This document shows, piece after piece, positions 1 through 42,366 of a stretch of DNA of 42,366 bases (the first letter of the stretch is position 1; the number at the start of each line of letters is the position of its first letter). Origin of the DNA: a virus. The notes beneath the pieces are model-generated. The model did not search any database. It worked only from the letters and a program-made list of their open reading frames with translations, and was not told the DNA's origin. The position numbers and the translations under genes were made by a program. The stretch covers positions 1-42,366 of IMG/VR virus record IMGVR_UViG_3300031227_000119. One strand, given 5' to 3'.

Positions 1-206
1 AGTCCTGAATCGCCGTCTATTCCCATGAATATATAAGTCGATAATTTAATTGCTGCTTCTGCTGACATTGCCCGGTCGGCAAACATTAGCAATGCTGCGC
101 TAAACACTATATCAGCCTGTGCCGTCATATTACGGTCTGCAAATAACAGCGAACTTGCGCTCACCGCTATATCCGCTTGCCCAGTCATGTTTCGCTCTGC
201 GTCCAT
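1..206 (-). CDS. Tail fibre, N-terminal part (continues at 42366)
   Basis: Partial CDS starting at the ATG at 206 and running off the left edge; a GAGG ribosome site lies about 8 bases upstream. The 68 visible residues contain three imperfect repeats of about 20 residues built on (D/E)R-x-M-(T/S)-(G/A)-(Q/E)-A, rich in Ala and Ser. The codon cut at position 1 is completed by base 42366, and the frame then matches the ORF ending at 40032, giving a predicted 846-residue protein. It follows the distal tail genes in transcription order, as expected for a fibre. The fibre role is inferred from position and from the repeats in the other part. Confidence 0.75.
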   Translation of the reverse strand, partial: MDAERNMTGQADIAVSASSLLFADRNMTAQADIVFSAALLMFADRAMSAEAAIKLSTYIFMGIDGDSG

Positions 207-262
207 CAATATTCCTCAACTCAAATAAACTTCTACTATATTTTTAGAACCGCAATCTGCTA

Positions 263-1081
263 TCAGTCAAGAGTTATCTGGCTAACGCCATCTGCCCACT
301 GAGCAATATCACCTATCTCTATGGGTTGTGATGTGTTGAGTGCTGCATGAATAAGCAGGTTTCCGGTAGTCAGTGAATCGCAAAGCCCGAAGTGGGATAT
401 CGTTCCCCATGTTCCTCCGGTAGCTTTCGCAAATACGATTGTATCGCTGTTTGAAGATGCACCCGCCGCCGCTATTTTCCAGTCGTCATGTCCGATACGT
501 GCATAATTCTCTCCTGGTTCTGAGATGGTTGTACCCGTATCGTTGTCTGCGATTGTTGCGGTGCATAAAGCGACAAAGATCGCAGCCGGTTGTGTATATG
601 CATCATCTTTTAACAGATGGTCAAGAATCTTGTTTGCCAAATAGTCACTTGCGCCTGCCGCATCGACCGACACATCGAGATCACCTATCGCAACTCCCGG
701 AGTATTGCCTGTCAGGAAGGTTTTGTTCGGTGTGACTGCGCCGTAGGCAATGACATTACCAGTTAATAGGGTAACGGTATCGAGAATAGCGAAATGAGTG
801 ATAGCGTCCCAATCGGTTATTGCATCCTCGAATGTTATTAATGCCCCGTTTGATGTTGCCCTTGAAGCTGCTGCAGCCCAATTATCACAAGATTTTCTCA
901 CGTATGAAGCATCTACATCAGTTCCGGTATCAGGCTCTGTTATCGAACCACCTGTGCCAGCATCGAGCGGATCCCCTGTGCAAAGTCCAAGAAAAAGCGC
1001 TGCCGGTCGTGTAAACGAAGCGACCTTTAGGATATGGTCAAGCATTTTGTTTTCTGCATAATTACTTAATTTTCCAGCCAT
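263..1081 (-). CDS. Tail protein with tandemly duplicated domain
   Basis: 272 residues. Two homologous halves follow each other: each begins with a segment like NYAENKMLDHILK or DYLANKILDHLLK, continues with a T-x-PAA-(L/I)-F-(L/V)-(G/A)-LCT strand, a Trp-containing middle, then (W)-(D/G)-(A/T)-I-(T/S)-HF and an Ile/Gly-rich end. This domain is common in phage virion proteins of about 130 residues near tail fibres, so the gene looks like an internal duplication. The start has a GGAG site 8 bases upstream. It lies just before the tail-fibre gene. The exact role (fibre base, adhesin or decoration) is not shown by the sequence. Confidence 0.6.
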   Translation of the reverse strand: MAGKLSNYAENKMLDHILKVASFTRPAALFLGLCTGDPLDAGTGGSITEPDTGTDVDASYVRKSCDNWAAAASRATSNGALITFEDAITDWDAITHFAILDTVTLLTGNVIAYGAVTPNKTFLTGNTPGVAIGDLDVSVDAAGASDYLANKILDHLLKDDAYTQPAAIFVALCTATIADNDTGTTISEPGENYARIGHDDWKIAAAGASSNSDTIVFAKATGGTWGTISHFGLCDSLTTGNLLIHAALNTSQPIEIGDIAQWADGVSQITLD

Positions 1082-1085
1082 GACA

Positions 1086-1526
1086 TTAACTCCTTACTGG
1101 TGTCGTTTCTCTGAATTGTACCCAGAATTTAGCCATATACAAATTCGTTTTGGTTTTCGGTGTGAGCATATCCAAATCACTTCCCCTGACATACATCAGC
1201 GAGAAAGTCGTGCCATGGTACGGAACCACTAAAGTGCGGTTCCCGGCAAGCTGAAGCCTGTGTTCAAACAATGTTAATTGCCCCCGCATTACAGCAAACG
1301 ATGTCGAGCGCACATTACAAAACATGACAATATCACGCCCCTCAAAATAAATATCATTCGCTGCATTGAAAGGGTCCTCGCCGTCTGAATCAAGCCACGA
1401 TTGCGACAAGTCTCCCTTGCGATTCAGGAAGGAATAAAGCCCCGTTATCCGCTCAACCTTTATCCGCCAGGTTCCAAATATATCATAGCCGTCAATCGTA
1501 TAACCGCTCAAAGGGTAATAAGGCAT
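1086..1526 (-). CDS. Distal tail-type protein
   Basis: 146 residues, directly after the tape-measure gene with AGGAG before the ATG. The protein is beta-rich and has no signal peptide or membrane segment. Residues 1-35 (MPYYPLSGYTIDGYDIFG start, then WRIKVER) resemble the compact N-terminal ring domain of siphoviral distal tail proteins, and at 146 residues it would be a minimal version. The call rests mainly on position between the tape measure and the fibre-region genes. It could be another baseplate component. Confidence 0.45.
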   Translation of the reverse strand: MPYYPLSGYTIDGYDIFGTWRIKVERITGLYSFLNRKGDLSQSWLDSDGEDPFNAANDIYFEGRDIVMFCNVRSTSFAVMRGQLTLFEHRLQLAGNRTLVVPYHGTTFSLMYVRGSDLDMLTPKTKTNLYMAKFWVQFRETTPVRS

Positions 1527-1527
1527 T

Positions 1528-4500
1528 CTATGCTCCTATGGCTCGCGTTAGCGGCCCCGGTGTATTGAGTATCGAAGGTAGATTCGTTGATGGTGTCCCG
1601 CCGAGTTTTGCATCAATGCTCTTTAGGTGTCTTGTGTTGACTGCCGTCTCTTGATTTGCCTTCATATTTTCGTTCGCCACTGACATGAGGTATGAAATAT
1701 TGCTATTTGTCATTGAGGTTGAGTCTCTAATTTCTTTTGTTACATCCAGCAACGGCCATGCCTTTGCATAAATATCCCATACGCCATTTCGTATTCCCTG
1801 TAATTTCCCGTTACTTACACCCACAAGCCCTTTTATTTCAACCGTATTCATAAGCAGAGCATTGAACTGTCCTGCGAGTAGTCCGGCTGTCTCTTCGGTG
1901 ATACCCGCTATAGCCCCCGCAAGCCCCGTCTTTGACGTTCCGGTTGTTCCCGTAATACCAACCCCCGATGTTCCCGCTATTTCATTCCAAGCGTCCCAAG
2001 CATCCTGCATCTGGTTAACAAGCCCGCCCGTCAACCATGTTCCACCCAATTTCCCGGTATGCTGTACTCCGAACCATAATGTTTTAAGGTCTTTTATTTC
2101 ATCAGCGGTTAATCCGCCTTTTGATAGTTCTGCAAATTGGGTATAAAATGGTTCCAGTATTTTGCTAATCATTTGAGATTTAAAAGCGCTTAATAATGCA
2201 TCGCTCATTAGTTTTTCAAATGTATCTGCAAAGTTCTTCGCAGAATCAAGACCCTGTACAAAACCTTCGGTTATTGAATCTGCTATACTCTCTGTCGTTG
2301 TCCCGGTAACCTCTTCGCTAATTGAATCTGTCAGCTCTTTTATTTGTTGTTTTATAGCCAATACTTCTGTGCTATCTAAATACCCACCCCTCGGTCTGGT
2401 TCCCATTGCTCCTGTGCGACCACGAAGCGAAGCATCTATACTTTTCTGTAATTCAAGCGCCTTATTGAGTAGTATGAGTTCATTTTCTTGCGCTGTAAGT
2501 TTCTTGGCTCCCACCGACAAGCGAATTAATTGTTCTTGCCTATCAATAAGTTTTCCATACTGTTCTGCTATTATTTCCGATGAATCTCGCTCACCAGCAA
2601 ATACAGTCTGTAGACCTTTATTGATTGTGGAAAGCAAAGAATATCCACTTGAAACGGCGCCAATCCCACCCGATATTCCTCCAAATATATTTCCTGTATC
2701 CATCGCCTGTTTTAAGTCATCTACACTTGAGATCATGGCGCCAAGCGAATCTAATGCGCTCCCAAGATTATAGTCAAACTGCCCGACAAACTGCCCTAAA
2801 TCCTGAAATGCTGCACCCATTTCCTTTATCTGGTTAATCTTGCGATCCATAACAACACCGGTCGCATCTTTTACAAGTCCGAGAATAGATTCAGATAGTG
2901 CTTGGTTCCCTTCCATCTTTGCAGCAGAAGCATACGCATTCAGGGTTTTGATATATTCCTGAATCTGTACGTTGTTCATTTTTCTGGTGTCTTTAATTAT
3001 TTCATCGAGCATCAGCTTATTTGAGTCTACACGTTTATCATCAAGCAGCCCCTGTAATTGCTGAGTGCGTGCGCTTATGGCGTAGATTTCATCAGCATTT
3101 CCCTTGTGCATTTCCCGTATCTGACTAAGGCGCTGAATCTCCACCTGCAGGCGTTTCTCGCTCCACTGCTCAACATTCTGCATATCGTACATATTCAGGT
3201 CTTTGTCGAAATTCATCTGCTTTATTTCAGCATCCCGAAGCTTTTCAAGTCTATCTTCCTGCTGTTTGTCGCTGGCTTCAAGTATCAGTAGCCCGTATTT
3301 CTTCCGGATATCGAGTATTTTCTGCTGATATGTTTTGGTTGTCTCATAGGCTTCCTTTTCAAGTTTCTTCTGGGAGTCGAGATATTCTTGTGCCAACTGC
3401 TCTCTTTTTTCCCTTTGTTTTTTATCTGCTTCAATCTGTTTCGCATAAAAAGATTCATAAAGCTTTTTTATTTCTTCCGATTCTAAATATTTCAGTCTTT
3501 TTTTCTGTGATTCACCATCCGCAACCGTTGCTAGATCGGCATAATGTTTATGTATTTCTGCTGCTTTATCCTCATAAGATTTTGTAATCTCAATCATCTC
3601 ACGCATTAAAGCCGCACGTCTCGTTACTTCAGCAGCAAAAGATTCTGGCGTTTCTGGTGTGGGCTTTTTGCCTGTCTTTAAAGTTTCCGGTAAATATATT
3701 TTGCGTACTTCATGCTCAAGTCTCGCTGATTCGGCAGCTATTTCTATCCATGATTTTGGTTCTTTGTCTATTACATTAAAATATTCAAGTGCCTTTTTTG
3801 TTAAATCCTCAAAATAAAAATATGTATCATCATACCAGTCATTGCCAGCATTGCGCATTTTAATTTCCGCATCAGATATTTTTCTGAGCGTAGATAAAAA
3901 ACTGTCGGCTTCATCTGCTGTTTCGCCAGCTATTTTGATTAAAGTATCGCCAAAGGATTTTAAATCTGCCAAAACGTTATTGACCATTATTTTTATTTTA
4001 TTTGTTGAACTCTTCTCCATTTTTGCGAATGCTTCATTTACGGCATCGGCGGAGTCTTCTATTTCTCTTAGTGTCCGCGAAAGTCTATCCCCTGAGTCTG
4101 TAGCAACAGAAAGCAAACCCGTTAAACCTCTAATATTTGGGAATAATTGAGCAAGTAATTCTGTATCTCCTTTTGTCAGTACCATGACTTCTTTTAAAAA
4201 GTTTACAAAGCCCATAGACCGGGCAGCCGCAATATTAAACTCAAATCCTGTTTTTCCTGCTACTAATAACAAATCGGAAATAAGCTGTTGTGCCTCTTCA
4301 GCTGGCTTCATAACAGCAGTAAGTATTCCGCGAATACCTGTCATCGCAATAGGGGTTCTAAGCGTCTTTACCGATTCAGCTACTACAGCAGAAAGCTCAT
4401 TGAATGATAAGCCAGCCTGTGCAGCAAGACCCGTTACGGTGGTTATCTCTGGGCCGAGTTCCCTCATTGTCGTTTTGCCGAGACGCACAATGGTAAACAA

Positions 4501-5016
4501 CTTATCAGAAATAGCCGCAGCATCACCAGCAGCCTCACCATACGCATTCATAACAGAGGTTACGGCATCAGCAGCCGTAAATGTATCTGTAACAGCCGCC
4601 GTTGCGAGTTTCGTGGAATTGGTTAATATATCGAGTGCTATTGCAGAATCATATCCAGCGGATACAATTTGGTATAGGGCTTTCGTGAGTACAACTGCTT
4701 TTTCTGGAAATATTCTCGACATCTCTATAATTCTTAACGACATTCCCTCATAATCATTCGTTACCATTTTTGATATAGTAGAAACCTCAAGCATGGCATC
4801 TTCAAAATCGCTGGAGAATTTATAAACAGTACGGGTCATTTTTTGGAAAACAACAGCAGCACCTATGGCAAGCGCACCAAATACATCCATCTTTGTAATA
4901 GATGATGCCAGCCCGCCAAGAATACCCTTTGCTTTCATCGACCCCTGTTGCAGCCCGGTATTGTCAATCCCTGTTTTCCAAAATAGCGAGTTTGACCCTC
5001 TTACATTTAGAGCCAC
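1528..5016 (-). CDS. Tail tape measure protein
   Basis: 1162 residues, the longest gene in the window. It sets tail length and is packed inside the tail tube. An N-terminal hydrophobic segment (about residues 30-60) is followed by a TP901-type tape-measure core (about 70-340) rich in Ala and small residues, with SMGFVNFLKEV and FPNIRGLTG motifs. A long charged coiled-coil region (about 470-720) follows, then Gly/Ala-rich segments. The start is GTG at 5016, sharing one base with the stop of the upstream glycosyltransferase, with AAGGAG upstream. At the usual 1.5 angstrom per residue a tail of roughly 170 nm would be expected. Confidence 0.93.
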   Translation of the reverse strand: MALNVRGSNSLFWKTGIDNTGLQQGSMKAKGILGGLASSITKMDVFGALAIGAAVVFQKMTRTVYKFSSDFEDAMLEVSTISKMVTNDYEGMSLRIIEMSRIFPEKAVVLTKALYQIVSAGYDSAIALDILTNSTKLATAAVTDTFTAADAVTSVMNAYGEAAGDAAAISDKLFTIVRLGKTTMRELGPEITTVTGLAAQAGLSFNELSAVVAESVKTLRTPIAMTGIRGILTAVMKPAEEAQQLISDLLLVAGKTGFEFNIAAARSMGFVNFLKEVMVLTKGDTELLAQLFPNIRGLTGLLSVATDSGDRLSRTLREIEDSADAVNEAFAKMEKSSTNKIKIMVNNVLADLKSFGDTLIKIAGETADEADSFLSTLRKISDAEIKMRNAGNDWYDDTYFYFEDLTKKALEYFNVIDKEPKSWIEIAAESARLEHEVRKIYLPETLKTGKKPTPETPESFAAEVTRRAALMREMIEITKSYEDKAAEIHKHYADLATVADGESQKKRLKYLESEEIKKLYESFYAKQIEADKKQREKREQLAQEYLDSQKKLEKEAYETTKTYQQKILDIRKKYGLLILEASDKQQEDRLEKLRDAEIKQMNFDKDLNMYDMQNVEQWSEKRLQVEIQRLSQIREMHKGNADEIYAISARTQQLQGLLDDKRVDSNKLMLDEIIKDTRKMNNVQIQEYIKTLNAYASAAKMEGNQALSESILGLVKDATGVVMDRKINQIKEMGAAFQDLGQFVGQFDYNLGSALDSLGAMISSVDDLKQAMDTGNIFGGISGGIGAVSSGYSLLSTINKGLQTVFAGERDSSEIIAEQYGKLIDRQEQLIRLSVGAKKLTAQENELILLNKALELQKSIDASLRGRTGAMGTRPRGGYLDSTEVLAIKQQIKELTDSISEEVTGTTTESIADSITEGFVQGLDSAKNFADTFEKLMSDALLSAFKSQMISKILEPFYTQFAELSKGGLTADEIKDLKTLWFGVQHTGKLGGTWLTGGLVNQMQDAWDAWNEIAGTSGVGITGTTGTSKTGLAGAIAGITEETAGLLAGQFNALLMNTVEIKGLVGVSNGKLQGIRNGVWDIYAKAWPLLDVTKEIRDSTSMTNSNISYLMSVANENMKANQETAVNTRHLKSIDAKLGGTPSTNLPSILNTPGPLTRAIGA

Positions 5017-6206
5017 TATGCGCTCCTTTTCCTTTTGATACCGTTACCCTTTAGTTGGTTGGTGCAAGCACCCTCGTTGAATATATCCCACCGGAGAGGA
5101 AGGCGATTCTCGTTCATACGAATGCCCTCGTTTACCAACTTCCCGGCTCTGTCATAATTGCCATCGGCAAACTCAATTATTGAAAGCAGGTTGAGTATCT
5201 CAGGCATTATGACCGCTGTATTCGTTGAGCATAACATCTCATACGGATTGCCCTCTTGCTTGAAGAGCAGATACGCTTCCTCGAATAGCTCTCTTGCCCG
5301 TTCAGTCCGGTTCAATTCGAGATAGAACTGTCCCAAAATGAGATATTGGGATATGAGCTTATTTGAGTATTTGAGCGATTCTTTCATTGTCCGTTCTGCT
5401 CCATTAACGTCTTTCAGGAGGCAGTACGAGCTTAAGACATTAGTAAACACCTCCAAATAAGCGAACCAACCTTCATGATATTCAACCTTTCGCATTAATT
5501 CAATCCAGTGCTCGCCCTTTTCGACAACACTCTTGTGATCCCCACAGGCATAAAACGTCTTTATGATGTGCGTGAGAATGTGTAGATCATCTGGATTCTT
5601 GTCATATTCAGCCTGCAGCATCGGCAAAGAGCGTTCTTTCTTTTGCAGAAACAGGTCGGCTTTCTCAAATTGGTATCCATAGTGATTGAATATCACCTTG
5701 TCAAGAAACAGGTACGGCGCATCCACTCTTGGCTTGTTGTGAATAGCGAACTGATATACCGGCTCGCCTGTGTTCAAAAATATCCGTGCCTGAATGACCT
5801 CTGCAAACTGGTTCGCCTGCATTGTGTAAAAGTTGTGTAGCTTTATAAACAGCGTCTTATTCACATCATATTTCGGATTGAGTATCGCATCCTCAAGAAT
5901 GTATAGGCTCTTTTGAGTCAGTTCTTCATCAGCATCGACTATCATTATTCGTTTACCGACCGCCTTTGCTATTCCGTAGTTTCGTGCATCCGAGAAGTTC
6001 CACGGCGTGAATTTCCTCCGATAGACTTTATCGGTATACTCATGGGCAACCTCTACCGTCCTGTCGGTGCTTCCGGTGTCTACTATGATAAGTTCAGCCC
6101 AAGCCTGGTGGAAAATAGGCAGGAATGAATCAAGACAGCGTTTTAGATTGGCTTCTTCATCTTTGACAATCATGCAGACGCTTATTTTAATCTTTTCATC
6201 TATCAT
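5016..6206 (-). CDS. GT2 glycosyltransferase with TPR-like tail
   Basis: 396 residues. The N-terminal GT-A domain (about 1-200) has SVCMIVKDEEANLKRCLDS, the IIVDTGSTDRT nucleotide-binding stretch and VDADEE as the DXD metal site. The remainder is helical with TPR-like helix pairs (for example SQYLILGQFYLELNRTERA). This is the architecture of SPBc2/SunS-like glycosyltransferases that modify proteins or surface glycans. It lies between the tail-assembly chaperones and the tape measure, where siphoviruses usually have no gene, overlapping the upstream frameshift ORF by 3 bases and the tape measure by 1. A role in glycosylating a tail protein is inference; host-surface modification is the alternative. 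Confidence 0.85.
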   Translation of the reverse strand: MIDEKIKISVCMIVKDEEANLKRCLDSFLPIFHQAWAELIIVDTGSTDRTVEVAHEYTDKVYRRKFTPWNFSDARNYGIAKAVGKRIMIVDADEELTQKSLYILEDAILNPKYDVNKTLFIKLHNFYTMQANQFAEVIQARIFLNTGEPVYQFAIHNKPRVDAPYLFLDKVIFNHYGYQFEKADLFLQKKERSLPMLQAEYDKNPDDLHILTHIIKTFYACGDHKSVVEKGEHWIELMRKVEYHEGWFAYLEVFTNVLSSYCLLKDVNGAERTMKESLKYSNKLISQYLILGQFYLELNRTERARELFEEAYLLFKQEGNPYEMLCSTNTAVIMPEILNLLSIIEFADGNYDRAGKLVNEGIRMNENRLPLRWDIFNEGACTNQLKGNGIKRKRSA

Positions 6207-6412
6207 CCGAGCAATCCCCCAAGTTCTGATATGTCGTTAATTTCTTCCCCATCATGTTCCGGTTCGCTTTCATGTTGTGGTATTGACATCATTAACATTG
6301 TTAAGTTCTTCCATGAGTATTTCCAGAGAATATCATCCATCGGGAACCGAAAATATTTGATTATCCCGCCTATGATTTCCCAATAGTTTATTAAGCCACT
6401 TTCGTTTCTTTT
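6203..6412 (-). CDS. Tail assembly chaperone, -1 frameshift extension
   Basis: An ORF without a good start of its own, open in the -1 frame from within the 3' end of the preceding gene to a TGA at 6203-6205. It encodes about 69 residues, including YWEIIGG, a Tyr-Phe-Arg-Phe stretch, DDILWKYSWKNLTMLMMSIP and an acidic tail. The W...L-W-x-x-S-x-x-N-L-x-M-L...IP pattern is typical of the T part of G/GT tail chaperones. A run A-AAA-G at 6408-6412 in the upstream gene is a plausible slip site for a Lys codon. An independent start at the ATG at 6340 is possible but would lose the first part. It precedes the tape measure, as expected, apart from the inserted GT2 gene. Confidence 0.68.
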   Translation of the reverse strand, partial: KRNESGLINYWEIIGGIIKYFRFPMDDILWKYSWKNLTMLMMSIPQHESEPEHDGEEINDISELGGLLG

Positions 6413-6900
6413 GCCACCTCGACGAGATTCAGTCTTTTCACCGAGGCGGAAGATGCCAAAAAATCGGTAACATCCATCTGGACTATAACAAGCTGAAGGA
6501 TTTTCAGCAGTTCATTAGATGTTAAGTTGTTGTCAAGAAAGCGGCACAACAGCCACTTCTTTAATCTGCTCCAGGGCGTTACTATTTTACGATTCAGGAT
6601 ACCAAGAGCAACCACTTCTATCATTTTATCTTTGTTTTCGATTATATTTTGCACTCCCACAGCGAAAAGGTCTTGATTGTCAAGCGCCTCTATATTCTTC
6701 ATTGTGAGTATTATTTTCGAGATATTATAGAGCGTTCCGAGGTTGACCGGATATATCATAAACTTTCGGGGTTTATTCCATAATGTCTTGCGGTTTGGTG
6801 TAACCTCGAAATCAACTCCATCCTGAAGTATTGTTCTGATAACTTCAGGTGCAAGTTTTTCTGGTGTTTTCTCTTTTACGTCGTCTTTTACTTTTTTCAT
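6391..6900 (-). CDS. Tail assembly chaperone (G-type)
   Basis: 169 residues, mostly helical, with a charged start (MKKVKDDVKEKTPEK) and a segment VDFEVTPNRKTLWNKPRKFM that is typical of tail chaperones following the tube gene. It is expected to coat the tape measure before the tube polymerises. The position between the tail tube (6992..8100) and the tape measure, and the -1 frame ORF overlapping its end, support the call. Start ATG at 6900. The last codons contain the A-rich slip candidate. Confidence 0.7.
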   Translation of the reverse strand: MKKVKDDVKEKTPEKLAPEVIRTILQDGVDFEVTPNRKTLWNKPRKFMIYPVNLGTLYNISKIILTMKNIEALDNQDLFAVGVQNIIENKDKMIEVVALGILNRKIVTPWSRLKKWLLCRFLDNNLTSNELLKILQLVIVQMDVTDFLASSASVKRLNLVEVAKETKVA

Positions 6901-6923
6901 TGTATTCCCGTTTCATTTTTTGT

Positions 6924-6986
6924 GGGGGTTCCTGCTCAAGCGAATGATGAAAGGGGGGAAGAACACCCGCCTAAGTCAGAAACCCC
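6924..6986 (-). other. Inverted repeat between tail tube and chaperone
   Basis: On the minus strand GGGGTTTC (about 6979-6986) can pair with GGAACCCC (6924-6931), an 8-bp stem with one G-T pair enclosing about 47 bases, including a C-run. There is no U-tract after it, so it is not a standard terminator. It could damp read-through or translation after the highly expressed tube genes. This is inference only. Confidence 0.3.
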
Positions 6987-6991
6987 GGGAA

Positions 6992-7537
6992 TTAAACCTG
7001 CGTTATTTTGCAAGGTGTGATTTGTACGCCTGAATTTGGCTGCATTACTGCCAGCGCAAACGTAAGCGATCCTGTATCCGTTCTTGCGAATTTAAGATCT
7101 CCACCGACAGCCATTGCCGCCCGTGGTATCTCAAACTTGAGCTTTTTGCCGTTAATGGTTTTTGAAGTAACTTCAATAGCCCGCTCACGGATTGGATAGG
7201 CGGTCGTAGGGGCGTTCCAAATGGTTGTAGTGCCACTTGTGCCTCCCAGACCAAATGCAAGCGTTGTACGCCCCATATCCCGTAATGCGAACTCTACCGA
7301 TAATTTCATACCTGTATTGTTCAGGATAACATCGGGCGTGTCTTCTTCTTCGATCATAATGTCGCTCTGAGTAGGCGCTGTTATGACAAGATGTGCGCTA
7401 TCGGGTACAACATTACCGATGGTAACGAGGGAAGCAGTCCCAGGCATCCAGCCGGTTGCACCGACAACATCGCTAACACGTATCAACTCAAGCCCCACCA
7501 GGCGGACATTAGTTTTTTTACCTAAAGCTGACGCCAT
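6992..7537 (-). CDS. Major tail tube protein, paralogue 2
   Basis: 181 residues. A homologue of the adjacent upstream gene along its whole length: both start MASALGKK(T/S)N(V/I)RLVGL and share VTIGNVVPDSAHL(V/I)ITAPTQ, EEEDTPD, SKTINGKKL and AVGGDLKFARTDTG. The DNA for the last motif is nearly identical over some 40 bases around 7078-7113. Small size, beta-rich composition, and position just before the chaperones fit a tail-tube protein. An 11-base gap separates the two copies. Alternatively one copy forms the tube and the other a terminator or decoration. Confidence 0.65.
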   Translation of the reverse strand: MASALGKKTNVRLVGLELIRVSDVVGATGWMPGTASLVTIGNVVPDSAHLVITAPTQSDIMIEEEDTPDVILNNTGMKLSVEFALRDMGRTTLAFGLGGTSGTTTIWNAPTTAYPIRERAIEVTSKTINGKKLKFEIPRAAMAVGGDLKFARTDTGSLTFALAVMQPNSGVQITPCKITQV

Positions 7538-7548
7538 ATTCCCACCTC

Positions 7549-8100
7549 CTATTCCTGTAAGATTTTCAACGGCGTTATTGCGGTTGAAGAATTAGGTTGC
7601 ATTATGTTGAATGTAAAGTTCAATGCACCCGTATCCGTTCTTGCGAATTTAAGATCTCCACCGACAGCCATTGATGCTCTCGGAACCTGGATGTGTAGTT
7701 TTTTGCCATTAATGGTTTTTGAATACATCTCAAGCGCTGTTTCCCTTACAGGATAAGCAGTCACCGGAAGATTAAACACTGCCGCCGTCGCTGCGCTTGT
7801 GCCGCTGAATGCGAAAAACAGCGTCGATTTGCCCATGTCGCGGACAGCAAATTCTACTGAGTATTTCACACCGGCGCTATTAAGCACCAAATCCGGCGTG
7901 TCCTCTTCCTCAATCATTAGTTCTGTCTGTGTTGGGGCGGTTATAATCAAGTGTGCGCTGTCTGGAACCACGTTTCCGATAGTAACTATCGAAGCCGCAG
8001 TTGGCATCCATCCTGTTAATGTTGATATGTGATTACACACTTTTATTAAATCAAGCCCCACAAGCCTTATATTAGATTTCTTTCCCAATGCTGAAGCCAT
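7549..8100 (-). CDS. Major tail tube protein, paralogue 1
   Basis: 183 residues, the first of two adjacent paralogues, with no signal peptide. It differs from the second copy mainly in a loop at residues 22-36 and in the middle (SGTSAATAAVFNLPVTAYPV against LGGTSGTTTIWNAPTTAYPI). Position after the completion proteins and before the chaperones matches the tube gene in lambda-like and SPP1-like tails. Two co-expressed tube subunits, or a tube protein with a terminator, are the possibilities. Confidence 0.65.
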   Translation of the reverse strand: MASALGKKSNIRLVGLDLIKVCNHISTLTGWMPTAASIVTIGNVVPDSAHLIITAPTQTELMIEEEDTPDLVLNSAGVKYSVEFAVRDMGKSTLFFAFSGTSAATAAVFNLPVTAYPVRETALEMYSKTINGKKLHIQVPRASMAVGGDLKFARTDTGALNFTFNIMQPNSSTAITPLKILQE

Positions 8101-8122
8101 ATCGTTTTCACCTCATTTCATG

Positions 8123-8527
8123 TTATAAATACTGTATCGTGCAATTAACTCGTATTGATGCATAGCTCATTCCAGCTTGATCCATGTCCTCCATAACACC
8201 CTGACTATTGATTGTGAGGTCGAGGTATGCTGTTGTGGAGCTATATGCCTCAAGTACAGAAATAACAGCCGATGCCATGGTGTTAAGGTTCGCATCATCG
8301 GGTCTACCGGGTGCGATGTCTGTAGCAAAGCAATTCACAACGACAACACCCTGCTGGAGGTCAATGTCTGCACTGCTCTCAATGGGAAGCGCCCCTACTG
8401 TGATATCTCTCAGTATCGAATTGACCGGCTTGCTATTTCGGTACACTGCGCCTGTAAGGGTAGTTGTAACCGTTGAAACATTTATAACCGGGTATAAGTT
8501 ATCTAAGAGATCGAATGTTGTTTTCAT
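8123..8527 (-). CDS. Tail terminator/completion-type protein
   Basis: 134 residues, starting MKTTFDLLDNLYPVINV. Length, mixed alpha/beta composition and position between the HK97 gp10-like gene and the tube genes match tail terminator (gpU-like) proteins that cap the tail. It overlaps the preceding gene by 4 bases (8524-8527, ATGA). No motif is decisive, so the call is by synteny. Confidence 0.5.
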   Translation of the reverse strand: MKTTFDLLDNLYPVINVSTVTTTLTGAVYRNSKPVNSILRDITVGALPIESSADIDLQQGVVVVNCFATDIAPGRPDDANLNTMASAVISVLEAYSSTTAYLDLTINSQGVMEDMDQAGMSYASIRVNCTIQYL

Positions 8528-8946
8528 ATCAGCACCCCAGCAAGCTCTCTCTTCATATATTTCATCAGCCGTTCACCCTTGAACGATGCTCCGGTTATTA
8601 CATCGTAGCTTTTTGATTCTACAGCCGCCGCATATTCCATGCCTGCGACAAGAACCAAAACCATACCCTTATTGTATTCTTTCGCAAGTTGCTCAATGAG
8701 ATCAGCACTCTCATTTGGCATTTCCATTGAGTTTTTAACTACTCCGTCAAAAATAACAGCGTATCCGATTGAGGCCGTTAGATTGCCAGACTGGTCGGTG
8801 TATGTATGATTCTTTCTTGCGTAATTAACACACTTAACGCCAACGTATGATAAAACAAGGAGTGATTTCTCGATTTTATCTTTCGTAAACCGATCCACCT
8901 TACGGTTAATATCAGCCATTGTAAATTCAGGTGTTAATCCTGGCAT
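8524..8946 (-). CDS. HK97 gp10-like neck/tail completion protein
   Basis: 140 residues. It contains the family signature of a short YTDQSGNLTASIGY segment followed by GMEYAAAVESKSYDV, seen in HK97 gp10-like proteins. These join the tail to the connector or act in tail completion. It overlaps both neighbours (13 bases with 8934..9245 and 4 bases with 8123..8527), consistent with tightly packed morphogenesis genes. Confidence 0.65.
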   Translation of the reverse strand: MPGLTPEFTMADINRKVDRFTKDKIEKSLLVLSYVGVKCVNYARKNHTYTDQSGNLTASIGYAVIFDGVVKNSMEMPNESADLIEQLAKEYNKGMVLVLVAGMEYAAAVESKSYDVITGASFKGERLMKYMKRELAGVLI

Positions 8947-9245
8947 TTGATCTCCACGTGCTTCTGATAGGTAAAAAGTTGTACAATGATATGCTCAATA
9001 GATGAAAAAGATAGTTTTGCTGTTTCCGGAATTGCCGTGTCTCCTGTGAAACGCTTGGAGAAAACATTCCAGTTATAGTTCAACACAGCACCGCCAGCAC
9101 CGGTTATAAAACTGCCGCTTGTTGGCTGAATATCACAGATTATCGGTAATGAGTTAAGAGTGCCGGGAGTCCAAACGCCGTATGTGTTCGTGGTCCCAGC
9201 ACTCAGCCATGTTATCGTTGCAGTATCTGGATATTTGCTTACCAT
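8934..9245 (-). CDS. Head closure-type protein
   Basis: 103 residues, beta-rich, starting MVSKYPDTATITW, with YGVWTPGT resembling small head-closure (SPP1 gp16-like) proteins that stopper the connector. It lies between the adaptor (9239..9553) and the gp10-like gene and overlaps both. The call rests on synteny and size. Confidence 0.5.
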   Translation of the reverse strand: MVSKYPDTATITWLSAGTTNTYGVWTPGTLNSLPIICDIQPTSGSFITGAGGAVLNYNWNVFSKRFTGDTAIPETAKLSFSSIEHIIVQLFTYQKHVEIKCQD

Positions 9246-9553
9246 AGCTTGTTATACCTCGAATCTATGGGTACGCTGATATTCGCAGTGAGAGCGCTCC
9301 ACTTTCGCAGTAATTCCCTCCGTAGTGACATAAGCGCGCCTTTTGAATAATCCACATACTTCGAACCTTCTTTAAATGTAGGATGCGAGCATAGAATGAG
9401 ATAGATGTCTGCCGCCGCAAGCTCAACGGACTTCTGATTTGCAATTACATACGTTGCACCTGTGGACGTAACCCCACGATCCAAGAGAGCCTTAGCGAGT
9501 AGATCATCGTTTTCATATTCAAGCATAGATTGTAATGCTGCAAGAATAGTCAT
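9239..9553 (-). CDS. Head-tail connector adaptor (gp6/gp15-like)
   Basis: 104 residues, helical. The pattern of an N-terminal helix MTILAALQSMLEYENDDLL, a helix around VELAAADIYLILCSHPTF, then a helix rich in Arg (GALMSLRRELLRKW) matches small DNA-packaging adaptors binding below the portal. It comes immediately after the major capsid gene with a 3-base gap and overlaps the head-closure gene by 7 bases. Confidence 0.5.
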   Translation of the reverse strand: MTILAALQSMLEYENDDLLAKALLDRGVTSTGATYVIANQKSVELAAADIYLILCSHPTFKEGSKYVDYSKGALMSLRRELLRKWSALTANISVPIDSRYNKLW

Positions 9554-9556
9554 TCT

Positions 9557-10666
9557 TTATCCACCATAAGTTGAGTGACTTTCCGTATCAAGAATATAGC
9601 AATCCCCAATTGTAGGCCATGACGGGAAAGCATTGGTTTCGCCAAGCGTTATTTCGGAAATCGGGTCACCCGTTGAAAACTTGCTCACGAGGATATGGCC
9701 CTTTTTAACTATAGTTGCCTGTTTTGGCGCGTTGGTTTCCATCGCAATCGGGCCGACAAGCATATTCCCAAGCGGAAGTTCAGGAGCAAACAATACATAC
9801 CTGTCTTCGCTTGAGGAATTAAGCCACGGGTCGTATGATGTTTGACCGTGTGCCACTGTCTCGATTGTAATGGAGGTGTCAATCACTACGATCTGCGGCA
9901 ATCCATGGGAGGCGAGCATAACATTCGCCTGTTCAAGCGTAGGAATGGGGCGGAAAATAGCACCGGCGACATATCCATATCCACAATAATTCTGAACCTG
10001 AGTGGATGTCTGGAAAGCAACGAACTTTGACAGATTCATCACGATATATTTGATTTTAGAGCCGATTGTTTTCGCCTCTGCGACAATAGTCTCAATATCA
10101 GTGATCGGTATGTTTGTAGAATAAGCGCCGGTCGTCCAGTAATAATTTGCAGCGCCCTCTACTTCCTTATTCGCCGTAGGAAGCTGAAAGTCAATTGCAT
10201 CCTCAGTAACAAGTCCGGCAGAATTGGTTGTTGACAGGGTAATAGTTCCGCCTGCCATCGCCTGAATAGCGAGCCATTCCAGCCGTGCATTCACACCGTC
10301 AACACAAGCGTCAACATCACCAAATACAAGGTCGAGAAGTGGCTGTATTCCAGTATTAGCCATTGCCTTCATGACGTTGTAGTCATTGATGTCGGTTTCT
10401 TTCATTATTTTCTTCATACGAATAGGCGGAATATCGCCAGTGAGATTAGAGATTATCTTGCGGGTCTTTTCCGGTGCGCTTGAATTGTAGGATACTACAT
10501 CAGCAGCAACCCGATTGCCCTTTGATCCCACCAAAGTCTCATACTTAAGCGTATTGACATATTTGATGGGGAAAAAGTCAGGATAGTACAGTCTTTCATA
10601 TACACGATTTGTAAGATAGACACCAAGATTCGCTTTAGTGGCTTCCTTTAAAATTGAATGTTCCAT
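9557..10666 (-). CDS. Major capsid protein (lambda gpE-like)
   Basis: 369 residues. The N-terminal part contains FFPIKYVNTLKYETLVGSKG then VAADVVSYNSSAPEKTR and the IPPIRMKKIMKETDINDY segment, which are hallmarks of capsid protein E family members with the HK97 fold. The C-terminal part carries the P-domain-like APELPLGNMLVGPIAMET segment. It follows the scaffold-like and decoration-like genes. No N-terminal protease or delta domain is seen, in line with a separate scaffold. The start ATG at 10666 has a GGAGGTGGC site upstream. Confidence 0.85.
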   Translation of the reverse strand: MEHSILKEATKANLGVYLTNRVYERLYYPDFFPIKYVNTLKYETLVGSKGNRVAADVVSYNSSAPEKTRKIISNLTGDIPPIRMKKIMKETDINDYNVMKAMANTGIQPLLDLVFGDVDACVDGVNARLEWLAIQAMAGGTITLSTTNSAGLVTEDAIDFQLPTANKEVEGAANYYWTTGAYSTNIPITDIETIVAEAKTIGSKIKYIVMNLSKFVAFQTSTQVQNYCGYGYVAGAIFRPIPTLEQANVMLASHGLPQIVVIDTSITIETVAHGQTSYDPWLNSSSEDRYVLFAPELPLGNMLVGPIAMETNAPKQATIVKKGHILVSKFSTGDPISEITLGETNAFPSWPTIGDCYILDTESHSTYGG

Positions 10667-10680
10667 CTAATGCCACCTCC

Positions 10681-11343
10681 TTATGCAAAACGGATTCTTG
10701 CGGTTAATGGTGTTTTTACGCCCTCGGTCGTGCAAGCAACCGGCAGAATGGATTCGTCAACTGAACCACGAATAACACCACCGGCGGTAATGTTCTGAAG
10801 CGTTGTGCCTGATTCGAGACGTATCCGAACAGAATCACGCAACAGACATGCTGCGGAGAATTTGACAGCTGCCAGGGTAGTCACGTCATTCTCGGCTTCT
10901 ACTATTAGAGAATTAGTGGCAACTGAAGCATAATTGAACCCGCCACCTCCGGCAGTCATAACAATTGTGTCTTTGCCGATACCGTTGGTTTTTGTGCCAA
11001 CAGTTATTGATGCTATTGTGGCGGCTGAAGCCCCACCATCGCGCATAAGCCACTCACCGACCTTGAAATTATGACCGGGAGAGTTAGGGACAGATGAACT
11101 CAACAGATAGATGGTAACACACGCAGCCGTATCAATGGCGTGCGCCAATTTACCGGTTTTAACCACGTTATATAGCCCTACCGAAGAAGCGCTTGCGGCA
11201 AGCGGCGTTCCGGGAAATAGAAATTTTGTGGTACTTGGAACCCTTGTGGTGCTGATTGTAACACCGCCCACAATATCTTCCAAGATGCTGAGAAATACAG
11301 GATTATACTGTACCTCAGTTTCTTTCCTCACTTGTAAACTCAT
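10681..11343 (-). CDS. Head decoration-like protein
   Basis: 220 residues, beta-rich and Ala/Ser/Thr/Gly-rich, no signal peptide, starting MSLQVRKETEVQYNPVF. The position between a scaffold-like gene and the major capsid gene is where lambda gpD-like head decoration or stabilisation proteins lie. The C-terminal third (SAACLLRDSVRIRLESGT) resembles the fold of gpD-type trimers, but at 220 residues it is longer than gpD. The call is mainly positional. Confidence 0.5.
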   Translation of the reverse strand: MSLQVRKETEVQYNPVFLSILEDIVGGVTISTTRVPSTTKFLFPGTPLAASASSVGLYNVVKTGKLAHAIDTAACVTIYLLSSSVPNSPGHNFKVGEWLMRDGGASAATIASITVGTKTNGIGKDTIVMTAGGGGFNYASVATNSLIVEAENDVTTLAAVKFSAACLLRDSVRIRLESGTTLQNITAGGVIRGSVDESILPVACTTEGVKTPLTARIRFA

Positions 11344-11357
11344 TTTTTGTACTCCTT

Positions 11358-12113
11358 TTAAGTTGCGACTGTCGATTTGACAGCCGGTTCAGGCGATGAT
11401 AGTTTGCCTGGGAAGTCGGGATTCTTTACAGCCCCACCCTTGCCGAGACTTTTCGCATAATCAGCAATCTGAGTCGCTTCGAGTGTTGCCCCTGCTTGTC
11501 CCTTTTTCACCGGTGCTAAATCCCCTGCGGCAAGTTTCGCATCAATGCCTGTTTGGTGGAAGGCATCCAGCTTTCCCTTAAGTGTTGCTACTGCCTCGGC
11601 GATTTTCTCCGAGTTTTCCGGTCTAACATCAGAAGCAAAGTCTTCTGGCAGCCCTGCTTTTTTCAGTTCTGCACGGATTTTTGAATCCAAGTCCCTCGTT
11701 GAAAGATTAAGAGTAAGACCATCAAACTTTTCCATGAGAGCCTTATTTGCATCTTCGAGAGCTTGGATACGTTTCTCTTCTGGTGTCAGACTGTCCTTTA
11801 TTTTTGCCTCGTCCTTTTTCTTTAATGCGTCTTTTGCATCTTGTTTGAGTTTCTCGTCATGCGTCTTAATTGCATCCGTTACCCGGCGATCCGTCTCGCT
11901 CTGCAGAGCTTTTTTGAAGGCATCGTCAAGGCCTGCGGTTTTAAGCGCATCGGCAAGTTCCTCAGATGAATAACTCTTTGCTCTGTTCGTGTCCGCTTTG
12001 AGTTGCGTAATAGCCCCTGCGATTTCGTCCACGGTTTTCACTGTGATCTTTGTCCACAAGTCCTCACTCAACCCTGCTGATTTCAGTGCAGTTTTGATTT
12101 CGGATTCAAACAT
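11358..12113 (-). CDS. Capsid scaffolding-like protein
   Basis: 251 residues, strongly helical, rich in Lys, Glu, Ala and Asp with coiled-coil character (about 60-150: DAKDALKKKDEAKIKDSL). Two repeats of a KSAGLSEDLW / KKAGLPEDFASDV type flank the coil. Such low-complexity acidic-basic helical proteins immediately upstream of capsid genes are typical scaffolds (DUF4355-like). A separate prohead protease is not seen, so scaffold exit would need to be non-proteolytic or use a host protease. Confidence 0.65.
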   Translation of the reverse strand: MFESEIKTALKSAGLSEDLWTKITVKTVDEIAGAITQLKADTNRAKSYSSEELADALKTAGLDDAFKKALQSETDRRVTDAIKTHDEKLKQDAKDALKKKDEAKIKDSLTPEEKRIQALEDANKALMEKFDGLTLNLSTRDLDSKIRAELKKAGLPEDFASDVRPENSEKIAEAVATLKGKLDAFHQTGIDAKLAAGDLAPVKKGQAGATLEATQIADYAKSLGKGGAVKNPDFPGKLSSPEPAVKSTVAT

Positions 12114-12150
12114 TTTTATAATCTCCTTTTGGTTGGTGTGTTGGGATTTG

Positions 12151-12549
12151 CTAATTGCCTCCGTACAAAATAGCGTTATGTCTTATTAATGCTGTGGTTG
12201 CTCCAGACTCAGAAATCCATTTAAACCGTATAGAATCAGCAAGCACCGTGGCATCCCATTCGAGCGCATAATTGCCGTTCGCTTTATATACAAGCGAATC
12301 CGCCCAAACACTTGTCCACTGCCCTTCCCCTGCCTTGATCTGAAGGGCAACACCAACGCTTGTTACGATGTCGATCACCTGAAAAAACCAAGCCACCCTT
12401 GAATATCTTCCCCCGATTGCCTGTGCTGTTGAATTTGCGGGCGCCTGCATGGTGGTCGTGTCGGTATATGCGATCCTGACGGCCTGTGAATGCCCTATCT
12501 GTGCACCAAACAAGAGCAATACCGCAAATACAATTACGATTCTTTTCAT
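12151..12549 (-). CDS. Secreted/virion-associated small protein
   Basis: 132 residues from the ATG at 12549, chosen because GGGAGGTGG lies 4-12 bases upstream. The N-terminus MKRIVIVFAVLLLFG followed by AQIGHSQA is a clear Sec signal peptide. The mature part is beta-rich, with MQAPANSTAQAIGGRYSRVA and a WDATVLADSIRFKW segment. It is the first gene of the virion operon after terminator 12572..12605, next to the scaffold gene. A signal peptide on a head-region gene is odd. The role is unknown. Confidence 0.6.
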   Translation of the reverse strand: MKRIVIVFAVLLLFGAQIGHSQAVRIAYTDTTTMQAPANSTAQAIGGRYSRVAWFFQVIDIVTSVGVALQIKAGEGQWTSVWADSLVYKANGNYALEWDATVLADSIRFKWISESGATTALIRHNAILYGGN

Positions 12550-12571
12550 TTTTCCACCTCCCAAAACAGAA

Positions 12572-12605
12572 ATAAAAAAAAGGGCTGAGAAATTAATCTC
12601 AGCCC
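12572..12605 (-). terminator. Rho-independent terminator
   Basis: On the minus strand GGGCTGAGA (12597-12605) and TCTCAGCCC (12582-12590) form a perfect 9-bp stem with a six-base loop, followed by a T-run (12573-12581). It ends transcription coming from 12698 and further upstream, placing the virion operon after it. Since no promoter lies between it and the ATG at 12549, partial read-through seems to set virion expression. Confidence 0.88.
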
Positions 12606-12697
12606 CGGCGTGTTTCCGTGATACTGTATTATAGGTTTTGGGGTTTTTGAAAAGAGAACCCCCTATAAACTCTTATTTGTCTGCGCTCTTTTTTATC

Positions 12698-12865
12698 TCA
12701 TTTTATCGTCTCAACTCTTTCGATGTGGTTTACCTTGCCATCCTCAAAATATATGGTTATTCGCCCGTAATAATTGGCTCCATTGCCGGATACTACGGGC
12801 TGTTTTGATACATTAGCCTTAATATTGCTTATAAATTGTGAGATGTCAAGCACATTTCTTTCCAT
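12698..12865 (-). CDS. Small hypothetical protein
   Basis: 55 residues: MERNVLDISQFISN, then a short polar part with ANYYGRITIYFEDG. The ATG at 12865 has AGAAGG 4 bases upstream. It is too short for standard ORF filters, but lies between promoter 12875..12903 and terminator 12572..12605 as a possible single-gene unit. The pattern of a sheet-forming C-terminus (Y-Y-G-R-I-T-I-Y-F-E-D-G-K) recurs in small phage proteins of unknown role. The promoter would start transcription within a few bases of the ATG, so the mRNA may be nearly leaderless. Confidence 0.55.
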   Translation of the reverse strand: MERNVLDISQFISNIKANVSKQPVVSGNGANYYGRITIYFEDGKVNHIERVETIK

Positions 12866-12874
12866 ATAACCTTC

Positions 12875-12903
12875 TATATAATTAATAGCAATTGTTTTGT
12901 CAA
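12875..12903 (-). promoter_or_regulatory. Sigma70-type promoter
   Basis: Minus strand TTGACA (12898-12903), 17-base AT-rich spacer, TATATA (12875-12880). It is the only consensus promoter between the sugar cassette and the virion genes and fires toward 12698..12865 and, through the terminator, toward the virion operon. Confidence 0.65.
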
Positions 12904-12908
12904 GAAGT

Positions 12909-13139
12909 TTATTTTTTATTTGTGAGCCACTTGGTAACGTATTTATGGATTATTATTTTCTCTTCATCCAATACCTCTTGATAAAATATGGTATCAATGA
13001 ACTTTATTGCCCGATCATACGTTACTTCTCCACCAACTTTCCACCATGTTCTCCATACTCCCTCGCCGCATTCTTTTCTTCCTGATATGCACACCTGCCC
13101 TTGATTCAATGCCAACATTACCTGATCACGAAATGCCAT
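12909..13139 (-). CDS. Hypothetical protein
   Basis: 76 residues, starting MAFRDQVMLALNQGQVC, with two Cys and several Trp (GVWRTWWKVGGEV), ending in a basic tail. It directly follows the SAM methyltransferase gene with a 12-base gap and is the last gene of the sugar cassette. No family recognised. The Trp-rich middle segment suggests a small folded domain. Confidence 0.5.
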   Translation of the reverse strand: MAFRDQVMLALNQGQVCISGRKECGEGVWRTWWKVGGEVTYDRAIKFIDTIFYQEVLDEEKIIIHKYVTKWLTNKK

Positions 13140-13151
13140 TTGATGCCCCTC

Positions 13152-13835
13152 TTATTTTGTACCTGCCATAAATTCCCTGTGAGTTCGTTCGATCTCACTT
13201 GTGCGATTGAAGATGAACGTGTTATACTGGCAGGCTATGTTTATGCCGTAGATATTGATGTCAACCGGAGAAAAACCTATGGAAGCGAACAGCAAGAGAA
13301 TTTCTTCAATGGAATATGCCTCGTCAACTATCTGTAAGCGCTCTTTTAGATGCACCTGCGCTTGTTTCTGATAGCGCCCGTCCGGGATGTTAAGGACAAT
13401 GAATGTACGATCTCCAGAACAGCGATCAATTGCCAGCATAGCGTTATTTATTTCTTCTCTCTGGATATGTTCAAATACATCTACCAAAACAACGCCATCG
13501 AATATATATGGTAGGCCGCGATTGTCACGATATTTAACTTCTGTAATATCGCCAACTCGATATTTAACGTTCTTGTGTGCTGATTCCTTTTTCGCAAACT
13601 CAATTAGCTTCGGTGATATATCAACAGCCGTAACCTTCGCTCCCAATTGCCCCATGAACTGCGATGTGATTCCGGTGCCACAACCCAAGTCAAGTATGCT
13701 CATGCCTGCCTTAACTATCTGTGCAAGCTTGACCTTAATGCGGATGTGCCTGTCATTTGCTCTTGTGTGGTCACGGGAAAAATACGGGAGGCAAGCGTCA
13801 TAAAAGGCGGCGATTTCAGATTGTCTATCAGTCAT
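13152..13835 (-). CDS. SAM-dependent methyltransferase (class I)
   Basis: 227 residues from the ATG at 13835, preferred to an upstream in-frame start because this ATG overlaps the preceding stop by 8 bases. Motif I is SILDLGCGTGITSQF, followed by VTAVDISPKLIEFA (acidic motif II), YRVGDITEV (motif III) and FDGVVLVDVFEHI (motif IV), a Methyltransf_11/25-like Rossmann fold. Neighbours in the same operon are a GT4 glycosyltransferase and a WlbA-like dehydrogenase, so a sugar or lipid-linked glycan substrate is likely, for instance O-methylation of a phage- or host-surface glycan. The substrate is inferred only. Confidence 0.85.
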   Translation of the reverse strand: MTDRQSEIAAFYDACLPYFSRDHTRANDRHIRIKVKLAQIVKAGMSILDLGCGTGITSQFMGQLGAKVTAVDISPKLIEFAKKESAHKNVKYRVGDITEVKYRDNRGLPYIFDGVVLVDVFEHIQREEINNAMLAIDRCSGDRTFIVLNIPDGRYQKQAQVHLKERLQIVDEAYSIEEILLLFASIGFSPVDINIYGINIACQYNTFIFNRTSEIERTHREFMAGTK

Positions 13836-14079
13836 TATTACCCATCCTGTCGAATAGTTTTTCCCTGGCATCTTGTCTATTTGCGATATCACGCCAGAAT
13901 TTACGCCGCTCACTTCTCTTGTACCCTGCCTTTGCCATCATACCATCGAGAGACTTCAGGACATACACGCCCCGACTCACCTTGCGCTTGAAATACCACT
14001 TGAGAATAGCATCCCGTATTTTGAGTTTCAGGAGTTTTTCTTTGAACCATATCCACAGGATAAAACGGGGGATTTTCAT
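13828..14079 (-). CDS. Small basic protein of the glycan cassette
   Basis: 83 residues, very basic: MKIPRFILWIWFKEKLLKLK then repeated Arg/Lys, with an amphipathic N-terminal helix, no clear signal peptide. It overlaps both the GT4 gene (4 bases) and the methyltransferase (8 bases), so it is coupled to both. It may be a membrane-surface or nucleic-acid binding helper, but no family is recognised. Confidence 0.6.
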   Translation of the reverse strand: MKIPRFILWIWFKEKLLKLKIRDAILKWYFKRKVSRGVYVLKSLDGMMAKAGYKRSERRKFWRDIANRQDAREKLFDRMGNND

Positions 14080-15038
14080 TTTTTCCCCTTCGTTCCTGCC
14101 TTATCCACAAGCGCTTTCAGTTGTTTTATCTGGTTTTCTATCGTCCAGCCGCGGTCGATAACGTAGTTGATATATTCAGATTTATGTGTCTTTTTGGGGT
14201 CAGAAATCAGATTAACAGCCTCGTTTACGGTATTATAAATCAAGTCTGGTGGATATAGTCCCTTCGCTCCGTTAAAGTTGTGTATGACCGGCTGAAGCCC
14301 TCTCGCCATGCCCTCGATAACATTCACTGGATGCCCCTCATGGATGCTCGTTGACAGGATAATGCCCTTGCCTTCCCAGAAAGCGTTCATGTCCGTAACA
14401 TGCCCGTAATAGATGATGTTGTCCTCGATCCCCATTTCTCTTGCCATGTGTTTCATATAGATTTCAAGGTGTTCCTCCTGAAACGCTCCTGCGACATGAA
14501 GGCGATATGCTGGGTTTATCTTGACCAGTTCCGCCATGATCTGAAGAGATGCCGGGTTGCCCTTGCGGTTGTTCAGCGAACATACATAAGCTATTTCGTG
14601 AGGGTTGAGGACCGTATTCTGCCCAATTTTGTCAAGATTTACTCCGTTCGGGACTATCTTTGTTAAAACTTTATTTTCGATGTCCGGTATTTTTGATTTC
14701 ACTATTTTCCTGATGTGCGGCGCAACAAACACCAGATAATCGACAAAAGACCAGTCAATACGCCCTGGCATCGGCGTTAATGATTCATAACTGTGCAGGC
14801 GGACAACACACCCCTTCTTTTTGAGGTCGTATATCTGGGTCGCCAAGATAGCAACCTCGTTAGCCCACTCGATAAAGACTTTATCAGCCCACTTGATTGC
14901 TGCAATGATCTCTTGTTGAGTTGAAATGTAGTATCGGCGCACCTGATACTCCGGGAACTTCTCAAACTCTCTTATGATCGGCTCAATGAATGTTTCAAGC
15001 CCCTTCTGACACAGAAACGCTAATTTCTTCTTCTTCAC
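14076..15038 (-). CDS. GT4 (GT-B fold) glycosyltransferase
   Basis: 320 residues. The C-terminal Rossmann domain carries VPNGVNLDKI, the AYVCSLNNRKGN linker, IIYYGHVTDMNAFWEGKGI and SIHEGHPVNVIEGMARG, where the E-x7-E pair binds the nucleotide sugar. These are GT4 family features (retaining GT-B enzymes). The N-terminal half is also Rossmann-like. It sits in an operon with a WlbA-like dehydrogenase (4-base overlap) and a methyltransferase. The 29 bases at 14520..14548 recur exactly at 16203..16231. Acceptor unknown, probably a surface glycan or virion protein. Confidence 0.88.
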   Translation of the reverse strand: MKKKKLAFLCQKGLETFIEPIIREFEKFPEYQVRRYYISTQQEIIAAIKWADKVFIEWANEVAILATQIYDLKKKGCVVRLHSYESLTPMPGRIDWSFVDYLVFVAPHIRKIVKSKIPDIENKVLTKIVPNGVNLDKIGQNTVLNPHEIAYVCSLNNRKGNPASLQIMAELVKINPAYRLHVAGAFQEEHLEIYMKHMAREMGIEDNIIYYGHVTDMNAFWEGKGIILSTSIHEGHPVNVIEGMARGLQPVIHNFNGAKGLYPPDLIYNTVNEAVNLISDPKKTHKSEYINYVIDRGWTIENQIKQLKALVDKAGTKGKK

Positions 15039-15877
15039 TGGATCCCCCTTAGTTCTTGTATCTCTTCACACAACCGAATAGCCGGGAGTGCGTCCGCGAT
15101 TCCAAACCCACCGCCTGCAATCATATCACGATAGACTGCCTCGTGAAGATTCTCGAAACCATTCAGCAGGTCGATGTTTTTCCCGTTCACTTTGAATATT
15201 TTCTCTGGTTTCCCCTGTTCTATTGAGAGTGTGTATGTTACAGGTGTATCATTGTAGAATAACTGACCGCTTATTGATTGCCCGTCGTGATAATCTACAA
15301 TGTTCGTTACGGGTTCCCCGAGCAGCATCAGAATGAGGTCGAAAAAGTGTATCCCGATATTCATTGCCAACCCACCACTTAGTTCATCGTTGCCCTTCCA
15401 TGACTTTCCGTACCAGTTCCCCCGTAGCGTGCAGTATGAAACATTTATGCTGGTTATTTTCTCCTTATTGACAAGAAGGTTGACTATATCCGGGTGATAC
15501 CTGAGTTGCATCACTGTTCGTACCTTGCGCCCTGTGCTGGTAGATAGTGCTAAGAGTATATTAGCCTCTGATACGGACATTACAATCGGCTTTTCTATCA
15601 ATACATCATACCCATACGATAATGCATTGTATGCGAGTCTGTAATGTGTATTGTTCGGTGTGCAGATCACCACATAATCAGCGTAAATCTTCTCAAATAC
15701 CTGTGTAAACTTTTTAAAATACTCCGCATCAGGAAAATACTTGTCGATCACCCCCACAGAATCATTCGGATCAACGATAGCTACTATTTCCCCACCTGTT
15801 GCTTGAATTGCCCTCATGTGCCGCTCTGCGATGTACCCTGCGGATCCTACAAGGATAACACGGTATGAATTACTCAT
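15035..15877 (-). CDS. Gfo/Idh/MocA oxidoreductase, WlbA/WbpB-like
   Basis: 280 residues from the ATG at 15877 (GGGGAGAGCA upstream). The N-terminal NAD-binding domain has VILVGSAGYIAERHMRAI and VICTPNNTHYRLAYNAL, with the EKP signature (VLIEKPIVMS). The C-terminal domain has GGLAMNIGIHFFDLI, characteristic of WlbA/WbpB-like UDP-GlcNAcA 3-dehydrogenases and relatives. Such enzymes make the 3-keto sugar used for 2,3-diamino uronic acids in O-antigens. It overlaps the GT4 gene by 4 bases. The reading frame is also continuous upstream with the broken HTH gene (15878..16051). Confidence 0.82.
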   Translation of the reverse strand: MSNSYRVILVGSAGYIAERHMRAIQATGGEIVAIVDPNDSVGVIDKYFPDAEYFKKFTQVFEKIYADYVVICTPNNTHYRLAYNALSYGYDVLIEKPIVMSVSEANILLALSTSTGRKVRTVMQLRYHPDIVNLLVNKEKITSINVSYCTLRGNWYGKSWKGNDELSGGLAMNIGIHFFDLILMLLGEPVTNIVDYHDGQSISGQLFYNDTPVTYTLSIEQGKPEKIFKVNGKNIDLLNGFENLHEAVYRDMIAGGGFGIADALPAIRLCEEIQELRGIQ

Positions 15878-16051
15878 TGCTCTCCCCTTCTGGTGGAGCA
15901 TTAGCAGCAGCTTCTTGGTTGAGTGGTGAGGGGTTTTCCCCTCTCGTGTCTATGAATAATAGACCGAGAGGGAAATTCCTAACAGGTCGCAGAACCCCTT
16001 CTTCGTCAAACCAAGTTTGTTTCTGATCTCTTCAATTTCTGCGTGTGTCAT
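15878..16051 (-). pseudogene. Xre-type HTH regulator, nonsense-interrupted
   Basis: The ATG at 16051 (AAGGA 7 bases upstream) opens 33 residues, an Xre-like helix-turn-helix start with EEIRNKLGLTKKGFCDLLGI then SLSVYYS, ending at a TAG (15950-15952). Past the TAG the same frame continues with TREGKTPHHSTKKLLLML, exactly the second half of an HTH_XRE domain, where a Trp is usual at the stop position. TGG to TAG is a single G-to-A change. The frame stays open into the dehydrogenase gene (to 15035). It may be a genuine pseudogene, a readthrough site, or a base-call error. Confidence 0.65.
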
Positions 16052-16064
16052 GGGTTTCCTTTCT

Positions 16065-16265
16065 TATTGGTCAAGCTCATCTTCGAGTTCTTCGATGCGG
16101 TCTTTTAGCATCTGATTCCCTCTTTTCCATGAGTTAATAAATGGGAAAAGTTCCTTTGCTTGTATCTTCCTCTCCCGAATAATCTCCTTCGCTTCTCCGG
16201 GGCTTGACCAGTTCCGCCATGATCTGAAGAGCCGTTGGATTTCCCTTACGGTATTTGTTATTCAC
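16065..16265 (-). pseudogene. Relic junction: GT4 fragment fused to coiled-coil tail
   Basis: One frame (GTG at 16265, stop 16134) gives a 43-residue ORF whose start NNKYRKGNPTALQIMAELVK is a diverged copy of NNRKGNPASLQIMAELVK in the GT4 gene, and 29 bases at 16203..16231 match 14520..14548 exactly. The homology stops abruptly after the Lys. The adjacent frame holds a 5'-truncated ORF ending at 16065 with KELFPFINSWKRGNQMLKDR and EELEDELDQ, a coiled-coil C-terminus with no start. Together they look like scars of recombination between two genes. Neither part seems functional. Confidence 0.6.
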
Positions 16266-16323
16266 TGGCTTCCCCTTTTCTGCACATATTTATCCAAGCC
16301 AAATCATTTTCCCACACTAAGCC

Positions 16324-16422
16324 CTACTCAAGCATCTCTTCATTCGACAAATGTTTGTGTTGCTGAAACCATTCTCTGTCATACGGCTCTACTTTAAGGC
16401 AATTTAAGGCGTGTTTAGGCAT
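16324..16422 (-). CDS. Very small hypothetical protein
   Basis: 32 residues, MPKHALNCLKVEPYDREW and then FQQHKHLSNEEMLE. The ATG overlaps the stop of the YkgJ-like gene by 8 bases, and GGAAGGG lies upstream, so translational coupling is plausible. No family recognised. Too short for standard ORF filters. Confidence 0.5.
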   Translation of the reverse strand: MPKHALNCLKVEPYDREWFQQHKHLSNEEMLE

Positions 16423-16789
16423 ACTTGCACCCTTCCGGTACGGTATAGTGTTGTGCTGTCTCTTTTGTGAAATTACGGCACATATCCGGTCTTGTCAAGT
16501 AAATAATGCACCTGCCGCGAGAATTTAACATGAGGCATCGGCTGTCAACGAAAATTGACCCGTCTTTGGGGTATATTGGTATGCGAGGGGCAACAATGAA
16601 GTTCTTCCCGTCCTTGCTTATGGTTACACCGTCATGGAGTTCAAAATACCGCCTGGGGTCTCTGTCGAGCGCGCTCTCGTACAGGGAAATCGGAACGCCG
16701 GTCGTATAAACACGGGCGGCATATTTTTTTGGTATACTGAGGCCAGTGCAGCACCGGCCGCCGCATTCGGCACACGATTCAAATTTCAT
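16415..16789 (-). CDS. YkgJ-like cysteine-cluster protein
   Basis: 124 residues. Cys pattern: C-A-E-C-G-G-R-C-C near the N-terminus, then a central Cys (VDSRCLML), GRC, PDMCRNF and a C-terminal PEGCKYA, matching the YkgJ / UPF0153 family that coordinates a metal or iron-sulphur cluster. Function unknown; members are often linked to protein modification. It overlaps its neighbours by 4 and 8 bases and lies among small phage genes after the packaging genes. Confidence 0.7.
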   Translation of the reverse strand: MKFESCAECGGRCCTGLSIPKKYAARVYTTGVPISLYESALDRDPRRYFELHDGVTISKDGKNFIVAPRIPIYPKDGSIFVDSRCLMLNSRGRCIIYLTRPDMCRNFTKETAQHYTVPEGCKYA

Positions 16790-17127
16790 TTATTCCCCCC
16801 ATCGGTTCCCCACATCATTTTCCGGTACTCGTTGGTTTGCCAGTATTGACTAAACACTTGCCATACTTGTGTTGCAGTTAATTTATTGTGATCCTGTTTC
16901 CCGAATTGCATAGCCCATTTCATCATGCTTGGCTCAAAATTAGTATCCCAAAATGTTCCGCCAAAACGTTTAGTGGTTAATGTAGCTATATGAACCAGTA
17001 TTTTGTCCACCTCACAATCCGAGAAATTGTCCATATCCCCGGAAACATATACAACCCCGTATTCCCATAATCGTGCGAATAAGCTCTTTGTATATTCTTC
17101 CTGCTCATCTACTGTTCCAAATTCCAT
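16786..17127 (-). CDS. Hypothetical protein
   Basis: 113 residues, mostly polar and helical, with several Trp and Met, starting MEFGTVDEQEEYTK. It overlaps the YkgJ-like gene by 4 bases. No family recognised. Similar acidic helical proteins are common as accessory genes in phage packaging regions. Confidence 0.55.
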   Translation of the reverse strand: MEFGTVDEQEEYTKSLFARLWEYGVVYVSGDMDNFSDCEVDKILVHIATLTTKRFGGTFWDTNFEPSMMKWAMQFGKQDHNKLTATQVWQVFSQYWQTNEYRKMMWGTDGGNK

Positions 17128-17145
17128 TATTCCCCCTTTATTGGT

Positions 17146-17181
17146 TTAAAGCGAAAGCGTGGCAACAGCGAGCTTTTTCAT
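17146..17181 (-). other. Truncated 11-residue signal-like ORF
   Basis: The ATG at 17181 with GAGGAAATCAC upstream opens MKKLAVATLSL and stops at 17146. The upstream region repeats 15 bases found before the gene at 17357..17746 (17748-17762). It looks like the first residues of a signal peptide cut short, so a decayed secreted protein gene is likely. Expression is unsupported. Confidence 0.25.
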
Positions 17182-17360
17182 GTGATTTCCTCATGGTTCG
17201 GAGTTGGGTAAGATCGGGGAAGATGTGCGAATGTATTGTTAAATTCTCCATCCGTCATTTCCCGTATCTCTTCCATTCTTTGATGGGTATATTCTTCCTC
17301 TTTGTCTGGATCGCCAAAGTAGGTGACTGCCTCTGCTGTTGGGAGTGTTCCTGTTTTCAT
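17178..17360 (-). CDS. Small hypothetical protein
   Basis: 60 residues, MKTGTLPTAEAVTYFGDPDK then an acidic helical part and a C-terminal PTPNHEEIT. It overlaps the upstream gene by an ATGA (17357-17360), with GGGAGAAAGC before the start, so it is probably translated. No family recognised. Confidence 0.5.
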   Translation of the reverse strand: MKTGTLPTAEAVTYFGDPDKEEEYTHQRMEEIREMTDGEFNNTFAHLPRSYPTPNHEEIT

Positions 17361-17746
17361 GCTTTCTCCCTGTATTTCGGGTACAAGACCTTTTCGAGAG
17401 TCCTGATAACCGAATGACTTGCGGTTTCAATCTCGTCTTCTGTGGTGTACCTGTAGTTGGCGAGAGCTATCATTTCAGCCATTAGCAACTCAGTAGCCTC
17501 GTGGAATGCAGTATGTAATATATTGTTGATACCGTAGTCTTTCTGGCTCCACTCCGTTGACAAGGTTATGGTTGCTGCTCTACCAGTCAGATTTGTTACA
17601 CACGATCCAAACGAACATTCTTCCTTCTCATGCCGGAAAGTAACTTCCCATTGCTTCAGCCCGTATATTTCAATCCACCTGCCGCACTCCGAAACGAATA
17701 GAGCGAAATCATCCTGATTCGTTATGATCTTTTTCTGTTCTGCCAT
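17357..17746 (-). CDS. Putative metalloprotease-like phage protein
   Basis: 129 residues. The helix LHTAFHEATELLMAEM (about residues 78-93) contains H-x3-H-E, resembling the zinc-site helix of gluzincin-type or SprT-like phage proteins; the third ligand would come from a downstream Glu. The N-terminus is a helix and beta hairpin (WEVTFRHEKEECSFGSC). The motif is not the canonical HExxH, so catalytic activity is uncertain. It overlaps neighbours by 4 and 1 bases. Alternative: an unrelated helical domain with a coincidental H-E pair. Confidence 0.4.
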   Translation of the reverse strand: MAEQKKIITNQDDFALFVSECGRWIEIYGLKQWEVTFRHEKEECSFGSCVTNLTGRAATITLSTEWSQKDYGINNILHTAFHEATELLMAEMIALANYRYTTEDEIETASHSVIRTLEKVLYPKYREKA

Positions 17747-18063
17747 TATGTGATTTCCTCATAGATAGGGATGTCAAAATGCCCTTGTGTCCAGTGGTAG
17801 TAAACTTGGTTATGGAAAGAATGCTTCCCGGTATGGTATATTTCATTTACAAGCTCGAAAAACTTTTCACCGCAAGGACATAAATCGCCAACCTTTAATT
17901 CTAACCGTTCAATCACCGCTTCGGCGCTCGGGTCTCTCCATTGCCCGATATACTTTGCGTGTCCGGGAACTATTTCGGATTCTGGAACTGAAGTGATGGA
18001 TGTTGTCGTTGAGTGGGGTGCGCCGGGATGGAACTCTTTTATGCTTCTTTTTAGGTACGCCAT
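17746..18063 (-). CDS. Hypothetical protein with possible zinc-binding pair
   Basis: 105 residues: MAYLKRSIKEFHPG, a Ser/Thr-rich segment, then LKVGDLCPCGEKFF with a C-x-C pair and HSFHNQVYYHWTQGHFDIP rich in His. The C-terminal His/Cys residues could bind a metal. It shares one base with the next gene. Its start has GGGAAAACC 3-11 bases upstream, a sequence also found before several neighbouring genes. Confidence 0.5.
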   Translation of the reverse strand: MAYLKRSIKEFHPGAPHSTTTSITSVPESEIVPGHAKYIGQWRDPSAEAVIERLELKVGDLCPCGEKFFELVNEIYHTGKHSFHNQVYYHWTQGHFDIPIYEEIT

Positions 18064-18080
18064 TAGGTTTTCCCTTTCGG

Positions 18081-18242
18081 TTAATAGCCAAGTTTTGCCA
18101 AGAACTCGGTGCGTTTAATTTCTATCGGCATCCCAGTACAGCCAGCATCATACATTACTAAGAAGGTAATAATGTCCGTCTCGGGGTCGAATTGGACTTT
18201 AACCCCTATATCTCAATCATCCCATAATTCAAACTCTATCAT
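18081..18242 (-). pseudogene. Small gene with in-frame TGA at codon 10
   Basis: The ATG at 18242 (overlapping the previous stop as ATGA, with a GGGAAAACCCCATC site upstream) reads MIEFELWDD, then TGA at 18213-18215, then continues open as DIGVKVQFDPETDIITFLVM, followed by an acidic-basic stretch to KLGY at the stop at 18081. The continuous 53-codon frame fits a whole small gene broken by one nonsense codon, where TGG (Trp) would be one transition away. Read-through or a sequencing error are the alternatives; TGA is used as an ordinary stop elsewhere. Confidence 0.6.
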
Positions 18243-18355
18243 GATGGGGTTTTCCCTTTCTTGGCATTTTCCTTGTTTACCATAACACACATCGCAATAC
18301 CAATGAAATATCCAGCTATGAGACCGAGTAACAAGCCACAGAAGAATACAGCCAT
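18239..18355 (-). CDS. Short single-span membrane protein, DUF3789-like
   Basis: 38 residues, one hydrophobic helix (MAVFFCGLLLGLIAGYFIGI then AMCVMV) followed by a basic tail. A GGAGGAACC site sits just upstream. This length and layout match the DUF3789 family of tiny phage membrane proteins, found in siphoviruses near the packaging or early genes. It lies just after the MuF-like gene and overlaps the broken gene downstream by 4 bases. Confidence 0.55.
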   Translation of the reverse strand: MAVFFCGLLLGLIAGYFIGIAMCVMVNKENAKKGKTPS

Positions 18356-18369
18356 TAGAGGTTCCTCCT

Positions 18370-19350
18370 TTATTTCACCATTGCAATTTGTTTTTTTACA
18401 CCTTTGACACGCACAGCCTCTTTAAGCGCCAGGTCTTCGGTGAAGTTGTCCTTCATCCAATATGGCGTGTTCTTGTATCCCTGTATGCGCTCGCCATTCT
18501 TCTTTAGGTATCTTGTCGCTCTGGATGGTATTCTGGTGGTGAATCTGCCCTGGTTAATCTCTCCGGTCTTAATGTAGTCCACAAACTCTTTCGGCGGCAT
18601 TGTGTCGTGTGTTACGAAACAGATGCAGTTGGGATGCCAGCCCGTAAAATGAAAGCCCTTTGGGTAGTCTCCCGCCATTTCATCACAAATATCCGGGAAT
18701 GGATGCGCTGGCGACAACTCAACCGTTACCCCGGTTACGAATGGCAGCTTACTATTTTGCAGATAGTCGGCTGTTCGGAATGCCATGTTCGCTTCGGTTG
18801 CTGCCAACCGGATAGCCCGATAATCAATGTTCTGCCCCTTTATCAGCTTCCCTTTGTATCGTATCGGGGAGCCTTTAACGTACCTGCTCAACTCCTTCGC
18901 CGTTTTCACCGCTGATTTGCCCTGAAGCACACCGCTCGAAATCAGCCCGTTCATCTCGGTTTTTACACCGTCTGTGATATTCCATACGCGCCCCGAGAGA
19001 TTCAAGCCCTTATCTGAGCGATCCATGAAAGCATTAAGCGCTGATATGTTTGGTGACCGGAAGCTCTGATTCAGTCTGTCGGATATTTTGACGCTCGCAA
19101 GGTAGCCATCCAGCCCCTTGTTATTCATCTTATTGGCAAGCATCCACTGGTTGCGGATACCTGCCTTGCTGTCGCTTAGTAGCTGGTCGTGGAGGTCTTT
19201 CAGCCTGCCGTCCATGATGGAAGCAAAGCGTTTGCCTTTGACAGTTTGGAACCTGTGGGCAATATCCTTCATGGCACTATCAATCGTTAGGCTGATATTG
19301 CGGTTGCGGAGGGCAATGTCCCGGATGTGCTGTCGTTCAAATGCGTTCAT
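18370..19350 (-). CDS. MuF-like minor capsid/head morphogenesis protein
   Basis: 326 residues, following the portal, as in SPP1 gp7 and Mu gpF. The N-terminal half is helical. The C-terminal part has the family signature: RLAATEANMAFRTADYLQN, CDEMAGDYPKGFHF, then HPNCICFVTHDT with conserved H-P-N-C-x-C. The protein is expected to bind the portal and DNA inside the capsid. The C-terminus (MPPKEFVDYIKTG and after) has no toxin domain. Confidence 0.82.
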   Translation of the reverse strand: MNAFERQHIRDIALRNRNISLTIDSAMKDIAHRFQTVKGKRFASIMDGRLKDLHDQLLSDSKAGIRNQWMLANKMNNKGLDGYLASVKISDRLNQSFRSPNISALNAFMDRSDKGLNLSGRVWNITDGVKTEMNGLISSGVLQGKSAVKTAKELSRYVKGSPIRYKGKLIKGQNIDYRAIRLAATEANMAFRTADYLQNSKLPFVTGVTVELSPAHPFPDICDEMAGDYPKGFHFTGWHPNCICFVTHDTMPPKEFVDYIKTGEINQGRFTTRIPSRATRYLKKNGERIQGYKNTPYWMKDNFTEDLALKEAVRVKGVKKQIAMVK

Positions 19351-19353
19351 TTA

Positions 19354-19650
19354 TCACTCAAACGTTATAGATTCTATGGGTATCGGGCGCTCCGGCTCTG
19401 CATCAACAAACAACACCTTAAATACATCATCACTGTAAAGGTGAATGCCGTCAAACATCTCAACGATCCACATTCCAGGTTCAACACAGGATGACCAATC
19501 ATCATAATCGTAAACGGTTTCAATGTAATACCGTTCATCTATTGAGGTGTATTTGGTCAGCTCATCTGGACGATATCTTACCGCCGGGTGATCACCGTCT
19601 TTAAACCACTGAGTAGCTTTGAATGTGTTGTTCTTGAGTTTTACTTGCAT
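19354..19650 (-). CDS. Small phage protein between portal and MuF
   Basis: 98 residues. Starts MQVKLKNNTFKATQWFKDGD; contains HPAVRYRPDE and GMWIVEMFDGIHLYSDDVF. This type of small acidic protein, with a WIVE-like beta segment, is common in phages as an uncharacterised accessory. It lies between the portal (11-base gap) and the MuF-like gene (3-base gap). Function unknown. Confidence 0.6.
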   Translation of the reverse strand: MQVKLKNNTFKATQWFKDGDHPAVRYRPDELTKYTSIDERYYIETVYDYDDWSSCVEPGMWIVEMFDGIHLYSDDVFKVLFVDAEPERPIPIESITFE

Positions 19651-19661
19651 GATTCCCCCTT

Positions 19662-21053
19662 TTATGCCTCGTAAGATTCACCAAGACTCTTCAGCGCCGT
19701 CTTCTCGCCGCCCAATAGCTCGATATCCTTCTCTGCATCCACCACCAGCGGATTGTTACGTACCGCAGATTCAGCACTCATTACCGGCTCTCCACCTCTC
19801 GCAACTGACAGCGCCCCAATGATACCCTCAATGTCAGTCGGCAGAATATCATTAAACACAACGTCAATATCAGCTTCCTCAAGTTGCTTTTGCATTCCTA
19901 CATCAGTAGTGCCGATGAGCGTTTTCATGATGCTTATTCTGCGCTCCATCGCCGGGCCAAACACCTCCTGCTTGTCCAGTGTCTTAAATAAAGCATCCGA
20001 AAACATCAAACGCAAGGCAATTCCGCTTATCGCAGCCATTCCCTTCACATTTTGGAAAGACAGGTCGGGCGTTTGTGTCATTCCATAGATAATGTCCTTC
20101 AGCATATCATATTCCTGCTTGATTGCTTCAGGGGCATTAGCCCACGCCTTAAACTCAATACCTCCAGGGTAGTACACTTTCCCGTTTTCATCTGTTTCTG
20201 GTTCAACCTGAAACACCTTGCCTGTATCTTCCTTTTTAGGCAGGTTAGTGACAATGCCCTTTAATTCAAGTGCCGGAGCGGCGAAATAGTCATTGGTATC
20301 GGCGAAATTGCTCAATAAGTATTCGAGCCTATTAATTTGTGTTTTGACTGATTCCCACTCCGGCTCCTCTTGTTCATAGTAAACTATGGGGATTTTACCC
20401 GCTATGTTTGATACCTCTTCGACAACCCACTCCCCGGAGCCTTTGGTTGCCCGGTAGATAGTGTCGGCAGTATAGACGGTTGTGTTTGCCTGTATTTTCC
20501 CTTTCTCATCCTTTGTCTCGTACATGACAGTGAAAGCATCCATATCACCATAGTCGTCATAGTGCGGATATATTTTATAACCTGTACTGTCGCTCAGCAT
20601 AGCCACACGAATGCGAGCAGGGGCGTTATCTTTCGGAGGCGGTATATACCATAGCTCTGCCGCTTTGCATTCAATAAACAGCGCCCTGGATATGCTCTTG
20701 TTGAAGTAGTCGAGTTTGTTTTGCTTCCATACCGAATTAATTAATTCAAGCGCAGCGTCTCCCCCTTCGCTGTTGAGTATAAGCTTTACTGGTTTTCCGA
20801 ACAAGAACGTGACAGCACTGTTGACAATACGCTTTTGAAACGGCACAGTCTCCTGGGCGTGCTTTACAATTCGTGAGTTCTCTGGTGTATCCCCAACAAC
20901 CTTCGCTCTCCGTGCGGGGTCATCGAGAATGGCGTGCTCCCCCTCAAAAGCCTTTCTGTTATCGGGGATTTTATCGTCTTTGTCTTTCAGATCAATGGTC
21001 AATACCTTCAGCGCATCTTTAAACGACGTTGCCATTAGTTCTTTAATATCCAT
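19662..21053 (-). CDS. Portal protein (SPP1 gp6-like)
   Basis: 463 residues. The N-terminus has the wing-domain segment with a RIVKHAQETVPFQKRIVNSA helix; FLFGKPVKLIL is the signature region of the SPP1 gp6/DUF935 portal group. NFADTNDYFAAPALELKG and SFQNVKGMAAISGIALRLMF fit the conserved stem/core. The C-terminal MSAESAVRNNPLVVDAEK is the typical end. It forms the dodecameric DNA entry channel. It follows the large terminase gene with an 18-base gap. Confidence 0.9.
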   Translation of the reverse strand: MDIKELMATSFKDALKVLTIDLKDKDDKIPDNRKAFEGEHAILDDPARRAKVVGDTPENSRIVKHAQETVPFQKRIVNSAVTFLFGKPVKLILNSEGGDAALELINSVWKQNKLDYFNKSISRALFIECKAAELWYIPPPKDNAPARIRVAMLSDSTGYKIYPHYDDYGDMDAFTVMYETKDEKGKIQANTTVYTADTIYRATKGSGEWVVEEVSNIAGKIPIVYYEQEEPEWESVKTQINRLEYLLSNFADTNDYFAAPALELKGIVTNLPKKEDTGKVFQVEPETDENGKVYYPGGIEFKAWANAPEAIKQEYDMLKDIIYGMTQTPDLSFQNVKGMAAISGIALRLMFSDALFKTLDKQEVFGPAMERRISIMKTLIGTTDVGMQKQLEEADIDVVFNDILPTDIEGIIGALSVARGGEPVMSAESAVRNNPLVVDAEKDIELLGGEKTALKSLGESYEA

Positions 21054-21071
21054 GAGATTGCCTCTACTTTC

Positions 21072-22331
21072 TTACACTGGCAACCCTAATGAGCGCCGGT
21101 CAAATGTGCCTTCTGGTTTCTTAGCCGCAAATGATATACCACTTAAGGCATATCTGAGAGCATCAATAAAGTGATTATTCTTATCCGTTGGTGTGTTCAT
21201 GGCCTGCCCGTCTTTGTTGCGTTCCCACTGATAAAGTTGAAATTCGTTTATAGCGTCCTGGAGTGTACGCTCAATAATAACCTCGTGCTGCTGTATGAAC
21301 TGTATTCCATGATTGACGCTACCCTTACCACCTCGTGCTGCTATTGCACCGGTTAAACCTAACCCCCTGAGTTCTTGTATCGACTTCGGTTCTGAGGGAT
21401 CACAGCGCAGGACATCTTTTCCAACAATAGGAAGAACCAAGCGCCCTATTGCATCATTCGTTAGCCCGTATTCATACAGCGCATGAGTAATATATAACTT
21501 CTTTCCTTTTATTGCGCAACGGCAAAGTGCTGTCGGGTCGTTCGTATATCCAAAATCAAGCCCGTTATTATATGCTGCGAATACGTTTTTAATCTTTGAC
21601 AGGTCTTCGGTATGCCAGTTCGTAAAGACAAGATCGCCGAGTACGCCCCATTGTCCCAGGGTGTAGACGTTATAATAGTATTCGTTCTTCTCTGATTCAA
21701 GGAAGTGTGAATCTTCAGGAGCGAGGAAGCGGTTATCTTTGTAGGTTGTTTTGAGTATCGAGAGTTCTGGATCACGGTATTCTGTGTCGGTGTCCCTAAA
21801 GTGAGTGAAGAACTCTTTGAATATCCAGTGGGTACGCATGATGGGGTTAAATGACAGTGTGATTCGTTTTGGGACGTTAGATATTCCTCTGAGTCGTTTT
21901 GTAAGTTGCCGATAATCATCTTCATTCATCTCCGTTGCTTCTTCGAGCCATAGGTCAGTAATTATGTCCCTGTTCTCTGGCTTTATACCTTTTATCTTCT
22001 CAACATCATCAAGCCCAACAAATAAAGCCTGTCTATTGTTTGCCGAAGGGCAGGTGATTGTCATTTCAGACTTGTTTATCTTGAAATACTTCTCAACATT
22101 CCACTCACTGATAACCGTATTGATTTCGTTATATGTCGTTGACCTGTTTGTTTTTGCTGTGTTCCTGACAATCAAGTAGTTGCGTTTACCGCCCAAGATG
22201 TCATAGACAAGGCGTTGAGCGATAAACCGGCTCTTACCGGAACTTGAACCGCCAAAGAATATCTGTGTTCGGGTCTGGTCGTTAATGTACGGAGTATAGA
22301 CATCGTTAATTCTCCACAGACCCTTTATCAT
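21072..22331 (-). CDS. terL: Terminase large subunit (PBSX/SPP1 group)
   Basis: 419 residues from the ATG at 22331 (GGAG 8-11 bases upstream), a better start than the upstream in-frame TTG. Walker A is FFGGSSSGKSRFIAQ; Walker B is DLWLEEATEM; the coupling motif follows at ITLSFNP. The C-terminal nuclease domain has Asp at GLDFGYTNDPTA, a further conserved Asp at VLRCDPSEP, and DKNNHFIDALRYAL. It translocates DNA into the prohead and cuts it. The start lies inside the small-subunit gene (26-base overlap). Confidence 0.95.
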   Translation of the reverse strand: MIKGLWRINDVYTPYINDQTRTQIFFGGSSSGKSRFIAQRLVYDILGGKRNYLIVRNTAKTNRSTTYNEINTVISEWNVEKYFKINKSEMTITCPSANNRQALFVGLDDVEKIKGIKPENRDIITDLWLEEATEMNEDDYRQLTKRLRGISNVPKRITLSFNPIMRTHWIFKEFFTHFRDTDTEYRDPELSILKTTYKDNRFLAPEDSHFLESEKNEYYYNVYTLGQWGVLGDLVFTNWHTEDLSKIKNVFAAYNNGLDFGYTNDPTALCRCAIKGKKLYITHALYEYGLTNDAIGRLVLPIVGKDVLRCDPSEPKSIQELRGLGLTGAIAARGGKGSVNHGIQFIQQHEVIIERTLQDAINEFQLYQWERNKDGQAMNTPTDKNNHFIDALRYALSGISFAAKKPEGTFDRRSLGLPV

Positions 22332-22689
22332 TCTTGCTCTCCACAAGTGTAAACTGCAGCTTCATATCACCGCCGTCTTTGCCGCCGATTTCCTGCTTGT
22401 CTGCCATTCCAAGATATTGCTTGGAAAGGAATATCCCCATAGCAACGTGACCAGACATTGCGGTTTCGTACATCTTGCGCCGCAACCTCATTTTACCACC
22501 TTCGCGACCTTTTGTATAGATATCCGCAAATTGTTCATCGTTTTGTTTCCGGCGGGTGATGGTGTCAATAGATATACCAAGCACAGCGGCAATCTCAGCA
22601 TCCGAGCATTGAATGGTACAGAGTTTTTCGAGCAGGTCATAGTCAATGGTAATTTTGCGCCTGCCGGGAGGTTTTTTTTTCTCGCTCAT
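22306..22689 (-). CDS. terS: Terminase small subunit
   Basis: 127 residues. The basic start (MSEKKKPPGRRKITIDYDLLE) is followed by a helix-turn-helix (CTIQCSDAEIAAVLGISIDT then ITRRK), the DNA-binding part of terminase small subunits. MRLRRKMYETAMSGHVAMGI and LSKQYLGMADKQE are typical of the Terminase_2-like group. It overlaps the large subunit by 26 bases and the preceding gene by ATGA. Confidence 0.85.
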   Translation of the reverse strand: MSEKKKPPGRRKITIDYDLLEKLCTIQCSDAEIAAVLGISIDTITRRKQNDEQFADIYTKGREGGKMRLRRKMYETAMSGHVAMGIFLSKQYLGMADKQEIGGKDGGDMKLQFTLVESKNDKGSVEN

Positions 22690-22955
22690 TCCAGCCCCAA
22701 CATTTCAATAAGTTTTTCCTGAACACCATCCCGTGAATATAAATCAAGCAGATTGGAGCATTGCGGATACTCAGTGCGGATAAGGTGATGAAGCTGTATA
22801 ACCGTCTTTGCCCTGATGTCTGCTGCTGTGATGTGAAGCGGGTCAGACTCAACCACCGGCTCTGCTGCTGGCGGCGTTTCCTCTACAGACTCAGCCGCTA
22901 TTAACACAGGCACTTCTCTTGTTTTTTTCTCTACTGCTTTTCTTCTCTTCTGCAT
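22686..22955 (-). CDS. Small acidic protein at the head of the packaging operon
   Basis: 89 residues: a basic start (MQKRRKAVEKKTREVP), a Pro/Ala/Glu linker, then a folded C-terminal part with ITAADIRAKTVIQLHHLIRT. It directly follows the promoter 22980..23008, with AGGAGGACAC just before the ATG, a very strong ribosome site, and overlaps the small terminase by 4 bases. It may be a second small terminase component or a regulator; the sequence does not decide. Confidence 0.55.
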   Translation of the reverse strand: MQKRRKAVEKKTREVPVLIAAESVEETPPAAEPVVESDPLHITAADIRAKTVIQLHHLIRTEYPQCSNLLDLYSRDGVQEKLIEMLGLE

Positions 22956-22979
22956 TGTGTCCTCCTGGGTATATGTGAA

Positions 22980-23008
22980 AATAAAACTAAATTATGTGGA
23001 TTTGTCAA
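22980..23008 (-). promoter_or_regulatory. Sigma70-type promoter of the packaging genes
   Basis: Minus strand TTGACA (23003-23008), 17-base AT-rich spacer, TTTATT (22980-22985). It has the same -35, spacer length and -10 as the early promoter at 37212..37240. Transcription would begin about 18 bases before the ATG at 22955. Confidence 0.7.
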
Positions 23009-23015
23009 GTATTAT

Positions 23016-23480
23016 TTATTTTCCTATCATTTCACCAACTGCCAGACACCACAATGGCAACAGTGGGAACAAAACCCTCGCCCATAAATATGATCCCTGG
23101 ATGACAAACAGCAACAGCGACACTACCGTGATGATTAGAACCCACCAGAACAGCCGTGTCCTACGTCTCAGCAGACTTAAAGCAACTAATGGTAACAATA
23201 GCCACCTATAAGAAATAAACGCTACAATAGCTTCAGGGATACCTTCCGTAAGTATCCTCATTCTCGATGCGTGATCTTGTGTTTGTGGGTCTGCCAGCAT
23301 GGATGATAGCACTGGCATATATAACAGTCCGGCAAGAGCAATACCGATAGAAAGCCAGAGAGCCGACCGGTACTCACCATAAACCAGACAGACAACTATC
23401 AGCCCCACAACGTATGCCCCGTTACTGGGGATTGTGTAAATAAAGAGTGCGGTTAGGATGGTTATGAGGAATGGTTTCAT
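23016..23480 (-). CDS. GT-C glycosyltransferase, C-terminal third
   Basis: 154 residues from the ATG at 23480, which overlaps the methyltransferase stop by ATGA. It has about four membrane helices: MKPFLITILTALFIYTIPSN, ALWLSIGIALAGLLYMPVLS, LLLPLVALSLL and WWVLIITVVSLLLFVIQGS, ending YLWARVLFPLLPLWCLAVGE. This order fits the later part of GT39/PMT-like GT-C enzymes (a YT loop, a YMP helix and an ARVLFPLLP end). The first and middle parts are separate upstream ORFs (24855..25172 and 24468..24608). It may form a split enzyme or be decayed. No catalytic residue lies in this piece. Confidence 0.55.
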   Translation of the reverse strand: MKPFLITILTALFIYTIPSNGAYVVGLIVVCLVYGEYRSALWLSIGIALAGLLYMPVLSSMLADPQTQDHASRMRILTEGIPEAIVAFISYRWLLLPLVALSLLRRRTRLFWWVLIITVVSLLLFVIQGSYLWARVLFPLLPLWCLAVGEMIGK

Positions 23481-24475
23481 AGCGCAAGCCTCGTTTGTGC
23501 AAGTTCGGCATCGATACGCTTCTGTCCAGCGATGCAATATTTCTCTTCCTGTTCCATACATATCCAGTTTCTATTTGTCTTAATGCAAGCGATTGCAGTC
23601 GTCATGCTACCTGCACAGTTGTCAAGCACGGTGTTATTTTCGTTGGTATAGGTGCGAATGAGATACTCGAACAGGGCAACTGGCTTTTGCGTGGGATGGA
23701 TACCTCTTTCTGTATTTATTCTTAAAATTGTTTTTGGGAATCTATCTCCATTATTTATGGTTATATTGTTTTCTAATCTATTTAAATGTGGCATATTCCC
23801 TTTTCCTGTTTTCGCTATATATGGTTTACCTTTTTCTTTTTGTAAATTGATTTTTTTATCTTCTTTGATATATTCCTTTTGTAAATCAATATATTCTATA
23901 AATCCAAACCATTCTCTTATATTGAATACTTCCTCAATTTTCCTATACGTTTTTAGAGTGCATAAACTCCATTGTGGACCAAATGGTTCAAAAAAATGTT
24001 GACTACTTCCATCTCCAATACTTTCAATCATCTTTTTTCTTGTATATTTTATGTGTTCTCTTAATTTAAGAGCATATGCCCTTAATTCTTTAAATGTCGT
24101 CAAGTCTTTTGTTATCTCTTTACTGCCTTTTTGAAAAATCAATATATTTTCGTGAGATTTCATCGGTTGTTTATTAGCCAATAATGGGTTACTCCCCATT
24201 TCCTTTTCCCATATCCACTCATATCTAAACATTTCTTGATTACTCATAACAAGTTTGCTTGTGAATGGTTGACTTGCCGTTAGCACTATTGCCCCATTAT
24301 CCTTGATTATCCGCTTGTACTGTTTCCAAAGCGGTTCAAAAGGAATGATAGTATCCCATTTGCAGGCGGTAGTTCCGTAGGGCAGATCGCACAAGATCAT
24401 ATCGATAGACTTGTCTGCAATCTTTGGCATCAGTTCTAAGCAGTCGCCACAGTACACTTTATTTATCTCAAGCAT
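23477..24475 (-). CDS. DNA N4/N6 (beta-class) methyltransferase
   Basis: 332 residues. The catalytic motif IV is ILCDLPYGTTACKW (DLPY in place of the usual DPPY). The SAM-binding part comes last: GIHPTQKPVALFEYLIRTYT then VLDNCAGSMTTAIACIKTNR and WICMEQEEKY. The order IV, target recognition, X, I is the beta class. The middle (about 110-245) is Lys-rich and coded by AT-rich DNA (23720-24170), a likely exchanged target-recognition segment. It likely methylates phage DNA against host restriction. No cognate nuclease is seen. Its start overlaps the GT-C middle fragment (8 bases), its stop the C-terminal fragment. Confidence 0.88.
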   Translation of the reverse strand: MLEINKVYCGDCLELMPKIADKSIDMILCDLPYGTTACKWDTIIPFEPLWKQYKRIIKDNGAIVLTASQPFTSKLVMSNQEMFRYEWIWEKEMGSNPLLANKQPMKSHENILIFQKGSKEITKDLTTFKELRAYALKLREHIKYTRKKMIESIGDGSSQHFFEPFGPQWSLCTLKTYRKIEEVFNIREWFGFIEYIDLQKEYIKEDKKINLQKEKGKPYIAKTGKGNMPHLNRLENNITINNGDRFPKTILRINTERGIHPTQKPVALFEYLIRTYTNENNTVLDNCAGSMTTAIACIKTNRNWICMEQEEKYCIAGQKRIDAELAQTRLAL

Positions 24476-24608
24476 CCTTCCTCCAAACTAAATAAAACAG
24501 TGCCACCATCAAAAGCATCGACAACCCGTAACCTCGAATGCCTACCGAATAATAATAGAAGGGTAGTGTTGTCGCAAGAAGTAGGGGAGCGAGATAATAT
24601 TTCATCAT
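24468..24608 (-). CDS. GT-C glycosyltransferase, middle fragment
   Basis: 46 residues, two membrane helices: MMKYYLAPLLLATTLPFYYY, then SVGIRGYGLSMLLMVALFYL and a VWRKDA end. The PFYYYSVGIRGY segment corresponds to the conserved SPFLIYYSREARPY-like loop in the centre of GT39-family GT-C proteins. The start is the first of two ATGs, overlapping the lipoprotein stop; the stop overlaps the methyltransferase ATG by 8 bases. It lies in register between the N-terminal piece and the C-terminal piece, separated from each by an inserted gene. Confidence 0.5.
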   Translation of the reverse strand: MMKYYLAPLLLATTLPFYYYSVGIRGYGLSMLLMVALFYLVWRKDA

Positions 24609-24850
24609 CTGACACTGTCGATTTTAACAAACATTTGCATACTTGTAGTAGGCTGTGAATCACCCTGCGCAATATTGTGTTTTGCATTATATATGATCTG
24701 AGCCATCTGTTCCTCTGTAAGAGTCCCACTCTGTATAGGAGGATTACAGATAACATCCTGCTTCCCATAAACCCTATCTACTTGCTGTTCTTTACAGGCA
24801 ACCAAACAAAACAGTATAAACATAGCGAATAAAAATCGTTTAACTTTCAT
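24605..24850 (-). CDS. Small lipoprotein
   Basis: 81 residues from the ATG at 24850 (AAGGA 9 bases upstream). The signal peptide is MKVKRFLFAMFILFCLVAC with an LVAC lipobox, so Cys-19 would be lipidated. The mature part is short and polar (KEQQVDRVYGKQDVICNPP then GTLTEEQMAQIIYNAKHN) with no known domain. A phage lipoprotein of this size may change the host envelope, for instance as superinfection exclusion; this is inference. It separates the N-terminal and middle pieces of the split GT-C gene. Confidence 0.62.
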   Translation of the reverse strand: MKVKRFLFAMFILFCLVACKEQQVDRVYGKQDVICNPPIQSGTLTEEQMAQIIYNAKHNIAQGDSQPTTSMQMFVKIDSVR

Positions 24851-24854
24851 GTCT

Positions 24855-25172
24855 TTAATCCTTTCTGAATTTCCATACAAGCCATAATGTTCCTATTGGA
24901 AAGATCAGTTGCGGTATTCTTATTATCCATGGGTTCCTCAATAAGGTTTCAATATCATGTACACCAAGTACTCGAAGGTATATATTATTTATAAGGCTAT
25001 ATATGACATGGTTATTCAGGTTCACATACTTCGTAACAACATCGACCACTGGACAGAACAGGAAGTTATCCATTGTGTGGAGTTCGTCATAGTAGAAATC
25101 CCTGTTGACCAACCTCATGGTGCAGAGAAGGAAACCTGTGAGGATGAGAAGGAACCATTTATTTTGTGTCAT
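24855..25172 (-). CDS. GT-C glycosyltransferase, N-terminal third
   Basis: 105 residues from the ATG at 25172. A first helix (WFLLILTGFLLCTMRLV) is followed by NRDFYYDELHTMDNFLF, where the D-E pair fits the catalytic loop of GT39/PMT-type GT-C enzymes (WYDEAFT in many members). NNHVIYSLINNIYLRVLG corresponds to the HPPLYYLLLHLWLRLFG region and IIRIPQLIFPIGTLWLVWKF to the RLPSALFG helix. It stops just after this third helix. It overlaps the upstream gene by 14 bases and ends 4 bases before the lipoprotein ATG. Confidence 0.6.
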   Translation of the reverse strand: MTQNKWFLLILTGFLLCTMRLVNRDFYYDELHTMDNFLFCPVVDVVTKYVNLNNHVIYSLINNIYLRVLGVHDIETLLRNPWIIRIPQLIFPIGTLWLVWKFRKD

Positions 25173-25506
25173 AAATTCCCCAATACCCACCAAACGGATC
25201 AATACGCTTCCCTCCACCATAACCAGTCAAAACCCACCGCGACCGACCGCATCTCAAACCCAGAAACTTCCCGTAGACCATAAGTGCCGCCTTGTCAACC
25301 ACAAGCGGAACAATTGGGGCATTATGAGTCGCAACCCACCAGGTCAAGACCTCTCTCGGATTGTATAATTCGTAAAAATATGAATATAATAAATTGACCC
25401 TACCGCTTGTGAACGTTGCGATCTCGATGTCTTTCCGCAAGACTCTCTGTGTGTTCCATAAGCCAAAAGCAAAGCTGATGAGCAGTATGGGGACTATGAG
25501 CTTCAT
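25159..25506 (-). CDS. Membrane-anchored fragment, possible C-terminal domain of a GT-C enzyme
   Basis: 115 residues: an N-terminal helix (MKLIVPILLISFAFGLW), then a soluble part with an EVLTWWVATHNAPIVPLVVD segment and a Gly-rich end. The VATHNAPIVPLVVDKAAL stretch could match the extracytoplasmic end of AftB/2-O-mannosyl-type GT-C proteins, with the related N-terminal part 5' at 25727..26428 and an RtcB fragment between them. This is weak. The start has AAGGGGTAAAAAGAA upstream. It could also be an unrelated secreted protein. Confidence 0.4.
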   Translation of the reverse strand: MKLIVPILLISFAFGLWNTQRVLRKDIEIATFTSGRVNLLYSYFYELYNPREVLTWWVATHNAPIVPLVVDKAALMVYGKFLGLRCGRSRWVLTGYGGGKRIDPFGGYWGIYDTK

Positions 25507-25512
25507 TTCTTT

Positions 25513-25770
25513 TTACCCCTTTATAACAGCAAGTGGTTTTAATTCAACGATAGGCGTAACCAAATCCACCTGTTCTTCCATAACTACAGCTATGTCTTTA
25601 TATGCTCCACTAGCCTCGTCCAAGTCAGATGTATTGCGAACTGAGTGAATAATACCCATGCTATTGAGTTTATTTTGCTCATCATCAAGGTTTAACACTC
25701 TATATGCTTCTTTTCTCCCCATGCGCCTACCAGCCCCGTGGGAACACGACTGAAAACTCTCTGGAGAGTT
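25513..25770 (-). pseudogene. rtcB: RtcB (RNA ligase) C-terminal fragment
   Basis: The frame opens right after a TGA at 25771-25773 and reads NSPESFQSCSHGAGRRMGRK, then EAYRVLNLDDEQNKLNS, an EASGAYKDIAVVMEEQVDLV segment and a PLAVIKG end. The SHGAGR motif, the AYKDI...MEEQ...LV segment and the KG end are the last quarter of RtcB RNA ligases, with the conserved His of HGAGR in the active site. No N-terminal part is seen nearby. The first codons overlap the end of the GT-C N-terminal ORF in another frame, so this is a fusion scar between two genes. Confidence 0.72.
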
Positions 25771-26428
25771 TCATCGTTAATGAGTTCGGTAGCGGAGAAC
25801 CGTAATAGAATGTTTTGAATTGGTAAAATACCATCATCACCGTGACCAGCGTCCAAATATTAACAGCGTCTTTCCTATTCACATACGCCCACATCGGGAC
25901 CGCTATTAACCCCTCCATCCTCGTAAGCACCAATAGGCACATTAGAATTAATGATACCCTATCGTTGCGCTCGACCAGTGTGTAATAAACGAAAGCGCAC
26001 AGCATAGCCGTGAAAAAGGTCGTCCCCATACCTTGAGTAGCCCAACCGGAAACAAGGCCGTGTAGCGATGCGACAAGGGCCATGAAGCCAGTAAGCCAGC
26101 CTTCCCCAGTTAGCTTTGCGACACTTAGGTAAACGAAGAATGCAACAAAGAACAGGGATAGCAGATTGATAACGCCGGAGACCATTTCGAGGTTGTGAAA
26201 GCCGACCTTATACGCACCTGCCAGGATAACAGTGAAGAGGAATGAACTGGCGGCATCCACACGCTCACCGAGGTTGTATGCCAGCTCTCCATGTTCGGCA
26301 AGGTTAACGGCATAGCGCATTGTGATATATGAGTCATCGTAGAAGTTATGGTAGACCGCTCCGGTGTTCCAGTAGATTGCAACCGTGACTATGACTGCTA
26401 TGATTCCGATTATGATTGCTTTTCTCAT
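25727..26428 (-). pseudogene. GT-C glycosyltransferase, N-terminal half, truncated
   Basis: 233 residues with about six membrane helices. MRKAIIIGIIAVIVTVAIYW leads to FYDDSYITMRYAVNLAEHGE then GERVDAASSF, the D-D catalytic loop and following segment of AftB-like GT-C enzymes. LTRMEGLIAVP and FYYGSPLPNSLTMKL are further family segments. Full-length relatives have about 500 residues. Here homology ends at TMKL; the last residues LSREFSVVFPRGW come from reading the RtcB fragment in another frame. It overlaps the C5 methyltransferase by 4 bases. It may be inactive or be complemented by 25159..25506. Confidence 0.62.
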
Positions 26429-27393
26429 ACTAACCCTTCCCTTCCATCATTCATGTAAGCCCTCACGAACTCTTCCGCTTGCGGCGCGACAATTGCATTA
26501 CCAAAGCCGCGCAGTCGTCCCACACGGTTGGGAGTCCCATCAACCAACGGGAATGTGCCGGATTCAACTGCCCTCGCTTTGTTGTCTCGGCAGGGGAGCC
26601 ATTCGCAGTCTCGCCAGAATCCGTTAGTTGGACCTGGAATACCTGATCCTCTAACCGTGATTTCCCGTCCATCGCTCTGTCCGGATTCCCTGTCGAGTGA
26701 CCCGAACTCACGCTCCGTGGTGTTGCCCATGTTGCTACATTCGCCAGATTTGGCGTGAAGTCTTCCCGTTGCTGTGGACTGTTCTTGTTTGCCAGTGGGG
26801 ATAGCCACGGAGCCAGGGTCACTTGTTGGAATAATGGAATCCCCGTGTCGTGAGGTCTTGGTGGTTTTCCTCCCCTGCTCCCGTCCTGTGCCGTTGGACT
26901 GACCCATCCAGTACAGCCTTTGCCTGATGTGCGGCGCACCGAAGCCCGCAGCGCAGGTATCAACCGCCCCGAAGGCGTAACCCTCTCCTTCCATGTCAGT
27001 TTGTACAAGGTCGAGCCAAGTGAGGCCGTCCTTGCTTGCAACCTGTTCGCCAAACACCGTGACAGGTCTGACATTACGAATAAGGTGATGGAAGGCTGGC
27101 CATAGGTGCCGCTCATCAGAGAACCCTCCGCTTTTGCCTGCCGCGCTGAAAGGCTGACATGGACAACTTCCTGTCCAAACTGGTCTGTCTCCCCATCCTG
27201 CTTGTTTGAGCGCATAAGCCCAGACTCCGATTCCCGCAAAGAAATGGCACTGGTCGTATTGTTCGAGTTCTTTTGGTTTAACATCTTCAATGCTCCTGTC
27301 GTCAATTATACCTTCCGGGATAGCCCCGGCTTCCATTAATTCCCGCAACCACTTAACGCAGAATGGGTCAATCTCGTTGTAGTAAACTTTCAT
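26425..27393 (-). CDS. DNA C5-cytosine methyltransferase
   Basis: 322 residues. Motif I is HFFAGIGVWAYAL, motif IV WTGSCPCQPFSAAGKSGG (catalytic Cys in PCQ), motif VI is GEQVASKDG in place of ENV, motif VIII APHIRQRLYWMG, and motif X VGRLRGFGNAIVAPQAEEFV. A short N-terminal extension carries IDDRSIEDVKP. This is the phage subgroup with EQVAS. It adds a methyl group to cytosine in a site set by the part between VIII and X (about 180-270). Its coding region is overlapped in the +1 frame by another ORF of 280 residues. Confidence 0.9.
   Translation of the reverse strand: MKVYYNEIDPFCVKWLRELMEAGAIPEGIIDDRSIEDVKPKELEQYDQCHFFAGIGVWAYALKQAGWGDRPVWTGSCPCQPFSAAGKSGGFSDERHLWPAFHHLIRNVRPVTVFGEQVASKDGLTWLDLVQTDMEGEGYAFGAVDTCAAGFGAPHIRQRLYWMGQSNGTGREQGRKTTKTSRHGDSIIPTSDPGSVAIPTGKQEQSTATGRLHAKSGECSNMGNTTEREFGSLDRESGQSDGREITVRGSGIPGPTNGFWRDCEWLPCRDNKARAVESGTFPLVDGTPNRVGRLRGFGNAIVAPQAEEFVRAYMNDGREGLV
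26463..27305 (-). CDS. ORF overprinted on the C5 methyltransferase
   Basis: 280 residues in the +1 frame relative to the methyltransferase, over most of its length. It is Ser/Thr/Arg-rich, with segments ASLGSTLYKLTWKERVTPSG, RLIPALRASVRRTSGKGCTGW (split at the Cys) and LNPAHSRWLMGLPTVWDDC. From memory these match a widespread protein family annotated beside phage cytosine methyltransferases. Both frames therefore look conserved, or one is a by-product of a strongly constrained codon pattern. No clean ribosome site decides the start, and the first 60 residues are probably not part of it. Confidence 0.4.
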   Translation of the reverse strand: MTTGALKMLNQKNSNNTTSAISLRESESGLMRSNKQDGETDQFGQEVVHVSLSARQAKAEGSLMSGTYGQPSITLFVMSDLSRCLANRLQARTASLGSTLYKLTWKERVTPSGRLIPALRASVRRTSGKGCTGWVSPTAQDGSRGGKPPRPHDTGIPLFQQVTLAPWLSPLANKNSPQQREDFTPNLANVATWATPRSVSSGHSTGNPDRAMDGKSRLEDQVFQVQLTDSGETANGSPAETTKRGQLNPAHSRWLMGLPTVWDDCAALVMQLSRRKRKSS

Positions 27394-27719
27394 TGGGTTT
27401 TCCCCAACTCATGCTCGTGGATCACCTCAATGCCATAATCATGAGCATGTTCTACTTCAGCATGCATGCCACCTGACCAACGTCCAGTCTTAATACATAT
27501 AGCATCGCACCGGGCAAGTATTCTTAGATCACCCTTGAGGAATGTTTCTTCTTTAATCCCCGTCTTGGTAGAGAACAGCGCCGAGTTGAGATGTGGACAG
27601 ATCGCAATATGTCCAGCCTTCCAGACCTTAATTGCCAGTTTCCGGGCTTTCCAGATGTTGCGGATGATACCGAAGATGTTAGATGAACGATACGGTGCGC
27701 AGATAAATATTAGTTTCAT
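27390..27719 (-). CDS. DUF4406/DUF7768-like deoxyribosyltransferase-fold protein
   Basis: 109 residues. MKLIFICAPYR at the start, HIAICPHLNSALFS in the middle, then LRILARCDAICIKTGRWSGG and HAEVEHAHDYGIEVIHE. This set of motifs marks the small nucleoside 2-deoxyribosyltransferase-like (DUF4406/DUF7768) proteins common in phages, which may act on nucleotides. It overlaps the C5 methyltransferase start and the next upstream gene by 4 bases each. Confidence 0.7.
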   Translation of the reverse strand: MKLIFICAPYRSSNIFGIIRNIWKARKLAIKVWKAGHIAICPHLNSALFSTKTGIKEETFLKGDLRILARCDAICIKTGRWSGGMHAEVEHAHDYGIEVIHEHELGKTQ

Positions 27720-28123
27720 TCCCCGTCCTTGTCTTTAAGCAACAGTTCAATTTTATCGGCGATGTCTTTAGTGTATTTGGGAACAACACAGCCTTCCTGA
27801 CAACTTCTTAGAACCTTAAGTGATGCGTTTAACATTTCCCGAAAGCTATCGTAATTATTAACTGCCTTAACGATAAATTGTGCGTTCGCAACAGCCGTCT
27901 CATCGTTTACGGAACCATATTCAATCATATCCATAAACGCTTCTGCCTTTAAATCCAGTGATGTGCCAACAAGCTTTATTGATGCAAATCTGTCTCCCCA
28001 CTTACCTGCAATAACATCTACAACAGGATGGTCGGATGGAACAGACCATATCATTTTGCACTGACATTCTCCGTCATGGCAAGCACCCCACGGTGTTGGC
28101 GAATGTTTCATTTTCTCATTCAT
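27716..28123 (-). CDS. Hypothetical phage protein
   Basis: 135 residues. The HSPTPWGACHDGE start and the ANAQFIVKAVNNYDSFREML C-terminal half match a very common uncharacterised phage protein pattern (TPW near the N-terminus and ANAxFIV-A-N in the last third), here with a central insertion containing Cys residues. Function unknown. It lies 18 bases after the small helical gene 28142..28327. Confidence 0.6.
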   Translation of the reverse strand: MNEKMKHSPTPWGACHDGECQCKMIWSVPSDHPVVDVIAGKWGDRFASIKLVGTSLDLKAEAFMDMIEYGSVNDETAVANAQFIVKAVNNYDSFREMLNASLKVLRSCQEGCVVPKYTKDIADKIELLLKDKDGE

Positions 28124-28129
28124 TGTGCG

Positions 28130-28162
28130 TCCTCCGGGAACTCAACCCTCGATGGTTGTGCT
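28130..28162. repeat. 33-bp direct repeat, copy 1
   Basis: An exact 33-base match with 29119..29151. Here it covers the last codons of 28142..28327 and the CCGGAGGA ribosome site of the next gene. The two copies flank 28163-29118 and are read in different frames, so the match is at the DNA level. Confidence 0.9.
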
Positions 28163-28327
28163 TGCCTTTAATATATCAAGAGATAAATTAAGCCACTTAT
28201 CTTTTATCTCCTTCTTAACATCTTCGTCAATCTGCTCCCACTCTTGCCTCAGACCTCTTCTGTCGGTGAAATCTTTAAGGATAGCTTCTACTATTTTATA
28301 AGCTGTAAAATGGTTATTATTACTCAT
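28142..28327 (-). CDS. Small helical protein
   Basis: 61 residues, charged and helical: NHFTAYKIVEAILKDFTDR then WEQIDEDVKKEIKDKWLNLS. No family recognised. The end (STTIEG) is coded inside the 33-base repeat. It lies between the PAPS-reductase-like gene and the hypothetical phage protein, with a CCGGAGGA site before its start. Confidence 0.5.
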   Translation of the reverse strand: MSNNNHFTAYKIVEAILKDFTDRRGLRQEWEQIDEDVKKEIKDKWLNLSLDILKASTTIEG

Positions 28328-28347
28328 TGGACATCCTCCGGGTAAAA

Positions 28348-29112
28348 TTACAGTTCCATCCTAATTTGAGCAAGTTTAGCATCGTTTATCTTTTCTGCTC
28401 TTCCCATGTCATAATTTTTAATCCACCAGTTCCATACATCCTCTGGCGTTTCCCACGAGCACTCTTTGCCTGTATCTTTACGCCTTTTAATCATTTTGCC
28501 AAATGAGTTCATGTATGCTTTATAATATTTTGGGTATCGAATGGCATCAATACATTTCTGTAAAGGTGTTTTTTTTGCGCACATAATACAGCCAATCCGC
28601 CTATACCCTTCATCGTAAAGCTGACAGTGTGATATTCCACGACTATTTAAGTATCCCCACACATCTGATTCAGTCCAATCCAATATAGGGCACAAGAATG
28701 TTTTACCAAGACTCTGGCAATGAGAAATCAATATTCTATTCGCTCTGTTCCGGCTCTCGCCTGTCCTTATTCCGGTAACTACTATCCTGCCTATTCCGCC
28801 CTGCTCTTTTAACTCTTCACAACAATATGGCATTTGGCTCGTGGGAGGGGCGCCATGAGCAACAATTAACTGAAACATTGACATTTTAGGTCTGTGCCAT
28901 TCCACATCAGGATAGTTTTCTTTTATAAATTTCAGCACTTCCGGTGGGTCAACTGTCGTAAAGTTAAAATGGCTATCAAACTTTACCCCTGCCTCTTTTG
29001 CAAGATGGTATATGGCTTGGCTGTCTTTGCCACCTGAGAAAGCAAGATATAAGCCTTCTGGCGGTTCAAACATTTGCAGCCGTTCAATGGCAATTTTAAC
29101 TTTCTGTTTCAT
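28348..29112 (-). CDS. PAPS-reductase-like (PP-loop) protein
   Basis: 254 residues. The PP-loop is LYLAFSGGKDSQAIYHLAKE; then FNFTTVDPPEVLKFI and a CCEELKEQGG motif in the middle; IVVTGIRTGESRNRANR; and LDWTESDVWGYLNSRGI, then RRIGCIMCAKK near the end. These are features of the phosphoadenosine-phosphosulphate reductase family of ATP pyrophosphatases, with a C-x2-C pair and a C-C pair that might hold a cluster. In phages these may act on nucleic-acid sulphur modification or sulphur supply; the role here is undecided. It overlaps the upstream gene by 4 bases. Confidence 0.8.
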   Translation of the reverse strand: MKQKVKIAIERLQMFEPPEGLYLAFSGGKDSQAIYHLAKEAGVKFDSHFNFTTVDPPEVLKFIKENYPDVEWHRPKMSMFQLIVAHGAPPTSQMPYCCEELKEQGGIGRIVVTGIRTGESRNRANRILISHCQSLGKTFLCPILDWTESDVWGYLNSRGISHCQLYDEGYRRIGCIMCAKKTPLQKCIDAIRYPKYYKAYMNSFGKMIKRRKDTGKECSWETPEDVWNWWIKNYDMGRAEKINDAKLAQIRMEL

Positions 29113-29444
29113 TTTTCTTCCTCCGGGAACTCAACCCTCGATGGTTGTGCTGGAATGACCACAGCGTCAATGGTTCTGGTTAACACTATTTGTCCATCAA
29201 TAACCTCGTAGACATCACGCCAAATTTTATAAGGGGCAAGTTGTGTGCGAAATGCCAAGTTACTTGATTCCCGATACTGGACAATGAAAGTATTTTTATC
29301 TGTAAGCCAAGCACGTTCAATAGTAGCACCAAACCATCCTGTTGTGGTGTATTCAAGCGTTTGATACTTAACCTTCGGTGTTTCGACTTGTGAATAAACA
29401 ACAGCAGCGAACAATACCAGTAAAAGAAGTATTAACTTTTTCAT
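29109..29444 (-). CDS. Secreted small protein
   Basis: 111 residues with a Sec signal peptide, MKKLILLLLVLFAAVVYSQV, probably cleaved near VYS. The mature part is beta-rich (YQTLEYTTTGWFGATIERAW and FIVQYRESSNLAFR). It overlaps the zinc-ribbon gene and the PAPS-reductase-like gene by 4 bases each. Its end is coded within the 33-base repeat. Possibly acts at the host envelope during infection; function not known. Confidence 0.65.
   Translation of the reverse strand: MKKLILLLLVLFAAVVYSQVETPKVKYQTLEYTTTGWFGATIERAWLTDKNTFIVQYRESSNLAFRTQLAPYKIWRDVYEVIDGQIVLTRTIDAVVIPAQPSRVEFPEEEK
29119..29151. repeat. 33-bp direct repeat, copy 2
   Basis: Exact match of 28130..28162. Here the bases encode the C-terminal residues around AQPSRVEFPE of the secreted protein and include the GGAGG ribosome site of the PAPS-reductase-like gene. 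Confidence 0.9.
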
Positions 29445-29590
29445 TTCTCTTCCTCCAAAACCTTAACTCTATAAAATTTACGGTTTGCGAACAGCCTCGC
29501 ACCACAATACGGACACTTCTTTCCACCTGTCACTATTTGGCAGTCACAGTTCCAGCACCACGCCTTATATCGCTTGAATCGCCCCTTCAT
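29441..29590 (-). CDS. Small zinc-ribbon protein
   Basis: 49 residues, too short for standard ORF filters. MKGRFKRYKAWCWNCDCQIV, then GGKKCPYCGARLFANRKFYR. The pairs C-x2-C (WCWNC) and C-x2-C (CPYC) make a zinc ribbon with basic flanks. Starts at 29590 with an ATGA overlap with the upstream gene and ends with an ATGA overlap to 29109..29444. A nucleic-acid or protein-binding adaptor is likely. Confidence 0.68.
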   Translation of the reverse strand: MKGRFKRYKAWCWNCDCQIVTGGKKCPYCGARLFANRKFYRVKVLEEEK

Positions 29591-29811
29591 TTCCCTTCCT
29601 CCTTTAGTTTTCTCAAGCAGATTTCTTTCCCATCAACAACTCCTATCGCGGGAGAGTGTGCTTCTTCATGCGGACAGGATTCTTCATTGCACGGGAACGC
29701 ACCACCAACTTCAGGAATGGTTATTGCCCCAATAGTTATTTTTCCGCAGGTTCCGAAGCAAAACTTAGTAATCAATTCCTGCTGTACAGATGGTATTACT
29801 CCGAATATCAT
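29587..29811 (-). CDS. Cysteine-containing small protein
   Basis: 74 residues: MIFGVIPSVQQELITKFCFG, then CGKITIGAITIPEVGGAFPC and ESCPHEEAHS. Four Cys and two or three His could bind metal. It overlaps the zinc-ribbon gene and the DnaC-like gene by 4 bases each. No family recognised. Confidence 0.55.
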   Translation of the reverse strand: MIFGVIPSVQQELITKFCFGTCGKITIGAITIPEVGGAFPCNEESCPHEEAHSPAIGVVDGKEICLRKLKEEGK

Positions 29812-30620
29812 TCCACTTTCCTCCTGTAATCACTAAAACAGAACTTCCATTCCGGCGTTGATATCCGGCTTGCGATCCGTGCGTCCATATTGTCCTGTAT
29901 CTTCCCCAGGGTGAGGTTAGATGTGATGATCGTGGGCTTGTTGTTCGAATACCGTGAGTTGATGATTTCCCCTAATATCATCACCGCATATTCGGTGGGC
30001 TTCTCGGTTCCCAGGTCGTCCAACACGAGGAATTTGTAGTATTCATATTTCCATATTATCTCCCCCACTGTTTCATCGCTCCGCTGGAACGTGTCCTGAA
30101 GCTCAAGCAGTAGTTCTGCGGACCTCTTAAAATGAACCGGGCTTGTGCCGTTCACCATGACCTCCCTGAGTATCCCAACAGCAAGATGCGTTTTCCCTGT
30201 CCCGACCTTCCCTGAGAATAAGACAACGCCCCTGGGGTCTTTTGCATACTTCTTGGCGCTGTTTTTGAAGTCAGCGGTCTTGTGTGTCACTGTGTTCTGC
30301 CGAGGCTTGAAATTGTCGATTGTAGCGTCCCTGAGTATCTCTGGTACTCCAGCAAGTTGCATATCCAAGTCGCAAACGGTACGTATTCTGCTCTGTGTTT
30401 TTCTTCTCTTTTCTTCGCATTCGATTCCGCTACACCACCACCGGAATTTAAGCCCGTGGTCGTAACCTTCACTGACACTTGCAGATTCTTCCATTGTCCG
30501 CCCACATAGACATACCGGTGTATCGTCTTTATCGAGGTAGTGTTCGCATTTGTGGGTATATGGGGTTTCACCTTTCTCGTCGATAATCACGCCCTGCTTG
30601 ATGTGGATGTCATTGTTCAT
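29808..30620 (-). CDS. DnaC-like helicase loader ATPase
   Basis: 270 residues. The N-terminal part has Cys pairs (HKCEHYLDKDDTPVCLCG then WWCSGIECEEK) for a zinc site; Walker A is VLFSGKVGTGKTHLAVGIL; Walker B is FLVLDDLGTEKP; sensor 1 is PTIITSNLTL; the arginine finger lies in MDARIASRIS. This is the IstB/DnaC-type AAA+ family. It loads the host replicative helicase at the phage origin, working with the DnaD-like protein encoded two genes upstream. Confidence 0.9.
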   Translation of the reverse strand: MNNDIHIKQGVIIDEKGETPYTHKCEHYLDKDDTPVCLCGRTMEESASVSEGYDHGLKFRWWCSGIECEEKRRKTQSRIRTVCDLDMQLAGVPEILRDATIDNFKPRQNTVTHKTADFKNSAKKYAKDPRGVVLFSGKVGTGKTHLAVGILREVMVNGTSPVHFKRSAELLLELQDTFQRSDETVGEIIWKYEYYKFLVLDDLGTEKPTEYAVMILGEIINSRYSNNKPTIITSNLTLGKIQDNMDARIASRISTPEWKFCFSDYRRKVE

Positions 30621-31042
30621 TGTCCTCCCTCCCCGATTTCTCTACGAGCCTGTTTAATTGCCTCCTTGACCGTTAATACAGCAATGAGCCTGATTCCTTC
30701 AAATCTTTCCCATACATCTTTGTCCATTATATCAAATGCCCTCTTCCTCACCTCAAGCTCTTTCGCCGCCTCCATCGCAAGGGATTCTGCGGTATGTTCA
30801 CCACTTGTAGGCAAACCATCCACAGTTGGGTATTCTAAAGCATCAGAGAGAATCTTCCAAACGGTATACTCTTGTTTAACGCAGATGTCTTTGAGTCTCT
30901 TACTCTCTTCCGCTTGCTCAAGGTAAGCTGTGTGTACAATAGATACGCTTTCTTGCCCTTTAATACTTTCTTTTCTGCATGGATATTTCATATTATAGTT
31001 AATATCGTCTATCGCTTCCATGATCTTCTCTTTCTCAATCAT
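30617..31042 (-). CDS. Helical hypothetical protein of the replication operon
   Basis: 141 residues from the ATG at 31042 (overlapping the DnaD-like stop by 8 bases, with GAGGGAGAAG upstream). It is highly helical and charged: MIEKEKIMEAIDDINYN, then AYLEQAEESKRLKDICVK and AESLAMEAAKELEVRKRAFD. It lies between the initiator and the helicase loader and probably acts in replication; no family recognised. Confidence 0.55.
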   Translation of the reverse strand: MIEKEKIMEAIDDINYNMKYPCRKESIKGQESVSIVHTAYLEQAEESKRLKDICVKQEYTVWKILSDALEYPTVDGLPTSGEHTAESLAMEAAKELEVRKRAFDIMDKDVWERFEGIRLIAVLTVKEAIKQARREIGEGGQ

Positions 31043-31871
31043 CTTCTCCCTCAACTTCGTCTCCTGTGAATGCTTCTCCAAAATTATCACCATGCCCGTA
31101 TTCGGAACGCTCTGATTTTTTAGGCTTTGTGAACCCTTCCGGGCTTTCGTTTAGATACGTGTCAAACCTATCACGGTTGAATAGCGTCTCTGGTCTGTAT
31201 AGGTTCGGTTGCTCCTGGAAATGTGGATCACATAGCTTCGTTGTGATGATTTGCGAAAACTGCTCTTTTAACCTCCCTTCGTTCAGCCTGTCCATGATTG
31301 TGTTAATGCCAACTGTGTAAATGTCTAAGAAATTCTTACCGCAGCGCTCGTTAATCTCATGGAGTATTTCCAGAGCAATTGTTTTGTTTTTCTGATATTC
31401 AGGGTGATGATATTCGTTCATTCCCGCCCTCGGTTTTTGGGCTGGGGGGTTAGGGGGGGTATTTATCTTTTCTCCTTCTCCTTCTCCTTCTATAGCGGTA
31501 GGTGCTACAGAGACCCTCTGTAGGTCTTTGCTCTTTTTTCTGCCAGTCCAATTAGATGCAAGGTTAATAAACTTCGGTACTTGTATTAATATGGACGCTC
31601 CATCATCACGCCAGAGAAAACGGGGTTCCGATATTTCTTTTGAAAAGAAGTGCAATAGAAGTTCAACTTTAGTCCATCTCTTACGCAACTTCCGTTGTAG
31701 AAAAGCCTTACTAATCCTCATATATCCATCACCATCCAAGTGGTTAAATTCCTGCCCGTAGATGTCAAGAATGATGAAAAAACCACTATACCCGAAATCA
31801 CCAAACTTATCCATTGCGTCTGAAATATCAGGGTCATTATGTGAGCCAGTCATGTGCTTGTACCACTCCAT
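31035..31871 (-). CDS. DnaD-like replication initiator
   Basis: 278 residues. The N-terminal winged-helix-like part (about 1-110) starts MEWYKHMTGSHNDPDISDAM and has GYSGFFIILDIYGQEFNH. A polar linker with EGEGEGEKINTPPNPPAQKP follows. The C-terminal domain (about 165-245) has IALEILHEINERCGKNF and LYRPETLFNRDRFDTYLNES, matching the conserved phage C-terminal (Phg_2220_C) region of replication proteins. It likely binds origin DNA and recruits the DnaC-like loader. No iteron cluster is obvious within the gene. It is preceded by a structured leader and promoter 32041..32069. Confidence 0.75.
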   Translation of the reverse strand: MEWYKHMTGSHNDPDISDAMDKFGDFGYSGFFIILDIYGQEFNHLDGDGYMRISKAFLQRKLRKRWTKVELLLHFFSKEISEPRFLWRDDGASILIQVPKFINLASNWTGRKKSKDLQRVSVAPTAIEGEGEGEKINTPPNPPAQKPRAGMNEYHHPEYQKNKTIALEILHEINERCGKNFLDIYTVGINTIMDRLNEGRLKEQFSQIITTKLCDPHFQEQPNLYRPETLFNRDRFDTYLNESPEGFTKPKKSERSEYGHGDNFGEAFTGDEVEGEDD

Positions 31872-31890
31872 ATTTTTGCCTTTTCAACAT

Positions 31891-32035
31891 AAAAAATAGG
31901 GCGAGAGTATTTCAGCAACCGCATAACTGGTTGTCGCGTCCTCACGGAATCGCGAATACTCTCGCCCAAAGCTCATGTAATAAAAAAATCGCTACCGGGC
32001 GATTACCGGTCATGCTTTTCTGAATTCTGTTACTT
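31891..32035 (-). ncRNA. Structured leader RNA / possible attenuator or MITE-like element
   Basis: Between promoter 32041..32069 and the DnaD-like ATG. First structure: minus-strand AATCGC (31999-32004) can pair with GCGATT (31987-31992), followed by a T-run; this competes with ACCGG (32006-32010) pairing with CCGGT (31994-31998), a terminator/anti-terminator pattern. Second structure: GGGCGAGAGTATT (31955-31967) with AATACTCTCGCCC (31899-31911) is a perfect 13-bp stem closing a 43-base loop that itself can form small hairpins; the stem is followed by TATTTTTT. A 23-codon ORF starts at 32013 within it. The perfect terminal stem also fits a dispersed palindromic element. Confidence 0.6.
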
Positions 32036-32040
32036 CTATA

Positions 32041-32069
32041 ACTATAATACACCAGTCTTTATTTGTCAA
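32041..32069 (-). promoter_or_regulatory. Sigma70-type promoter of the replication genes
   Basis: Minus strand TTGACA (32064-32069), 17-base spacer, TATAGT (32041-32046), a close match to consensus. Transcription would start at about 32034, at the beginning of the structured leader. Confidence 0.8.
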
Positions 32070-32081
32070 GTGATTTTTCCC

Positions 32082-32402
32082 CTATATCCCCATTCTCGGT
32101 TTACGTGCCTTTGCGACCTTCTTCTGCATCTCAATTTTGCCGAGTGAGTTGTACTTGCTCTGTAGCTGCCTTACCTGTGCTTCAAGGGCTTCGATGCGCT
32201 CCTGAACCGTTGGCTCTACAAATATCGAATCGGGTGTAGACAGAGCAATCGTTTCAACCTCTTCCTTGTCTGCCGGCACGACAACCTCAACGACATCCGG
32301 AGCGATCCGATCCCCCACACAATCAGCAAACAAAGCCGCTCCTGCCACAAAAACAACCGTAACGACTATTACAACTGCAGCCTCAAATATGCCTGCCTTC
32401 AT
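32082..32402 (-). CDS. Membrane-anchored coiled-coil protein
   Basis: 106 residues. An N-terminal membrane helix (EAAVVIVVTVVFVAGAALFA) is followed by an acidic linker and a coiled coil with VQERIEALEAQVRQLQSKY. The C-terminus is basic (KVAKARKPRMGI). It is the last gene of the early operon. The layout could suit a membrane-associated regulator or inner-membrane anchor; no family recognised. It overlaps the preceding gene by ATGA. Confidence 0.6.
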   Translation of the reverse strand: MKAGIFEAAVVIVVTVVFVAGAALFADCVGDRIAPDVVEVVVPADKEEVETIALSTPDSIFVEPTVQERIEALEAQVRQLQSKYNSLGKIEMQKKVAKARKPRMGI

Positions 32403-32668
32403 CTTGATGTCTCCATTTCTTCTCTGTCATATTTCGACAGGCTGGTATGAGCGATATTGTCCTGTTTGTCCCTCGCCGTTTTGTATGCTTTTTTCAATGT
32501 CATGCCCTGCGATCGATAATGAAGCGTTTGCAGGAACAGGGCGAGGTTACAATGCGAGCAAGTGTTGTCTCGTCCCAGGCATTTCTCCCCGATAAGGTTT
32601 GCAGCCTTACCTTGGGGCGTTGTTGCGTGAGGGTCTATACAGGGTTTATTTAGGCTGGTTATGCTCAT
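32399..32668 (-). CDS. Small cysteine-containing protein
   Basis: 89 residues: GEKCLGRDNTCSHCNLALFL with a Cys cluster, then a helical end. Overlaps its neighbours by 4 bases on both sides. A zinc-binding helical domain is possible. No family recognised. Confidence 0.5.
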   Translation of the reverse strand: MSITSLNKPCIDPHATTPQGKAANLIGEKCLGRDNTCSHCNLALFLQTLHYRSQGMTLKKAYKTARDKQDNIAHTSLSKYDREEMETSR

Positions 32669-33159
32669 AAGGTAGGCTCTCCATTCTTCCTATCATAGAT
32701 TGCTTCATACTCTTTTTTGGACTTTGGCATCTCATAGCTTCTTACTGTAACGCTCCACCGTGGTTTTTCATCATAGAATTTGTTGATTTCGCAACATACT
32801 ATCTGTGAATCATCGTGCCAGTACCCTGCCTGGGTCATGCAATCCAGCAGATTTTTGACATAATTGTCAGCGTCGGGCTTTCCTGTTGGTCGTATATAAC
32901 GGCCCATTGCGGCCTCCCAAAACCACGTAGGCTTAGACACTGGTATCGGCAGGTAAACATCAATATAAATCATCACACAGCCATCCAGCGGAACCTTTGG
33001 GGCGTACTGGCATATTATCTGCATTAGTTGCTCTTCATTCCGCCGTTGTTTCGGATCCTTATATGTCATTGTAAATGACTTTCCGCCCTTCGTGATTGCC
33101 CGGGACCTTGCCCGCATCTGCGGTGTTGGTATTATCGGGATGGTGAAGTTGATTTCCAT
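32665..33159 (-). CDS. rusA: RusA-like Holliday junction resolvase
   Basis: 164 residues. The N-terminus is the beta strand INFTIPIIPTPQMRAR, as in RusA; the catalytic acidic cluster is in TGKPDADNYVKNLLDCMTQA followed by GYWHDDSQIVCCEINKFYDE, with the D-x-D-N and D-D pairs expected for metal binding. It resolves recombination or replication junctions before packaging. In the early operon with the recombination-associated protein 33407..34435. Confidence 0.85.
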   Translation of the reverse strand: MEINFTIPIIPTPQMRARSRAITKGGKSFTMTYKDPKQRRNEEQLMQIICQYAPKVPLDGCVMIYIDVYLPIPVSKPTWFWEAAMGRYIRPTGKPDADNYVKNLLDCMTQAGYWHDDSQIVCCEINKFYDEKPRWSVTVRSYEMPKSKKEYEAIYDRKNGEPTL

Positions 33160-33180
33160 GTTATCCTTCCTTTTAGTTTA

Positions 33181-33248
33181 CAGAGGCGCTCGTACCAAAT
33201 TCAGCGGGTTTTCCCCACACGAACGCCTCTGCTGTCGGAATATCCGAC
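33181..33248 (-). other. Tandem hairpins in an early intergenic region
   Basis: Just after the stop of 33250..33402 the mRNA can fold GTCGGA-TAT-TCCGAC (about 33233-33248), then CAGAGGCG (33224-33231) with CGCCTCTG (33181-33188), extended by four more pairs across one mismatch. No U-tract follows, so a processing or stability element is more likely than a terminator. Confidence 0.45.
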
Positions 33249-33249
33249 G

Positions 33250-33402
33250 TTATTCTTTCGCCTTTTTAACCCGCTTGAAGTTGCGTTGTTTCCGGGGTTT
33301 CGCTTCTTTCACTGCCCTGCGGTTCCGAAGACGTTGCGCTCGCTCTCGTTCCCCGCCGTGGATCATGTCTCGGTGTTCGTCGTAGTCATCATAGTCGTTC
33401 AT
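33250..33402 (-). CDS. Small basic protein
   Basis: 50 residues from the ATG at 33402 (AAGGACAAATAATACC upstream). MNDYDDYDEHRDMIHGGERE, then Arg/Lys-rich helices ending KRVKKAKE. The strong basic C-terminus suggests nucleic-acid binding. The gene follows the recombination-associated gene with a 4-base gap. No family recognised. Confidence 0.5.
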   Translation of the reverse strand: MNDYDDYDEHRDMIHGGERERAQRLRNRRAVKEAKPRKQRNFKRVKKAKE

Positions 33403-33406
33403 GGTA

Positions 33407-34435
33407 TTATTTGTCCTTCCTTGGGTCAAAGCCGGGGTCTGGTCGGATTTCTTCGTAGAGGTAGACAGCTCCAGCGCTAAACACATGGCCGTTCTCGTGG
33501 AAGTGTTCATCTTCATCCGGGCCGGTAGCCGTTTCAGGGTGTTCCATGATAGGCACTGGTGGCTTCTCTTTTTCTGGATCCGCTTTGGCTGTTTTCTTTT
33601 TGGACTTTTCCGGCGTGGTGTTCAGTGTCATTTCATCGGAAGGGCGTTCCTCGGTCAGCGGTGTCTCTATCGCAGGAAATACGTCGCTGGCTGACAGTTC
33701 ACCGCTTTTCATGGCCTTGTAGATTGATCTGAGGTCAATAATCTTGTCAAGATTCCACTTCGCCGAATCCTCTTCCCCCATGTACTCGCTGAGTTGCTCA
33801 ATGGTGATTTTGAAATCGTCCTTGAATGCTTTGATTACAGCCTGTTTCTTCTCGGCTATTTTGTCAGGTGTCCACTTTGCCCGTTCGCACTTGTGAGCGT
33901 ATTCTATTGCGTTGACCACCAGGGCGGATGGTATTGCGCCCTTAATGACATTTCGAATCGCCTTGCTTTGTCCCAGCTGGAATGTCAGGTCTTCGGCTCT
34001 TTCTGAATCCTTCATACCGATGTTTTGACCCTTGCGCTGCTTGAATGCTCTGCTGAAAGTGAAGCCAGTTTCGAGGTCGAGGAAAACAGGCTTGAAAATG
34101 TGATGAGTGTAGGTTTCTTCTACTGTCAAATCAATAGCACAGTTACCGTAGTTCCTCGCTATGGACATTGCCAGGCCGATTGTCATGCCTTCGACGTGTT
34201 TCTTGCCGCCGCCCTTCTTGGTATTGACATCCCACCCGTAGAATGCTCCGAGGGGATCGAGCTCGACCTCTGACTTTACACGTTCCAAAACTTCCCCAAG
34301 CTTCCGGGACTTGATAACGCTGACAGCGGTCACATAGGTTGACTGCTGTCTTTGGACGGTAGAACCACCCTGAACCAGGTCAAGCATACTGTCCTGCTGT
34401 TTATCGGGTACTACAACACCTTCAAAATCTTTCAT
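33407..34435 (-). CDS. Putative recombination-associated (annealing-type) protein
   Basis: 342 residues. The core (about 75-190) has KKHVEGMTIGLAMSIARNYG, ETYTHHIFKPVFLDLETGFT and QSKAIRNVIKGAIPSALVV. This arrangement, a GxSIxLAEAIARxWGN-like helix, a beta hairpin with an LETG turn and an R-x-V-I-x-G-x-IP segment, is shared by a family of phage proteins beside exonuclease and resolvase genes and thought to be a single-strand annealing type. The C-terminal 90 residues are acidic, Pro- and Lys-rich and probably disordered. It lies in the early operon near RusA and the coiled-coil gene. Family identity is not certain. Confidence 0.55.
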   Translation of the reverse strand: MKDFEGVVVPDKQQDSMLDLVQGGSTVQRQQSTYVTAVSVIKSRKLGEVLERVKSEVELDPLGAFYGWDVNTKKGGGKKHVEGMTIGLAMSIARNYGNCAIDLTVEETYTHHIFKPVFLDLETGFTFSRAFKQRKGQNIGMKDSERAEDLTFQLGQSKAIRNVIKGAIPSALVVNAIEYAHKCERAKWTPDKIAEKKQAVIKAFKDDFKITIEQLSEYMGEEDSAKWNLDKIIDLRSIYKAMKSGELSASDVFPAIETPLTEERPSDEMTLNTTPEKSKKKTAKADPEKEKPPVPIMEHPETATGPDEDEHFHENGHVFSAGAVYLYEEIRPDPGFDPRKDK

Positions 34436-34466
34436 TGCTTCTCCTTATGGGTTGACTGTTATTTGG

Positions 34467-34733
34467 CTATAATTTAGTGATTGGACGGTCGGCTGGTGGT
34501 TCCTTGTCTTTGTCTCCCTCTATATCCTCAGGGAAAACACACCGTTCAATGTCCCTGACATAGAGACTGACGGGGATTTGTTTTGGTGTATATTCAGGGT
34601 TCGTCCCGTCATACCCTGCCTTGCAATGTGCGGTCTGGTAAGTCCTGCCGATAATCGCAACCATTCTTTCCCGGTCAATTCTGTCGGTGAATTCAAAACA
34701 CTCGTCTCCGATGTCGATTCCGTAAAGTTTCAT
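34467..34733 (-). CDS. Small hypothetical protein
   Basis: 88 residues, beta-rich N-terminus (MKLYGIDIGDECFEFTDRID) followed by VAIIGRTYQTAHC and a charged end. No family recognised. It is between the coiled-coil gene (6-base gap) and the recombination-associated gene (31-base gap). Confidence 0.5.
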   Translation of the reverse strand: MKLYGIDIGDECFEFTDRIDRERMVAIIGRTYQTAHCKAGYDGTNPEYTPKQIPVSLYVRDIERCVFPEDIEGDKDKEPPADRPITKL

Positions 34734-34739
34734 GCTTCC

Positions 34740-35591
34740 TCATTTCTTCGGTGTGAATTTGTGACCACATTTAGGGCACGTTACTTGTGCATCAAGTTTT
34801 GCCTGAAGTTCCTCACGTTCTCGGCGTTCCTTTTCGAGCTTGGCTTCTGCGATCTCCCTTAACGACCGAGCCATTTCCTCTGCTTCCTCCCTTTCCTTCC
34901 GAGCCTTTTCCTCTATTGCCCGTTTCTCGGAATCAGCCTTTTCCTGTGCTTCCCTTGACGCTTTCTCTGACGCTTCCCGCTCCTTCGTTGCCTTTTCCTC
35001 CAGCTCCCTTTCCTTTTCGGCGTTGCGGCGTTTTTCTTCCAGTATCAAAGCTGTCGCTTTCTGCTTTTCTGCTGCCGCTTCCTTGTCTCTCGCCGCGGCT
35101 TCCTTTCTCAGCCGTTCGTTGTCCTCTTCCAGTTTCGCCTTCCTTTCCCCCTCGATGCGTGATAGCTCAAGGTCTTCCTCGTTCATCCGGCGGATCATTT
35201 CTCTCTGCCTGGCATCGAGGGCAGCCTTCCTCTTTATCTCGACAAATTTCGCCTGTTTTTCCAGGTAGTCCTCAACAGGCTGGACAAGGCCGGTGAGCGT
35301 TTTCGCCAAACCGTCAATGACACGACATTCGTTAAGAGGGTCTTTTTTCATTTGAACGCGCGATTTCTCGAGGCCGGTGCGAATCTTCTTTAATATCTTG
35401 TATCCTTTTTCGGCTTGTTCTATGTCATCGACCTGTGTTTCGTCGGTGACAATGATTTCTTTCGCTTTCTGCTCCCACTCAGCCACATCTGCGAAGGCCT
35501 CTTGAAATTCGGCGAGGATGAACTGCGCCCTGCTGCGATCTAATCCGCTTTCGCTGAGTATTACGACAAGTTTATTTTGTTCTTGATCCAT
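34740..35591 (-). CDS. Coiled-coil protein with C-terminal zinc ribbon (DUF1351-like)
   Basis: 283 residues. About 1-110: helical start with LVQPVEDYLEKQAKF, as in DUF1351-like proteins found next to phage recombination genes. About 110-255: an uninterrupted Glu/Lys/Arg/Ala-rich coiled coil. C-terminus: AQVTCPKCGHKFTPKK with C-x2-C and one His, a short zinc finger. It probably binds DNA or a recombinase partner. The role in recombination is inferred from neighbourhood. Confidence 0.6.
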   Translation of the reverse strand: MDQEQNKLVVILSESGLDRSRAQFILAEFQEAFADVAEWEQKAKEIIVTDETQVDDIEQAEKGYKILKKIRTGLEKSRVQMKKDPLNECRVIDGLAKTLTGLVQPVEDYLEKQAKFVEIKRKAALDARQREMIRRMNEEDLELSRIEGERKAKLEEDNERLRKEAAARDKEAAAEKQKATALILEEKRRNAEKERELEEKATKEREASEKASREAQEKADSEKRAIEEKARKEREEAEEMARSLREIAEAKLEKERREREELQAKLDAQVTCPKCGHKFTPKK

Positions 35592-35593
35592 GT

Positions 35594-35914
35594 TTATACC
35601 TTTCCTTTGGGTAAGTCTTTGTATTCGATTTTTCTGATGCGAGCGAGCAGGGCAACGGAGGCTTCGTGAAACTTGCCATAGCTATCATCCATGTATGCAT
35701 CATCGCAAGCACCCCATTCATCCGCGCAATCAGTGTAGTCATGGAGAGGGCAGAGCGAACAACTTTTTGCGAAAAAGACCCTGCAAAACGAACACTCATG
35801 CGCTCCTACCCTCAACCACCAATCCTGATAGGTGAATTTGTCTTGTGTAACGCCATCCTCCCATTTCTTGATTGCCTCTTGCTTTACTTTTTCCCATTCC
35901 GCGACTGTTATCAT
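35594..35914 (-). CDS. Cys-rich small protein
   Basis: 106 residues. MITVAEWEKVKQEAIKKWED, then AHECSFCRVFFAKSCSLCPL and DCADEWGACDDAYM. Four of the Cys lie in two C-x2-C pairs, consistent with a zinc-binding fold. The end is helical and basic (RIRKIEYKDLPKGKV). It is 2 bases after the coiled-coil gene in reading order. No family recognised. Confidence 0.55.
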   Translation of the reverse strand: MITVAEWEKVKQEAIKKWEDGVTQDKFTYQDWWLRVGAHECSFCRVFFAKSCSLCPLHDYTDCADEWGACDDAYMDDSYGKFHEASVALLARIRKIEYKDLPKGKV

Positions 35915-35917
35915 GTT

Positions 35918-36088
35918 TCACCCTACTTTCGTAAAGACATCGCCGTTTTTGTATAAGAACGTGCTTCCCATTTTTATCAACTTCCTCATAATGCCCTTGT
36001 CGGTGCAGACGTACCATGTGCCGTCCCTGTGCATGACCGGTTTTCCTGTGTTTTTAACCTCTTCCTTAATTATGTAAGCTGGTGACAT
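35918..36088 (-). CDS. Small hypothetical protein
   Basis: 56 residues, too short for standard filters. MSPAYIIKEEVKNTGKPVMH, then DGTWYVCTDKGIMRKLIKMG and a short end. The ATG at 36088 has CAGGGGGTGAA upstream. The beta-rich pattern WYVCTDKG is typical of small sheet proteins. No family recognised. Confidence 0.5.
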   Translation of the reverse strand: MSPAYIIKEEVKNTGKPVMHRDGTWYVCTDKGIMRKLIKMGSTFLYKNGDVFTKVG

Positions 36089-36089
36089 T

Positions 36090-36206
36090 TCACCCCCTGT
36101 AAAAAGCTATGAGTATCAGGAACACTGCCACCATAACACTGATGATAGCGAACGCAAGGAACTTTAAATCTTTGACCATTTCGGTGATTATGTCACGCCG
36201 TCTCAT
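36090..36206 (-). CDS. Small single-span membrane protein
   Basis: 38 residues: MRRRDIITEMVKDLKFLAF then AIISVMVAVFLILIAFYRG. A positively charged start and one membrane helix, N-in. AAGGG lies 8 bases before the ATG. The stop is 2 bases from the next gene. Function unknown. Confidence 0.55.
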   Translation of the reverse strand: MRRRDIITEMVKDLKFLAFAIISVMVAVFLILIAFYRG

Positions 36207-36220
36207 TTTTTTACCCTTTC

Positions 36221-36406
36221 CTAAATCGACATAACGTGTGAGGCGATCACCTTAAAATCGGGATCGCTGAATGTTTCGTGCTGTTCGGTGATGACCTGTG
36301 ATCCTGGGGACGTGTAGCGCTTCGGGTTGTAGTTGATCGAGAACATGACCTTGCCATACTTGGCCGTCAGAAAAACCATAAACACAAGATTGCGGATCGG
36401 CCTCAT
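36221..36406 (-). CDS. Small hypothetical protein
   Basis: 61 residues: MRPIRNLVFMVFLTAKYGKV, SINYNPKRYTSPGSQ, EQHETFSDPDF and a C-terminal ASHVMSI. It overlaps the HTH gene upstream by ATGA. The first part could be a short membrane-associated helix. No family recognised. Confidence 0.45.
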   Translation of the reverse strand: MRPIRNLVFMVFLTAKYGKVMFSINYNPKRYTSPGSQVITEQHETFSDPDFKVIASHVMSI

Positions 36407-36684
36407 TGTGTCATCCTCAGTATTAGCTGATACTCGAATATTAACGCCGGTGTGTGTTTAAGCGGGCGCTTATTCACTGTGTGATTTCCGAATTGTGGCT
36501 TCCGGTAGTCACGGAGCCTTGCGCTTATTGACTGAGTGTGAATCCCCGTGATAGCTGCAAGTTGATCGATGGTGCGCCATTTGCCATCTGTCATGATGTC
36601 GAATATTTCTTTTAGCTGACCTTCGAAGTGGTCAACAACGTCAAACATAAACCCGCGAAAATAAACTTGCTCTTGCTTTTGCAT
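36403..36684 (-). CDS. Winged-helix/HTH DNA-binding protein
   Basis: 93 residues. IFDIMTDGKWRTIDQLAAIT, then GIHTQSISARLRDYRKPQFG is a helix-turn-helix with a following wing (as in phage regulators that bind near the replication genes). The start ATG at 36684 has AGGGTGAACTC upstream; a later ATG at residue 13 (MFDVVDHFEGQ) is possible. It follows the Cro-like gene. A repressor or replication regulator role is likely. Confidence 0.65.
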   Translation of the reverse strand: MQKQEQVYFRGFMFDVVDHFEGQLKEIFDIMTDGKWRTIDQLAAITGIHTQSISARLRDYRKPQFGNHTVNKRPLKHTPALIFEYQLILRMTQ

Positions 36685-36688
36685 GAGT

Positions 36689-36901
36689 TCACCCTATGGT
36701 CGAAAGGATTTCGTCCTTGTGAGCTTGATAATAACGCTCAAGCTGAAAGAGAGTCGTTTCATTCGGCGTGGTCTTGCCAGTCAACACATTGTAAATTGTC
36801 ACCCTGCAAACCTTTGTCTCTCTGAGACGTGCTGCGAAGAGTTTCCAAGTATCTCTTTTGTGAAGCCTGTACAACCTGAGAATGTCAATTGTGTTGTCCA
36901 T
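36689..36901 (-). CDS. Cro/CI-like HTH regulator
   Basis: 70 residues: LYRLHKRDTWKLFAARLRET then KVCRVTIYNVLTGKTTPNE and a C-terminal helix. The pattern A-A-R-L...TIYNVL-T-G-K-T is that of small Xre/Cro-type regulators. It is the second gene of the early operon, a likely early switch. No matching CI-type repressor or divergent promoter is seen nearby. Confidence 0.65.
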   Translation of the reverse strand: MDNTIDILRLYRLHKRDTWKLFAARLRETKVCRVTIYNVLTGKTTPNETTLFQLERYYQAHKDEILSTIG

Positions 36902-36920
36902 ATTTCCCTCCTGTGGTTGG

Positions 36921-37172
36921 TTAATCCTTTTTGAGATTGTTGTTTACCATATAGCCATCTAATACATCCCATGCGTCATTAATAATCTTACCACCAATGA
37001 TTTTACCATCCTTGTATGGTGGCATATCACAGAATTCGGTGGAGTGGTCAATTAATGTTGGGTCGGTTTTGAGTAAATGCCACCATATTCTTGCTTCATC
37101 GGCACTCTCTATTGTGTGAATTATTGAGAACGGTGTAAATTTTGATTGTTTGCCTTGGATACTTGTTTTCAT
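36921..37172 (-). CDS. First early gene, small hypothetical protein
   Basis: 83 residues from the ATG at 37172 (AGGAG 7-11 bases upstream). MKTSIQGKQSKFTPFSIIHT, then DEARIWWHLLKTDPTLI and a short end with WDVLDGYMVNN. A small mixed fold. It is the first gene after the early promoter 37212..37240. Possible host take-over or early regulatory function; no family recognised. Confidence 0.6.
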   Translation of the reverse strand: MKTSIQGKQSKFTPFSIIHTIESADEARIWWHLLKTDPTLIDHSTEFCDMPPYKDGKIIGGKIINDAWDVLDGYMVNNNLKKD

Positions 37173-37211
37173 TTTCTTCTCCTGGTTGGTGTGTGTTGTC
37201 ATCTACAGTAC

Positions 37212-37240
37212 AATAAAACCAATTCATTTAGTTATGTCAA
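37212..37240 (-). promoter_or_regulatory. Sigma70-type early promoter
   Basis: Minus strand TTGACA (37235-37240), 17-base spacer, TTTATT (37212-37217). Located between the strong terminator at 37261..37295 and the first early gene. The same -35 and -10 elements occur at 22980..23008. Confidence 0.75.
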
Positions 37241-37260
37241 GCTTTATTTTACATATTTAC

Positions 37261-37295
37261 AAAATAAAAATCCCCCCGCTTTTACACGGAGGGAT
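37261..37295 (-). terminator. Rho-independent terminator of the lysis/tail operon
   Basis: On the minus strand ATCCCTCCG (37287-37295) pairs with CGGGGGGAT (37270-37278), 9 pairs with one G-T, loop of 8 bases, followed by TTTTATTTT (37261-37269). It ends the late operon 21 bases before the -35 of the early promoter. Confidence 0.9.
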
Positions 37296-37323
37296 CTGTC
37301 AATGAAGTATCGTTTTTACCTGC

Positions 37324-37686
37324 TTATTCTTTCTTCGGAAGCCATTTTTGCGGTATAATGGCAATTATGGATGTGACGGCTATTGTCATTTTCCCAAATA
37401 TCCCGTTCCATTCTTCCTGGGTCAGTTCTTTGCCGCCCTCGCTCTTCGGCTTTTTAGCCTCGGCGTATTCATAATAAACAGCAATCAACGCCATGAGAGG
37501 GGCTTTGAATGCAAAGAACTTCTTGCCGAATATCCCTGCGATAATAGCAAACAGGACAGAGACGAGTCCGCTGACAGTGTAATCTTTCACCGCATCAATC
37601 CATCCTGCATGAGCGAGAGCAACCGTCCCGAACAGCATAATAGCCACAACAAACATAATATTAAACGGATTAGGAAAGCGTTTCAT
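37324..37686 (-). CDS. Holin-like membrane protein
   Basis: 120 residues. Two or three membrane helices: PFNIMFVVAIMLFGTVALAH, SGLVSVLFAIIAGIFGKKFF and APLMALIAVYYEYAEA, with a C-terminal helix in MTIAVTSIIAIIPQKW and a basic tail. Size, number of helices and location at the end of the lysis operon fit a phage holin. The first helix could act as a signal anchor (ALAHA). It overlaps the next gene by ATGA. Functional proof is lacking. Confidence 0.5.
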   Translation of the reverse strand: MKRFPNPFNIMFVVAIMLFGTVALAHAGWIDAVKDYTVSGLVSVLFAIIAGIFGKKFFAFKAPLMALIAVYYEYAEAKKPKSEGGKELTQEEWNGIFGKMTIAVTSIIAIIPQKWLPKKE

Positions 37687-38123
37687 TGGATACCTCCTAT
37701 GGTTAATGTGACCGCAACGATTACTCTAAATAAATGTATCATAAATACAGGCGATTTGCCTAAATCAATGCCAAGCCCTAAGAAATTTTCGCTTTTCGGG
37801 ATACACGTTCCATAACGTGCGTAGGAGTACCATAATTCGAATATCTCCCATGAGGCGATACTTATCCCGCCTAAGAAGATGATACCTGGCCAGTGAAGCC
37901 ACAGCAAAGCCCCAAGCACACCAGCCATGAATTCAGTTCCTGCCGAAAACAAATGGTAGTGCTTGAACCAGTCGTGAGATCGTACCCCGAATTCTATTCT
38001 CGAACATTGCAGAAAAACAGGATAAAATGTCATCTCGTCGTCAGGCTTAATAAATGTCATCCCTTCACGGATCCCCCGCAAGGATGAAAATAGAATGGCA
38101 ATGAGTATTATAAGGATATTCAT
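37683..38123 (-). CDS. Polytopic membrane protein of the lysis region
   Basis: 146 residues. Helices at 1-16, about 62-95 (AGTEFMAGVLGALLWLHWPG then IIFLGGISIAS) and the C-terminal end (MIHLFRVIVAVTLTIGG). Contains CSRIEFGVRSHDWFKHYHLF with several His and Asp. This is a phage-encoded membrane protein of unknown function beside the holin-like gene, DUF5675 gene and spanin-like gene; a second holin-like or antiholin role is possible. Confidence 0.55.
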   Translation of the reverse strand: MNILIILIAILFSSLRGIREGMTFIKPDDEMTFYPVFLQCSRIEFGVRSHDWFKHYHLFSAGTEFMAGVLGALLWLHWPGIIFLGGISIASWEIFELWYSYARYGTCIPKSENFLGLGIDLGKSPVFMIHLFRVIVAVTLTIGGIQ

Positions 38124-38125
38124 AT

Positions 38126-38584
38126 CTACACTCCGCGTAATGGTTGTGGATACTGCGGAGTTAGATCAACTTCTCTTATATTTAAATTGAACTCAGTCAC
38201 ATTTCGCATGATAGTTAAGAAATCGCCAAATGTCTTTCCCGAATTTAAAACCGCTCGCTGATCCCGAAGTTTCCCATAAGAGGATGCGGTCAGAATGCAT
38301 CCATGTGTATCACCAATATAATTGCCAGGATGGAATAATACATTGGTCCGTCCAATAATTCCTGTGATTAAAAACGTTTCTGTCCACTTGCCACCAGTGA
38401 TTCGTGATACCAGGGCAGATTTAACACGCTTGCAGGTATATTCTCCGGCTGGTATCGATGAAATATTCTGCGCATTCCCACGCCAGGGTAATTCGAGCGT
38501 AACACAGTATGACTTTCCATCGAGCAAGAGAACACCAAAGGTTCCCTCAGTTCCCACTTCAACGCGAATAATTTCAGCCTTCAT
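38126..38584 (-). CDS. DUF5675 family protein (possible lysis enzyme)
   Basis: 152 residues. Signature: SYCVTLELPWRGNAQNISSI, IPAGEYTCKRVKSA and VLFHPGNYIGDTHGCILTAS. The H-P-G-N...D-T-x-G-C-I string is the DUF5675 core, which has an L,D-transpeptidase-like H and C arrangement in sequence. No signal peptide. Located where an endolysin would be (between a membrane spanin-like gene and holin-like genes). An L,D-transpeptidase-like or cell-wall cutting role is inference; no biochemical data for the family are known to me. Confidence 0.72.
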   Translation of the reverse strand: MKAEIIRVEVGTEGTFGVLLLDGKSYCVTLELPWRGNAQNISSIPAGEYTCKRVKSALVSRITGGKWTETFLITGIIGRTNVLFHPGNYIGDTHGCILTASSYGKLRDQRAVLNSGKTFGDFLTIMRNVTEFNLNIREVDLTPQYPQPLRGV

Positions 38585-38589
38585 GCTCT

Positions 38590-38832
38590 CTACGCCTCCT
38601 TTTTTTTTAAGGCTCCATTCATGCTGGTTTCAACCCTGTCAAGGCGATGACCGACATCTATGTGGGTTGCTTTGCAGGTATCTCTGTAGACCACCGTAGA
38701 TTCCATTTTGTTAAGTCTTTCATCATGTCCGGCGATCTTCGTTCCGAAAACGCCCTTAACATACATGGCATTCCCGATAAAAGCAACAACCGTGACTCCC
38801 ATCTGTAGGTACATCAGCATTTCGTGGCCCAT
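38590..38832 (-). CDS. Small membrane protein with coiled coil
   Basis: 80 residues. One N-terminal helix (MLMYLQMGVTVVAFIGNAMY) then ERLNKMESTVVYRDTCKATH and HRLDRVETSMNGALKKKEA, a short coiled coil. This resembles haemolysin XhlA-like or inner-membrane spanin-like proteins in lysis cassettes. It lies just before the DUF5675 gene in reading order. The role is inferred. Confidence 0.5.
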   Translation of the reverse strand: MGHEMLMYLQMGVTVVAFIGNAMYVKGVFGTKIAGHDERLNKMESTVVYRDTCKATHIDVGHRLDRVETSMNGALKKKEA

Positions 38833-38862
38833 CTTTACAGCCCTCCGGTTTAATGTTATCGT

Positions 38863-38988
38863 CTATTTTTTCTTAGGACAAGGTATACCTTTTTGCTGAC
38901 GCTTGCCTACATTGCCGCTGTTTTGACGTTGGGCGCTTCTGTTTGCTGGTCCTGTTCTATCACGTTTGCCTGGTACTGTCTTACCCAT
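38863..38988 (-). CDS. Internal in-frame start, small basic protein
   Basis: The ATG at 38988 has AGGAG 7 bases upstream and yields 41 residues: MGKTVPGKRDRTGPANRSAQ, RQNSGNVGKRQQKGIPCP and KKK. This is the same frame as the lipoprotein. The pattern GKRDRTGP and the strongly basic composition look like an independent small protein. If both starts work, one gene encodes two proteins; alternatively an ancestral stop was lost and the two became fused. Confidence 0.5.
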   Translation of the reverse strand: MGKTVPGKRDRTGPANRSAQRQNSGNVGKRQQKGIPCPKKK

Positions 38989-39504
38989 AGTGGTTCTCCT
39001 GTTGTTAGATTTTTTCAACACACCTTCATTCCAGTTCGTATATGGTGGATTGAAATTATTGAGTATAGCAGTTTTATAGTTATCCCCCAAGGGGAAATAT
39101 AGAACCTTTTTGTTTGTAATAACGATGATCTTGTCCTCGGTTTCCGCTACTGCTATTAGATGCCACGAATCATCTCGATAGATGCTGACCAGTCGGGCCG
39201 GAACTCCGATACATTCCAAAGCCCACTTGCCGAGGACTGCCGAGAATTGACAGTTGCCGGTTAGTTTCTTCAGAAACACCGTTTCGATGCTCGGTGTATA
39301 ATTCCAGATAAAGGTTTGAGGCTCATATACGAATCTCTTCATCAACCGTGAAACATCCCAGATTGTATGTAGGTTGACTTTAACTGAATCCATCTGAGCC
39401 ATAGCGAGTTGCGTTTGTTCTTTGTCATACGACCAGCCAACAATGTCATTGGCACAGCCAGTGGATACAAGGAGAAGCAATAGCAGACCTGTTTTAATTC
39501 TCAC
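38863..39504 (-). CDS. Transglutaminase-like lipoprotein
   Basis: 213 residues from the GTG at 39504, chosen because AGGAGG stands 9 bases upstream. The signal peptide with LLLLLLVSTGC makes a lipobox, so the protein is anchored in a membrane. The core (about 85-150) carries TGNCQFSAVLGKWALECIGV, PARLVSIY and SWHLIAVAETEDKI, i.e. Cys and His of a transglutaminase/papain-like fold; the third residue is probably the Asn or Asp that follows. A basic C-terminal tail (about 173-213) starts at a second in-frame ATG at 38988. It may act on a cell-wall or surface substrate. A lytic or exclusion role is inference. Confidence 0.65.
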   Translation of the reverse strand: MRIKTGLLLLLLVSTGCANDIVGWSYDKEQTQLAMAQMDSVKVNLHTIWDVSRLMKRFVYEPQTFIWNYTPSIETVFLKKLTGNCQFSAVLGKWALECIGVPARLVSIYRDDSWHLIAVAETEDKIIVITNKKVLYFPLGDNYKTAILNNFNPPYTNWNEGVLKKSNNRRTTMGKTVPGKRDRTGPANRSAQRQNSGNVGKRQQKGIPCPKKK

Positions 39505-39553
39505 GGTGTGCCACCTCCTGCGACAAACAGGGCAAGATAAATCACGGTGTGCC

Positions 39554-40021
39554 TCACTTAGCATTCCTATACACCGATTCCTCCGGCGTGGTGATAGCGG
39601 GAGAAATGGGAATGACTTGGCGAAGAGTAAAAGTTGCAATTACAATTGTGGAAGCCCCAAAGGTTCGTATATATAGATTACCGTTAGATGTTGCTGATGG
39701 AGTAAAATCAAATGTAGTGGCAAACGGACTACCGGAAGACGAATAAATGATTTCTCCACCAGATGTAGAATCATATATAATAATATCATTGGAAGTACGA
39801 GTTCCAGAAATTGTCATACGATATGTATAACCTTTTGGTATTAAACCACCTTTATATATACCACCAGTTGATGCTACCTCGAAAGTCGTGGCGTTGGTTA
39901 TAGTAGCTCCAGCTTCACCCCATCCACTCGTAAAGTCCCAACCGCTCAGCACATCACTACCAAGTCCCGCCTCCGCAATTACCGGAAACAGGAGCATCAA
40001 AATCAGTATTAGCTTTTTCAC
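39554..40021 (-). CDS. Secreted beta-sandwich-like protein
   Basis: 155 residues from the GTG at 40021, with AGGAGG 6 bases upstream. The signal peptide is VKKLILILMLLFPVIAEA. The mature part is rich in Gly, Ser, Thr and beta structure (LSGWDFTSGWGEAGATITNA, FDFTPSATSNGNLYIRTFG), a jelly-roll-like pattern often found in carbohydrate-binding modules. It directly follows the tail-fibre gene. A surface-binding or receptor-related role is plausible, but a signal peptide would send it to the envelope. Confidence 0.6.
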   Translation of the reverse strand: MKKLILILMLLFPVIAEAGLGSDVLSGWDFTSGWGEAGATITNATTFEVASTGGIYKGGLIPKGYTYRMTISGTRTSNDIIIYDSTSGGEIIYSSSGSPFATTFDFTPSATSNGNLYIRTFGASTIVIATFTLRQVIPISPAITTPEESVYRNAK

Positions 40022-40031
40022 GTCCTGCCTC

Positions 40032-42366
40032 CTATCGGTAGAAGATGTCTGAAACTTCAATCTCTTTATCTCTTGTGGCTCGGAACTCTATCCGCCACTC
40101 ATAAACATTATTCTCTATAAACTCAGGCGCAACGAATGAAAAATGCTCCACAGTATTAACCGTGCCACTTGTAAACCAGTCTGAGTTCCACACTGTCGAG
40201 GTATCCACAAACAAACCTTTGCCGATAATCCTAACCGCTGTAGAGTCGAGGTGCGTTGCTGTTGACAACATATCTAAACCCACGCTATCGGGATTCGCCG
40301 GATTAAATACTCTTGAGGTTAAGAATCGAATAATCTGAGATGTGTAGCTCTCGCAATGCACCGCCTTAGCCTGCAACCTATTCCGTGGACTGGTCTCTGT
40401 CGTATCTATCACCACAGTCTGCGTTGTAAATGCGTCTGTGGAATCCTCAGCACCAAAGACGAAAGTCCTCAGAGGGATTACAACTTTGACCGTATTAGCC
40501 GTCTTGAACGTATCAGCCAGTACGATGGTAGCAGTAAGTTGAGGAATAGTCGTCCTGTCCAGATAGGCGGTGGTTGAATCCTCGGCAGCATCCTTAGCTA
40601 ACTTCTCTGACAGCCTATCACTAAGACCTGCAACGTCACCAATAGCCATACTGTTTGCAGCCGCCAGGGCTGAATCTATTGCGGATAGGGTTGCGAGAGA
40701 GCCAAGCTCAAGAGATGATCTTCCCGTTGCAGCGGTTAATCCTGTAGCTCCACCATCCCATTTCAAGCGATCCGTAAATGCTGTATTCCAGTTTGCCGAG
40801 TCAGCAGCGACCCTATCATGAGCAGCTTCCCAATCAGTCGAACCGTCTGTGAGGATTGAGTAAGTTCCTGACCCATCAGTTTTCATTATGCCTGCTGACC
40901 CAAAGTCAACATCGAATAAGGCTTCTGACAGCCTATCACTAAGTCCCGCTATGTCATCGGAAGAAAGCGCATTATTTGTTATCTTAGATGAATCCGCTCT
41001 CGCCAATGCCGCATCGGTTGAGTCTGGAACATCAGCTCTTAATGTATACTGCGTATGATCGTCTCCCGTTGTCAATCCAGAAAGGTCGCTATGAGCAGTT
41101 ACACCTGCTGTTGAGAATGTAGTATTAACTATATCCTGAATTGAATAAGCAGTTGCATCACCACGCTGTACAATAATCTTGCTGACAATAAAATAGAAGT
41201 TGTCAATTCTGTCCGGCAATGAAGGCATTTGGCTTGCAAGTGCTTGTGCCAATGTGTAATCACCTGTGCCGAGCATAATATCAATTTCATCATCAGCATA
41301 ACTTCTAAATATCCAATTAACAGCATACCTATTCGGAGTCAAAGTTACTAAGGCTGTACCATTATCATAACGCATATTTTCGTATGTTGTAATGGTTGAG
41401 TCTGACCATACACCAGCGATATGATAGACAAGGTCTGATTCTATACCGCCTCCACCTTGAGCGGCAGCATCCAGATTCTTAATATTAACACCATGAAACA
41501 CTACTCCAGAGGCAATATTAACGACATTCGTTGCTGTCTCGGTAGTAGCAAATCCGCTCTTACGTTCAAAGTTCCTTAATGCAAGGACTCTTTTTGTACC
41601 TCTAATTGCTGTGGATAACCCCATTGCATTATTACCTATTTGATATTCTATATCCGCAGCGCCCATGAGAACTTTCGCAACAGGAATATTCATAGAATAA
41701 TCAAGAGTATCCTGAAATGCAGTCCCGGCATAAATAGGAGAACCACCGTTATATGAAACATATATGTAATTGAGGGAACTGGCGGTCAGGGCAAGAGTAG
41801 CATTTGCAGGTACGGTATGCTTATATAGTTTGCTCCCCGTCCAGTCCTTCGTTGCTCGGATCAAAACATCCACAGAGGCAATGGATACAGCAACTCCGGC
41901 AGCATCGATAATCGTTGGCTCTGAAAGCGTACCCTCGTTGTAATTGACGTTGCTGGCAAAAACTTCCTTTGTAACTGTAAGATCTCCATTGAGGGTTAAA
42001 CCCTGTCCAGCCGTACTATTCTTTACACCAGCGAATGTACCATACATGAGAGAATACGCTTTATCTCCAGCGATATTATCTTGAAGTATGTTACCTATAT
42101 AGAAGGCATCCGAGCCAGTTTCATAATATCCGGCATTTGAGCCCACTGCAATATTTCTATCTCCTGTAGAATTGTAATATAAAGTGTTTGGACCGAAACC
42201 TACATTGTAATCGCCGGAGGTATTCGTAATTAAGGACCAGAAACCATAAGCAGCATTCTGACTACCTCCTACATTGTTCTTTAAGGCTTGGTAGCCAACT
42301 CCAGTATTCTGGTTACTTGTATTATTGGTTAAAGCTTCATCTCCAATAGCTACATTTGAGATACCG
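40032..42366 (-). CDS. Tail fibre, C-terminal part (starts at 206)
   Basis: Open frame from the right edge to the stop at 40032 with no good start; an apparent GTG at 42146 lies inside the frame. The edge-near part shows about 20-residue repeats of NxAxGYQAL/NVAIGDEAL type (NTGVGYQALKNN, NVGFGPNTLYYNSTGDRNIA), the left-handed repeat pattern of trimeric fibres and YadA-like heads. Further on come HSDLSGLTTGDDHTQY, a fibre motif, and two copies of (I/V)AGLSDRLSE. The C-terminal part (VEHFSFVAPEFIENNVYEWR) is a beta domain. It likely binds the host receptor. Joined with 1..206 it gives 846 residues. Confidence 0.82.
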   Translation of the reverse strand, partial: GISNVAIGDEALTNNTSNQNTGVGYQALKNNVGGSQNAAYGFWSLITNTSGDYNVGFGPNTLYYNSTGDRNIAVGSNAGYYETGSDAFYIGNILQDNIAGDKAYSLMYGTFAGVKNSTAGQGLTLNGDLTVTKEVFASNVNYNEGTLSEPTIIDAAGVAVSIASVDVLIRATKDWTGSKLYKHTVPANATLALTASSLNYIYVSYNGGSPIYAGTAFQDTLDYSMNIPVAKVLMGAADIEYQIGNNAMGLSTAIRGTKRVLALRNFERKSGFATTETATNVVNIASGVVFHGVNIKNLDAAAQGGGGIESDLVYHIAGVWSDSTITTYENMRYDNGTALVTLTPNRYAVNWIFRSYADDEIDIMLGTGDYTLAQALASQMPSLPDRIDNFYFIVSKIIVQRGDATAYSIQDIVNTTFSTAGVTAHSDLSGLTTGDDHTQYTLRADVPDSTDAALARADSSKITNNALSSDDIAGLSDRLSEALFDVDFGSAGIMKTDGSGTYSILTDGSTDWEAAHDRVAADSANWNTAFTDRLKWDGGATGLTAATGRSSLELGSLATLSAIDSALAAANSMAIGDVAGLSDRLSEKLAKDAAEDSTTAYLDRTTIPQLTATIVLADTFKTANTVKVVIPLRTFVFGAEDSTDAFTTQTVVIDTTETSPRNRLQAKAVHCESYTSQIIRFLTSRVFNPANPDSVGLDMLSTATHLDSTAVRIIGKGLFVDTSTVWNSDWFTSGTVNTVEHFSFVAPEFIENNVYEWRIEFRATRDKEIEVSDIFYR

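Follow-up and report, generated by a model that had tools for sequence, protein, structure and literature searches.

A candidate transcription attenuator in the leader of a phage replication operon

The sequence analysed here, an IMG/VR virus record of 42,366 bases (IMGVR_UViG_3300031227_000119), is referred to throughout as the window; its minus strand carries nearly all genes. A structured leader occupies the 210 nt that separate a small gene, ending at 32082, from a replication initiator gene starting at 31871, and we lean, with modest confidence, towards reading this leader as a two-state transcription attenuator, that is, a readthrough valve for the replication operon. Its elements, their order, their gene context, the exclusivity of its folds and a fold depth exceeding that of shuffled sequence are apparent from the sequence and from computation on it. 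Two deep, mutually exclusive folds, one of which is an apparent terminator, are the anatomy predicted for an attenuator. The sequence-only reading had offered an attenuator as one of three options; this option is now supported in part and is the best supported of the three, being strengthened by a competing antiterminator fold that was absent from that reading.

Promoter, leader and gene context

The transcript order on the minus strand is promoter, two small hairpins (AT and T1), a 13-bp stem (P1), the tail TATTTTTT, GAAAAGG and ATG (Table 1). The promoter boxes, TTGACA at 32069-32064 and TATAGT at 32046-32041 with a 17-nt spacer, form the top-scoring sigma70-type match in the whole window, and the near-consensus promoter noticed earlier was thus confirmed. 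We infer promoter activity at 32069-32041, with transcription predicted to start near 32034. Profile matches to a DnaD-like initiator and a DnaC-like helicase loader downstream likewise bear out the earlier placement of the leader before the replication genes. The P1 element ends 28 nt upstream of the initiator start codon, and a sigma70-type scan found no promoter within these 28 nt, so that transcription of the initiator must read through P1. About two thirds of the initiator gene's ribosome-binding site is paired in the computed fold of the full leader. Elsewhere in the window, methyltransferase-, glycosyltransferase- and membrane-protein-like genes, recognized by eye from translations only, lie at 13152-15901 and 23016-26428, in part amid the structural genes and in part between those for replication and packaging.

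Table 1. Features of the leader and the replication operon in the window, and of a repeated leader element in related phages
Feature	Position	Strand	Basis
Sigma70-type promoter, TTGACA-17-TATAGT (activity predicted)	32041..32069	-	11/12 consensus
Predicted antiterminator fold	31911..32024	-	lowest-energy fold, prefixes tried 31944 to 31903
Possible leader peptide MTGNRPVAIFLLHELWARVFAIP*	31942..32013	-	open frame only, poor Shine-Dalgarno
Hairpin AT (ACCGG/CCGGU), local, forms first, blocks T1	31994..32010	-	-5.7 kcal/mol
Weak terminator-like hairpin T1 (AAUCGC/GCGAUU) with U-run	31982..32004 (stem 32004-31987)	-	-5.3 kcal/mol
Terminator stem P1 (13 bp) enclosing P2 and P3	31899..31967	-	perfect inverted repeat
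Hairpin P2, UCC-GUGA-GGA tip, inside P1	31954-31935	-	
Hairpin P3, inside P1	31933-31916	-	
U-rich tail TATTTTTT of terminator T2	31891..31898	-	sequence and terminator scan
Ribosome-binding site GAAAAGG of initiator gene	31879..31885	-	sequence
DnaD-like replication initiator gene	31035..31871	-	PF09524 Phg_2220_C E 1.2e-11, phrog_428 E 8e-10
DnaC-like helicase loader gene, same operon as initiator	29808..30620	-	phrog_50 E 1.3e-51
Repeated leader element (related phages)	L033 8145-8228, 20192-20272; L114 10303-10220; L030 7785-7868, 18794-18868; L031 5169-5248		

Terminator stem and competing fold

The arms of P1, GGGCGAGAGTATT at 31967-31955 and AATACTCTCGCCC at 31911-31899, pair at 13 of 13 positions with 43 nt between them, and P1 is the sole inverted repeat of at least 10 nt with arms no more than 200 nt apart in the region 31000-33000. 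Together with P2 and P3 it forms a three-way junction of -36.3 kcal/mol (z -6.2), a stability equalled by none of 200 shuffles; the perfect stem with a three-way-junction-like fold that had been described from the letters is therefore real in the sequence and, unlike the small hairpins, beyond chance. As in an intrinsic terminator, the stem closes with CGCCC and is followed by UAUUUUUU. In a stem-plus-U-run scan of the sense strand over the whole window, P1 with its U-tail ranked first (-35.1, versus -18.5 and -18.2 for the next two); termination at T2 is a prediction from sequence. That the window's best promoter precedes its strongest sense-strand terminator-like stem argues for an attenuator. 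The runner-up in the scan (12606-12581) lies upstream of the capsid gene block; the third, a strong terminator at 37296-37269, is followed by TTGACA at 37240, and the segment 37296-37240 is likely an early operon boundary with a promoter.

The two small hairpins at 31987-32010 had been called mutually exclusive, and they are, because bases are common to both; a U-run directly follows the second, T1, and not AT. Taken alone, both hairpins are weak and no more than chance expects. Stepwise folding gave AT a probability of 0.94-1.0 in the nascent prefixes around T1, and since AT is dominant when T1 could form, polymerase probably passes T1.

The growing transcript was also folded prefix by prefix, the energies being model values at 37 °C. 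Once the transcript has grown to 31960, the 5' arm of P1 becomes paired with the T1/AT region. This fold gives way at 31950, where AT is lowest in energy, and is the minimum again at each prefix tried between 31944 and 31903. By 31911 it has become a large branched antiterminator structure of -41.4 kcal/mol, which reaches -41.9 kcal/mol at 31903 and persists up to the point where little of the 3' arm of P1 is left to be made; by comparison, the best prefix structures with AT enforced have only -30.9 to -34.6 kcal/mol. In this antiterminator fold, UUCAGAA (32024-32018) pairs with UU (31918-31917) and CUGAA (31915-31911), GCAUGAC (32015-32009) with GUUAUGC (31927-31921), and GGU (32007-32005) with ACC (31931-31929), while helix A joins UCGCCCGG-AGC (32002-31991) to GCUUUGGGCGA (31972-31962). 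P2 is retained within it, and T1, AT, P1 and P3 are all excluded. Once P1 has been made completely, the terminator fold wins (-45.1 to -46.3 kcal/mol), with a computed P1 probability of 1.0 at equilibrium in the full leader; a plain terminator would therefore suffice unless folding is kinetic.

When the 67-nt 5' leader was shuffled and the P1-P3 element kept, prefix folds as good arose in 22 of 5000 cases (antiterminator prefix z -3.98), and of 3000 real segments taken from the window, 14 equalled the pairing gain between leader and element. The shuffle outcome was unchanged for start sites between 32040 and 32026. The statistic, about 0.005, is not overwhelming, and the fold was found after looking. 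By these prefix foldings and shuffles, the leader has an antiterminator fold that is exclusive with the terminator and is formed earlier, as is expected of an attenuator.

Under the attenuator reading, polymerase would start near 32034, and the local AT hairpin would let it pass the weak T1. The antiterminator fold would then arise as the 5' part of the RNA pairs with P3 and the P1 5' arm, and polymerase would go on into the initiator and loader genes. Were a protein, a small RNA, a ribosome or an altered transcription speed to occupy or melt that 5' part, P1, P2 and P3 would form instead, and P1 with its U-tail would stop transcription at ~31891, leaving an RNA of ~144 nt. Which way the switch works, and what triggers it, are suppositions in this scheme.

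Relatives and comparable leaders

A search of Rfam at gathering and at permissive thresholds returned no family match (0 matches in the window), in agreement with the earlier remark that no known riboswitch family was evident. The best sub-threshold match was the ribosomal protein L20 leader RF00558 (19.0 bits versus a threshold of 58.7), which has a GC-rich stem followed by a U-run; in contrast to that leader, the window has no L20 gene downstream, and its score is below the threshold.

Similar DNA was sought in 50,697 phage records and in the window's own record, and the leader element found only itself. In genomes, the P1 stem pattern gave 0 matches at 11 bp, and the 10-bp matches were rejected as copies, being Timonella palindromes, a REP-like repeat in a proteobacterial MAG, a coding stretch and other unrelated palindromes. 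The proposal of a dispersed palindromic element is thus not supported: there is one copy in the window and none in the phage records, and the genome stem matches are unrelated repeats or chance. Two of these repeats are of note in themselves. In Timonella senegalensis (L066-L091), a perfect ~60-bp palindrome, ATCGAGAGTATTCCTGAGCCCACTCTCGA..., is dispersed in more than 20 copies and is MITE- or REP-like; in the uncultured proteobacterium MAG (L085, 5595-5675), a 16-bp inverted repeat surrounds GGGACGCCGTGAATACGTCCC, a core present in many of the 28 matches there.

Neither in the phage records nor in the viral contigs searched did the leader or the replication genes beside it have a close relative. 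Searches of viral contigs with the initiator, loader and RecT-like genes gave no relatives, or one 31% match without the leader, and the single match to the P2 sequence there lay within a capsid-like gene and was attributed to chance. The terminase led to 38 related viral loci that have the structural module in common, with up to 72% identity; these are without the window's initiator, replication module or leader, and they include one 100% fragment lacking the leader region. A Spirochaete host was considered and rejected, as no terminase match was found in 198 genomes. The closest terminase among named phages is that of a Marinitoga phage, whose initiator leader was discarded as a counterpart, being without such a structure.

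Phages related to the window do have promoter-terminator-Shine-Dalgarno leaders directly ahead of genes. We observed in them a repeated leader element of the form (promoter)-AGAGNNCC-AGAGNGCC-hairpin-GGCNCU-U-run-Shine-Dalgarno-gene (Table 1). In L030 and L033, the arms match within the repeated copies, and between the two they differ by paired changes (AGAGCGCC/GGCGCU versus AGAGAGCC/GGCUCU); stem changes between phages are compensatory, and one leader can stand ahead of different genes, among them an MT-A70-like methyltransferase known from its DPPW motif only. The element has no match in Rfam and looks like a gene-cassette attenuator family. A strong intrinsic terminator also lies upstream of the scaffold/major capsid block, in the window (12606-12581) as well as in L029 (19824-19848), L030 (18809-18857) and L033 (20210-20253), and that of L033 follows a 12/12 promoter. 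Terminator-controlled leaders therefore seem normal in the lineage of the window phage, which supports the attenuator reading and at the same time makes it less exceptional. A 20-nt T1-like stretch after a promoter in L063 stands ahead of other genes and was set aside as common terminator sequence.

The pattern GCGAGAGTATT-N30..60-AATACTCTCGC was found in one viral contig, L004 (IMGVR_UViG_3300001533_000974). Its leader has identical 11-bp arms, GCGAGAGTATT and AATACTCTCGC, around two hairpins (z -5.9), just after TTGACA-17-TATAAT and ~87 nt upstream of a gene whose product is a primosomal/initiation protein (phrog_9327, E 7e-28). However, this initiator protein has no detectable similarity to that of the window, the phage is unrelated, and the interior and flanks of the stem are unlike the window's; there is no U-tail behind the stem either, so the L004 P1 is not a terminator. 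A 20-nt inverted repeat links the interior of the L004 stem to the downstream region, and as the leader is made, its P1 structure (-30.3) is computed to give way to a long hairpin (-49.9), so that there are again two exclusive deep folds. The pattern with 9-bp arms occurs at 20 loci in viral contigs, about the chance expectation, and by itself the stem match in L004 therefore lacks significance; extension by two bases should leave about one locus, and an estimate from the measured density of long inverted repeats gives a few tenths of an expected match at 11 bp. Among the loci found, that of L004 is the only one with a strong promoter on one side and an initiator gene on the other, and no replication gene was seen after the other loci with 9-bp arms. 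This context is suggestive, the GAGAGUAUU-stem leader being found between promoter and initiator in the window phage and L004 only. We nevertheless consider it unlikely that the two represent a new leader RNA family, in which a GCGAGAGUAUU-stemmed three-way junction, as one of two exclusive folds placed between promoter and initiator, would switch or time replication in unrelated phages in response to some host or phage signal. A 10-mer common to an L031 inverted repeat and the L004 interior was an after-the-fact observation and was dropped. In another viral contig, L009, two tandem three-way-junction-like palindromes, GAGAGAGTATT... and GAGAGCAGT..., lie at ~240-480, shortly before a gene start, and the inner hairpins of the first have repeated TTAACAGAAATGGGG loops.

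Alternative explanations and known systems

T2 is strong by itself, plain terminators 7-41 nt upstream of genes are numerous in the related phages and the Marinitoga phage, and a further one lies in the window at 12606-12581, ahead of the capsid block. The leader might accordingly contain an ordinary internal terminator that merely lowers readthrough from upstream early genes into the replication genes, the promoter adding some transcription and the alternative fold having no role. We regard this as somewhat unlikely: the competing fold surpasses 99.5% of shuffled leaders in depth and ties up precisely the P1 5' arm, and a plain terminator has no need of a branched 43-nt interior. The 210-nt gap is filled by a promoter, a compact structured RNA and a strong terminator, as would also suit a free-standing, trans-acting phage small RNA of ~144 nt ended by T2, with the downstream genes fed by leakage. 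A phage small RNA is possible as the terminated product, but as the function of the locus it is quite unlikely, given that no conserved sequence beyond the window marks a trans-acting RNA and that the operon would then be without a nearby promoter of its own.

The same 11-bp arms around a different interior, beside another initiator gene in L004, raise the question of a DNA-level element, an operator or a replication-origin inverted repeat beside the initiator gene whose RNA structure is incidental; arms conserved more than the interior would suit a DNA-binding dyad. Yet the offset from the promoter differs (about +5 in L004 versus +68 in the window), the other loci with 9-bp arms have no consistent context, and the U-tail and the antiterminator pairing would be left unexplained, which makes such an element very unlikely. 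Highly improbable, in our view, is a leader that senses a ligand or the ribosome, either as a riboswitch or by peptide attenuation through a 23-codon frame at 32013-31942. Although the branched interior with its GNRA-type tip is aptamer-like, and the frame spans T1, helix A and the 5' arm of P1 with its stop inside P2, Rfam gave no match, the Shine-Dalgarno sequence is poor and there is no run of one regulatory codon; a frame so short may well be chance.

The attenuator reading places the leader beside known systems. It resembles trp-, pyr-, mgtC-type and tandem attenuators (PMC3641672) in having a promoter, alternative leader folds and one intrinsic terminator directly before an operon, whereas the genes controlled here would be phage replication genes, the terminator stem is branched, and the leader has no demonstrated regulatory leader peptide, PyrR/TRAP site or metabolite. 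In the put RNA of HK022, a pair of neighbouring stem-loops binds polymerase, and the terminators affected lie further downstream (PMC9378689). With this and other phage antitermination leaders (PMC9378689), the window leader shares a structured RNA just past a phage promoter and terminators preceding early genes; in the window, however, the terminator is inside the structured leader. Most likely, the window leader is a new example of attenuator leaders, an established class.

Control of phage replication genes is usually ascribed to repressors or antitermination proteins. With a cis-acting RNA switch just upstream of the initiator gene, RNA folding alone would be enough for the phage to set or delay its replication, and the two folds make opposite predictions for a few point mutations. 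Should the connection with L004 hold, it would give the first hint that unrelated phages have a leader family in common.
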